From positions 36,115,366 to 36,179,365 of the forward strand of contig CAIIXF020000001.1 of the NCBI GenBank assembly GCA_903813345.2: a stretch of DNA of 64,000 nucleotides, in the 5' to 3' direction. This DNA is from Owenia fusiformis (lineage: Eukaryota > Annelida > Polychaeta > Sabellida > Oweniidae). The position numbers and the translations under genes are program-made. Below are positions 1 through 64,000 of this stretch, in pieces (within the stretch, counting starts at the first letter, position 1; each line of letters begins with the position of its first letter). Under the pieces are notes generated by a model. That model was not told the origin of the DNA. It made no database searches and was given only the letters and a program-made list of their open reading frames with translations.

Positions 1-200
1 GAAGGCAACACTTATAAAGGTACCTTAGATACCATCATTGATTTGGAGCTTATTAACATAAACACAATCATGATAATTTGATCACCAGGACCGTGAGAAG
101 GAACTCTTTGCATGAGAGATCAACTTTGTCCCACACTCTTCAAATTCAGCAATCAACCTATGATCTTACTGAACCAATCAGTGCCTGTCATTTAAAGTTT

Positions 201-346
201 TAAGCCCTGGACTCAGTGCAATGTGGAATGACCATTCCTTGAAGTTGTTGCTTTCTAAAATTTGCACAAGATGCTCTGAGTGTTCATTTTAGGAAACAAT
301 GCCTGAAAGGAATGGTCATTACACAATGCATTGAGTCTTGGGCTTA
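201..346. mobile_element. Small inverted-repeat element (MITE-like)
   Basis: Arms of about 40 bases (201-240, 306-346) share TAAGCCC, GACTCARTGCA and AATGACCATTCCTT in inverted order, around a 65-base centre. It can fold into a hairpin. No flanking duplication is clear. Confidence 0.7.
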
Positions 347-1438
347 AATTCTTTTCATACATTGCAAAATGTATGAAAAAATCACCAAAAGAACATATTT
401 TCAATGTGATTTTTTGCAGGGGTCAAGTTAGCAAGTTATCAATTTCAATCCGAGGAGTCCAGTTATCACCTTGACAACCATTTAGTTGGTTATTGGTTAT
501 AATGGAATGCAGTTATGGGAAATAGCATCTTTGGATTGGTGGAATCAGACATACCTTGCCTAGTTATGTCTAAATGTTGAACCATACTTTCATAAAAGTA
601 AATATATTAATAGAGCTCATTGGTTCTTTCTGGTTGGTTGAACGTTTACCTGTAAAATTTAACAGTAACCTCACTCAAGGGGCAAAAAAGTGAAATCTTG
701 GCCTAAGGGCCAGGCCTTTGAAAGGTCAAGGTTGAGAAAATGTCAGTGTGTGTAGTTTGATTTGTTTTATGTCTCGGGCTATGATGGTCACCAGAAAAAT
801 AGGGGTGGGGCTGCTGTAAAATTGTCTTAACCATTTAGAGATTACTTTAGAACTAACCTCTGTGCTCAGCATAACAGGGACTGTAATACGTGAAAATGTC
901 ACATGTGTTCATGTGGGTATCTTCATGTTACATTTTTATGAACAAACAATTTTACTTTTTCTTTTCTGGCTATTATATATTTGCCTTGTTGGAGGAACCT
1001 ACATTTTTATGTTTTAAGTCCAGTGGGACTCATTCTGAGTTTGTTATTGGTAGGCATTATTATGTATTTCCTATAACTGGAGCATTGTTTAGGAGAATAG
1101 CATTATTGTACATGGCTGATTAAAACTTTTTTGTATCCCCAAGGATTTTAAGCTCTTCAATATCATCACTCACGGCTTCATAAAATTCAACTGTTTCCAC
1201 AAAATGGTCAAAGCCACCCATAGTTACAAAACCGAATATGCTTCTTAGAATTCTCGTATTTGCTCATTGATAAGCTCCCAATATATTCTGATACACATCT
1301 GATTAGATCAATAATTCTATTTAGAGGTGACCATAAAATTGAGGTGGTCAGTTTGAAGTTGATGAAATAGATCTTGCAATGGTCATTAACATTACTATGT
1401 TCATGGGTCTGTAAACAGAGACTAATCTTTATAGTATG
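347..1438. other. No gene recognised
   Basis: AT-rich single-copy-looking sequence; only short random open frames. Confidence 0.6.
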
Positions 1439-2270
1439 CAGGGCTTGCATTAACGGCGTCCCTTACATGTAAGTGACGCAAAAAAAAATTGTAGGACGGA
1501 AAAATAAAAAATATTTCCGTTTTTGGGACGGAAAAAAAATTGAGTCAAAACTTTGAACATTTTTTGAAAATCTTGAAAATCTCAATAGTTGATCATGTTT
1601 GACTTCTTTGAGGTGTATATTAAGATCAAAATATGTGAGATTTACAACTTTATTTTGAGAAAAAAAAGAAAAAGAATGCAGAAAAACGAACTATTGTAAT
1701 GGGCGATAATAGGTTATCAGTTTGCATGTGACATATTTTTCTCACTGAAAAGCTGATATTAAACCTTCAAAATGAGTTCAATTGTACAAATGATGCATAC
1801 TTACTTAGGTGAAGTAGTCTATTTGTGATTATTTAACGTCAAAATGGTCTAATTTATGATATAAATCAGAGGATTCTGATCACGTAGAAAATGTAGTGCT
1901 ACACTAAATTACTGAGCGTCAGACAAATTCATACTAAAAAATGTTCTTATTTTTTCAAGCAGTTGTTCAGTGCAAACAGCAAGTATAAAGATAATCACAG
2001 TATAATAGTACTTACTATAACAGGCTGGAGGTTACATAACATAAGTGAATTGAATATAAAGAACATGTTTAAATCACAGGGCACGAATGGCAACATTTTG
2101 AAAACACATAAGACATGTATTAAAGATCAAGTCATGCACATTCCAAAATAGCCCATTATAGCTAATTTAGCTTATATATTGGAGGACACGCTTTTTTCTG
2201 TCGGGACTCACTTTTTAAATTTTTTTCCTTCATTGGGACTCACATTTTTCAGAGCCTAATGCAAGCGCTG
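1439..2270. mobile_element. Non-autonomous element with CAG...CTG ends (hAT-like)
   Basis: Ends read CAGGGCTTGCATTA and TAATGCAAGCGCTG, imperfect inverted repeats of about 14 bp. AGTATG stands on both sides (1433-1438 and 2271-2276). CAGGG-type ends suggest the hAT superfamily, but that group normally leaves 8 bp, so the assignment is weak. The 832-base interior is AT-rich with GGGACGGAAAAA-like words near the left end and TCGGGACTCAC near the right, and has no gene. Confidence 0.65.
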
Positions 2271-4520
2271 AGTATGTATTCATAAAGGTTGAACTGACTC
2301 TGGTTTTTCCTGCAGAAGAGAATTTTTCATATTGCATGAATGTACTCAAAGAGCCGTTTCTGCGATTCATCATTCTTAAGTCAGTGAAAATATAAATCTC
2401 TTGTTACTGATTGTTGAGGTATTTACCTCATGGGTTGTATAAGAGTAGATTTGTTTTGGAATTTTGAATTTTGTACCTTTTGCTAGAGATGAACTTCATC
2501 AGTACTCTGATGACACTATATTTTCTAGGTAGTATATATTACAAGTAATATCTATACATGTGTGGCTAATATTCATGTTCAAACTCCCAGTCATAGGAGA
2601 TGCATTCATTTGAGATTGTTAGGATCAATAATCTTGTCACCACCAAAACAGTAATATCTGGAATCAGTCACGTTTCATGTTCACTACAACATACATGGCT
2701 GTTATGTACAGTATCATTTTTTTTTTTTTTACATTGTATTCATAGTGTTTGCTATTTATCAGAGTTGTGAATTTTCTACATTTACTTTTGGGAAAAAGCT
2801 TGGAAGAACTTTTTAAGTAACAGATATAAATTGGGTTAGTAGTGTATTTTGGTGTTTGTTATGGTAAGCGTTTAACTATTTAAGTGCCAAATCAAAAATA
2901 TTGCAAAGATAGTTTTAGCCACCAAGGTTGTTATTTAAGTTATCAAACAGCATGATGTGATTCCCTGGCTGAAATCTATTTACTAAGCTTAATGAAAACC
3001 AATCTTTCTTGGCAACAATTTGTTAAGATAACATAAAATTCCATATTATTTTATCTATTTAAAAACAGCAGTGATCATGTATTTGATGTTATATTGTTAT
3101 ATCGTATTGATAAATGAGCTTAAATTGATGAGGGTCTTTGTTATTTTAGTGTGGGTTGTAATATGCCAACCTCTTTTTGGTTCTCGTGTATCTGGCCACA
3201 CCAGGTAAACTATTTAACAGTTAGGTTTTATGGATCATGTAGCAAAGAAAAATACGAAAAACATGGTTTGGTTAACATTATGGTTTACTTAACATTCTGT
3301 ACTTTTGATCATTTATGAGCTTCTAAAGAGATAATAAGAAGGAAAACTTGATTTGAAATAAACAAGCGGAGTCAACCCCCTTGAAGAATATGTGTTCCTT
3401 CGGGGTAATCTAGTCTATGTACTCAACCTATCACTCATCTGCTATCATCAAAAGCTTAGCACGGTCAGCAGGACATGCCAAAACATGGGTCGTTTCAGCT
3501 TTTGGTTCACTGAAGTAAATGTTTCAATTTTAGTATTTTCTCACTGGTAGGTTGTCATTAGTCTTGAATAAGATCTCTGTGGTTCTAGTCTAGTTCTACA
3601 TATATCTGCCATTTTCCCCATTTCCATTTTGTATTTTCCCAGTAGAGGGCACAATAGGTGGGATATTGGCGATGTAAGACCTTGATGTAAAATTATATTT
3701 TTATTCAATATTTGTGTGTTACATAATATGCAGTTCATGTATATTCTTTTGCATTGTTACTATATACAACACATGACTATGATGTTTTGAAGGCGGTATT
3801 TCAATGTTGGTATCTTTTCACAGGTGTCTAAAAACGTTCATGTTATGTTAATACCCCGTTTCCAGCATTTGTAACTTGTAAAAGTTATATAGACCTTCAA
3901 TTTGTGCATTCACCTTTTCAAATCCATCATTTGTAAAAATGATTGCAGTGAGCAAATTCTTAAAAGTCAACCTCTGGTACTATGTGTACTCAAGTAGGAT
4001 AAGGTATACTGTATATTGTAATGAAGTTAGCTCTTTTTCATCTTTCAAGGTTATTTCTGTTTGCAAGTATACAGTTATGTTCTATTATAGATGCAAAATG
4101 TCTGGTCTATTTTAACACTTGACTTAGTAGATGATGCTTCTGAGACTAGACAAGTAATCATGGTTTCATTAAAACACATGGTCTCTGCCCATAAGAATGA
4201 TTTAATTAAGGTAAACATTCTGATAAAAGCTTGGTGGGAGGCAGATCTGAGAATCTGGTGTGATGGGGCCATTCTCCAAGCAGTTTTATTCAGTCTGTTC
4301 CTTCATCTCTACAGACCCTTGATTAAGAAGGGTTAAATCTCAGTTGTTTCACCCTTTCTTAGTTTTCAACAAAGTTTCATTTAATTTTATTACATATCAA
4401 TATTACATATTGTTATAGTCTCCAACATGGGTGCTGTATTGTGATCAGTTTGTCGGGTGGGTGGGCAGTCTACTGGGTAGGTGGGTGGGTATCCCGATAA
4501 ATCTTGTGTATGGATGATGT
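2271..4520. other. No gene recognised
   Basis: AT-rich sequence with a T run near 2720. A locally GC-richer patch at 3360-3740 has a CAGTAGAGGGCACAA word of the sort seen in old repeats. At 4075-4336 both strands are open for 65-81 codons, but without recognisable motifs. Confidence 0.55.
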
Positions 4521-4610
4521 TCAGTGGCTGATGTGCAGTGTCCAGCAGTTGGTGTTAGGCATCTGTAGCAAATGGCAGGTGGTGACATTTTGCATGTTAA
4601 TGCCTTGTTT
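4521..4610 (+). repeat. Dispersed repeat, copy 1 (partner at 7086-7180)
   Basis: GCAGGTGGTGACATTTTGC with flanking GGTGTTAGGCATCTGTA and GTTAATGCCTTG matches the segment at 7086-7180. Both follow G/T-rich TTGGTG-type sequence. Too short to class. Confidence 0.6.
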
Positions 4611-6196
4611 ATTATAGTATATAGTAATTTTATATAGCAGCATTCACCCGTGAATCAAACCACGAATGGACCATTTAGAATTCTCCAGGGAATTGAAAGT
4701 CCACAGTGAAGAAAGGAAACATGATTACATATGATAAATGCTTGAAGATTGGGAGGAGACTATGTTTAGGAATTATAGGCATCTGAGCCTTAAAAATAAG
4801 ACCTTAGAAAGGTTTAATCCCTAGGCCCTCGACTGTTCAAGTTCATCTAGATTTGATGGTTTCAAAACAGGATGGTACATACAGATCAAACTTTCCTTTC
4901 AATTATTATAGTACCAATGTTGTGCCAGATTGTACCTGTAATTTCAGATAATTATCCAGATTGCACCTGTATTTCCAGAAAGCTATAGACACAAATATGT
5001 TAGAATATGTTAGGCAATATTTTCTTAGTTTTTTTGGGGTAAAAACAGGGCAAGTTTTCATGTTCTGCAAACTGTAATTTTAGACATGTACCAAGTACTC
5101 AGTCAAATTATTCAGCCACATTTTCATATAATTCCTTGATAATAGATAGAAAAAATATAGTCATAAGAAAATATAGAAAAGATAGTAAAGTGTATGGCCT
5201 TGTAACTGAAAAATACATAGTATTAAGCTTATACTGAAAGAATCTTGGGACTTTGTCTCGGACTGTACACATTATTAACATCAATATATTAAATGTGCCT
5301 TATTGCATATAAGCTCAGTTTGTTAATCCATGACCTTGAGTTTCTAGGGTTAACAGGTTAACTGTAATAACTGAAAGTCTATGGACTATAAATTATTTAT
5401 ATGGTGATTCCTGAGATGAAAGCAGCCAGGATGATTACCATTTGCAAGAGCTTAGTTTTTTCTGCCCTCTTTAAATCAGAGATGATTCTTTGATTTAGCA
5501 GATATATACAATCAGACTATTAAGTCAGAAAATCACTATACAACTTGACTTATATTCTACATTCAGCCTCACATAGAATACTTAAACTTACATTTGAGAA
5601 CATTGAGATCTTTCAGCATGAAAATTGTGAAATCATCTGTAATAGTAAGAGGGTACTGAAGATGATGCTAATTAGTTAGGGTATTATAGATTGAATGTTA
5701 TGGCAACCTCTATTTTCTGCATATATAAAACAATATAGTATTCATAGTCTTATTTGGAAAAGGATAAAAGTAATTGGTAAATTTGTTAAAACCATCTATA
5801 TGGTCATTATTTATGAGAAGCTGTCAGATATACGTAGGAGTGATAATCTATGTTCAGTGGAATAGAGATAACAAGGCAGAAAATATCGAAAATAGAGGCT
5901 TAAAGAAGCATAAGGTTTGTTTGGGGTTTTTGATTATCTGATTGTTCATATAAGCAAAGCCAAAAAAAGATACCAATCAATATGCTAAGTACAGCTGAGA
6001 AAAAAGCAGATGAACTAATTTAGTTACCCCAGCTGGGATAATTGAGGTAATGGTTACAATTATAGCTGTCTATCTAAGCAAGAACATGTTCATAGTTGTT
6101 TCTTGTTCAATAAGACCATCAGAGTTAGTTGTATACAGTTGATGTTTTTCACATGTATCACCTATACATCTACCCTGAGCACTAGCACCTAGTAGT
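4611..6196. other. No gene recognised
   Basis: AT-rich sequence without repeats or frames worth naming. Confidence 0.6.
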
Positions 6197-6382
6197 TCAC
6201 TCAGATGATGATGGATTGTTATTTGAAAAAGGGAATATCAGGCCACCTTCTCTTCCACCAACGTGAACATCAGTTCTGACCTCACGAACTATATTCCTTG
6301 TACTCAAACCACGATTCTCACATCGCCAACTTGAGATCTTTAGTCGCGCACCACCATTTCCAGGCTCTCGAACAAAATTCAA
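6197..6382 (-). other. GC-richer open segment, possible exon remnant or old repeat
   Basis: The minus strand is open for 61 codons and the base composition is more GC-rich than its surroundings. Translated pieces such as CENRGLSTRNIVREV and VHVGGREGGLIFPF do not match a family I know. There is no ATG start and no convincing splice pair. It may be an old element fragment. Confidence 0.2.
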
Positions 6383-7085
6383 AATTCATATTCCATTCAT
6401 GTTGAGTTGTTAATATTTTTCTCTCAACCATCTCATGATAGACTATGCTATGAAAAGTTAAGAAGGAAGGAGTTGATATATTTAACTAAGCTAATCATTG
6501 GAGATGGTTTTGACAAAATACTGAACTGCTGAAAGAAAGGCATTCCAAACTAACATGTAAGACCCTGTACAAGTAGCTATCAGAAAGACTATATCTGGAA
6601 GAATATGTCAAGACTTTGCTCAAGTATTATTGAATTTAACAAGTTAGTTCCAATGTCACTTTAAATGAAAACATTGTCTCAAAGACTTATACTGCTGTAA
6701 TTGTTCATGCAGAAGAAGGCCTTTTTATATTTTTAATCTGCATTTGCTATTGCTATATGACATCAGAATCTGTAACAATTGTTACACCTTTCAAGGTAGT
6801 GACGTTTTGTCTTGAGAATAATTTCCTAGTATCTATCGTATCACTTAAAATTGTGCAGTATACCATTGATAATAAGACAAAATAAGGAAATTAGGACTTT
6901 TGCTAGTTCTAGTCACAACAAAATACTTAATCAGATGGAAATAAAATGTTTTTGATTAGAAAGAATATCATCTAATGATGACATAACATGCAAATCACCA
7001 GACTGTATGAAAAATCCACCTGCCATACCATTGACCTAATCATCTCGATTGAAGTCTTGATTTTTTGTGAATGGTGTTTGGCATT

Positions 7086-7180
7086 CAGTGGTTGGTGTTT
7101 GATATTTGGTGGTTGGTGTACGGTGGTTGGTATCTGTAAAAAATAGCAGGTGGTGACATTTTGCGTGTTAATACCTTGTA
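7086..7180 (+). repeat. Dispersed repeat, copy 2
   Basis: A run of GGTTGGTGT-like words (7090-7130) leads into AGCAGGTGGTGACATTTTGC and GTTAATACCTTG, as at 4521-4610. Confidence 0.6.
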
Positions 7181-7740
7181 TTCAATTGCAGATTTTCACT
7201 TGAATTAGTAAATCAATTGGAGATCAATACAAAAACAATGAAGATAAATCAACAAGTCATTGTGACCAGAAAGTAATCATTTTCTCAGTCCCAAAAGCAA
7301 TTGCAATAACCGCAGCCAAAATATTATTACAATAAGTAACAAATCATTTCTTTACTGAATCCTGTGTGTGGCCCCTTTGGGAATTAGTTGTCATGGAGAC
7401 TATTCATATTTGTTGTATATCATGTATAAGAGTCTAATTTTCCTAGTTCTTGATATGAAATAATGTACCCAAAACCCATTGGCTAGTCTCGCTTCATTCT
7501 GGCTTCTGTCAATAATTTTACAGTTTTGATCTCGATTAGATCTTATTGATGTTAGTAGTATGGCCTTAAATGGAAGTTTGAATGTAAATTGAATGTAGCT
7601 ACTTTTATGCAGAAAATGTATACACTGTATTCTGATAAAGAAACTAAAGAAACTATTATATTTAAGATGTGCAAGATCAAACAATTGCTTCTGATATTTT
7701 TTAAAGAAAGTGCACATTCAGCAAAACCAAGTTCTTAGAT

Positions 7741-8159
7741 CGAACTCCTATGCAGTGTCTCGGTATAGACACTGCGGCGGGCAGATTATGGAATCCCCAA
7801 AATTTGGGGAAGATAGTCCCCCTTTTTGTCACAGATGTACTTGTTTTTCACACAACTTATAAAATATATGTTCTTTTATGTTCACCAATAATTATTTTGT
7901 CAAAATATTCCAAAATCAATGAAATATAAGAGGAAATCCCCGCGGAAGGAATTCTGAGTAAAAGTTGTGTTGATAAAAGTTTACCGCACGTGTTGTTTAT
8001 TAGTTAATACGCGCAATTCAACCAATGAAATTGTCTAAATTTTACAATCACGCGACCTGAGCATGGGACTAGAACCAATCATGTCAGTTGTTTATTACGA
8101 TGTTACCATGCTTATGGTGAGATACCTGCCCGCCGCAGTGATCACTGCACAGGAGTTTG
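7741..8159. mobile_element. MULE-type MITE with 9-bp target duplication
   Basis: The 419-base element has inverted ends starting C-[GA]-AACTCCTRTGCAGTG and including CACTGCGGCGGGCAG at the left and its complement, CTGCCCGCCGCAGTG, at the right. The 9-bp word TTCTTAGAT flanks it exactly on both sides (7732-7740 and 8160-8168). Nine-base duplications are typical of Mutator-like elements, though not exclusive to them. The body is AT-rich and non-coding; a GC-richer patch near 7980-8060 is part of it. Confidence 0.88.
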
Positions 8160-8168
8160 TTCTTAGAT

Positions 8169-9031
8169 AGAATAGAAGATGAATAGTTGTCATATGCAGT
8201 ATATGTATGGTTTGGATTGTGCATCATTGCATTTTCATCATCTCTTCCACAGTTTCTAAAGTCACTGTTGTTCATGATTAGGCTAAATGGTTGGGAGACT
8301 ATAAAATACTTTTTAACAGTACCTGTTTGTCAGAAGATAGATCAACTGATAATCCAGGACTAATGAAGTTGAGACGCTTTATTAGTATTTAATCCTGCGG
8401 AGGAAATAGGAAATAGAAAACATAAATTTTATGATTAAAGTGTCATAAATGTTGGGCAAAAGGAGATTATCTGATTATCAGGAATTATACTTGATCATAG
8501 TTTAGAATGATGTACCTAGAAGGTTTATAGCTTATTTTAATTATTACACTTTTGCATAACTTAGAGCATAACTTGGAGCACCACCATGAATATGTTTCAC
8601 TGGAGAAAATTACATGTGTGTTACTGTCTAAAAATTAACATTAGTGAACCCAAATATATTGATTGATTTAGTTGTTCAATGATATTTCCTGTGTCTTTGA
8701 GACAAAAAACTTAATAACATCCGAATAGGTTATTAGTTACCAATTTGAAATTTATAAAGATCATTGACTTTTCATATAACGTTCAGAGGGACCCTTTCAG
8801 AATACGGATAAAATTAGGTCTACAATCTGGCATTTAACCCCAAAATATAGCTCTCATTTAGCACTAGGCAATGATATGATGATCATATGTTCTTTGGGCT
8901 TTGCAAAAGAATGAGAAAAAGTTACTAGATAGGTTGTTTATGTGTATTCAAAACTTGGGAGTATGAAGTCATGATATAGGTAGAACTGTATATATCACAG
9001 AACTATATGTTGCATAATGTGAGATATGAGT
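8169..9031. other. No gene recognised
   Basis: AT-rich, no structure seen between the MULE-type element and the next MITE. Confidence 0.6.
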
Positions 9032-9033
9032 TA

Positions 9034-9216
9034 CAGTAAAACCTGTCTGTGTTGAACAGTGAGCAGAGAAAAAAGATTCAGTGCTGGTAGGTGTTCGATA
9101 CAGAGAATGTAGTTTATACAGAAGTCAGTAGAATATGTGCAGAGGAAGGACTGTTCACTGTCTAGTAGAGACAGGTGTTCACTATAGAGAGGAGTTCACC
9201 AAGACAGGTTTTACTA
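9034..9216. mobile_element. Small Tc1/pogo-like MITE
   Basis: The ends are CAGTAAAACCTGTCT and AGACAGGTTTTACTA, with TA on either side. The interior shows inexact copies of GACAGGTGTTC-like wording. At 183 bases with a TA duplication, this fits a Tc1/mariner-derived non-autonomous element. Confidence 0.75.
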
Positions 9217-9218
9217 TA

Positions 9219-10327
9219 TATGGGAAATTCCTATCTGGGAGTGGGTGGTATTTGATTAACTTATTTCCATATTTTCTGTGTTGTTATCTGGTTTCAATCT
9301 GTCTGTAATGAAAACTTCTCATACTTCTCCCCTAATAGGGCTCAATAACCTAGTACCCCTTAATTTGAAGAAAAAATCTAATCATATGTGTACCTTTAAC
9401 GAGTACGCTTACATATTTTAGAATCTTTTATCTCATATTTTGAAATAGCATCACATTTAACATGGTTAAAGTCAGTAATGATATATAACGTTACCAGAAT
9501 TTGATTGGTTAAAAATGCTAACGTTACATACCAATAGAGTTAACTATCTGGCCACCAAACGTGTAAGTGCTCTGAGATGGATTTTCATTAGTAAGTAAAG
9601 ATAGGATTTGACATATTGATACATGCCCCACGAGTTAGTCTCTGGTATTCTTTTTAAACTTGGTTAATTGGAGAATTTTATCATTTCAGATATTCATTTG
9701 ATGTAAAAAGAAATAACCTGAAGCAGTATTAGAAAAACACTAATACATAGAAGCATGATTTAAGTAAAAATCAAAATTTTATATATATCTTGGTATTAAT
9801 TTTGATTTTGAATACATTTGATATTTATTTTTATATATGAATTTTCCTGTAGCTTAGAAACTGAGGTATTAATTTTGCATATTCATATGTTAAGGCAATA
9901 TTATTCCTGTAGTCATTATATAATCATTGAGAGTGTCATATGTAAAATGGCTGTTACTTTGAAGATGACTTATTGCGTGATATATAGACAGTTGCTTTGT
10001 ATAAGAGCCAGAAGCAGACAAACAAGCCTATTGACTATTGACTTTACGTCATTGCCCCATCACTTTTCCTGCATCAATGATTGCACTCAAAAAGTAAATG
10101 AAAATGAATGTGTACAATCAACAAAAAGATTTAGGAGAGGACATGAATCCACTGTCACTGGAGCTCTGATTCAATGTTTCAATCGAAGCAGAAATAAAAT
10201 GGTATTTTGACATTTCATCATCTCATGTGATTCCAGAAGGAATAGTTATGGTCCCATGGTTGTAAATAATTATTATTTTGTAGCAAATCCTTTTCAGTAG
10301 AAAATGAAGAATATCACATATTATACT
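9219..10327. other. No gene recognised
   Basis: AT-rich. TAACGTTA words occur inverted at 9485-9530. An open frame of 130 codons at 9818-10210 has no domain and is taken as chance. Confidence 0.55.
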
Positions 10328-10493
10328 GGAGGTCATTAACAGAAACTTCTTTAAATTAAGAATTCTTGAATCGATTGATGTAGCCATGGATACAATGACA
10401 TCAGAGGAAAAGAACAATGAACTTTGGGAATTCTTGGCTACAACTATTGATCATGGAATCTTTAACTTTATGAAGTTTCTGTTAATGACCTCC
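10328..10493. mobile_element. MITE, family with GGTCATTAACAGAAACTTC ends, copy 1
   Basis: Inverted ends GGAGGTCATTAACAGAAACT and its complement are 22 bp long. The interior contains AATTCTTGAATC, CCATGGATACAATGACATCA and TGGAATCTTTAACTTTATG. A second copy with the same ends and the same central CCATGG-TAC words lies at 63577-63714. Confidence 0.85.
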
Positions 10494-11135
10494 TGAACAC
10501 TAATGATACTGACAGATAATTATGAACTCTGATCAGACTTTCAAACTTCTAAAAAAAAAATTTTAAATTTTTTTATGTCTTTTTCTGATAAAACAATGAT
10601 ATAATCGTATATAACAATGATATAATCTTCATAATAAAACCAAATAGTACATCAATTCTGAGGTTATAATTCTCTGGGGATAAAGCTTTGTCAGCCACAT
10701 GGCATCTTAACAAAGAGAACATGCTTGTAATCTGTTATTTGCATGTTAGAACAAGTACCTTGTCTCTTGCTTCGAGATGCTATTGCTAATTAATGTTCTT
10801 CCATCAATGAAATATACATTATTTTTGCACACCATTCCGCTTCAGAAAACTACCCTTTTTGTAGTCAGTCTGTTTCTACATGTATAAACCGGAAAACATC
10901 TATAAGAATAATTATTACCACCTTGCCGGGCCAGTTCTAGGGGTTTTAGTGCTAGTTTAGAAGGCATTGATTTTACTATATCGACCTGAGAAATGTGTGA
11001 CGTCATAGTGGTGGTCCATATGGACCGGTCTAGAATATATTCTGGACCGGCAATTTTCCCCGGGAAATTAGATATCGTTCAATGCGTAAGATTTTCTTGC
11101 TGTTTCAGTCCTGGTTGTTAACGGTGGTAATAATA

Positions 11136-11251
11136 CTAATAACGTCATTTCTGCGAGCAATATAGTGAAATATTGGACCGAGGGCCTTTGGCCTTTGGCC
11201 CTCGGTCCAATATTTCACTATATTGCCCTTAGAAATGACGTTATTGTACTA
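11136..11251. repeat. Long fold-back palindrome
   Basis: Two arms of about 55 bases, containing AATAACGTCATTTCT, GCAATATAGTGAAATATTGG and ACCGAGGGCC, face each other with almost no loop (centre near 11190-11193). The region to the left (10909-11135) may be part of the same element: ATTATTACCACC at 10909 is repeated inverted at 11143, and CCGGTC...GACCGG forms a smaller palindrome near 11030. Class unknown. Confidence 0.85.
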
Positions 11252-12787
11252 TTATAAGTAGTATGCTCGTCTATGTCTCTTGTGCATATTGAATGAACAT
11301 TGCTTTTAACAATTGCACCAGATTGATAGAACAATGTATGTGTTCTTAAGTGGCCCCTAACCTTATATACCTATCTTGTGTTATAATAATATTTATTTCA
11401 TATTCCCACAACAACAAGGTCTATTGGGTACCTGACAATTCATGTTTTGATCATTTCATTTCCCTTGATGTCTTCATTTTCCATTGATTTGACTTCTTGG
11501 GGCCAGTTAAGTAGTAAATTCATTGATGTACCTTACAATATGGGTCTTTAATGAGATTTTTCCCACATCGTAATGAAGATACATTTACAACACTAGTAGA
11601 TGATGTCACGAGTAATGTTCAAGGAATACAAATGAAAAGGTTTAATTTCATAGTAATATTACATTGTCTGACAACATCCATTTAATTAGTTCTTATGCCA
11701 GGTCTGTAGGCTCTACCTTGATGTTACAGCAACATATCAATGGTTTGGTAATAAGTCTATTGTAGCTAGGTACTATTGATCTCATTCTGTAGAAATTCAC
11801 TCATGATTTTCTAATCGAAATACACCTTTCATATTCTGACACGCAGAGGGATGGGGAATAACAATTGGTTAGACTGCATGGGCAGAAACCTTCCCTATGT
11901 TCGACTGTTCGTCTGGTAGAGTTCGATATAGAAAAACATTTTCAAAATAATCCTTATTATTAGAAACTGGGGCTGACATCCGTTTTCTGAATTCCCAATA
12001 TTATATTTATTCCAGGGAAGTATATATTGATACGCACCCTTGCATGTGCAAATTTCTTCAAGGCCCCATCCCTAACAATGATAAATGTATTTTACATGAA
12101 ATTTATTGTACAATACAAGCAATTACCTATGAAAAATACAATATTCATTCTTCGTGCCTATTATGATGAATTCTATCTTAGATGCATTTTATTCTATTAT
12201 TGGTTTGTCCGTATTTATTTTAAATTACGTCAGAATAATATTTATAATGAGCACAGCTTTGTTTACAGTTTTATCATGTTTACATTTGTCATTGCAGTTG
12301 TTACCAATATATTGTTCATTAATAGCTCTATAACATTCTAAAATACATATGGAAATCAATTAAAAAGTTATAATGACCTTTAAATTTAAATGTGTCCCTG
12401 ATGTGTTGTTGACGGTATCTAGGGGTTATTTATATCTGATTTATTCCTATCCGTAAAGCGAATACTTTGTCATGTCTTCAATATCACTCTTGAAATAATA
12501 AAGTAATTCTTATTTATCTTTGAAATAAATTTTTTGAAACGTGATAAGACTGTACATTAAGATAAGTTATTCATGATGTAATTCAACTCAGATTTTGTTT
12601 TTTAAAATCATATAAATATGACATTTATTGAAGTAGGCATGTACGCATGTTATATTAGTTATTTTACATGCTTTTTTTACCTGAATGAAACGGCTGCTTA
12701 TATTATAATAGTATTTATTTTCTAGAATTTGCCAAATAGACAGTTGACTTATGAAAATAAATACATGGTTTTCAATAGTCTTTACCA
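11252..12787. other. No gene recognised
   Basis: AT-rich; a 104-codon frame at 12027 is rich in Phe, Ile and Tyr as expected from base composition. Confidence 0.6.
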
Positions 12788-13325
12788 TGCCCTTTTGATA
12801 CTGATCATGGCCCATTTGATACTGATCATGGCCCATTTTGATACTGATCATGGCCCATTTGATACTGATCATGGCCCATTTTGATACTGATCGTGGCCCA
12901 TTTTGATACTGATCATGGCATATTTTGATACTGATTATGGCCCATTTTGATACTGGTCATGGCCTATTTTGATACTGATCATGGCCTATTTTGATGCTCA
13001 TCATGGTCTATTTTGATACTGATTATGGCCCATTTTGATACTGATCGTGGCCCATTTTGATACTGATCATGGCCTATTTTGATACTGATTATGGCCCATT
13101 TTGATGCTGATCGTGGCCCATTTTGATACTGATTATGGCCCATTTTGATACTGATCATGGCCTATTTTAATACTGATTATGGCCCATGTTGATGCTGATC
13201 ATGGCCCATTTTGATACTCCTATTTTGATACTGATTATGGCCCATTTTGATACTCCTATTTTGATACTGATCATGGCCTATTTTGATACTGATTATGGCC
13301 CATTTTGATGCTGATCATTGCCCAT
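12788..13325 (+). repeat. Minisatellite, 21-22 bp unit
   Basis: About 25 copies of TTTTGATACTGATCATGGCCCA, with frequent CATGG/TATGG/CGTGG and CCCA/CCTA variants and two truncated units near 13217 and 13254. Non-coding. Confidence 0.95.
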
Positions 13326-14413
13326 TTCTTTAAACCATGTGATTCCAAATGGAAATATTGCCAAAGTCATCTATTATAGGCTTCTTTACATTTATGAGTA
13401 ATTGATGACAAGATATTGTCGCAATACATTACAAGATGATAAATGTCTTGTAATTAAACCACATTGACAAGTATAAGTGAAAGAATGCTCAACAGCTTAA
13501 GTATAATTGATTAGCTGACGAAAGTTTTATAGAATACTCATAGAAGTTTTGCTCATAGTATCTTTATGGAGAGCTTCATTAGAGGAATTTCTTAGTAATT
13601 TTAGGAGGGGTGCATTTTCTTAACAGATTGATACCAAATTGGTATATGCCTGTATAATGTAGGAGTATTCCAGTTTCAAAATATATACCCTGTATTAATC
13701 AACTTCTAAGATTCTGAACCTCTCAATCTCGACAATCAACACCAATGACTTTTTTAACATCCATCTAAATATTATTTTTGTATCAATGTCATTTTAACAA
13801 ATTAACATCTGTGACAAAATTAATGTAGTTGTTATATACATGTAGATAAATAATCATGAATCAAACTTTCTATTATAAACAACTCAAGGGTTAAGAAAAT
13901 GTCATGTGACAGTGTCTCTGCCCTTTGCTCTCTCTTGTGGGGAGAGCCACTGGGGGTAGAGGGATGTGTTGTGACCTTTATGTAAGATTTTGTGTCTCTT
14001 TGAACTGAGTGTCTCAAAATAATTTTTTTTTGAAGCGTTAATGGTGTAATGATCATGGTATTAAGCATATTGTATTGGTTCTTTAATTGGTAATCAAAGA
14101 ACCAGGCCAATTGATTTCTCAGGATCAATTTACTAAGATGCTTGACATTATGTGTACTCTCCAAAGTTTGACTTTCTAAGATCATATACATGTAACTTAT
14201 TACATTGACTAAATCCATTCATTTGAATTCATGCTGGAAATCAATTTTGACTAATTAAACTTTGTTGTATCAATGTGTGAGAAAGGATCATATTTTGTGT
14301 AGAATCAACATTGAACTATTAAACATTATGAGTTAATGGTAGAACTTAATAACTACAGATATATTAAGATATTTAAACTGAATGTTTTGTTGATTTCACA
14401 TTTTCATTTCCAG
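13326..14413. other. No gene recognised; ends in the acceptor of the putative UTR exon
   Basis: AT-rich; the 128-codon minus-strand frame at 13832-14218 shows no domain. Confidence 0.55.
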
Positions 14414-14515
14414 GCATTCACACATTCTTGATGGTTTAAGTTTGAGGGAGAAAAAAGAAGCAGAGCAGAGCTAACTACATCAAGCTGACATAGATATTGA
14501 TAATAACATTATCTG
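14414..14515 (+). other. Probable non-coding 5' UTR exon of the NCS gene
   Basis: A 102-base segment is preceded by a strong 3' splice site (pyrimidine-rich CATTTTCATTTCCAG) and followed by a consensus donor, CTG|GTAAGT. It is richer in GA than the flanks. All three forward frames contain stops, so it cannot be an internal coding exon. It contains a tiny upstream ORF, ATG-GTT-TAA. The next recognisable plus-strand coding exon with compatible orientation is the NCS exon at 44216, so I infer a 5' UTR exon of that gene with a further exon upstream, perhaps outside the window. No transcript evidence is available; it could belong to another non-coding transcript or be a chance match. Confidence 0.45.
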
Positions 14516-14540
14516 GTAAGTAATGTTTCACTAACACTTG

Positions 14541-14815
14541 TAATACATTCTAGGGTCTATGCTAGACTATATAAAAGGTTGATGCTGGACTATCCACTTA
14601 ATACATTCTATGGGCTATGCTAGACTATATAAAAGGTTGATGCTGGACTATCCATTGGGTCTTAGACTATGCTAGATACCTATGTTAATGATAGTTTAGA
14701 GACTAGACTGTCTAGGGCTATTGCTAGACTATGTAAGGGGTGGGATTGATGCTAGACTATTCCTTATTTACGGGACTTTATTAGACTAATTAAGGTATAA
14801 GGTTGATGCTAGTCC
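14541..14815 (+). repeat. Degenerate 58-bp tandem repeat
   Basis: Two good copies start TAATACATTCTA at 14541 and 14599, each with GCTAGACTATATAAAAGG and TGATGCTGGACTATCCA. Degenerate GCTAGACTA words go on to about 14815. It begins 25 bases after the donor of the putative exon at 14414. Confidence 0.85.
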
Positions 14816-17701
14816 TTTCTAGAGTTTATATAAATATGACTAACTACCATTCTTAGTATGTACTGATGATCAAACACTCCTCAAGCAAAATTGTTGTTGT
14901 TTATTTGGCATTTTATCATTTGTATTTGGAGAATTTGCTGACTCACACATAACAGAGTAGTTATAGAATATGACTAGGTACATGATGTTGTTCAATCCTT
15001 GCCATTGTCTTTATTAGATGAAGACTCTATATTTGTTAGTATGCAAGAAGATACAATACAGTCTGGGAATTGTGCTATTGTAATTACATATTCTTTTATT
15101 GACTCTTATATATGTCAGTCTCTCCGACACATGGGGACACATACAGTTATTTTTATATACAATATTGACTCCTGTGTCAAATATGCTGTCACTTTTAACA
15201 TGTTTGGCATATTAGCAAATAGTATATGGATTGCGATGAGAAAAAGAAGACAGTCCTAGTTCAACGAATCGTAATGATTGGAAACCCCATTTATTGTACT
15301 TAAGATCATATTTATTATCTAATTATACTTTGAACGTGAAGTGAAAAGTAGTCCCTGGGCAAACCATGTTTAATGTATTGAACACTAATTGTTGCAATAA
15401 ATGTCACTGTGCCACAAATAATGGATATAAATAGATATGATAATGCGAGCCTAAAATCAGTTGTCTCTTAAAAAACTCAATTGATGTATACATATATCCG
15501 AAGCAGCATATTTCTGGCCTTCCTTTTCTAATAATTTGGTTTTGCCCCATTAAAAGAGAAATTGGCTGCATCTATTTTTATCAATAGTAGTGATTTGAAA
15601 AAATCAGTATTCAGGACTGATAAGATCTAAATGATACTAATATGAAATAAATGCCTGGTTTATTTGAAGGCATAAAACAATTCAAATTAGATAGCTGAAT
15701 TTTGATGAACCTACCAGATTGGTTATAAGCCTAGATCAAATAATTATCTTTTGTTATTCAAGTACAGATGAAGCTCTCTTTTAAGGTGCACAGGCCACCT
15801 ATTGAAAGGGTGTTTATATGCTAGTCCAGACATAAGCAACACATACCAACACCCGACACATTTATGCTAATTTGTACATGCCTCTAAGTAAAGCTCATGT
15901 TATTATGTATATCAGTAAAACATATGTTCAAGGCCTTCATAAATTGAATAAAAGGTGTATTGGATGGACACCTAACTTCATTGGAAGTGGACCTCATTTA
16001 TAAAAAAGTAATTAGAAAATCAGGCAATATTAATCGGAAGTTAAACTGAATTCTGTCACAACCAAAGCTCTATATTTGGATATTCTGATACAGGTAATTA
16101 CTTCAGCATAATATTTTAATATAAATTGAAGTTTTAGTATAAGTGTGTTAGGATCTGATGCAGAAGATCATGATTTAAAAGCCATTTTCAAGGTTTTTTT
16201 TCAAAAATATTAAATTACATGAATAATATAAGGATGCATTTAATTGCTTAAACAATTAAGAAATATTGTTGATTACTTGTGGTAACCCAAATGATGTAAG
16301 CCTATGGTAATGTTCAACTTGTCATCTGAGTTAATACTATAACTTGGTAAATCAATGGCATGATGATACTGGATAATGTAAATTCGTATATAGCTTAAAG
16401 ATCATATGTTTTGCAGTATATTATCCCCATTCAACTGTTTAAACATACAATTAATGCATTTTAAAGCTCTAGGGTGTCTCTGCTTGAGTAACAGTGCAAA
16501 AAGGGTTCCATCTCAATGCCTCTTAATATGCACATATCCCACATAAAGTTTGCATTGACCATATACATATACGTACTACACTGCACATATTACTGTATGT
16601 GATAAGGCAACTGAAAGTCAGGTAAGGATTTTGTTAAGTTCATTTTTGATAAGATACATTGATATTATAAGTTCTCAAAATGTAGGATATAAGTTTCAGT
16701 TATTTGGTTAGTGAAGGAACTGTAGTAGGGATGTGTCCTTTGCTATAAAGAAACACTCCCCATTGATTATGCGTAGTGAACTTCTACATGTATGCAGAAG
16801 TAAATAGCATATTAAACCTAGATGGGGACTGTATGTATTTTCAGAAGTTTTAATAGCTTCCTAATCGGAGCCCCATTTTTTCACGTATATAAGTCATTCC
16901 GTACAAATTCTGCACAAAAAGTGTATAAATGTACCTAGATTTGAGTGTTATACATGTTCTTGTATAGTAGAAATGCTGATGAGTTCATCAATATAAATGC
17001 TGATTTACAGGAAAATATATATAATTCATTCTAGTTTTGTAAAAATATTGATAATCAAGATGCATAAAAGTAGAGACAATGTTTAAATCTTGCAATATTT
17101 GACTTGCAATGCATTATTTTCACCAGGTGCCTTGAGTGCACAAAGCGGAACATCCATGACAGTTTATCCCATCGTATGCACTCTGTTTTATGTCTTTACA
17201 ATAAAAGTCAACGTGACACGCCTGGTATTTTGTCCTTTCATTCATATCGTAAGTGTGGTGGCTGGTTACATGCTTATACTCCAGAAATCTGTATTGATTG
17301 TGGGCTTGTTTTCATCATATCCTTAATACTCCAAGGTTGTTCAGTCTATACTTTCGGCTCAGTTACTGCTTCATAAACAATGCCTTTTGAAACAGTGGTG
17401 CTGATTTCCTGATTTTATTTATTTTTATGAGACTTTGATGTAAAATAACCCTTGGAGGCTGTTTGGAGAAGAAGTTTGAATTTTTTTATTTTTTCACATT
17501 CTCATATTTCACCTTACTTTTTTACTAGCATACATTTTCCCAATGTTCCCAATGAGCAATATCTCTTTTTACGTCATCTACACTAGCAATCTCTCCTCTA
17601 CTGAAGAGTCCAGTGTTCTTTTATTTGCACTCATATATTAATGTACCACATCTTTTTTTCTTGCCTGAAGTGCTGATTGAACATACTCTACCACTTAGTT
17701 G
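14816..17701. other. Putative intron, no gene recognised
   Basis: AT-rich. At 17127-17248 an acceptor-like TTATTTTCACCAG and a donor-like ATC|GTAAGTG bracket 122 bases of more balanced composition, a weak exon candidate. Confidence 0.5.
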
Positions 17702-17857
17702 GTGGAATTGTTCTAGAACTCACAAAATGAAGTTGCATACAAGTGGAATTGTTCTAGAACTCACAAAATAGAGTTACATACAGGTGGAATTGTTCTAGAA
17801 CTTACAAAATAGAGTTACATACAGGTGTACCTGTTCTAGAACTCACAAAGTAGAGAC
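17702..17857 (+). repeat. 41-bp tandem repeat, four copies
   Basis: Units start GTGGAATTGTTCTAGAACTC at 17702, 17743 and 17784; a fourth, diverged unit starts at 17825. Confidence 0.92.
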
Positions 17858-17914
17858 TTGTTATAAAACTCATAAAATATAAGCTTATGGTAGATAGAGT
17901 GTCAGTTTTCAAGT

Positions 17915-18013
17915 TCAATTTTTTAGTGATTAAACCCTAGGATCGAAAATAGAATACCTTTGGAACACCCTGCATTCTATTTTCAATCCTAGGGTTTAAT
18001 CACTAAAAATTGA
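17915..18013. repeat. Inverted repeat (hairpin) with 40-bp arms
   Basis: Arms at 17915-17955 and 17974-18013 share TTTTTAGTGATTAAACCCTA and GAAAATAGAAT with one or two differences, separated by 18 bases. Probably a small fold-back element. Confidence 0.85.
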
Positions 18014-18706
18014 CAGTTTTATGGTGATGTAACTCCCTGCCCCTACCTACCTTTTAGAAACATATATGAATTATAGCTTGACAAAATTCTTGTCAAAAGT
18101 GAAAGAAGTTAAGATTTAATGTATTTAACTTATGACACGCCCCCATCTTCAATTACCAAGGTTTGGAAATCAAACTGGTAAGCTAGTATGAGACATCCCG
18201 TGTGTAATGATTTTCTTGAGGGTCTATATGACATAAGAGAGATGTGACATCATGTTTTGTTACTGATCAATCCCTGGCTACGTGAGCATCTCTTTGAAGC
18301 TGGTCTTTCCCATTAGGGAAGCATTTGGTATGCATGGATTTTTCTTCCTTTTGTCTTTGGTGTGAAAAGTCATTGCATAAGTATTGGTAATTTGGCCATT
18401 TTTCTGTAGACTGGAGGAGGAATGGTTTAATGTCACATTTGAAATTCCACTGAAGTACATCGGATGATTTACACCATTAATTAGGTGTTAGGATCTAGAA
18501 TAAAAAATTATGGTGATGGCATTCAAAAGTACCTTTTGCAACCTTTCCCCCCCACCTGGGACTCACAAGGTCTTGTAGCTAGACTACAATTTCGAATGGG
18601 GAAACTAAAATGTGATCTATAATAATATCAAGATGATGGGTATGGTTTTGAAATTCAAAAATTTACTCTCAGGAGTTTATTTTTAAGGCCTAATGCCTTA
18701 TTTTTA

Positions 18707-18742
18707 GCTCACATGGTGAGCTTTTGCAATCACTCACTTGTC

Positions 18743-18774
<32 letters not shown>

Positions 18775-20880
18775 CGTCCGTCCGTCCGTCTGTCTGTCAA
18801 CAATATTGGCACGTTTTAAACCTCTGTCGATAGGATTCCTGTTTTAAGTTATTTCTGTTCAACATCAATACAGAAAACCCCCTATGACTCCTGGTTCAAA
18901 AGCTCGCCTATTTTCAAAATGGCCGTCACTTTTGTCTCGCGAAATTCACTTTTAGCCCATTTCCTAGCTAACCTCTGTCGATAGGATTCCTGTTTTAAGT
19001 TATTTCTGTTCAACATCAATACAGAAAACCCCCCTATGACTCCTGGTTCAAAAGCTCACCTATTTTCAAAATGGCCGCCACTTTTGTCTCGCGAAATTCA
19101 CTTTTGGCCCATTTCCTAGCTTTACAAATAATTTCAGGTGTCCTACATTGTAAAAATCCATGTCAATGTAAAGATTAGATATATGTAATAATTTTGTTAC
19201 AAAAAATCAGCGAAAAATTGTATCCATTTTTTTATTTTCAGCCATTTTAGTTAACATTGATTTGTCTATCTGACTCGCGAAATCCACTTTCTGTCAATAA
19301 CAGTGGCACGTTTTAAAACCTCTGTCGATAGGATTCCTGTTTTAAGTTATTTCTGTTCAACATGAATTCAGAAAACTCCCCTATGACTCCTGGTTCAAAA
19401 GCTCGCCTATTTTCAAAATGGCCGCCATTTTTGTCTCGCGAAATTCACTTTTGACCCATTTCCTAGCTTTACATATTATTTCAAGTGTCCTACATTGTAG
19501 AAATCCATTGCAAAGTAAAGAGTAGATGTATGAAATAATTTTGTTACGAAAAATCAGCGAAAAATTATATCCATTTATTTATTTTCAGCCATTTTAGTTA
19601 ACATTGATTTGTCCATCTGTCTCGCAAAATTCACTTTTGGACCATTTACCTTAAACCCTCTGTCGATAGGATTCCCATTTTAAGTTATTTTTGTTCAACA
19701 TCAATACAAAAAACTCTCCTATGACTCTTGGTTCAAAAGCTCGGCTATTTTCAAAATGGCCGTCACTTTTGTCTCGCGAAATTCACTTTTGACCCATTTC
19801 CTAGCTTTACAAATAATTTCAGGTGTCCTACATTGTAAAAATCCATGTCAATGTAAAGGGTACATATATGAAATAATTTTGTTACAAAAAATCAGCGAAA
19901 AATTGTATCCATTTTTTTATTTTCAGCCATTTTAGTTAACATTGATTTGTCTATCTGATTCGCGAAATCCACTTTCTGTGGCACGTTTTAAAACCTCTGT
20001 TGATAGGATTCCTGTTTTAAGTTATTTCTGTTCAACATCAATTCAGAAAACTCCCCTTTGACTCCTGGTTCAAAAGCTCGCCTATTTTCAAAATGGCCAC
20101 CATTTTTGTCTCGCGAAATTCACTTTTGACCCATTTCCTAGCTTTACAAATAATTTCAAGTGTCCTACATTGTAAAAATCCATGTCAATGTAAAGAGTAG
20201 ATGTATGAAATAATTTTGTTACGAAAAATTAGCGAAAAATTATATCCATTTATTTATTTTCAGCCATTTTAGTTAACATTGATTTGTCCATCTGTCTCGC
20301 GAAATTCACTTTTTGCCCATTTCCTAGCTTTACAAATAATTTCAGCTGTCCTGCATTGTAAAAAGCCATGTCACTGTAAAAGGTAGTTGTATGAAATAAT
20401 TTTGTTACAAAAAATTGGCAAAATATTATATCCGTTTTTTTTATTTTCAGCCATTTTAGTTAACATTGATTTGTCCATCTGTCTCGCGAAATCCTCTTTT
20501 GTACCATTTGCTTAAAACCTCTGTCGATAGGATTCCAGTTTTAAGTTATTTTTGTTCAACATCAATACAAAAACTCCCCTATGACTCCTGGTTCAAAAGC
20601 TTGCCTGATTTCAAAATGGTCGCCATTTTTGTCTCGCGAAATTCAATTTTGGCCCATTTCCTAGCTTTACAAATAATTTCAGGTGTCTTGCATTGCAAAA
20701 AGCCATGTCACTGTAAAGAGTAGTTGTATGAAATAATTTTGTTACAAATTATTGGCAAAAAATTATATCCGTTTTTTTTCAGCCATTTTAATTGACTGAG
20801 AGACAGATGGCTTGAAATAATTTTGTAACAAAAAATCAGCAAAAAATGTGACCATGTGAGCCCAGTACCCACGGTACTAA
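18707..20880 (+). mobile_element. Repeat element opening GCTCAC, built of ~340-bp tandem units
   Basis: The segment opens with a small hairpin, GCTCACATGGTGAGC, followed by a TCCGTC/TCTGTC microsatellite (18740-18800). It closes with GTGACCATGTGAGCCC and a second hairpin, AGTACCCACGGTACT. ATTTTTA flanks both sides (18700-18706 and 20880-20886), a possible duplication of the target. The interior is a series of related units starting CCTCTGTCGATAGGATTCC at 18821, 18972, 19319, 19657, 19994 and 20518. No open reading frame with a known motif is present. Elements with this opening are abundant in mollusc genomes in my memory; the class is uncertain. Confidence 0.7.
18821..20850 (+). repeat. Tandem array of ~340-bp units
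   Basis: Each full unit has the order CTCTGTCGATAGGATTCC, TTATTTCTGTTCAACAT, GACTCCTGGTTCAAAAGCTC, TTTTCAAAATGGCCGCC, TTTGTCTCGCGAAATTCAC, TTTACAAATAATTTCAGGTG, and TTCAGCCATTTTAGTTAAC. The first unit is cut to 151 bases and a partial unit stands near 20300-20500. Adjacent units are some 90 % alike. Confidence 0.88.
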
Positions 20881-21087
20881 TTTTTAAGACTTAAGGACAG
20901 AGATAAACTGTGTATGGCCATCATGAAAAAGTATTTTAGAATTCAATGAAATTATTAACAAGTATTAGAGTGTGAATATTATTTTTAATGTATATACTAA
21001 GGGGAGGCATCAAAAGTTCGATGTCGGATCGGAAACTAAATAAATCTAGTTTTGACTCAGACCCCCCCCCCCCTCCCCCCAAAACTA

Positions 21088-21548
21088 AGGAGACACACAA
21101 CCATTAGATCCTTCCGCCGAGTGGGAAGACGAATAGATGGCATTATAAAAACAAAAATATAGTCCAATTATTGTAATTACATTAGCATCACCAGTGGTTG
21201 GATTTTGGTAAGTACATGAATGAAAAAGTGTATGTGTGGACCAACTCTGAGACATGATTTGATGTGATTAAGGTGCATTTTCTTTTAAAAATTTGACCTT
21301 TTTGACCTGCCTCCATCTGTCAAAATCAGAATTACATTTTTTGACATTTTCTATAGATGGCGTCTTCAACAGGTGAGATCTTTTGATTTTCGTGGGGAGT
21401 TTTGATTCAAACTTTTTTGACTGACAGAGGACATACTGGGGTATGATGCAATGATAGCAAAACATGTCCACAAATCTTAGTTTTCTCTTGAAGACAGATT
21501 GTTTGTATGGGAATACGCATGTTATAACAATTAGTTGGGTTAACCCTA
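21088..21548 (+). repeat. 461-bp direct repeat, copy 1
   Basis: This block, from AGGAGACACACAACCATTAG to GTTGGGTTAACCCTA, recurs at 23175-23635 with no difference that I can find. It lies inside the TIR element near its left end. Identity over 461 bases implies recent duplication or gene conversion, while the rest of the internal repeats have diverged. Confidence 0.9.
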
Positions 21549-21647
21549 TTATCGCCCATTCTGGAGTACCACTTTTTTTTTATTTGGTCATATTTCTCAA
21601 CTATTTCCAGTTTTTATTGGGACTTTCATTAATTTCATCTCTCTCAA

Positions 21648-21905
21648 TGCGTTTGACAAAGTTTCATGGCACTATGGTCCATGCTTTTCCCCAAAAAGTG
21701 CTGAATAAGCATTTTTTCGCAAAAATTTACCCCGTGTTATTCAAATATGTGCATAAATTAGAGAAATTTATTGATTATTTTTCTAAATCACAAAAATTGA
21801 TTCTAGGCAAAATGTGCTATCCAGATATAGCTCAATCAGCTCTGTAATACCTCCCCAGCTCAAACTAGACATCTCCCAACACATCCGTCATAGGCTCCAA
21901 CCAGG
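21648..21905 (+). repeat. Diverged internal direct repeat, copy 1 (partner at 22748-22992)
   Basis: The two segments share blocks such as GTTTCATGGCACTATGGTCC-like sequence, TACCCCGTGTTATT, TTGATTCTAGGCAAAATGTG and CAACACATC, with small indels and base changes. They flank the CCCTAA-like array within the TIR element. Confidence 0.75.
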
Positions 21906-22005
21906 AGTCAACTTTTTGTTACTTTGGTCATATTTCTCCACTGTTTCCATGATTTTTATTGGAATTTTCACAAATTTTGCTCTAGAAGGCTAAATCATTG
22001 GCCAT

Positions 22006-22510
22006 GACCTAACCCTAACCCCAACAACATCTCTAACCCTAACTATAGCCTAACCCTAAGCCAGAGCCTAACTCTAACCCTTAACCTGAACACCAACACT
22101 ACCCCTAACCCTAACTATAGCCTAACCCTAACCCTAAGCCAGAGCCTAACCCTAACCCCTAACCCTAACCCCAACACTATTCCTAACCCTAACTACAGCC
22201 TAACCCTAAGCCAGAGTCTAACCCTAACCCCTTACCCCAACATTACCCCTAACCCTAACTATAGCCTAACCCTAAGCCAGAGCCTAACCCTAACCCCTAA
22301 CTCTAACCTCAACACTACCCCTAACCCTAACTATAGCCTAACCCTAAGCTAGAGCCTAAGCCTAACCCCAACACTACCCCTAACCCTAACTATAGCCTTA
22401 CCCTAAGCCAGGGCCTAACCCTAGCCCCAACACTACCCTTAGCCCTAACTAAAGCCTTACCCTAAGCCCAAGCCTAACCCTAACCCCTAATCCTAACCTT
22501 GACTTAACCC
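22006..22510 (+). repeat. Interstitial telomere-like array (CCCTAA-type) with higher-order structure
   Basis: About 500 bases are made of CCTAACCCTAAC-like words, interrupted by regularly recurring variants: AACTATAGCC, AAGCCAGAGCC and CCAACACTACC. The AACTATAGCC word recurs near 22041, 22113, 22191 (variant), 22257, 22331 and 22390, with a further variant near 22447, so the higher-order unit is about 60-80 bases. The array is bounded by non-telomeric element sequence on both sides, so it is not a chromosome end. Confidence 0.9.
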
Positions 22511-22747
22511 TAAGTAATCAAATACAGTGTTCAGAATGATCATTTATCAATTGGGAGACCTATAATTGGAAATGTGTGTTGTTTTGGTTTTCTTTGATGA
22601 ATATTCCCCAGGGTAGAACAACAAATGGAGAAAATGACCAATTTTTCTGTATCCTCCATACTAAATATTTCTCTGTAAACATTCAGAAGCAATAATAATG
22701 ATTACAATTAGTTTATGTAATTGATAACACATGAATTGTTCTATCAT

Positions 22748-22992
22748 TTGACAAAGTTTAATGTCACGATGGTCTGTACTATTTCCCAAAAGTGTCGAAT
22801 AAGCATTTTTTCGCCAAAATCTACCCCGTGTTATTAAATATGCGCATAAATAAGAGATATTAATTGCCTATTTCTTTAAATTACAAAAATTGATTCTAGG
22901 CAAAATGTGCTTTCCAGATATAGCTCATTCAGCTCTGTACTACCTCCCCATCTCAAACTAGACACCTCCCAACACATCTAGCCATAGGTTCC
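22748..22992 (+). repeat. Diverged internal direct repeat, copy 2
   Basis: Counterpart of 21648-21905 on the other side of the telomere-like array. Its greater divergence from its partner than the 461-bp pair shows implies an older duplication event within the same element. Confidence 0.75.
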
Positions 22993-23174
22993 AATTTTAG
23001 TCAATATCCCAGGAAAACATCTAATTGCAGAAAGGGGATGGGTAACTTTAACTATTCATATATCTGGAAAAAATAGTCGAATCTGCTTGCGGTTTGTATT
23101 ATTTTACTAGAAAACAACTTGGGGTTACATTTTGGAGGAAATTACAATTGTAACTTAAAGGATGGGTCACTACT

Positions 23175-23635
23175 AGGAGACACACAACCATTAGATCCTT
23201 CCGCCGAGTGGGAAGACGAATAGATGGCATTATAAAAACAAAAATATAGTCCAATTATTGTAATTACATTAGCATCACCAGTGGTTGGATTTTGGTAAGT
23301 ACATGAATGAAAAAGTGTATGTGTGGACCAACTCTGAGACATGATTTGATGTGATTAAGGTGCATTTTCTTTTAAAAATTTGACCTTTTTGACCTGCCTC
23401 CATCTGTCAAAATCAGAATTACATTTTTTGACATTTTCTATAGATGGCGTCTTCAACAGGTGAGATCTTTTGATTTTCGTGGGGAGTTTTGATTCAAACT
23501 TTTTTGACTGACAGAGGACATACTGGGGTATGATGCAATGATAGCAAAACATGTCCACAAATCTTAGTTTTCTCTTGAAGACAGATTGTTTGTATGGGAA
23601 TACGCATGTTATAACAATTAGTTGGGTTAACCCTA
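23175..23635 (+). repeat. 461-bp direct repeat, copy 2
   Basis: Exact copy of 21088-21548, offset by 2087 bases. It is followed by 280 bases of single-copy sequence up to the right terminal repeat. Both copies end at a TTAACCCTA motif, the same motif that makes up the nearby array, which suggests that the expansion of the element started at this motif. Confidence 0.9.
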
Positions 23636-23965
23636 AATACCATGAAAGTTGATCGCTTACTTCCGGTTTGAGAATTTGAAAAATTATTGCTAAACACGAT
23701 CTAGTTTTTGTTAATTCCTATTGTAATTTGCAGCTTTTAACAATTTTTGATAGAATATAATCCATTGGAATGATCTTGACGAAGAAAGCATCAGGTAAAA
23801 TCTTTATTTTTAAACCATTCCAAGGCATTCTGAGTTGAAATTGCCAAAAATTTGAAATGTTGAAATTTGTCGGATAGCAAACTGAAATGGGTTTGAACCC
23901 CCTCCCCCCCTAACTAGATTTATTTAGTTTTCTATCCGACATCGAACTTTTGATGCCTCCCCTAA

Positions 23966-25050
23966 TGCTGTGCATGTAAGCACTATTTTAAACAAATTAC
24001 AATTAATGTTTAAGAAGTTGCAAGTTAACATACCAAACTTTGAAAGATTTGATATAAGATGAAAGACGTTTTTGATTTTCCAAGGTTAAGATGGTTTAAA
24101 GATTTATGAATGCTACCTCATATTTATCACATATGGTTTTTTAAAAAATCTTTAAAGCCTCATTATTCAGACTGTAGGTTGAAGGTAAAAGTTCTTTTTT
24201 CATAGTCAGTCATTTATATCTTTATTCAAATGTTGAGGATAACCTTTACCAGTTCATAAATACATGCAATGGCTCCTTATTAGGATTCTGGATTCACATT
24301 ATTTTTTCCTATTTGGCCATAAATGCATTTGCATATATTGAACATATAATAACCTACTTGTCATAGTTCTATTTCAAGGTTTTTCAAAATGAACTTGCTG
24401 TCAGGTACATCAGAAGCTATAGTAACCATAATATGTAACAATAATTAGTTCCATAAAAGATTTCTATGACCAAATAAACAAAGAAGATGTTCATGTAAAA
24501 CTTATAAAATAAAAAATGATATAAATCTATTAGGCAGCAAGCAAGCCAGAAGAGTTCAGTTTGGATATTAAGCTTCATGATTAGCAGAGATTTTTTAGTG
24601 TCAATGGAGAGATTTATATGTTATGATATATTGATATTATTCATGTTATGTACAAATAAAACTGCCATTTTAAGTAAAAATACATGTCTTTTCAATATAG
24701 TTTCAACCTTCTTAGGCATGATTTGAAATAAAATATTAGAATCAAAGTATGTGATTGTCAATAAAACTGAAAAAATGACATGTATGAACTGTGAGGTATG
24801 AATACAATTTTTTTAAGTATTTGCAGAAATATATCAATACAACACGCTCAATCTGATCAGATTGGTATATTAGATTGTATTCATTGCTTCTACAGTAAAC
24901 TTCAATTGTAAAGATTAGTTTAAGATTCTGTTATTGTAACTACACATTTCATTATATTTTATTGCCAATAGTAAGTTGTTGTTTTTTATACACATCATGA
25001 CTAACATGTTTTACCTTAGATTTTCTGAATGTATGTTTTACCTGTTGTAG
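23966..25050. other. Putative intron, nothing else seen
   Basis: AT-rich sequence between the TIR element and the putative UTR exon. Confidence 0.6.
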
Positions 25051-25116
25051 GTCAGATTGGTGAAAAAATCAGCTCAGTGAAGAGGAAAAACTAAGCAATT
25101 AAGGAGACCTCAACGG
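25051..25116 (+). other. Probable second non-coding 5' UTR exon of the NCS gene
   Basis: A 66-base segment lies between an acceptor (TTTTACCTGTTGTAG) and a consensus donor (ACGG|GTAAGT). It is purine-rich, as is the segment at 14414-14515, and has stops in every forward frame, which fits untranslated sequence. If used, it would be joined to the exon that starts at 44188 and carries the ATG, across an intron of about 19 kb. The assignment rests on splice-site quality and orientation only. Confidence 0.42.
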
Positions 25117-28100
25117 GTAAGTTTTAGCAATTTATAGATACATTGCAACAGGTGGGGTATTTTTAAGGAAGGGGGGTCTTAATAAATGTTTATTTTTCAA
25201 CTTAAATGGAGCCCTGGTTTATCCTTGAGTGATGAAAGTCTGTATCATGCAAGAGTGGATACTGCAGACTTACTTTATATCCATGCTCTATAGATACTTA
25301 GACGTAATAGTAATTGTTGCTCCCTGATTAACACCTGGCCAGTGTGGGTGTATATATAGTATAAAACCTATCTGAAATATTAATGCTTGGACTGGATAAA
25401 ACTGTTCTTATAAAATAGGTGTTTACAAAGAGTATTGTATCATATCTATTACTTGGATATGATATTTACAAAAGGGGTGTTTACATTTGGAAGTATTCCC
25501 TTACATCATAATCAACCATGATGTCTCATTTTGTCTGATTAGATTCTACAGTATCACTTGTGTCTTACTCTTAACATTTGTTTGATTGACTTTTTTAAAA
25601 GATAGCTGCTTTGTTTACTACACTTTTTCACTTTAAGAGAAACCTCTGAACTCACCAAGCCAAACAGAGCTTGTCTTTGATTTTATTTGAAAGAAGGACG
25701 GTTCCCTATATATGGTCATTATCCTCTTGCAGTCATTGTTTACCCAGTATTGACCAACCAACTTTTCTCAAGAAAATGTTGATTTGAATTGATTTATGAG
25801 CTGGGCTAACTGTTCAGAGTATACTTTAGAATTAACCTCTGCGTTCAGGTACCTGTGCCTTTGTAATTGTGGCAGTGACAATTGAATTCAAAGCATGTAA
25901 TGTGTAGGCATAAAGGTTGATAATTACATGATAACCATCACACTAATGACAGATATACTAATATCAAAAATATGTCTCATCATATTAGAGCGTTTTTCTA
26001 GTTAAACAGAAAAAAGTGATGAGTATCAGAACAGAATGCAGAATTTATCTTTACGCACTTCAGCAGAGTAGAATCACATTTCAGACTCACATCCCGGTCT
26101 CACATACATTATGTCATTGAGTCATCTATGATTTGTCATTCACTTATTTTTAATATGTATTTATAATATCCAAGATGCCCACAAGGTGTATTGGTACAGT
26201 TTCTAAAAAATATAATGGCAGATTAAAAATACAACAGTAACCCTTTAGCAATTTCACATAGCTTTCTTGCTAAAATTGTCAGCTACTTCACATGTATCAT
26301 TTCTTCATTTTTCTTCATTCATATGTATACTGAAAGGTATTGGTTAGTGAAAGCATATATGTTACACAGTTAAATTATTTAAGTTTTGTTTACAAACCAT
26401 GAAATGATTATTATGACCAGCGGGATAGATACATTCTTAGAATTCCAAGAAGACACTGCAAATATGTACTTTTATAAATGGATTGTACAATTCCTCGTGT
26501 TATGTAAATAACATTCCACGAAAAATAGTTCTTCAACAAGTTTTTATGTCACTCCCTGGGGTGTTGGTTAAATAAGTTTTACTATATTTATGGCTTACAA
26601 TTGTTTTGCTTAGTTTGTTTAAAAGTGCAAGAAAATTACTGGCTATTTCAAAATTGAATTATCTTGTGCTATATCTGTATATTCTATATATATCTAGCAT
26701 TTGCTCTCTAAGATCATAACTGATCGTGACATCACTGTATTTAGTTTAGTTTATTTTGTATGCAATTATTGCTTACTCAGTAATTTAGTTTAAGTCGAGC
26801 ATTTAATTATAATTATTATTTATGATGTGCATATGTAATTTGTTCTATGCGATTCTATCCTTCGTACTTTGTGAAGAATTTAATATAAGGTAACAATTGA
26901 ACAAAAATAAATAAAAAATATATCGTAATATGGAGGCTTGTGTCCAGTTTAGCTTCTTATCTGTTGAATATTTACATCTTCCATTTTTTCTTTGTCATTT
27001 ATCAATTCATATTAGCACAACCGTTGCAAGTGCTTACTTTAGAATGCATTCTATGAATTAGAGACATTTTAATGATTTTGACCATACAATATAGTCAGAA
27101 AGATGTGTTGCTACTGTTGATAGAAAATCAGGGTATATCATGTCAGAATTTTATTGCTTGTTATGTCGCCTAAGGTCTTGCTATGTAGATGTTTGTGTCT
27201 TACATACTTACATACAGCATGGGCTTTCAATCTATTGAATGCCCATGCATACAGCAAAGACAAATCTATAGTTTGTTCACCCAGAAGAGTATTAAGCTGA
27301 TTGGTTGTTATTTAATTGTTCAATTGTTTGAAAGAATACCAATAAGTAAGATAAGTTATCCATATTAATTTATGCATAAATATTCAGTGCTTAATGTTTG
27401 TTGTCCCATATTGATCTGCCTTATATAACCTTTTGCACGAGACTCATTTCACTTTTATAATATTTTAAGGACCAATTTTACAAGTTGGTGTTATTAAAAC
27501 CTTTTTGCCCCTGTACTTGTTTTTAAATTCTAGAGAATTATTAGGTTTGTGTATATTAGACTGTGTTGTCTCAAAAACACATTCTGTCATCATCATTTTC
27601 TCAGTTGTTGTGTATGTAAGGTTTCGACACACTCTTTAATGATCATTTCAAAGTTGGTATACACCATATATGCAACATTTTATCACAAAGGGCCATTCTA
27701 TCAAATATATTATGAATGTATTAATATACTCAATAATTGATATTCTACTTGACTGATGTTGAACAAGTCTTGAGTGAAATGTTATGGCATTGGTTTCTAG
27801 GGGAAACCACACATCCAATACCTACTCTCTTTCCTGTTTGCACATTATTTTCTATTTCAAGAGATCCATTTTGCAACATGTAGTTCACCTTTTATTCAAA
27901 AGTATTTTAATGATCAGTGCATGTGTCCTTTTCTTCCAATCAGATACAAGGTGATACTGTATTGCTGGCAACATTTCCAATTGACCTACCAATGCATTCT
28001 TTACGATTTCAATTATTCTCCCAAATAGTAAAGATGCACTTCCACATAAACAGAAAAATGAACACATATAATATTACACATAAAATAAGCACTTTTGGTT

Positions 28101-28207
28101 ATTTTTAAGAACATATGGATGGAATGCTATGAGTCGATTAAACCATTTTTTCAGGAAATGTTGCTCACTTGTGTAAGATGGGATGGGATTGGATTATAAT
28201 TAATTTA
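25117..28207. other. Putative long intron, first part
   Basis: AT-rich. A small hairpin (GCATGGGC-TTCAA arms) lies at 27217-27248. No coding sequence seen. The intron would continue to 44187, with the elements listed separately. Confidence 0.5.
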
Positions 28208-28305
28208 TAATTATATGTGAGGTGTGTCATAATTATATATAGGGTGTGACATAATTATTAAATATAGGGTGTGACATAATTATATATAGGGTGTGACATA
28301 AGCAC
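28208..28305 (+). repeat. Short AT-rich tandem repeat
   Basis: Four copies of GGTGTGACATAATTATATAT with 21-25 base spacing. Confidence 0.85.
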
Positions 28306-28943
28306 CTGATCTTGGACTCCTGATTTGTTAACACATGTGGTTAGAGTTCTTGATAAGTTTTGCAAATATGTACAGTATGTTTTCCATTTCTAGTGGACAT
28401 CATGCTAATGAAAGATAAGTTTAAGCCTTTTGTCCCTTTGGTTCGTTATACTTACCATCCCATATTTTTACTGCAATATGAATGAAATGCACATAATATT
28501 AAATCATTTTAATATTCAAAACCATGTCTTATAGTATTTAAATTGGTTGGTGTATTTGCTGTTGATGATTTTCTTGAAATGATAGAATTATTACATTAAA
28601 ATATTATAGGACATTTAGTTGTGGTTGATAGTCATCATTATTCAGCATTGCTTTTGTTTGGCTACATCTTATTGGCTTCAAATTATGTCATATTGTTCGT
28701 ATTGCCTCCTCTCTATTATGTATTATCTGAAAATTGGTTCATTATTGACAATTTTGTATCAGTTGTCTATAGAGAGCAGGCTAGTGAGAATAATGTAGAG
28801 ATAGTGTGTTGATCATCAAATTGCATGCCAGCTAACAGGGTTACTTATATGGAGACTTACAACATTAAGAAAATCACATTTACTCCATTCAACCAATCAA
28901 TACAAGTTAATTATTCACTGCTAGAGAGGAGACTTGGATACAG

Positions 28944-29251
28944 TATATAATGTGTTCGTGAGATTGACACTGCGCTACTTGTTGGTATTTCTGGCTTATT
29001 TATTTTCGTAGCTGGTCGATCACGAGTGAAAAACAATTTTACATCTGAACTACTTTGGCATGGTACATGAACATAAGAAATGAAAACTATATTTCCCTTG
29101 ATTTAAAAAAAATATAAGTGCATGGGATCAGGTTTACATGGAGTGTAACTTATCGAAGCGTTACATGACTACTATTTTAAAACTACCAGAGCGTTTATCA
29201 CACTAAGGAGGATACTACTTCGCACATACTTTTTTGGGTTCATCAGTTGTG
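28944..29251 (+). promoter_or_regulatory. Possible alternative promoter and first exon
   Basis: TATATAA at 28944-28950 is followed about 25 bases later by a more GC-rich stretch (GACACTGCGC) and, 300 bases on, by a consensus donor TTGTG|GTAAGTAC at 29251/29252. This would fit a first exon of 28975-29251 spliced to 44188. Entirely a prediction; several ATGs within would act as upstream ORFs. Confidence 0.2.
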
Positions 29252-30044
29252 GTAAGTACTACATTCATTTCTCAAATCATCATGCTGTATGTTTGGTGTG
29301 GCTTCTGGTAATTGCTATCAGAATGCAACTGAAGATGAAATGTATCGGGTTCATCAAGGATGGTGTTTATCTTGTCAAATGTTGAAGCTTCTTGATTTGT
29401 TTTGGTATTTCCTTTTCCCAAAGGGCATTGACAGCCCATTTATGAATGATGATTACATTGTATGTGCTTTGGGTCAACCTGAGAGTCTGTGATATATTAC
29501 TAGTCATAACTTGTAAATTTGTATATGTGTTTCTAATTTTTTAACGATTAACAGGTGTCTGAGCGGAGTCCTTTGGTTTATTCTTGAAATACAAAGTCTG
29601 ATAAAAAGGTAGCTTGCAGTTGCAAGTCACAGGTATACTTCATTTTCTGTTGTTGTCCTTGGTGTTTTTGCAAAATAGGAACCTTAACTGGCCTCAGAGT
29701 AATTATGCTAAACAGGTTATTCAATGTATGATGAAATAAAACATTTCAGTATGAATGTTATTTTAGTGTGTTTTTATCGACTTTTTTAGTTTTTGTATAT
29801 TTTTTAGTGAACATGCAATACAACATTTCAAAATGAATATTTACGACTTTAAAGGTCTTTACGTTATTGAAATATTCACAGCATCTTTTCAATTGTGTTT
29901 CTTCATTATCTATGATTTAACCTGATTGTTACACTGTAAAGATATAACATGGGAATAGGGTGACACTGACATATTTTTACTCATGGACTAGACCAATAAA
30001 TAGAGTGTGGAGAACAATTTTATGATATTTGTAAGATGCTGCTT

Positions 30045-30635
30045 ATTTTTTCGTGAAGCCACTCAGTAAAATTACGATTTCTCTATTTACAAAAATGTTC
30101 CCGAGACACAAATCCATTGACGTAAAGTTTGTTTTAAAGTAGAAAAGCCCAAATAAGACAATACAAACTTAGATCAAACCTGGAAGACTGCAGATTTCAT
30201 GTAATGATTTACGTTCATGTAAACAAGTAAAGTACATGTAATCCTAATATAAAACACTGGCCTATGTGACATGTAATAACATGTTCAAACTGAAATATAG
30301 AAAATTTTCAGCATAGAATTTTCTTCTGTGTTCTGTATACCCCTCTACCTGCTTAATAAGGCAATGCATCTTCAAATAAAACCTTAGCCAAGTAGATTAC
30401 AGTCTCTGGAACACTTTTGTAAATAGTTTTCACAAGCAATTTCGTTTGAGAATCTCAAATTTTGTCTTCCCGATTTCAGTCATGAATTACGTCAATTTCT
30501 CATGCAAACTTTGGGTAGACGTTGTTATTCCTGGACGCCCAAACTTGTCAGGAACACATAGATACTTGAATGATCTTGATTGGACATCAGGTTGCAGAGA
30601 AATCGTAATTTTACTGAGTGGCTTCACGAAAAAAT
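30045..30635. mobile_element. TIR element of 591 bases
   Basis: Perfect or nearly perfect 40-bp inverted ends begin ATTTTTTCGTGAAGCCACTC and continue AGTAAAATTACGATTTCTCT. Similarity stops at the end of the arms. The interior is non-coding. No confident target duplication. Confidence 0.82.
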
Positions 30636-31394
30636 GAAAAGGCTATACGCCTCGTTTAGCATACACCTACTGATGTACAGTATATTGTATATACCTTCAA
30701 TTAGAATATAGAGTATCAACCAATATTGTGTATCTATATTATTATAAAGTATATACAGTTCTGTTAGTAATTGCAAACGGAATTATTTGGAATGACAAAG
30801 TATAAATTTTCACCTTATTAACTTCTCTGGTGTTCCATTATCAAGTTTATCGTCTTAAATAACTCCATCACCATCAAGCTTTGCGTCATAATATCATCTG
30901 ACTGTAAAGGTCCTCATTTGAATGCATTCATTGTGTAGCCATTTGTAAAAATATATGTGATTGATGTAGACCAACTGATACATTCAGTCTTAGTGTAATC
31001 ATGAGGGGGTCAAATATAGGGAATGTTGAAACTACAGTACATAATGTTTGGAAATCAAATATGGTAGGAGGATTCCTTTAATTTTCCAATGGAAATTACA
31101 CAGTTTACTGTCAAACATTATTTGCTGACTTCTTGAAAATCAACAATTTGTGTGAGTGTAAAAGTGGGAAGTCAGGATGCTGCGAATTAAAAATAGTATT
31201 CCTAGCCTGAGTTGAGAAACTTAAACTTTCATGATTATGTAAAAGAAACAAATATACAAATCTGAGAAAATTGCTCCCTAGAATTCAATGTGTTTTACAG
31301 TACAGTGCAGTTGACCCAGTATGGTAATTGCAAAATTGCAGTAGGAAAGGGAGGAAATTGCATTCTGGCAAAGCACCTGTACAAAATGAAAATA

Positions 31395-32372
31395 CAGGGT
31401 GTCCACAAAAAAAGTAAACCGAACTTCAAAACCAAATTACTAGAATCCTGAGCATTTTTATTTTAAATACAAAGGTAGCAGTTCAAAGCCTAATTTGTCC
31501 TTCATCAAATGGTGCCTAGATCATTATGTAACTGTCATGTATGAATGAGCAATCATGACCATTATGAGAGGTGGTAAAATGAGCGCTGTGCCAAGTTATC
31601 TTCCTGTGTCAGTGCGTAATTGGCTTAGTATTCTTTTTCTGTTACATTATGCTCAAGGACAGGCCTTCCATAATGAACTGGACTGAGGACTGAGTGACTC
31701 TCTTATGTAAAAAAGTTTGGCATAAAGCTTAACTTACTCTAAAATAGGCCTGCAAAAATGGTTTAACTGACACCTGAGCAGAAGAGCCAACAAAAAATTC
31801 TTAAAAGCAATTCAATGTCCTGTTTAAAAATCCCCATTCTTACTATTGAGAATGGATTCTACCAATACTCTACCACATGAGTCAACTTGTTGAGACTGGA
31901 TCAACTTGAGTTCTTCTGAGAAAATGAGGATTTCAGCAAGGGATATTGACTTTACATGGGGAATACAATTGACTCCAATGCTGTATATCATCATGTAGAA
32001 GTTTCAATGCTGATTAAGAGGCTCTTGGATCCAATTTCCCGAGAGGGAGGTAAGTTATGGAAAAGTATGCAAAAAGTGTGAAGAACATACATGTATAACA
32101 AGTTTGAATTCAAACATTAATAATGTTTTGAACACAAAAAACATTTACAGTGTCAGACCTACTTGAATACTAACCTGGCACAGTGCTGATTTTACCACCT
32201 TTCATAAAAATCATGATTACTCAGTCATCCATGGCATTTACATAATGATCTAGGTACCATTTGATGGAGCACAAACTAAACCATTTTACTGCTATCTTTG
32301 TATTTTCAAAAATTGCTTAGAATTCTAGTATCATGGCTTTGAAGTTCGGTATACTTTTTTGTGGATGCCCTG
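31395..32372. mobile_element. Mariner-like element with long inverted termini
   Basis: The ends are CAGGGTGTCCAC and GTGGATGCCCTG, each flanked by TA. The similarity of the two ends extends about 200 bases inward, so the element (978 bases) is mostly two long imperfect inverted repeats around a short centre. The centre contains broken, transposase-like fragments at best (for example a LTPEQKSQQKILK-like stretch near 31765); no intact gene. Probably non-autonomous and fairly old, since the arms have diverged. Confidence 0.85.
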
Positions 32373-32415
32373 TAGATAGAAAACAATAGAAAAATTGACA
32401 ATTGATGTGAGTGGG

Positions 32416-32442
32416 AATAGATAGATAGATAGATAAATAGAT
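32416..32442 (+). repeat. ATAG microsatellite
   Basis: A short run of ATAG units, six copies with one change. Confidence 0.9.
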
Positions 32443-34993
32443 GCAAAAGATCCACTTATTTGGCATGTTTCACCCTATGTGCAGTTCATAATCCATGCTT
32501 GTGATTGCTAGTATTAGGTGCTCATCCTCTTACATATTAGATGTAATCATACTGAAGGGTGAACTGAAGGAAAAGAATCAAATCATTGATTTTTGGGGGA
32601 ATCGATCTGCTGGTTTAACTTGCATGTTTTTTAAACATTTGGCAGTGATGCGCATTCATACATAGAGGTATAGAAATTGTTCAGTGTCTAAATGCTGGAT
32701 CAGTCTTAACAAAAGTAACCTCTATCTTCTATTTCCATATGATTAGGAAAAATATTGTTTACTTTTGTAAGATCTTGACGCCTTTAAGCATCTAACATTC
32801 ATTTCACAATAAAACTCCTTATATGGCCACAAAAGTTCCATTTGAGATTGTGAAGAACTCATCAGTATTAACATTCCAAAACTAACTTTTAAAGTCAGAG
32901 TGTAGTGTAGCTAGCTGATAGAGACTGGGGGTAAATATTGTTAGACTCATGAGAATCTACCATCTTTATGAGTTTATAAACTCACCCAGTTATTTCTTTT
33001 CTAGATCAGCTTATTTGTTTTCATTAGGCCGTGATCTTATATTAATACTCTTTAATAAGATTGCAAGATTATTGCTATATATTTCTAATTGTGTTTGCAA
33101 TCAAGTGATTTGTTGCAGAATTGACAAGCATGAAAATTATTTGTATGGCCAGTTACTAATAGTCTCTGTATTGATTGTTCAACTGACAGAGAGATGAGAT
33201 ATTCGACATAGAACACAGAAGGCACAGAGAACATTATTAAATTAAAGTCATACTCCTGCTTGCCTTTATCACTCTAAGATAGCTTATTGAATTATTTTTG
33301 CAATAGTGTCTAGTTGAATAAGAAATATTCTGAATATTTTCTGAAATGTCGGTCAATATAACCCCTTTTGAAAAATGTCTTGACAAATTAGTTTTCTAAT
33401 ACCTCTGGTCTTATTAACCTGTCACACACTAATTCATCTGTGATGTCATTTTTCCCAATCTTTAGGTCTTGTTATATTCATTTATAATTAAGGTTATTTA
33501 ACCTGGCACCCTAACAAAAGTTGCGCAAGAAGCTGAGCTAGCATCACAATGAGGCTCTTCAAGGGTAAATGTTTCATACTTAATGCTTCGTGTTATGAAT
33601 TTATCTATACCCCAAATCCGCACTCTGGAACCACTGTACTGTGTGGTACATTAAGGGTATGGTATCATTTGAGTATGGCGCTATACAGTGTTCATGGTAC
33701 CACACCATACCAATTTAGTCTGGGGCACCATATTTTATGGTACTGTGCAGTACCATAGCCAAAACAGTATTGTATGGTACTGTTTCAGATTGACTGTGTA
33801 GCTATTAGACCATGGGCCAGTCCAGGTTAACAATATAACAGTGTTTTAAATAATAAAAATGGTGTTTGCACTTTACGTTAGGAAACAGCCATTTACACTA
33901 CCTACCTTTAAACAAAAATCAATTGATCATAGAGTTCAATAGAAACCCGAGAAAAGCACTCTTGTGCCTTAAAAGAAATAGTCTTGTCAAATGTTTTTTT
34001 ATTATTTATTTTTTTGTATATCTTGGTCCAGTTCCGCAATAATATAGAATTTTATTTATTATTGTGTCTAATTTATTTAGTATATTTGAGCAGCTCTGTA
34101 ACACCGTAATAGGCAATTAATGATGGATAAAGGGCAAAATTGTCAATTTATGGCACTGTTCAAATATGTTTAATTTATTATGAAGACAATGTAGATGCTA
34201 ATGTTTTCACTGCTACTTTATTCTGGATCACATTTCCTTGGATAACAAACTAATATATTTCCAATTATTGGAAAGAACATTATGACATTTTCTGCTTACT
34301 TGAGAGAAGTCAGGGACTAAGATCCTCAAGGTATAACCAAATTGAAGGAATTTGTCACTTTTTCAGTTTATTGTGAAAAATGTTCATGATAATTATGAGC
34401 TAATTAAGGTAATATCATTTATGATCACTACAGATATGATGTATTGAAGTCATAATTTTTAACCTGAGCTATAAAAATGATTATGCAATATAATTTCCAA
34501 AATCAAACTACATGTATTACTTGGTAAATGAAAACACACACATCATCCAAACCTTACAAATACGTGTTTAAATGGTAATATGTCTTGATGATCAAGTATA
34601 TTGATTTCTGATTCTCAAGATAGCATAGCTGTTTCTACCATTGTATGAATAAATACTCATGGCTCTCTCCTTTTGGATATATACATAAAACAGTGAAGAA
34701 TAGCTTTAGTTAGAATGAAAGAGACAAACATACATTTGTAACGTCTTCTATGAGACACATTTTGTAGAAATGCTAAAAAAGCAGACAATGATACAGAGGA
34801 ATTTACTGGGATAAACATGACCATTTAGCTTCATTGTCTTGCATTTTCAGATTGGCTCGAATTCCCAGAAAAATGTACTGTGAATCTTAACATCATGGTT
34901 AATATCTCGTTTCTTATCAGTAAAACAGAAAGATGTTTCATAATGGAAACTTAAAGATTCTTGCAAGATACTCGGTCTTGAAATTTCTGACAT
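32443..34993. other. No gene recognised
   Basis: AT-rich. At 33640-33790 TGGTAC and its complement GTACCA recur irregularly, a low-order local repeat. Confidence 0.55.
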
Positions 34994-35126
34994 GTATGAC
35001 ATCATTTATCACATGCACGACATCATTTATCATATATCTGACATCATTCCTCATATGTATGACATCATTTATCAAACATATGACACCATTTCTCACACAT
35101 AGTATATGACATCATTACTCACACAG
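34994..35126 (+). repeat. Tandem repeat carrying TGACATCA-like sites
   Basis: Six units of about 21-22 bases on the model TATGACATCATTTATCACA. Most units contain GACATCATT; in three the sequence is TGACATCA, which resembles a bZIP (CREB/ATF) site. Confidence 0.85.
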
Positions 35127-35452
35127 TGATATAATACAGTGAGAGTTGAAATATACTCATGTCATCAATCATCAAAGTGCATTTTGCATAAAGTTTACTA
35201 TGTATTCTCATCTGAGTTGGGAAAATTCCCAAAAATGGCCTATGGAAAAACATGTTAAAAACCTAGACAAGCCTGGATGATAAAACCATATTGTATTGAG
35301 CTTATATTTCTGATACTTGTGCAATACAGTTAAACCTATTACTTTAAGACAATTTAAACCAACTTTAAAAGTATAACATATCCAAAGAAGAAATTATTCA
35401 CAGCTCTGATGGAATTATCTGTGCTTTAGTATATGAAGATGAGATTAAAGTG

Positions 35453-35633
35453 ATATCTTCAGATACATTATGGGAGATATAGATATTATCCTATATGAGG
35501 TTCAGGATATCTGGATTATCTCAAGGCCAATATGATATAACTGCCTGATATCATTTATCACATGTAGGCCGTTATATTGGCCAAATCTCATATAGGATAA
35601 TCTCTATATCTCCCATAATGTATCTGAAGATAT
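35453..35633. mobile_element. Hairpin-forming inverted-repeat element
   Basis: Arms of 47 bases (35453-35499, 35587-35633) match at 46 positions and start ATATCTTCAGATACATTATG. The 87-base centre contains a second inverted pair, GGCCAATAT and ATATTGGCC, so the whole can form a long stem with a nested one. Confidence 0.85.
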
Positions 35634-35880
35634 TCTATTATTTTAGGATGTTTATGTCCAGTTTTGTTTTCTTGGCTGTGGCCAGATTTTCCTGTTCTTT
35701 CAGATATTCATACACATTTATTTTCTCCAATCTTTGATTATTAACTTGATAGGTATGCTCTTTCCCTTCTTTTAACCATCAAACAGATCGTGATTGTCTG
35801 CGTTTTTCTCCATTTTCATTTACAGTTATTATGCGAACGTTACAAAACATGAACCAATATGCGAATGGCAATTATGACAT

Positions 35881-35943
35881 AGCGGGCAGATATACTATAA
35901 CTGCCCATTTCGGAGCGGGAAGTAAAGCTATATCTGCCTGCTG
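35881..35943. repeat. Short inverted repeat
   Basis: AGCGGGCAGATATA and TATATCTGCCTGCT face each other across about 35 bases. A GATATAACTGCC word also occurs inside the element at 35453, so the two may be related. Confidence 0.5.
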
Positions 35944-36198
35944 ATGAAAATATAAGTTTTTACAAACCGGCTTTATGTACCTGTTACACGTCTAAGTATG
36001 GGATAAAACCACATATTAACCTTCTTATTCTTGGCCAATTATTTACCATATACTGTCTATGAATAATCACTTCACTATCAATTATATTTGATATTTGTGG
36101 CACACGCTTAATATTCCTTATTGATTTGTTTCATGACATTTGAGTCACTTTTGTTTGGGATTAATAATTCAACTTATTTGGTACTTGATAAATGTAAT

Positions 36199-36655
36199 AC
36201 AAAGCAATACTCAAGGTTATGACTTATATGACTGTCTAAGATACTTGTAGTATTGTAATGCAAAGCAATACTCAAGGTTATGACTTATATGGCACTCTAA
36301 GGTACTTGAAGTATTGTAATGCAAAGCAATACTCATGGTTATGACTTATATGGCACTCTAAGGTACTTGAAGTATTGTAATGCAAAGCAATACTCATGGT
36401 TATGACTTATATGGCACTCTAAGGTACTTGAAGTATTGTAATGCAAAGCAATACTCATGGTTATGACTTATATGGCACTCTAAGGTACTTGTAGTATTGT
36501 AATGCAAAGCAATACTCATGGTTATGACTTATATGGCACTCTAAGGTACTTGTAGTATTGTAATGCAAAGCAATTCTCATGGTTATGACTTATATGGCAC
36601 TCTAAGGTACTTGTAGTATTGTAATGCAAAACAATACTCAAGGTTATGACTTATA
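36199..36655 (+). repeat. 61-bp tandem array, about eight copies
   Basis: CAAAGCAATACTC recurs every 61 bases from 36199 to 36626, within units that also hold GGTTATGACTTATATGGCAC and AAGGTACTTGTAGTATTG. The outer copies are the most changed, the inner ones nearly identical. Confidence 0.95.
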
Positions 36656-38811
36656 TCAAGGATTCATTTCAATTTTCACATAATTTGAATCAAAATACTT
36701 TACATCTTTAGAATTCAAGGAACAGCAGTCACATCTTCGATCAACTATTGGTTTGTAAAGTTAATCCATTTACCACTGAATCAGAGCCTAACTAAATGAT
36801 GAAAGAATGACAAACAGGAACCTAGTAGTTCTCTTTCATTGTCTTATTAACCCAGAGTACAAGATTGGGATCTCAACTAACCTTTAGATATTTGAAAATT
36901 TTACCATTGAGGGGCCCTGTCCCATTATTATTGTAATATGTTGAAAATGAGACATAACATTAGGGTACATCATGAGGTCTAATTTTAGGCCTGTCAAAAC
37001 TGAAATGCAGATTACTTTCTTATATATGCTGATATAAAGCAGACCATGCAGAACAAGCATTGTCATTCCTTGGAAGACAAGTAATAGGCAGAAATCAAAT
37101 CAATTTTTAATATTTACCCAAAAAGCCATTAACTGATTTTTGAGTTATTTCTAACAGCGAATTAAATCCTGATCTAAGGGCAGTTGTAGAATAGTCAGTC
37201 TGCCCCAGTGGGACGTAAACCTTTGATTTCTGGTGTAGGCTCATATTTGATTTATGTTGCTTCACATCAGTGTTATACATCATCCATTGACAGTAAATGC
37301 AGCAATATGTTGGCATTGGATATGGTTAGGTCATTTTAAGTAGCTCACTGCCAATTCATATCAATTAGTCTTAAAATATAGGTCTCATTTTCCCACTTTC
37401 AAACCAGTAAACTCAAATTGGAAAGTTGTTGAAGATCTAATTGATGAATCTCCATTGACTTATTCAATCAATACATTTTGTATATGGCACAAGTATTAAC
37501 CAAAAGATCACAAGAAGAGCTATGCTATGTTTTTAACTTCTATGTAGATACATATTTTGATAGCAAGACCAGATCTGTTATAATAAATATTTGATTAGAA
37601 ATTAGATTGATTTACATTTGCATTTACACCAACCAATGACTGGTGTGAGGTACAAAAAGTGCCTTATACCTTATGTTTGGCAAAATGTCATCAGTCATTA
37701 TCAGGAGTAAATTTATAGCTGGCAAACCTAACCTTGTTAATGTCAAGCTATTTCTAATTCAAGTAATTTTTGAATAGAATTCAAAAACAGTTGATAACCA
37801 TTGATAACATTTTGTGTGTTGCATGTCATGGGATTGATATAAGAGATGATAGTGAGACATGTTCAAGCACCATTTGATGGTTTGAAATTCTCAGCCATCA
37901 CATCAGCTCTGTCAGTTAGTTCATTTAGTGTAATTCATTTTTCACTATTCTGTGTCACTGTGTGCTCTGATAGGGGGCTGATGGGGCTTTAATGATGAAC
38001 TTGATGAATATGAAAACTGTTATTTTGCAATCTCCAGTGACATTACGACTGACATTTCAATTTGAGCTAAATCTATTACAAAACCCATAGTCCTGCCTAC
38101 TATAATTGTAGGTTCCTATGTGTCTTTCTAAATAGGATGAGAGAACATCCATTATACATGAAATGTATCCAATTTGGTATTCCCAAAGTCCCCTGTGTAC
38201 ATTTGTAATAATCTAGAGGTGACATGCATATAGAGGGCTTTTCAAGAAGTACTGATAATGAAAAGGCTGCAACTTTTTTGTTGGGTTTACATTTCTGACC
38301 ATCCTTGGAGCAAGGGTATATAGTATATAGTTTATGAATTTACGCATAAATGAATCCTTTGAAGAAGGATGATTTTCGACTCATACAGAAAAGTCTCTCT
38401 CTTCATGTTTGTAGGAATAAGAAATTTCCCATTTTGAATCCGTCCATCTCACCATGAAATGATTTACATTTATGTCGATCATTAATTTCAAATGTAGCAA
38501 CCTCTGCTATGTTAACCTTTATGGTTTGTTGAGTTTGCGCTGAGCAGTATAAAAGCGAACTATATCCTTTCGGGGTCCTCTGACTACATTCTCAAATGAT
38601 TTATAGGCTTCACCAAAGCATTGAGCGTTTCTATTGTTGATCTCTTGCATAGGGTTGTATGTTTATGCTCATAGAGATGAGAAATCTCCTATCCATCCAG
38701 GGGGAGAGACTAATATGTTCTTTAGAGTGAAAGAATTTCTTTGCTCCTCTCAAGGGTAAAGTGTTTCTTATTGTTGTAAACTGGATCGTTGCTTCACTTA
38801 TTTATTCTTAC
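36656..38811. other. No gene recognised
   Basis: AT-rich; a TATAAAAG box at 38548-38555 with an initiator-like CTACATT about 35 bases on is a weak promoter candidate, but no exon follows convincingly. Confidence 0.5.
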
Positions 38812-38817
38812 TCCAGT

Positions 38818-39124
38818 GCAAGGAGGATTGGCTCCCAGAGTGCACCACCGATATTCTGTCCCATATATGGGTATGTCGTAATACAAAATTCGAATTCAAA
38901 CAGCCGCCATTTTGTTCACTTCAACATTTAAATCGTGAATTTTGGTCTTATTTCCAAACGAAAAATTCCAAAACTCACAAGAAATGATCGAGATATTGGT
39001 TCGAATCTTTTGAACTGTTTATTTTGAATTTATAGTCGGTTTTAATTTCAGAAAATAACGACATTTCGACGTTTTCATTGTTGGAAAATATCGAGTTTCG
39101 ATCCTGGGAGCCAATCCTCCTTGC
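38818..39124. mobile_element. MITE with 21-bp ends and 6-bp flanking duplication
   Basis: Ends are GCAAGGAGGATTGGCTCCCA(G) and its complement, flanked by TCCAGT at 38812-38817 and 39125-39130. The 307-base interior is AT-rich, with several CpG-containing words (TTCGAAT, ATTTCGACG). No ORF. Confidence 0.8.
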
Positions 39125-39130
39125 TCCAGT

Positions 39131-40960
39131 GGGACCTTCTATTTCAAAAGGGCCAACCTGAATGTTAAACTATGTAGATTGGATGATGTAGTCATACATC
39201 CCAGCTTCCCTAAATAGTGCATTTGCCTTTGTAATGTAAGGATGTCAATGCCTCAACATTTTGTACTTTTAGTGGCTGTCTGTGCCAAACAACACTGAAC
39301 TAATGCTGATTAGTTTTGAAAGATTTTGTTGTAGAACTACATTTTGATCATGTACTTATATCCTCAATGGATCATTTCTACCTTGAAATTGCTTTCTATT
39401 TCATTGAGTTCTTATTTCTGCAGGAAATGCTTCACTTTTGGATGTCATTGATAACATGTATTTTTAATATAGGGGTGGTTGTAGTCTTAATTCTTCATTA
39501 TTATGTATTGCCTTGTTTATCTCTACAATCTCCTCCCTTGTGACATAATCTTTGATTGGTTAATGCCTTGTTCATGTCTTGTTCTAACTTGATTTGGACA
39601 ACTTAATTGTAGCTCTATATTCATTTTAGTACAATCAAAAATATGTTTTAAAAAATGAAATGGAAATATCAACAGAATTCAGAAACACATATGTACACTA
39701 TATAGTATGCATCTTAATACCAAACCTGATAACCCGAGAGCACAGCTTCAATTAATACACAGACACCAAGAAATGACTCAGAATGAGCTGAAGCTACGTG
39801 CTACGTTCAGTAACTGATTGGCCATGTTTTCCTGAGGCTGTGTAAGACATTGCCTTACCTGACTGATTGATATACTGAATGTTGCAACAGTTGCTATTGC
39901 CTCAATAATGTACATTATACTATACTGTAGTTGTGTTTTATGAGATTGATGAGACCTTACATCTGGATATCACTTCTGATTGAACTGTTTACATTCATTC
40001 AGATTATCTTCATCTCCCAGAACAGATAAAGCAATTTCTCTAGCGTATCACAATAGTGCATCTGTCTTGGCTGATTTCAAACAGAACTAGCTTTGATTAT
40101 TGTCTATTTTGATGAATGGAATCAATGTAATCAGACTTTGCTACAAACGAGGTGTCAGAAATTTCATTTCATTGAAACAGAAAACAGTTGTAGTGCAAGT
40201 GGTCGTCTCAGATTCGGTTGTCAAAACTTGATGGGTCGGTAATATTTCTTGACACCTGCCAGGGGAGATTGCTTTAACTAAGTTGTTAGGTAGATTAACA
40301 TGGATTTCACTGTTCAGCAAAGATCAAGTAGAATTATGGTTTTTGATGAAAATCTTTGTGGAATTATTGTAAGCTGAAGCATATTGATTAGTTGTTATTC
40401 TTGAGGCCATCACTGATATTTGCATTAATATATATATGAGTATGTTGTTATTGGGCTTCTTGCTCTGCATATTTTTTCACAAATGTAAATTATTTGTATA
40501 ATTAGGGTGAATATATGTCATTAATTTTTAGTTATTCCCGGATGAAATATTCATGTAATCAATCTCATATTCCCTATTTATTGAAGGTACTGTAAAGTCT
40601 GCACTTTGTAAACCTTATCAATATCTGAGACATTTAGATAACTCCAAATAGCCCAATAATAATATTGATAATATCACCTCAGAATCAGTGTTAGAATAAT
40701 GGTCTTAACTACTTCATTGAGAACAATAGTTCTTGAATTGATTTTGCTACCTGCCCCATTGATTCAGGCATACCAGACCCCATTCTAGGCATTGAGGCAA
40801 AATATTAAGTAAACACCACTGAGCAACTAGTCATGTTCTCCACAGATCAATTATCCATTTTGAATTATTCAGTACCTTGACACCAAATCTATTTTCATTT
40901 AATCACATTTATAGCATATAATTCACAGGAGTTCTGTAATGTTTTTGTTCATTTAAAGCT
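39131..40960. other. No gene recognised
   Basis: AT-rich sequence; only hydrophobic chance frames such as that at 39316. Confidence 0.6.
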
Positions 40961-41225
40961 GTTAGGTCTCTCTTTATAGCATGATGTCATGTTATTAGGT
41001 ACATCCATAGTTGTTAGGTCTCACTCATTGGCATGGTGTCATGTTATAAGGTACATTCATACATGTAGTTGTTAGGTATCACTCCTTGGCATGGTGTCAT
41101 GTTATAAGGTACATTCATAGTTGTTAAGTTTCCCTATGTGGCATGATGTCATGTTAAAAGGTACATACGTAACTGGTAGGTCTCAGTATATGCTATGATG
41201 TCATGTTATGCGGTACATTCATTAT
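40961..41225 (+). repeat. 52-58 bp tandem repeat, five copies
   Basis: Units start GTTAGGTCTC or similar at 40961, 41013, 41071, 41123 and 41175, each with ATGRTGTCATGTTA and GGTACATTCAT. Confidence 0.92.
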
Positions 41226-42489
41226 TGTGTACTTATTGTGTCTTTTTATTAGTAGTTTCGCTTAATTTTATTTTGTTTTCCTAGTAATGGATTAAAACTT
41301 GTATTTATCTAACTTAAGGGACTTGTCAGTTCCTCTTAAAGCTTATTTATGAGTTATCTAGCAAACAGATGGACGCTAACTCTCTCTCTTTTAATGAGAC
41401 TTTCCTTTAGACCATTCTAAATAACTTTAATCCTGTGTTTTTGTGTTTTGGTGATAATAGGGAGAAAGATGACATAAAACACCAGATCAGTCACTAACTA
41501 CATCTAAATAAGGTTCCTTTGGGGAAAATTTGTTACAATAAAGAGTCTTCATATAATTTAATAGTTAATATTCCTTTCATCTGAGGTTGTTTAAATCTCA
41601 GATATGCAAGATAACTAATTAATAATAACTTATGCCAAATAACTACATTTTATTTTTCTTTGATATTGCATGACTTCGGGTGATGTAGTAAGTAGGGTAT
41701 ATGATACATATTCAGAAATTCATTCTTGATCCTCACAAGCCTGAGGGCAATAATGTCTTGGAACACTTGTATCCATTTGATACAGGAAATTCTTGTATCC
41801 GTTCTGGTTAGGCTAACTTCAAGCATCTTCTTCAGTGTATTGATTGAAAACAGTAACATGTAAAGGAAGCTTGATGTTAGAACCTTAGGAGGTGGTTTTA
41901 CACATTTTAAAGATCTCCCAGGGAGGATTGATATTTTACTTTGTGGCTGAAAGTGTGACTTCAAAATATTTTCTATAATGATATTATATGTTTCAAATCA
42001 ACTAAAATGCATTATTTTCAACACAGTTAGAACTGACTGAAGGTCTTGAAGGCTAGAAGGCATTTTTAGGGAGGAAAATGAGTCTTGTGCCAGTGTTCTA
42101 ATTCTGGTATAAGCATTTTAGTCTTATGAGTCTAACGTATCACCTATACCAAAGATAAATGTTCAAGATGATTGGCTTTAATTATTTTACTATTAATAAA
42201 TCTTTCACGGAAATTATGATAGGATTTATAGATTATTTATGATTAATTTCTTTTGATTATGATAAAAACAAAAATATTAATTATTTCACTTTCACTGACC
42301 TTAGGTTCCTTCTATTATTGAAGTCACATGCTTATACATTTTCATCATATCACTGAATAAACAAGTACAGTTAGACTTTTACAGTACATGAAGTCATTTG
42401 TAAATAAAGGATAATCGTGTGATACATAAAACGAACAACATTCTGACAATATTTCAAATTCCCCAATAATTTTTTGTTGGTTATATGTA
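41226..42489. other. No gene recognised
   Basis: AT-rich; a 104-codon minus-strand frame at 41650-41964 has no domain I know. Confidence 0.55.
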
Positions 42490-44134
42490 CACTGTTGCTC
42501 ATAAATATGGAATATTTTATAGATTCGAACTGTTCGATGGAATTTCTACAAAATTATAACATTTTGATGAAAATTTGTAATGTGTTCTCATTCCCTCATC
42601 AGTTTTGCATATAAAACTGATTGGTATGAAAAGTTAAAACATTTATGGTTGATTAAACTTGTATTAACTCAGGTGACCCCATGACATCATGATATTGGTA
42701 ACTTGAAAGAGGTGTCCAAATCTTAGTTGTAATCATTGTGCACATTTTATAAACATTTAATTTAGAGTTTTAAGGGTTTTTAGAAGGCATGCCCCATAGA
42801 ATGAGAGAAAAAGAGCATGGGAGGTCATAGGGATGGCGCTCTCTGGCATGAAACAAACTGCCATTGCCAGGACCCTAGGGGTGTTTCAGGAACAGTCTCT
42901 AAAATTTTGCAGTGGTACCAAAGGCACTGGAATATGACTCCAGGTCACAGTAATAGTAGCCCTAGAGAGACAAATGTAAGAAAAGACCACCAACAGCTGC
43001 ATTTATGTCATCAAAATTGCTTTAAGTCAACCAGTAGTCTACGAGATGTATGGCTGTCTCACCTCAAAACCCGTGTTCCAGAGCTATAGACAACCAGTGA
43101 TTTCTTTATAACGGATGCAAGGCCACGAGACCTTTAAAGAGACAACAGCTGACTGATCATAACAAAGAAAGGTGCCTTCAATGGGCTGGAAAGCACCAAA
43201 ACGTTGGACCTAATCTTTGGTGTCATATCACAGCATGTGAAGAAATAAGATTTGTCCTCCACAAAGTTGATAATTGTGTTAGTTTCTGTCGTAGACCAGG
43301 GGAAAGAGACAATAAGGACACTTACTGATGTGGCAGTCCATGAAGGCAACCCTATTTATGTTTGGAGCAGTATAACAGAGGTTTTTTGGAGCAGCACTGC
43401 CGAAATTGCACCCCCTTGGTGATTCCCAAACATAATTTCAGAGTAAATTGCTCTTTTGGACCTCCATTTAGTACCACATGTAAACAGAGTGTTTTGGGGC
43501 AACATTCAACTGCAGAATGATCATGCTGTTGCATATGCTAGTGGCATCGTGTTGGATTACATCAGGGCAGGCAATGTGGCCCAGCTACCATGGGCACAAA
43601 AGTCAGCCAATCAGGCTAATGCAGAGCAAATGTGGGACGATCTTGGTAATGAGATTCGTGACTTGGACCCCCACCTCAAAATTTAGACACGTTACGCACT
43701 GCCCAGATTGAGGAATGGGGCCTTATTTCACTTTGAAAGGTCAATGTTTCATCCAATGCTGGTCCCGTAGGGTTGATGCTCTGATTGCAGCACAAAGAGG
43801 ACATAACACATATTAGTACGATAATTGGATAGAGGACACTTCAATCTTCATGACCAGATGATTATTTTGTTTATTCTGTTTTACAGGACAATTTGGATCG
43901 GGGTATTTTGAAAATGCCAAAATTCTTTGCGTACCCCTGTTTAAGTAACAGTAATTTTCTAAACTTAAATGTTAGTATTTTTCTCTAAAAAAATGTTGAT
44001 TTGTAGCTGAAATATGTGGTTATGATTTGCCTAGAAAATAAATGTCTGAGCCAACTCCAAATAAATGTTCTCTTACTCCAAACTTTTAATTCTGAGCTGC
44101 CAAATTTAATATTCCATATTTATGAGCAACAGTG
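42490..44134 (+). mobile_element. Dead Tc1-type DNA transposon
   Basis: The element of 1645 bases has 27-bp terminal inverted repeats (CACTGTTGCTCATAAATATG at the left, its complement at the right) and a TA duplication on both sides, as Tc1/mariner elements leave. Transposase remains are on the plus strand in several frames: a helix-turn-helix piece (IGMALSGMKQTAIARTLGV near 42832, then GTVSKILQWYQ after a frame change), a middle part with RCLQWAGKHQN and RRPGERD, and a C-terminal part (43456-43686) with LPWAQKS and EQMWDDLGNEI. The usual Ser-Pro-Asp-Leu-Asn-Pro-Ile-Glu box has become SANQANAE. Frame changes and stops show it is non-functional. It sits just before the first coding exon of the NCS gene. 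Confidence 0.93.
42817..43686 (+). pseudogene. Tc1-type transposase remnant
   Basis: This is the broken coding region of the transposon at 42490-44134. An open frame at 42817-43089 covers the end of the helix-turn-helix domain; another at 43456-43686 covers the end of the DDE catalytic domain, with a QNDHA motif at the second catalytic aspartate. The region of the first aspartate reads TACEEIRF where active relatives have a Ser-Asp-Glu-type motif, so a catalytic residue appears lost. Confidence 0.85.
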
Positions 44135-44187
44135 TATATGATGAAAACATGAGCCTTGAACTGACATTGAATGATTTGTGTTTGCAG

Positions 44188-44215
44188 GATTACAGAATAG
44201 CCAAACACCAACACA
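44188..44215 (+). other. 5' UTR part of the first coding exon of the NCS gene
   Basis: The acceptor TTTGTGTTTGCAG ends at 44187. The 28 bases that follow are non-coding and lead into ACACAATGG, a good metazoan start context with A at -3 and G at +4. The 3' end of a Tc1-type transposon lies only 53 bases before the splice site, so branch point and pyrimidine tract must fit in 44135-44187 or lie within transposon sequence. Confidence 0.7.
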
Positions 44216-44323
44216 ATGGGAGGTGGAGGAAGTAAGAGTCTTCCCAAGGAGGACTTGGAATTTCTTATGAGCAACACAAACTTCACAAAACGCCAGATTA
44301 AACAATGGTTTAAAGGATTCATG
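44216..44323 (+). CDS. NCS-family calcium sensor, coding exon 1 (residues 1-36)
   Basis: This exon encodes the first 36 residues of a neuronal calcium sensor protein. These are small EF-hand proteins that, in known members, bind membranes by an N-terminal myristoyl group and regulate channels, receptors or cyclases in neurons. The start MGGGGSK fits the N-myristoylation pattern (Gly2, Ser6). It is followed by the family's N-terminal helix, with KEDLEFL, NTNFT and a Trp-Phe-Lys-Gly-Phe stretch that leads into EF1. The ATG is chosen for its context, the Gly2 signal and the family's usual length. The exon ends in phase 0 at ATG|GTAAGT. The helix is most like visinin, neurocalcin and nematode NCS-2; exact orthology cannot be decided by eye. 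Confidence 0.93.
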
Positions 44324-45604
44324 GTAAGTTCGCAGAAACTTTTGGAAACAGGTATCACCAGTATCACAAGAAACTGGCAAATGTAGCCATGGTGACCCTT
44401 ATTAGCAGTATCACATAATTAAGTTGCCATGGTAACTGGTAACAGCAGTATCACATAATGAGATTGTCAAATGTGGCATTCATTTACAAAGAAACTTTTG
44501 AAATCAACTGAAATGGTCAGTTCAGACTCTGGGCTTGAAGCATCTATTATAGCACTATAGTTAATTGGGAAGAGTTGAGCAATGATGTATGCCCTCTGTT
44601 TTGACCTTGTTTAATATGTCAACCTATAAAAATGAGTTGATAATAAGGTCATTCAAGCCATTTTTTTTTATCTCTGCATGTGAAACTGTATGGTCAGACA
44701 ACTCATAATTTAGCAGTTGAAGTTTGATTTGTTGGTTGAGCTGCCATCTTTCTAACTTCATTATTATTTATTTTACTGATATTATAATTTAAATGAATTT
44801 GCAGACCTTATAGAAAGTATTTTCTTTTCAACTACACTCTTCGAATGAGATATGATCCTTTGGTCGAGCCTTGTCAAATTAGAATTTTTATGACACATTT
44901 TCTAAATTTAATCAGTTTCACATTGAAACTCTCAAAGGCCATAAAGCTAAATAAAAACCAAAATATAAAGTTCATATCAGTTGACAATATCACTCTCATA
45001 TGTCACTCTCATGGCAATTGATTTTGTGGAGGTCCTCTAAAATGGTATATTATACAGTCGTTTCAGAACATGGACAATGGAAATAATGTTGAATTTACCA
45101 TAAGGACAAATGTACTACCGAGGTACATTTGAACCTTTAATGCACCCAGAAAAGCTAGATATAGAGCTGATCATCAGTATATCATTCTCAATGGGAAATT
45201 TAAACATTCCTTGTTTTGGATGATATTTATGCCATCTTTCCTATAACAAGGAAGAATTTTGTAGATGTTTGTGCTAGCCTCACATATTGCCATCTATGAA
45301 ACAATATATCATATATGGTGTAGTAAAATTGCATCCCCATCTGCTACCCTCTTTTACGAATGCTTGTACAATTGTTAGTAACATCTTAATGATCTCAAAT
45401 GCAGCTCTTATAAATAGACAATGAAGTGTCATGATTTGTATTATCTTTAATTGGATCATAAATGATTTAGATCAATTACATATCTTTAAAATCCTAAACA
45501 GCATAGTATGTGTTATAAAGAATAGCATTTATATGGACATATATATATAATGAATTCAGTTTTTGATTGAACAAACATTTCTACTTCTGTTTCTTTTTTT
45601 CTAG
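44324..45604 (+). other. NCS intron between coding exons 1 and 2
   Basis: GT-AG intron of 1281 bases in phase 0 that interrupts the protein just before EF1. It is AT-rich, with no ORF or repeat that I recognise apart from a short local repeat of CAGTATCACA near 44355-44460. Confidence 0.85.
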
Positions 45605-45877
45605 CGTGATTGTCCTTCTGGCCAGTTGACTAGGAAAAAGTTCCTAGAGGTTTATTCAGGATTTTTCCCAGATGGAAATGCGGAAAAGTTCTGCGAGCAT
45701 GTGTTCCGGACATTTGATGCAGATAACAGTGGGAAAATTGATTTTAAAGAATTCTTATTGGCAATTAATATCACTTCTGCGGGAAAACCAGAGGAAAAAC
45801 TAGAATGGGCATTCCAAATGTATGACATCAATGGAGATGGTACTATAGAGAAGAATGAGATGGTTGAAATAATAGCG
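45605..45877 (+). CDS. NCS-family calcium sensor, coding exon 2 (residues 37-127; EF1 to EF3)
   Basis: This 91-codon exon is phase 0 at both ends, with acceptor TTTCTTTTTTTCTAG and donor GCG|GTAAGT. It begins RDCPSGQL, the degenerate EF1 of all NCS proteins, where Cys39-Pro40 spoils calcium binding. [10 protein letters not shown] and HVFRTFD follow. EF2 has a complete 12-residue loop, [12 protein letters not shown], at about residues 74-85. A linker, [14 protein letters not shown], of visinin/recoverin style comes next. EF3 has a complete loop, [12 protein letters not shown], at about residues 110-121. All metal-ligand positions of EF2 and EF3 look intact. This exon is common to both isoforms. 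Reading through its donor would add 25 unrelated residues before a stop, which I consider intronic. Confidence 0.95.
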
Positions 45878-47767
45878 GTAAGTTGGGAATCAGCCTCTGT
45901 GGAGAGGAGGGTTCACTGGAGGCAGGGTACACTGTATCTGGCAAACAGCTAACATTATCTTTCAGTTGTAATATTAAAGCATAATAAATAATATTAATAA
46001 TATTGTAGTTTATTGATGGTAATGGGAGTAAGCACCTTAACTTATTTAACAGTCATTGATGTTAAAAAATAATCTTTCAGTAAATCTGTACCATGGATAA
46101 TGTTTTCCCCTCTCTTATTCAAATTTTACTGTTCAAAATTTGAACCTGTTTTGTGTTCATCTCAACTCTTCCCACTCTAAGCATTTACCAAATGAGTAAC
46201 ATTCCTCATCTGAATTCAAGTACTTTTAGTGTATAATATACCTCATTGCCCACATGTCCTACATTGTATTTCATCCACAACTCCCTTTTTGTACACTATA
46301 AATAAGTCATATTTTACAGCATGTTTATTTGGTACAGACTTGTATGAAGATTGATTTTTTGTTAACTACCAATGACGCAAACACATAGGATAAAGTTCTA
46401 ATACATGTATACATCATCATTCAGGACAGACTTGTTCAGACAAACATCTTGTTTCAAGAGTATCACCTTTATATAACTCCCCCTTGTGAAATTGGAATAT
46501 TGATTTTAATTATTTAAAAGATAAATTATAAGATCCATAAATCCAGAGCACATGTACTTAGAAATCCCATAAAGTACTTTAATTAATATCGAAAAGTTGA
46601 AAACAGTCAAAAGCCATGTCAAAATTTCATTTTCTGCAGTGCAAAAGGACGATTCTCGGTTTGGAGAACGAAGTTCATCATTCTAAATGAGCATTATCCC
46701 TGCTTCGGACAAATTTGATTTTTTTACATAATATATATTTGAATGTCCTCTTTTGAATAGTCATAATTTAATTTGGGTAATATTTCTAGATTTTTCGCAA
46801 AAAGATATTAGCGCAGTACACTGATAAACATCTTTCCCCAAATCGAGACTTGTATTTATATTGAATCGGTCTATTTGAGCATTATCCCTGCTTCAGACCA
46901 ATTTGTTATCTTTACATCTTGTAGATTTAAATGTCCCATTTTGAATATTCATAGTTTAATTTGGGTAATATTTCTAATTTTTTCATGAAAAAAATTATTA
47001 GCCCAGGAGACTGTTCTCCAAACCGAGAATCGTCCTTTAAATTCATTATTGGTTTTTCCAGGCATAAGATTGAGATATTACACCAATATACACAATAGTA
47101 TTAATAAAATGAAAAAATGATTGTTTCGTAAATTAGTACCTTAGTGTTGATATACTAGTTGAACTTTGAAATCTCAAAAACAAAGTTGATGCATTCGATA
47201 ATGAAGGATTGTTTCAGTTTCTAAAAGTCTAAATTTTGTAGAACAGTTTACTCTTTTTAGTCATTATCAGTTTCCCTTGAATAATTACAGATTTGTTATT
47301 ACTATATCTACCAATCGCCAATCACTATGATCTACATGTACCTGTATCCAGTTGTCTTACCACTAAATAGTATTCTTGAAACAAGAGTTTGTTAATCTAT
47401 CTAGACTATTTCCCAAAAACCTTTAAACATAATTAAGTATTCCTTCACAAGTAGAATCAGAATATGATATTCAATCATTACATTACAATGTATTTAACAG
47501 AATTCACTGCAGATACTTTCTATGTACATGGTATCATGTTGTGCTTTACATGATCACTGTAAAGATGATGCTTTTTGCCATCATTTTGCTCAAGGCTAAA
47601 ACTCTTGGCTGATGCTCAGTTGTTTTACTGATGCTCAATTGAATGCATTGTTTTATTTATTGTTGGGTGATTATTCTTATTTCTACTTGTGTTTTAACTC
47701 TCACTTTGACTCTTCAGTTATAGTCTGCTTAGCTTCACAACATTTCTGTACTTTTTCTAACTTTTAG
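45878..47767 (+). other. NCS intron between exon 2 and alternative exon A
   Basis: GT-AG intron of 1890 bases, extended to 48352 when exon B is used. It is AT-rich. The only structure seen is the inverted-repeat element at 46644-47038; the rest looks unique and non-coding. Confidence 0.85.
46644..47038. mobile_element. Inverted-repeat element (MITE-like) with an internal duplication, in the NCS intron
   Basis: The ends are a perfect 26-bp inverted repeat, starting AAAGGACGATTCTCGG (46644-46669) and its complement at 47013-47038. Inside, a block beginning TGAGCATTATCCCTGCTTC occurs twice, near 46688 and 46876 (period about 187 bases), followed in both by TTTAATTTGGGTAATATTTC. No coding capacity is seen. 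A target-site duplication is not clear, so the superfamily is unknown. Confidence 0.75.
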
Positions 47768-47974
47768 GCAATATATAACATGGTAGGCTCAAGTAACCCA
47801 GCCAACTCACCAACAGACACACCACAAGCACGTACAGAGGAAGTTTTTGATAAAATGGACGAAAATAAAGATGGAGTATTATCTAAGAACGAATTTGTAA
47901 AAGGTTGCTTGGCAGATCGCTTCCTGTATCAAATGCTAACTGCAGATCAATCAGCAGCAATGGAGGGGGAATAA
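47768..47974 (+). CDS. NCS-family calcium sensor, alternative last exon A (EF4, residues 128-195)
   Basis: This terminal exon encodes 68 residues and TAA after the acceptor CTTTTTCTAACTTTTAG. It starts AIYNMVG, the family's usual start of the EF3-EF4 linker, continues with TPQARTEEVFDKM, and has a full EF4 loop DENKDGVLSKNE at residues 158-169. It ends FLYQMLTADQSAAMEGE. Joined to exon 2 in phase 0 it completes a 195-residue protein, normal for the family. Loop position 7 is Val and position 9 is Ser, unlike exon B (Thr, Asp). No AATAAA lies between its stop and exon B; only variants such as TATAAA (near 48115) occur, so an A-type mRNA may run on to the polyadenylation site after exon B. Confidence 0.93.
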   Translation, partial: AIYNMVGSSNPANSPTDTPQARTEEVFDKMDENKDGVLSKNEFVKGCLADRFLYQMLTADQSAAMEGE

Positions 47975-48352
47975 TGTTAGCTAATCCATATGACTTCTTA
48001 CACTAGAGACATGACCAGGTGACGGTCATAACACACGTTTCTTATGTCACACATTGGAATATACTCATCATTTGCTTTGTAAATAATCATACTAACTTAT
48101 GCACAATTGGATATATAAAATTAGTCAATCGTCTCAAAGCAGCATATACTATTTGTATAAAAGTGTTCAAAATGTTTTTTGTTTTATTTGTTTATTTGCT
48201 ATAAAGTGTCTTTGCGATATCTGCATTCCTTTCGATGGCATGCCAGCAGTTTCTTTGGATATATACTAAACTGTATTGAGTATTATTATCAGAGCTTGCT
48301 ACCTGGCTCCTAGTTTTTGATGACGCATTCTGTACAAGTGTGTGTTTTGTAG
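47975..48352 (+). other. 3' UTR of isoform A / intron upstream of exon B
   Basis: The stretch between the two last exons is AT-rich and non-coding. It contains one Pumilio-type element, TGTAAATA, at 48078-48085, a T-rich run near 48175-48200, and no AATAAA. In B-type transcripts it is part of the intron; in A-type transcripts it is 3' UTR. Confidence 0.6.
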
Positions 48353-48565
48353 GCCATCTATAACATGGTCAATAACGCTGGTGGCGAGGTGCCCAATGAG
48401 ACCCCGGAAGCACGAACGAATGAGATTTTTAGTAAAATGGATGAGAATGGAGATGGCACCCTCGACAGACAGGAGTTCATTCAAGGATGTATGCAAGATA
48501 AGTTCCTCTACCAGATGTTGACAGCTGACAAGTCTGGAGACCAGCAACAAAATGTAGAAGGATAA
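48353..48565 (+). CDS. NCS-family calcium sensor, alternative last exon B (EF4, residues 128-197)
   Basis: This is a tandem duplicate of exon A, 378 bases after it. The acceptor is GTGTGTGTTTTGTAG and the exon encodes 70 residues and TAA. It begins with the same AIYNMV, has TPEARTNEIFSKM, an intact EF4 loop DENGDGTLDRQE at residues 157-168, and the shared FLYQMLTAD followed by its own tail, KSGDQQQNVEG. The two exons share a little over half of their residues. The loop core and the end helix are nearly the same; the linker and tail differ. Both accept exon 2 in phase 0 and both carry a stop, so they are mutually exclusive protein ends. Exon A has the richer pyrimidine tract, so B may need regulated skipping of A. 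Confidence 0.93.
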   Translation, partial: AIYNMVNNAGGEVPNETPEARTNEIFSKMDENGDGTLDRQEFIQGCMQDKFLYQMLTADKSGDQQQNVEG

Positions 48566-48607
48566 CAGTTTGCATTGAATGCTATGGAACTAAATATGCA
48601 TGGTAGT

Positions 48608-48686
48608 ATGGTACAAGTTAAACACAGAAAATGCAAGGTGTTTTAAAGATGATATTTACCACCATTTTGTGTATAACTTGTACCAT
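48608..48686 (+). repeat. 79-base stem-loop in the 3' UTR
   Basis: The left arm begins ATGGTACAAGTTA and the right arm ends TAACTTGTACCAT. The 13-bp terminal stem continues past an A-A mismatch with 5 bp, then a two-base bulge and 5 more pairs, about 23 pairs around a loop of roughly 28 bases. The size fits a microRNA precursor or a very small palindromic element; with no relatives in the window I cannot choose. Confidence 0.55.
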
Positions 48687-49799
48687 TTGTTTATCTTACC
48701 ATGATGCATAAACTGATCTTGTATATATTGGCATTTTGCTATTTTAATACTGTTCTATTGTTATACACAAAGGTATATCTGTACATGTAGAGTCAATATA
48801 GGTAGTTAGGAATTGAAATTGAAATATTAATGTATATATATTAATTATGATACAACGTGTGATTGCATGTTGTATATAACATTGAATTTTCCACCAACTA
48901 CATATTTCAATATATACAACGTTTAAACTTACAAATTATTTTGATTTGTCATCTAAGATCAGACCTGTTTACCATTAGATATATCTTAACTAGAAGAATA
49001 CATGTATTATAGAAGTGCTTGTATGTGTTTCATGATACAGTTGATAAATATATAGCAACACTGTATTTTAAACGGCCAGAGTACTTTTGTAATCACAGAG
49101 TACTTTTAAGAGGTTTTACTGTAGTGTTATTCATACAGTTATTATTTTCTAAAAATTTTAAGTAATGGTTAGAATATTCATAACTGTACAATTGTATGAG
49201 ACTGAGCTATTTGTCACTGCCAAAATATGTCGTAATAATTCAGTAAACTAGTTGATAATGCATTAGACGGGCTTAATTTTAACAGAGCTTACATTTGACA
49301 AAATATATGTATATTTCTTGACCCATATATTGAGCTTTTGCCTAATACCTGCATAGTGATTATTGTTTATGTCAATAAGTATAACTGTACAAAATATATG
49401 CATATATGTATCTCCAAATTGAATCTTCACAAATGAAAATGGAAGTTTTTATAACATCCATTCGGGCAAGGAAAGGAATACTTTCATGGCAATATGATTG
49501 TCATCGCATTTGTCATGTTATTCAAATATTTTGTACCTGTGTTCCATCTTTACCATATGTCTTTCTAAGTTTGTAATTAGATAGTGTTTTCTCCATACAA
49601 TTTTTTTTGTATCTGTGTTTTGTTTTATGTGAAAATACAATGATACTCAAGAGAGGAGACCTATATTCAAATTCACAATTGTAATATAAGAACAAGATCT
49701 TGAAATATTGAATAGAGTTTGATACTTTGGAATAGATTAATACATAAACTTGTACTTATGTTTTATCAATTTACTGTATTTCTATTCTGTTATCTTAAC

Positions 49800-49855
49800 A
49801 ATAAATAAGATTATAAGTGTACACATTGTTCTTTTCACAACTGAGTTTAAATAAA
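49800..49855 (+). terminator. Polyadenylation signals of the NCS gene
   Basis: AATAAA occurs twice, at 49800 and 49850, the first canonical copies found after the exon B stop, with T-rich sequence between and after them. Another AATAAA near 50141 is less likely to be the main site. Confidence 0.5.
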
Positions 49856-50384
49856 TGATCATCAATGAATATGAACTGTTTCATTTTGTTGCAAAAACAA
49901 ACCCATATACTTATGCATATACACTATGTGCATGATCAATAAAAGGGGGACTAAGAATGTAAAACCAAAAAGTAAGGTAAGGAAATGAATATGAGGTAAC
50001 AATTGCTCTAAGTGACATCGAACATGATAAATAAACATAATGTCACCACTGCCTGAATCTAGGTTGAAATGTTGCATATATCCGCTTACCTATTTTTCTC
50101 TATATCATCATGACAAGTTACAAACTGCCAAACTTGGCACAAATAAAATAGTTGATGTTGATGTTTTATTTGACATTTCGAATTTTTGGTAAATGTCTAG
50201 TATTGTAAGACTGGATATCATGCTGTGCTTTCATTAATCAATATAGTTCTCCTTTGGGAATGACCCATGGCATCATGAAGCATCCTGACAACATAGAAAG
50301 ACAGTTAAAACTAATATTGGGTCCAGGTAACTGTGTTTGTATGACATGGCTGTAATGCTTTATGCAATGCGGAAATGTCAGCAT

Positions 50385-50570
50385 GTCATGTAGCTCAGTA
50401 GAAGAACAATTGTCCGGGAAGCAAGAGGTTGTGACTTCAATCCCCACTGGAGTGGACTGACTTTTTCACATCAGCTCTTAGCACATGATTTCATTTTGTG
50501 TTTTCATCAACCAAATATTTTTTCAAATGAAATAAAAAGCCATGCTTTTTGTAAGCAAGAAAGAGGCCTC
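50385..50570 (+). repeat. Decayed tRNA-derived SINE
   Basis: TAGCTCAGTAGAAGA at 50391 matches an internal A box of RNA polymerase III and GACTTCAATCCC near 50433 resembles a B box at the right distance. The T-arm stem is only partly paired and no full cloverleaf can be drawn, so this is not a working tRNA gene. The tail to about 50570 is a guess. Confidence 0.55.
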
Positions 50571-53500
50571 TAAAGTGTCAGTATTTGACAAATATGATGT
50601 GGCACTTCTTCACTGGATCCTTTGTAAAATCAGCTTTTCTCCAGAGCAAACCTTTTGGACTATGTACATTTTCTTAAACTCACTGAAATAGTGTCCACCA
50701 TATTAGATTATAATGCTGAGATGGAGGTAATAAAGGAACATGATAGTGTAAATAATGCCACCAAGGGGTATTATGAATACAACCAACATTGCTCAATCTT
50801 ATTCAGATGATGAGACTCCATGAGGTGCCAGTATATGATATTGAGAAAGGATTGAGGGATCTTAAGCACAAGGATAACAGAGGAAGTAAAATGCTCTGTC
50901 ATATCACCTGTGTACACAATTTATGCCTTCAGTTAAGCACCTACTTTGTGGTCTTTGTGTTTGACTGTTCCAACTTATGCCAGAGGGAGTGTAAAATAAA
51001 GAGTAATCTGCATTATATTATGGATATCATATAAATAATATATGAACAAGGATTGTTTTATGTATCCACCAAACTTTCGATTTAGATTTTGATTTGTTAA
51101 CACCTTGATGTTTTTACAAAAATATTTATCTTACTGCCTTGGTTTGGTAAATATTACCATTTTTGATGTCTTTAAATCACTGTGAAATTTCTAACGGATA
51201 ATTCATAATCTGGATTTTAAATGTGGCTATATATTTTATTTGGCTAGAACCTGACTAAAAGAAAAAGTGTGACTCAAATATAATATTCTCATTTATGATG
51301 TAATTCAAAGTACATTTGTATTTTCAAAATAATGGTGTTGATTTCAGTAAAAAAATGTAAGGAAAAATATGGTAGTCTGTAAAAAAATTATTACAGAAAA
51401 AATAACAATATTACAGTGAAGTCCCATAAAATGGAGGTGGTAAGTCTATATGTTGCCCAGAGTTGATAGTTTTTTGAAAAATTGAATATTTACTAGATTA
51501 TTCAAATATTGTGTCTGTATATCGAGAATAGACTCCATACTTCTTGATTAGGAAAACATGAGTGTTTCACATTTCCGTTTCAGACTGATCAGAATTTTTC
51601 TTTTGGTTCATTGCATAGTTTTTAGGTAAATGTAGGTTCAATTTGTAAATCATATTGATCTATGAAATACAATATTGCGCTTGGATTTGGCACTTTTGGA
51701 TTGTTCCCAGTCAAATTACAGTCTTCATTATCTGGTTGCCGTTTTACCTGAAATATAGTCGATTCCAAGGTAATTAATAAAGTGTTTTTCTTGGTACTTT
51801 CTGGATAGCCCATTTATTCATCTCTAAAACGATTGATCAATTATAACAAATAATTGATCATCGTAATATGATAGCCTTAATGCCGAAATTGATGTCTTGT
51901 TTAATTCTAAAGGCAACAATGAGAGATATGTAAGCACAAGTGCCAAAGGGGAATAGCATTACAAGACACTGCAAGATTTACAAAGAATTATTAAAGCTTT
52001 TGTAATAAAAATAATCTTGAGCGTTTAAGATCGAGTGCTTGATTATGTATACCAATGAAGCTCAATCAGATGACTGTCTGATGCTATTTAGATTGTGTGA
52101 GGTATCTGGTTTAACCACTAGATAATACTACTCATGTCAGTGTACAGTATTATTTTGTTTTGTTTTCTAATGTTGCCCTTCATTCTTTCTCACCTGCACA
52201 ATTTGCACATTACATGTAGTTTGTGCAGTTGAGCATTAAAAACTATAAATTATGACAGACCCTGTTGAAGCCCTCGTGGAAATGAAACACATTTGGCTTA
52301 CTCCTATTTCTGATGTTTATAGTTATGTGAATGGCCTATTATAGGATCTTTATAGTCTATTGATCCATGTTACAAGGAGACTTATCAAGAACATGGCGTC
52401 ATAAAATTCGGTGTCAGCCTCTTCAACATAACTGTAAATGAAATTTATAGGATCAATATTTCTATATCATATTTGCAATAATTTTAGAATGTAGTATGAA
52501 ATTAAGGCAATCATGGCATTAATGTTAGAGTAGATTTGAGTTTATTTGTACAGATTCTGTGGCAATTGTGTGTATGTCATATTCTAATGGGAGTATGGAT
52601 TGTGGGGAATAAGCTTAACTATTGATCGTTAGGAACTTATTAGAAATTCCATTCTAAGGCTACAGTTCCATGTATTGTTTACCTAGGTGATGAGAGGCCA
52701 TCGCTCACATTCATTCTCTTGTAATTTAATCGCATCTCAAGCATAAGTGCACACAGCAAAATTATCATCAAAGAATCGACATGTTATCCTGTTGTAATAT
52801 TAATTAGTATATGCTGTCATAAATAGATAGTAGCACATATATAGTTCATCGTTATATGGTAAGGCTGATATAAGTTATTAGGCCGATATTGCTTGGCAGA
52901 ATAATAACACATGAAGCAGGATATATGTAGCCAATATTGATAGTGCTGGAGCAGGTGTATACAGGTGAGCATATATTTAACACAGCAAAATGATTGCTTT
53001 TAGCGGATATTAGATTTATTTTCGATGAACATATACAAGGTAAGTTGATGTGATTCTTGTTATGGCCTTATATCATTTTGATGCTGATGTAGTGCAGACA
53101 AATGTATTAAGTCAGGTATAAACTCATTGATCTTTGTTGTCTTCATGTTTGGCTGTATCTCTGTATATGATTAATTTCATGGGTTGTTTCAGAGTGTCAA
53201 GTCCATGGAATAATAGCCTCGAGACAACAATTGATTTTTGTGTGTACTTTTTATTATTCGTTCAATATTCAATTATTATTTGGAATCATATTCATACAGA
53301 GGTCACTTCCTTTTGCCAATTTGCAATCATTCCAATTTTTATTGTACTAGTATATATATCATTGTTTCTAGGATACAGAAATACTAATATGACAGAAAAA
53401 TAACAGTCAGTAATTATGTAATATGTATAATATCTGAAGCAGAATTTCACTTAGAAAAGCATAAGAAAAACTTACACTACTGATCAGAGGACTGAAAAAG

Positions 53501-54431
53501 CTAGTCTATCATTAAAGGTCATTCTGACCATGACCATTGTGATCCTAATCATGTAAATGATATATGGGAGTAGTAAAACTGAATGAAGGTCAAAAGAGAA
53601 TTCTGTTGCTGAATTCTCAGTAAATCAAAAATAAGTAATCAAAAATTCACATGCTTTTTCCAATGGAACTTTTTGGATTGTTAGTATAGATAAATCCTTA
53701 CAGACTTAATTTAGAAAAAAATGTAATCCTGGTCATATATGTAAATGATATGTGAAACTTAGTTAAACTGACTGAAAACGGGACATTGTTATCTTTGTTC
53801 AAAAATTTCCGAAAATCCAGCATTTTTTCTATATCTGTTTGGTTAATTTCTGATAACAACAAACCTGAGATGTTGATACATGTACCAATTAATAATCTAT
53901 CAGTTGACATCCAGAATCAATGGCAGAGAATCATATGTCGGTTCACGAAACAAAACAAAGATAATTCAAGGAAGTTAGGACTTTGTTCTGTATGTCGGGG
54001 TATCATAAGGCAATAGATTTGTATATCTGTGACCAAAATGAACAAACATGATTTAACATAGGTATATAAGCCTCTGCCAGAGGAGACACCACCCACTTCT
54101 TTACTTCAACCTGCCATTTTGTCTTCACTTTGCTACAGCACCTACTAACCTCAAAAATCCTATAAAAATATTTTAGTATATTAATCCACTCTTCATTTTG
54201 AAGTGTTTGAACAATGGCAACCTAATGATGCATGACAACCTGTCAGTTTGTATATAGGAATTGATCTACCATGTTATAGATTAATGCTATATAGAGGATT
54301 TATTTTCAGTTTATATTCAATGTTTATAATGCTCTCTTTGTATATAAGAAATATGCTGTTAATTGTAGAGGTGACAAAGAACAAAAAAAATTGGTGCCAC
54401 AGCCTAATACAAATAGTAATTTATGTCTAAC
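50571..54431. other. Intergenic-looking stretch, no gene recognised
   Basis: AT-rich and free of obvious repeats; the frames present are short and of the composition expected by chance. Confidence 0.55.
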
Positions 54432-55136
54432 CACTGGTTTTCATGATGTTGCAAACAACTGGTTTTCATGATGTTAGAACCAACTAGTTTTCATGATGTT
54501 GCAAACAACTGGTTTTCATCATGATAGAACCAACTAGTTTTCATGATGTTGCACACAACTGGTTTTCACGATGTTAGAACCAACTAGTTTTCATGATGTT
54601 GCACACAACTGATTTTCATGATGTTAGAACCAACTAGTTTTCATGATGTTGCAAACAACTGGTTTTCATGATGTTAGAACCAACTAGTTTTCATGATGTT
54701 GCACACAACTGGTTTTCATGATGTTAGAACCAACTAGTTTTCATGATGTTGCACACAACTGGTTTTCATGATGTTGCACACAACTGGTTTTCATGATGTT
54801 GCATACAACTGATTTTCATGATGTTAGAACCAACTAGTTTTCATTATGTTGCACACAACTGGTTTTCATGATGTTGCACACAACTGGTTTTCATGATGTT
54901 GCACACAACTGGTTTTCATGATGTTGCACACAACTGGTTTTCATGATGTTGCACACAACTGGTTTTCATGATGTTACACACAACTGGTTTTCATGATGTT
55001 GCACACAACTGGTTTTCATGATGTTGCACACAACTGGTTTTCATGATGTTACACACAACTGGTTTTCATGATGTTGCACACAACTGGTTTTCATGATGTT
55101 GCACACAACTGGTTATCATGATGTTGCACACAACTC
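54432..55136 (+). repeat. 25-bp minisatellite with a 50-bp higher-order section
   Basis: About 28 copies of AACTGGTTTTCATGATGTTG followed by CACAC. Up to about 54.8 kb two unit types alternate (GTTAGAACC with ACTAGTTTTC, and GTTGCACAC with ACTGGTTTTC), giving a 50-bp period. After that nearly all units are of the second type. Confidence 0.95.
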
Positions 55137-55248
55137 TTACTTGGCAAGAAAAATTGCTATATGTAAAATTCCTGGGGATTTTTACTTCTTTTATATATGG
55201 GCGATAATCCGAATGGTCTGAAGGAGGTTTTTATGTCTCTACCACATA

Positions 55249-56321
55249 CAGGGTGTCCGGAAAGTAAAGATACAAGTGCTCTTATTTTAAGAGATTTGGG
55301 TCTTTTGAAAAGAAACTGCTACGGATTGTAGAGGGAGTTTATTACAATATATCTACCAACTTTCATCACATATAGTCTTAACATGTTCAAGTTATGGTTG
55401 TTATGGTAACGGCTGTGAGGGGTATGCGGAGCAGTTCCAGAACATCGCTAAAATGTCAAAAATTGCTAAAATACAACTATCCGAAACAGTGTTTTTTTGT
55501 TGTATTTTCTATCAATGTTTTGCTTTGTTTGTTGTTTGTATTATTACTGCCATAGTTTTTTCTTTTATATAATGATGTCATTGTTACATATCAGAACTAT
55601 TTTATGTCACTAACCAGTATAATCAAAGAAATATCATACAAGTGCTTAGAAAATTCAGTCTCTGGATTAGTTGGAAAGTCAATATTGCATCTCTATAATA
55701 CACCAATTCACAAAGCAAAGAAAACATTTCTTACAATGGATTGTCTTGACATTAAACCTTTCTATACAATGCCCCATATTCACCTGATAGAGCCTTTTTG
55801 ACTTCTACCTAATGACCATCTGAAAATAATATTTGTAAGAAGTTCAACATACAAAATGAGTCTCAGCTGTAAGTCAATGTTATCAGTAATTTGAGTGACG
55901 GACAGCAATGATTTTGTCAAGTCTTTGAATCCCCGGTCAAGATGCACCAAAAATGTTTAGATAATGGGGAAAATATTGAATATTAAATGATAGTAGTTAT
56001 ATGAAGAGATCAAATAATGTCACAGTACTAATCCTTATCCTGTTGTAGTGCATAATTTGATGTAATAAAGGAATAGATGGTAGAATGCCAAGATGTTATG
56101 AGCAGGAAAGAGATTTGTAAAACACATTTGTGACGTTGCTCCACATACCCTCGACTCCCGTTACCATAACGACCATAACTTTTTCATTTTAAAACTAAAA
56201 GTCATGACCGTTGCAGGATATATTGCTATACTGTCATTCTACATTCTGAAGCAATTTCATCTTATAATAGGTAAATCTCTTAAAATGAGAGCATTTGTAT
56301 CTTTACTTTCGGGACACCCTG
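55249..56321. mobile_element. Second mariner-like element with long inverted termini
   Basis: The ends are CAGGGTGTCCGGAAAGTAAA and the near complement (TTTACTTTCGGGACACCCTG), with TA on both sides. The inverted similarity runs on for well over 150 bases and includes GTTATGGTAACGG-type sequence in both arms. The AT-rich centre has no recognisable transposase. It shares the CAGGGTGTCC start with the element at 31395 but is a different family inside. It seems to have landed in or next to an older repeat (56324-56820). Confidence 0.87.
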
Positions 56322-56323
56322 TA

Positions 56324-56820
56324 GTGTGGGGCCATATTGTCGGCAGTTTTCTTCAAAACCGCTACAGATATCACCTTCAAATTTTCAGGGATAACTTATG
56401 AGTGTATACAGATGTGGATGGAAAATGTTCAACTCAACATCTACCTCCTGTCGGCCATTTTGGAGTCAAATGCTAAAATTCTTGTCTGCAAACTTAAAGA
56501 AAAACGGCTTCACAGTTGCTTTTTAAATCTCACTACATTCTACATCTGATTAGGTTTTGGACCTGTTAGCTCAGTCATTTTGAATGTCTGAAGAAAAGTT
56601 AGCGCGCGATAATACTTTGTATCATATTGAATGGTGTTTTTGAGTTTTCATACTTTAGCTATTTAGTAGCTTTATAAATAATTTCAGGTATACTTTCTTG
56701 TAAAAGCCTATGTCATTTTTAACAGTAGGTATATGTGATAATTTTGTAAATAGAAATCAGCAAAATCACTTTTTATTGTCAGCCATTTTGGATTTTTCCA
56801 TCCTAAAATCTTGTCTATAA
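56324..56820 (+). repeat. Diverged relative of the ~340-bp unit
   Basis: The segment has GTCGGCCATTTTGG, TAGCTTTATAAATAATTTCAGG, a TAATTTTGTAAATAGAAATCAGC block and TGTCAGCCATTTTGG in the same order as the array at 18.8-20.8 kb, but with many changes. It looks like an old single copy of the same family. The mariner-like element abuts its left side. Confidence 0.55.
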
Positions 56821-58904
56821 GTCTTGTCTACACATTTTCTTCACTTTCCTTAACTTTGTTTAGGAGTATTAGTATTAGTATTTTTTGTATATATTAGAAT
56901 TTAGCTCTCTCAAATAATTAAATTGGAGTAGATCTTCATCTTCCTCATTTTCTTTACATACTGGAAATTGCATTTTTAAATCAATTTCTTCGAGGGAGCA
57001 ACAATCTACTAATTCTTCCAACATCAAAATGGAGTCAATGAACTTCATATTATATTTTATGTACTCAGTTTCGTTATACATTGAACAATTGGGACAAAGG
57101 TTTTCTATTGTTTTATTAATTATGTGCAATTTCGTAGTTTGATTGATATTTATTTCCCCAGGATTCATCAATGATATTAGAAAGAGGCTCATAGTCTTAC
57201 ATCATACACTTTGTCTGTATGTTATCATTGATTTATGCACGAAAAGGCTTCCAGTTCCAACATAGTATAACATGTGTGTGCACCAGAAATATTCAACTTG
57301 TTGAAGGTCCAACCAAAATTAACATTGTTAAATATTTTATTTGTCACCACTGTCCTTAGGAATATTTATATACGAGTCCATCTTCTATTGAAAGTATTGA
57401 ATTCCTATGCCTGCTCATATTTTTAATTACACATTTCCAGTATAATGTTACAATTGAATACAGATTTTTATGGCTAGTGGTGTTATTTTTTTATCAATAA
57501 ATCATACTATTACTTACTGTCACCAAATACCTATTAAGGTATTGATATTGTTAACCATAAACTATAAAACTGATAAGTTAATCCTTGGATGTTAATATAT
57601 ACATATGTATAGGACATGAGGAAAAGAAAGGGCAATATCAGCAAAACAGTAAACAATAACAAACAGTAGAGACATGACCCAAAACAGTACTGAAGCTATA
57701 AAGACACTGTCAAAAGAGTAAAGATCATTAATCAATAGCTTCCCAGACAGTTGAAACAGTGCCTCCAACACCAATATTAAAGAAGCATGTATGCATTCCA
57801 GATATCATAAATATCATGAACATTGACTACTAACTGACAAAATATCCTACATTGAACATACATAAACATAAAACCGTATTATTCCATAAGTAAATCAGTA
57901 GGAAGAGCAAGACACAGAATGTTTTGAATATTCAACACCAAAATAAAAACATACAATCACCAAAAATCAAACTCGCTCTGCTTTCAATTTGCAAAGATGT
58001 AATATCTCTAAAAGCGTGTTAAAATCTGTGAACTGATAAATGGTCCTGATGAGAATGGGTATGATAGAGCTATAGTATATAAAGGCTATAAAGATCACAT
58101 AGATCCCATGAGATAAGAAATCACAAGGAAATATGTTCTATCATGATTTTGATAAATTTGTCTAGTTCCCCAATTTAACCACATTAGTTATGAATAATAG
58201 TATTAAGGTCAATGATGGTTACAATGATTTATTGCTTGCTTGTGGGTAGTTATTACCAACCTGTGGGACATGATTTTCCGCAACAAAGACTCCGGCTTAT
58301 TTTATGGTCCCAAGTTAAGATCATGTAGACCACTTATTTGTTTTATGGTTTCTCTGACGCAAACTGATTTAATTTATGTGGCCATTGATTTGGGTAGAAG
58401 GTAGAAATTAGTCAATAAAGAGCACTTACATAATACATAGAGAACAATGGATTAGGTAAATATTGTCAGAATAGCTTCAATCTTGCTTGAATACATTGGA
58501 TCATGTTATGATTATATTTTGACAATTGATTCATGTGTTGGCTTAGCGGATTGACTTCAGGGTTTCTTACTGCCATTACACATCAAAGTTGTTCAGTATT
58601 GACCCCATAGCAGGTAGGTCATATTTTGAATTCTCATGTTCTTTGGAAATTTTTGGTATTTTCTATATTTTGAAACCATTATTTCAATTGACTATTGTCC
58701 ATCCATGGATCTATGTTTTTTTGTTTTATTTTATGCGTGGTATGGGTATGTATTGTTCTCATAACATTCACAGAGAATATTCGATGTGGCCCATGAGGTG
58801 AAATTATTAATTTTAGAGGTCAAGGTCATCTTCAGACTGAATGATGATATTCAGACCAATTGTAATTATCAGGAGATGTTCAATAGTGGAATAGTGAAGC
58901 CGTC
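56821..58904. other. No secure gene; one protein-like open segment
   Basis: AT-rich. The minus-strand frame at 56875-57192 (105 codons) has a CPNC pair and an acidic C-terminal part, but no family match; see the findings. Confidence 0.45.
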
Positions 58905-59165
58905 TTTCCATCCTTCCGCAGGCCTGTCAACTGTCCCGCAATTTGCGTATTTGTCACGCATTTGCTGAAGAATTTGAAGTCACACCAGTTTTTTTTGCGT
59001 GACAAAAAATGTCACGCAAATACGCATTTTACCTGGTAATTGTCAAGCAAAAATATTTCTGTAGAAAATTTTTCAAAATATGTTTACGATACGGTAAAAA
59101 TACGAATGTCGGAAAAAAACCGAACGCAATTTGTTCGGATTTGTCACGCGAATCCCGTACCTACC
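58905..59165. repeat. CpG-containing repeat-like segment with hairpin
   Basis: The stretch has many CpG words against a CpG-poor background: GTCACGCA, GCGTATTTGTCACGC, CGAACGCAAT. TTTGCGTGACA and TGTCACGCAAA form an 11-bp hairpin with a 5-base loop at 58994-59020. CAGGCCTGTCAACTGTCCCG at the left edge resembles repeats I have seen in bivalve genomes. No gene. Confidence 0.45.
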
Positions 59166-61136
59166 TATTTCTATGAGTGATTTGATAAAATATGTTTTGT
59201 TTGGTTCATCTTGCTACTCCAGGGAGTTGCTGTTTTACTAGTTGGCTTTTTGGAAATCATTCCAGAAGAATATGTCAGAGCAAAGAAAATTTACAAATAT
59301 AATCCTCTATTAGGTGCATTAGGTGTCATTGCACATTGACATTTATTTTGAAGGAGGTTGCATAGCGAGGAGGATCACGTTTATTATGTTGAGCATTTCT
59401 TTTTTGTCTTAAAATGTCAGTTTATGATTTGAACATCAGTTCTGTCTTACATATTGAGTTCCAAGAAGAATTTGCAATTGATTCACAGTCACTTATTCCA
59501 TTTTTATTATTTTTAATGTCACTATGACACTATGAGGTTGACTTGTATAAATGAATTTCCCCGTGTTTTAGGTTTGGGATTGTCATGATAATGGTGTTAG
59601 TAGGGAGGGGGTATCAGGCATTGTTTCTCTTTTTGTGATATTTCAGATTGTTTTCATTTTGATAGGTTGTGTTCTCCTGTGTTTTTCTCCTGTGTTTTGT
59701 GTTTAATGTCTCTCCCTCTTTGGTCTCATGCATACATACTTTTTCACGAAAGACCTTGGCAACTGGAGTGACAAAAATCTAAAGAAATTTTTAAATAATT
59801 CGATAAAATTGGGAGATAATAGTTTTAATTCAGTTATATCGCCATCAATTTAGCCGTTTCTGTGAGTATTTCTATTGATATCCATGCATGTGTGTGTCAA
59901 TTAATCTACTATAACATTCTGCTATTTAGTCAAACTGAGTCCATTTTTAAGGAGGAAATTCATGTTTCACCCTATTATCGCCCATATATTTATCTCCAGG
60001 GATTTTTAAATTTGAGCCATCTTCTACAGGAGAATTTGGGAGACACACTGTGAGTTAAATAGAGAGAATATGTATTTACTGATGGAGTTCATATATCTAA
60101 TGATCAAGTCATCAAAGTGAAATTATGCACCATGTAATTGCTTCAAAAAATATGACAATGACATAGATCAATAAAACGGAATACATCCAATTATTGTATT
60201 ATGTTACATGTTTATAAAAGCTTTTCAATAATTAATGCAATTGTTATCTTGGGACATTTTGATGCTTTATTAGCAATTCCATTTTCATTTTATTATTAGT
60301 TCACATATCGAATCTATGGAATGGCCTACTTATATGTTTATCTGTCTATCCATCCTTTTGTCCATCCATCCATCCGTCTTTCCGTCCATCTGTCTGTCCG
60401 TCCATCCGTCCTTCTGTCTGTCAACAATATTCAGACAAATACAACTGACTAAACTAAAGTTCATTTCATTTTAAGGGTATCCATGTCTATATCTAGCAAC
60501 TTACAAATTTGACCTACTTTTGCAAATACTTGTAATTTTTATGAAGGAAGTTTCTTTTGTGAGTTCCTTATAAGGTCATTTTGCAGTAGCACCTCAGCAA
60601 CATAACAGGCAATATCAATCAGTTTATTGTGATCTTTGCTGTACCAAGGGATATGGTTTTGAACATTTGCGCAGTCTAAAACAATTACAAGATGAAGAAC
60701 CCATTACAACCTGCTTACAAACATTTGCATATTACAATCTCATAGGATTAGAATGTCATGTCAACTGAAATACTGTGAAAATGCCAAGCAAAGGTGCATA
60801 ACCAGGAGTCTGTTTGCTATACTTTGACTATGACATAATGATTTACATGCATGGTTATAACAATGAATTTAGGAATTTTTAGAATGTTCTTGTAATCAAT
60901 TCATGATCTGTAATGATTAATAACCTCTCAATTTGATCTATTTGAAGTTCATCTATTCTTTTGCTCACTTATCAGAATGAATTGGTATTGTATAGAATGT
61001 ATACCATTAAGATGTTAGTTGATTCCTGATTATTTGCTAGGCAACAGTGATTTAAGACTATATTGTTTCTCAGATTACTTTGTTTTATTGAGCTAATCAT
61101 GGGTAATAGATTTTTGCAAAACAGTTATGTTTTGAA
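59166..61136. other. No gene recognised
   Basis: Apart from the TCCATCC run at 60345, only AT-rich single-copy-looking sequence. Confidence 0.55.
60345..60430 (+). repeat. CCATCCGTCTGTCTGT microsatellite-like start of a GCTCAC-family repeat
   Basis: A run of TCCATCC, TCCGTC and TCTGTC words ends in TCTGTCAACAATATT, the same wording that follows the microsatellite of the element at 18.7 kb (TCTGTCAACAATATTGG). The sequence after it soon becomes unrelated, so this is probably a truncated copy. Confidence 0.55.
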
Positions 61137-61950
61137 ACGACAAAGAGTAATATCTGAAATGACAAAGAGCAATATCTGAAACTACAAAGAGCAATACTTT
61201 GAACTACAAAAAGCTATGTCTGAAACTACAAACAGCAATATCTGAAACTAAGAAGAGCAATATTTGAAATAACAAGACCAATATCTGAAACTACAAAAAG
61301 CAATATCTGAAACTACAAACAGCAATATCTGAAACTACAAAAAGCAATATCTGAAAATACAAACAGCAATATCTGAAACTACAAACAGCAATGTCTGAAA
61401 CTACAAACAGCAATATCTGAAACTACAAAAAGCAATATCTGAAACTACAAACAGCAATGTCTGAAACTACAAAGAGCAATATCTGTAACTACAAAAAGCA
61501 ATATCTGAAACTACAAACAGCAATATCTGAAACTACAAAAAGCAATATCTGAAAATACAAACAGCAATATCTGAAACTACAAACAGCAATATCTGAAACT
61601 ACAAAAAGCAATATCTGAAAATACAAACAGCAATATCTGAAACTGCAAACAGCAATGTCTGAAACTACAAACAGCAATATCTGAAACTACAAAAAGCAAT
61701 ATCTGAAACTACAAACAGCAATGTCTGAAACTACAAAGAGCAATATCTGTAACTACAAAAAGCAATATCTGAAACTACAAAAAGCAATATCTGAAAATAC
61801 AAACAGCAATATCTGAAACTACAAACAGCAATGTCTGAAACTACAAAGAGCAATATCTGTAACTACAAAAAGCAATATCTGAAACTACAAACAGCAATAT
61901 CTGAAAATACAAACAGCAATATCTGAAACTACAAACAGCAATATCTGAAC
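61137..61950 (+). repeat. 22-bp minisatellite, left block
   Basis: About 37 copies of AAACTACAAACAGCAATATCTG, with AAAAGC/ACAGC/AGAGC and ATATC/ATGTC variants that themselves recur in blocks. Because the unit is 22 bases, an open frame of 22-residue period arises on the minus strand; it is not a gene. Confidence 0.95.
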
Positions 61951-62353
61951 TAGTTCAAACGCAGCCAGTGGCCAAAAATAATAAATTCAGAGAGGAATGA
62001 TGCTTTGGAAGGAAGAGAAAAAATTTCTTAGTTTTGTTTCAAAATATGAGTCAGAATGCGCTGATTTTGATGAAAAAGTCGAAAATTGTTCATGATTCTT
62101 GCAAGCCCATGTTGAGAAATATCTTGAAGAAATACAACTTACTAAAAGCCTTGAAATCAAAGCTTCAAAATGAGCCTCAAAAATGCTCATATACAATGCA
62201 CCAATTTTGATGAAAAAATCAAAATTTTCTGGACCCCCTCTGGACTCGCTTTGCTCTGACCGTTCGGAAAAATTGTGGCTAATTATATAAGAATAGGCTA
62301 CTAATTAAAAAAAATATTAGCCATTTTGGCTAACATTGATTTTTCTTAATGCA
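61951..62353. other. Unrelated insertion that splits the 22-bp minisatellite
   Basis: About 400 bases of unrelated sequence, including two GATTTTGATGAAAAA-type words 150 bases apart and a GC-richer word, CTGGACTCGCTTTGCTCTGA. Near its right end TTAGCCATTTTGGCTAACAT forms a small hairpin and resembles the end of the ~340-bp unit. Array units restart right after GCAG. Probably an inserted element; no clear terminal repeats. Confidence 0.6.
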
Positions 62354-62640
62354 GAAACAGCAATATCTGAAACTACAAAAAGTAATATCTGAAACTACAA
62401 ACAGCAATGTCTGAAACTACAAACAGCAATATCTGAAAGTACAAACAGCAATGTTTGAAACTACAAACAGCAATATCTGAAAATGCAATATCTGGAAACA
62501 ACCAGCAATATCTGGAAACAACCAGCAATGTCTGAAACTAAAAAGCAATTTCTAGGCTATATCTAAAATTAAATTATCGAACAATATGTATAAATAGAGC
62601 AATAAACCACAAAGTGCAATATCTTAAAGTGCAATATCAG
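62354..62640 (+). repeat. 22-bp minisatellite, right block
   Basis: The same unit as at 61137-61950 resumes for about eight copies, then decays through ACCAGCAATATCTGGAAACA and AAAGTGCAATATC variants. Confidence 0.88.
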
Positions 62641-63576
62641 TGCTAATGCCAATGTAGTGCATAATGTAAATTTTTCTTTGTTTTATGCTTGAGTGCTTAT
62701 GTAGAAGTGTATTACATCAATAAATGTCCATTTGATATGAATAAATTGGGTTAGTTCAGTTCAATAGGTTTCTTTGAACATTGTTTCCTTTGATGTTTCA
62801 TTTTTCTTATTTATCACATCACAATAATACTCAAGGGATATTCACTATAGTAGAGTATTTTCTTATATTTCTGTAGATTTCATTTGGTCAAAGAATAAAG
62901 ATTTGATGTAGAAGGTATGGATCAATTGCTTACTGGTAAATTCATTCAAGTGCGGAATAAATTCAACTGTGACAGTTTTAGGCCCACTATCTGTCTGTCT
63001 AATGCTCTCTAGACTCATTTTACTCCATTTCATTTTTTATTGTTTCCATAAAAGGTAGTTTTTTAACATGAACTTTGCTGAAGCCTCCCCTCATATTCTA
63101 TGTGAGTAGGTAGTTACCAGTTTCACCCCCAGGTGGCTGATTCGGGTTAATTAACATGGCAGGTATATAAGAAAGCTCCCTTAAACTTGATGTTTTCAGT
63201 TTAAGTGAATCAATTTTCATATAATCTTTATATGTCATCTATGGGGAATCTCCCCGACCTAGAAGTCACATCTTCAAAGAAGATTAAATTATAAAAGTTG
63301 GTAAATACTTTTTTAAACCACAGTTCTAGAAGCAATTTTACATGTATAGACTTGAAATATGATATCTCTATAGTATATCAAGATTATTTCTACTAGCATC
63401 TAGTATATTAGAGTTTATGTCACGCATATCTTACATTATATTAGATCTAATAAGAAAACTGAAATGTAGGAATTTTTGAGGATCAGATCTGGAGGCCGTC
63501 AAAAGGTCAATTGATCATTGTTAAGTCATTTCTCTTTTGGGAATTTGCATCATACTCCGTAATTGAATCATTACCA
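62641..63576. other. No gene recognised
   Basis: AT-rich sequence between the end of the minisatellite and the MITE at 63577; nothing further seen. Confidence 0.6.
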
Positions 63577-63714
63577 GGGGGCCATTAACAGAAACTTCAT
63601 AAAGTTACGAATTCGTAAAGTCCATTGTTCTCTAACTGTGACGTCATTATATCCATGGTTACAACAATTGATTTACGAATTCGTAACTTTATGAAGTTTC
63701 TGTTAATGACCCCC
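63577..63714. mobile_element. MITE, family with GGTCATTAACAGAAACTTC ends, copy 2
   Basis: A 138-base copy whose arms (GGGGGCCATTAACAGAAACT... and complement) are 43 bp and almost perfect, including ACGAATTCGTAA in both. The better-kept arms suggest a younger insertion than the copy at 10328. Confidence 0.87.
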
Positions 63715-63931
63715 ATACCACTAACATGTTGAAGTATTACTTCCACCTGCTAATCTGAGGCAATTAGAAATTCTTCCATTCATTTTCCTTTGACAAGACT
63801 ATTTTTTAGACTATTTTTGTCATACCATGAGTGGCCATGAGTTTCATATTGTTGTCATAACCAGCAGCGTTATCATAGAAGCTCAGTGTGATTATTGTGG
63901 TTTTGGGAGCCAGTTGACTAAAATGTGTTTT

Positions 63932-64000
63932 TGGCTCACACAAAGAGCCATATGGGATAGACTTGGCATCTGTTTGTTGGTCAGTCCGTCCATCTATCAA
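63932..64000 (+). mobile_element. Start of a GCTCAC-type repeat, cut by the window end
   Basis: GGCTCACACAAAGAGCC forms a terminal hairpin like the one that opens the element at 18707, and GTCAGTCCGTCCATC follows. The element continues past the window. Confidence 0.5.

Follow-up and report, generated by a model that had tools for sequence, protein, structure and literature searches.

A swap of the C-terminus by duplicated exons is an already known class of event, and 77 of 236 human tandem duplicated exon events alter the C-terminus (PMC9741552). In the alpha-actinins ACTN1 and ACTN4, tandem duplicated exons swap an EF-hand segment (PMC9177970, PMC9741552), and in tropomyosin and CAPZB homologous last coding exons lead to alternative C-termini (PMC9741552; for CAPZB, PMC3228551). 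Within the neuronal calcium sensor (NCS) family, single KChIP genes (KCNIP1-4) yield several sensors by means of alternative exons, which join variable N-termini to a common C-terminal core (PMC3973911). KCNIP4 is also among the 236 human duplicated-exon events, its position within the gene not being stated in the part of the source that was available (PMC9741552). According to a review, splice variants of NCS proteins are likely to alter function, in ways that the field has still to establish (PMC3271974).

Here, a 64,000-nucleotide stretch of Owenia fusiformis DNA (the window) was analysed, within which an NCS gene that probably corresponds to CG7646 of the fly carries two neighbouring last exons (A and B). 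From the sequence we judge it quite likely that the last coding exon was tandem-duplicated long ago and that both copies were kept as alternative terminal exons, and a single gene can probably give rise to two sensors that share a front end and differ in their tails. As in the alpha-actinins (PMC9177970, PMC9741552), the exchanged segment contains an EF-hand; unlike those large cytoskeletal proteins, in which one version only binds calcium, both EF4 loops look complete here. The position of the duplicated exons at the end of the coding sequence is that of tropomyosin and CAPZB, which in contrast are not calcium sensors and exchange a part other than an EF-hand. The arrangement is the reverse of that in the KChIPs, with a common N-terminus and a variable C-terminal block.

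In the titles, abstract openings and passages covered by the literature search, which mostly did not extend to subscription journals, no NCS gene was described as having a duplicated last exon, and this silence is a weak sign of novelty. Amphioxus and ascidian proteins with exchanged EF-hand exons are further leads, and the same literature search found no paper that supports them.

Identity of the gene and its relatives in the genome

On the basis of its predicted protein the gene is a member of the NCS family. The top PDB match was neurocalcin delta (E 2.1e-62 for form A, which ends in exon A, and 1.1e-60 for form B, which ends in exon B), followed by hippocalcin-like 1 and hippocalcin, and both predicted forms showed the full-length similarity that marks the family. 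Pfam EF-hand matches were also present. EF1 carries RDCPSGQL in exon 2, and EF2, EF3 and both EF4 loops look canonical. An EF1 spoiled by CPxG is what we take to be an NCS-family mark, with which the CPSG of this gene fits, and the predicted N-terminus MGGGGSK is by consensus of the myristoylation type, presumably a second mark of the family. The calcium-binding ligand residues are present in the predicted protein, a putative calcium binder.

Relatives were searched for in the 498.3 Mb assembly. Form B as a query gave 13 matches and exon A gave four, of which two were A and B themselves and the others were single exons of a divergent gene on C5 (the C5 gene) and of a neurocalcin-like gene. By genome searches and tblastn of the window plus nine further stretches, five other NCS-like genes were distinguished: the neurocalcin-like gene, the C5 gene, two KChIP-like genes (also C5) and a frequenin-like gene (C6); other than for the neurocalcin-like gene, these names come from peptides read by eye. 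On C4 form B had a further weak match (24% identity), which was left out of the tally of NCS genes. In none of the five other genes did tblastn within the fetched stretches, or the search of the whole genome with exon A, reveal a second EF4 exon, and no third exon of the A/B type was found in the window at E values up to 10 (tblastn).

The exons of the neurocalcin-like gene (C1:36184066-36190202) lie past the right end of the window, some 20 kb downstream of the gene and in the same orientation, and EF1 to EF3 of that gene are contained in one exon. It could be ruled out that exon B belongs to this downstream gene, since the neurocalcin-like gene owns a separate last exon. In Drosophila, CG7646 is an NCS gene that adjoins Neurocalcin (PMC6415939). 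The gene described here likewise neighbours a neurocalcin-like gene, and because of this neighbourhood it is probably the counterpart of CG7646. Searches for relatives from other species in viral contigs (74-residue query) and in genome contigs (150-residue query), neither of which is an animal-genome collection, returned none. COX1 was also looked for, with no match.

Gene structure

All features of the gene are on the forward strand. The first coding exon, together with a short 5' UTR, was placed at 44188..44323 (AG before 44188, GTAAGT after 44323), with a provisional 5' boundary; the ATG is at 44216, which makes 44216-44323 the coding part. The second coding exon (45605..45877) encodes EF1 with its CPSG, EF2 and EF3, as supported by the sequence and by PDB and Pfam matches, and at its donor, after 45877, GCG is followed directly by GTAAGT. 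Exon A (47768..47974) and exon B (48353..48565), both delimited by sequence, tblastn and codon comparison, each encode an EF3-EF4 linker, an EF4 loop (DENKDGVLSKNE in A, DENGDGTLDRQE in B), a C-terminus and a stop. Each is preceded by AG, starts with AIYNMV, is in phase 0 with exon 2 and is terminated by TAA. Their lengths including the stop are 207 bp and 213 bp, and the predicted spliced proteins have 195 residues (form A) and 197 residues (form B).

The 378 bases between A and B (47975..48352), with TATAAA at 48114, 48156 and 48200, would serve as an intron of form B and as 3' UTR of form A. The stretch 48566..49960, with AATAAA at 49800, 49850 and 49938 and a provisional end, is probably the 3' UTR of form B and may also belong to that of form A. 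Downstream of B, neither reading of the sequence nor tblastn revealed additional coding sequence of this gene, and a later non-coding exon is possible.

Within this putative 3' UTR, 43 bases past the stop of exon B, begins a hairpin (48608-48686; -29 kcal/mol, z -4.0, with 0 of 200 shuffles equally stable). It had no Rfam match, is present as a single copy in the genome, and is possibly a small-RNA precursor or a regulatory stem.

The window holds 383 stop-to-stop frames, of which the 32 richest in G+C were listed. Intron 2 contains an element of about 400 bp with perfect 26-nt inverted ends (46644-47038), for which 40 of 1713 genome candidates were scored; near-full-length matches, its own copy aside, were 96-97% identical, which marks the element as a MITE-like repeat that is young and present in many copies. 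An interspersed repeat of about 1 kb (42750-43760) lies immediately upstream of the gene, with 40 of 194 candidates scored at 91-100% identity, its own copy included. Its broken frames look Tc1/mariner-like by eye, and no Pfam match over the cut-off was obtained for the three pieces searched (best HTH_23, E 0.075, in one piece). Large tandem arrays were observed at 18819-20509 (units of about 150-350 bp), 22008-22513 (CCTAAC-rich, chromosome-internal), 54433-55135 (25-bp unit) and 61133-62553 (22-bp unit).

Comparison of the two last exons

Exons A and B are neighbouring, homologous, similar in length and identical in phase, as tandem duplicated exons are. In a tblastn search of ten sequences they matched at 59.7% over 62 residues (E 1e-22). 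Identical residues numbered 37 of 61 aligned, or 39 of 66 when the tails were included. A sequence-only reading of this DNA had proposed tandem-duplicated last exons behind one N-terminus, and the pair is indeed intact, homologous and phase-compatible; the exon coordinates and the 378-base distance that it gave were exact, and phase 0, AIYNMV and the stops were confirmed.

Similarity is unevenly distributed along the two exons. From the TP before EF4 through the serine after FLYQMLTAD, 30 of 45 residues are common to A and B, and in the EF3-EF4 linkers only 1 of 10 aligned residues is; the tails also differ. This agrees with the earlier description of divergent linkers and last residues around a conserved FLYQMLTAD. 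The EF4 loops had been said to differ at positions 7 and 9, which they do, but positions 4, 10 and 11 differ as well, and the total is five of twelve. At ligand 9, exon A encodes Ser and exon B Asp, and the other ligand positions are kept. Outside the exons, the best match between the flanks of A and those of B, leaving aside the spacer that flanks both, reached only E 0.038, and the similarity is therefore confined to the exons.

At the nucleotide level, 13 of the 14 fourfold-degenerate sites common to A and B differ, and the 37 common residues are encoded by a different codon in 25 cases and by the same codon in 12. Over 66 codons, differences at codon positions 1, 2 and 3 numbered 24, 16 and 44. 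The dN between the exons was 0.364, with dS not estimable by NG86, and third-position G+C was lower in A (0.30) than in B (0.51).

Age and coding constraint

Because 37 of 61 residues are identical, nearly all of the fourfold sites differ and the rates are similar, A and B look like old coding exons that are both under constraint. Relative rates were compared by counting changes unique to A or to B, which gave 4 and 5, 3 and 3, and 3 and 4 with the C5 gene, neurocalcin and PDB neurocalcin delta, respectively, as outgroups. A recent duplicate or an assembly duplicate was rejected on two grounds: synonymous sites have come close to saturation, and exon A with the spacer matches itself alone in the genome.

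It is conceivable that a single exon is in use and that the other is a relic of the past duplication, a reading with which the low pyrimidine count of acceptor B would agree. Against it, both frames are open and have complete EF4 loops despite near-saturated synonymous sites, and the two exons show equal relative rates. In a substitution-only decay simulation (5000 runs per case), the frame was left open in about 12%, 3.6-3.9% and 1.6% of runs at 0.25, 0.5 and 1.0 changes per site; an open frame together with the EF loop was left in 0.6%, 0-0.04% and 0%. Given the substitution pattern, the relative rates and this simulation, a decayed second exon is unlikely, and we regard the relic reading as very improbable.

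The order of events was addressed by trees. A nine-row tree left the fork of A, B and C5 open. In a seven-row tree under a simpler model A and B were sisters, with support of 83/87, which is weak and comes from a tree built after the nine-row tree had been seen. Neither of the two alternative groupings, C5 gene plus A and C5 gene plus B, was rejected (p-AU 0.153 and 0.147), and the duplication may be older or younger than the divergence from the C5 gene, either order being compatible with the trees. A phase-0 intron just before AIY is common to the gene described here, the neurocalcin-like gene and the C5 gene; the frequenin-like gene and both KChIP-like genes have no intron at this point, and one exon reads through it. 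In the first three genes a single terminal exon encodes linker, EF4 and C-terminus, so that its duplication would carry along a whole functional block.

Choice between the last exons

The proposed explanation is that the last coding exon was copied in tandem long ago, that A and B were both retained, and that exon 2 would be spliced either to A, the nearer exon and the one whose acceptor is richer in pyrimidines, or past A to B. Pyrimidines at -20 to -5 numbered 12 of 16 for acceptor A and 9 of 16 for acceptor B. The two other EF4 exons that follow an AIY-type intron had 12 and 8 of 16, and four other acceptors had 11 to 15. Acceptor B also has an AG 14 bases upstream, the use of which would shift the frame. 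These two traits of acceptor B, the weak support for A and B as sisters and the unequal third-position G+C speak against the proposed explanation, though the count of 8 at another EF4 exon shows that a low pyrimidine number is not peculiar to B.

The exons had been called mutually exclusive, a term that does not hold in its strict sense. Exons of the strictly mutually exclusive kind lie inside the gene, and PMC3228551 sets homologous exons at its end apart from them because their choice may run via a poly(A) site or via competition between acceptors. A and B do not form an internal cluster with flanking exons; both carry stops, and they are better described as alternative terminal exons.

Neither AATAAA nor ATTAAA occurs between A and B, and the first AATAAA is at 49800. 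For this reason form A would end either at one of the weak TATAAA sites or at the poly(A) site of B, in which latter case it would carry unspliced B in its 3' UTR and the choice would lie between 3' splice sites. Under either ending no splice junction would be expected after the stop of A. That the choice is made by a poly(A) site after A (TATAAA), and not by competition of 3' splice sites within one shared last exon, has in our estimation a little less than an even chance: three TATAAA lie between the exons and the use of homologous terminal exons is frequently tied to poly(A) sites (PMC3228551), but the absence of AATAAA and ATTAAA from the spacer speaks against it. UGCAUG was not enriched in the window (36 observed against 49.7 expected), and no splicing regulator is therefore proposed.

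Functional implications of the exchange

Whichever way alternative terminal exons A and B are selected, the two proteins would have the N-terminal anchor, EF2 and EF3 in common and would differ in linker, EF4 (Ser or Asp at ligand 9) and tail. The suggested tie of the exchanged block to target binding finds direct support in NCS-1, in which the EF3-EF4 linker and the C-terminal region shape target recognition (PMC4513130). In Frq2, removal of the C-terminal helix increased binding of Ric8a (PMC4728190). The swap of exon A for exon B exchanges both of the NCS-1 target-binding regions, the linker and the C-terminus, as well as EF4. The two proteins would thus differ in the targets they choose and, with less certainty, in how tightly they bind calcium. 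Under the acid-pair idea, Asp at EF4 ligand 9 favours tighter calcium binding than Ser. By this idea the EF4 of form B (Asp 9) would bind calcium more tightly than that of form A (Ser 9).

Rapid variation of linker and tail is general in the NCS family, and consequently the contrast between A and B alone is no proof of changed function. Both exons might be expressed with an unregulated choice and the two proteins be equivalent, in keeping with the conservation of FLYQMLTAD and of all EF4 ligand positions except 9 and with the lack of UGCAUG enrichment. We think this unlikely, given that the linkers have 1 of 10 residues in common and the tails differ, in regions tied to target binding in NCS-1 (PMC4513130), and given that both exons have been retained long.

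A more novel reading is that cells use a regulated switch of the C-terminal exon to choose between two sensors, in which one membrane anchor is combined with different target-binding linkers, EF4 loops and tails, and that annelids, and possibly further spiralians, have conserved this switch; this we put forward tentatively, as possible though on balance doubtful. KChIP-type isoforms vary at the opposite, N-terminal end of the protein (PMC3973911). An exchange of linker, EF4 and tail with the rest identical would offer a ready-made pair with which to test NCS specificity, and if the regulated switch is true, the gene would represent a natural chimera test that linker, EF4 and tail define that specificity.
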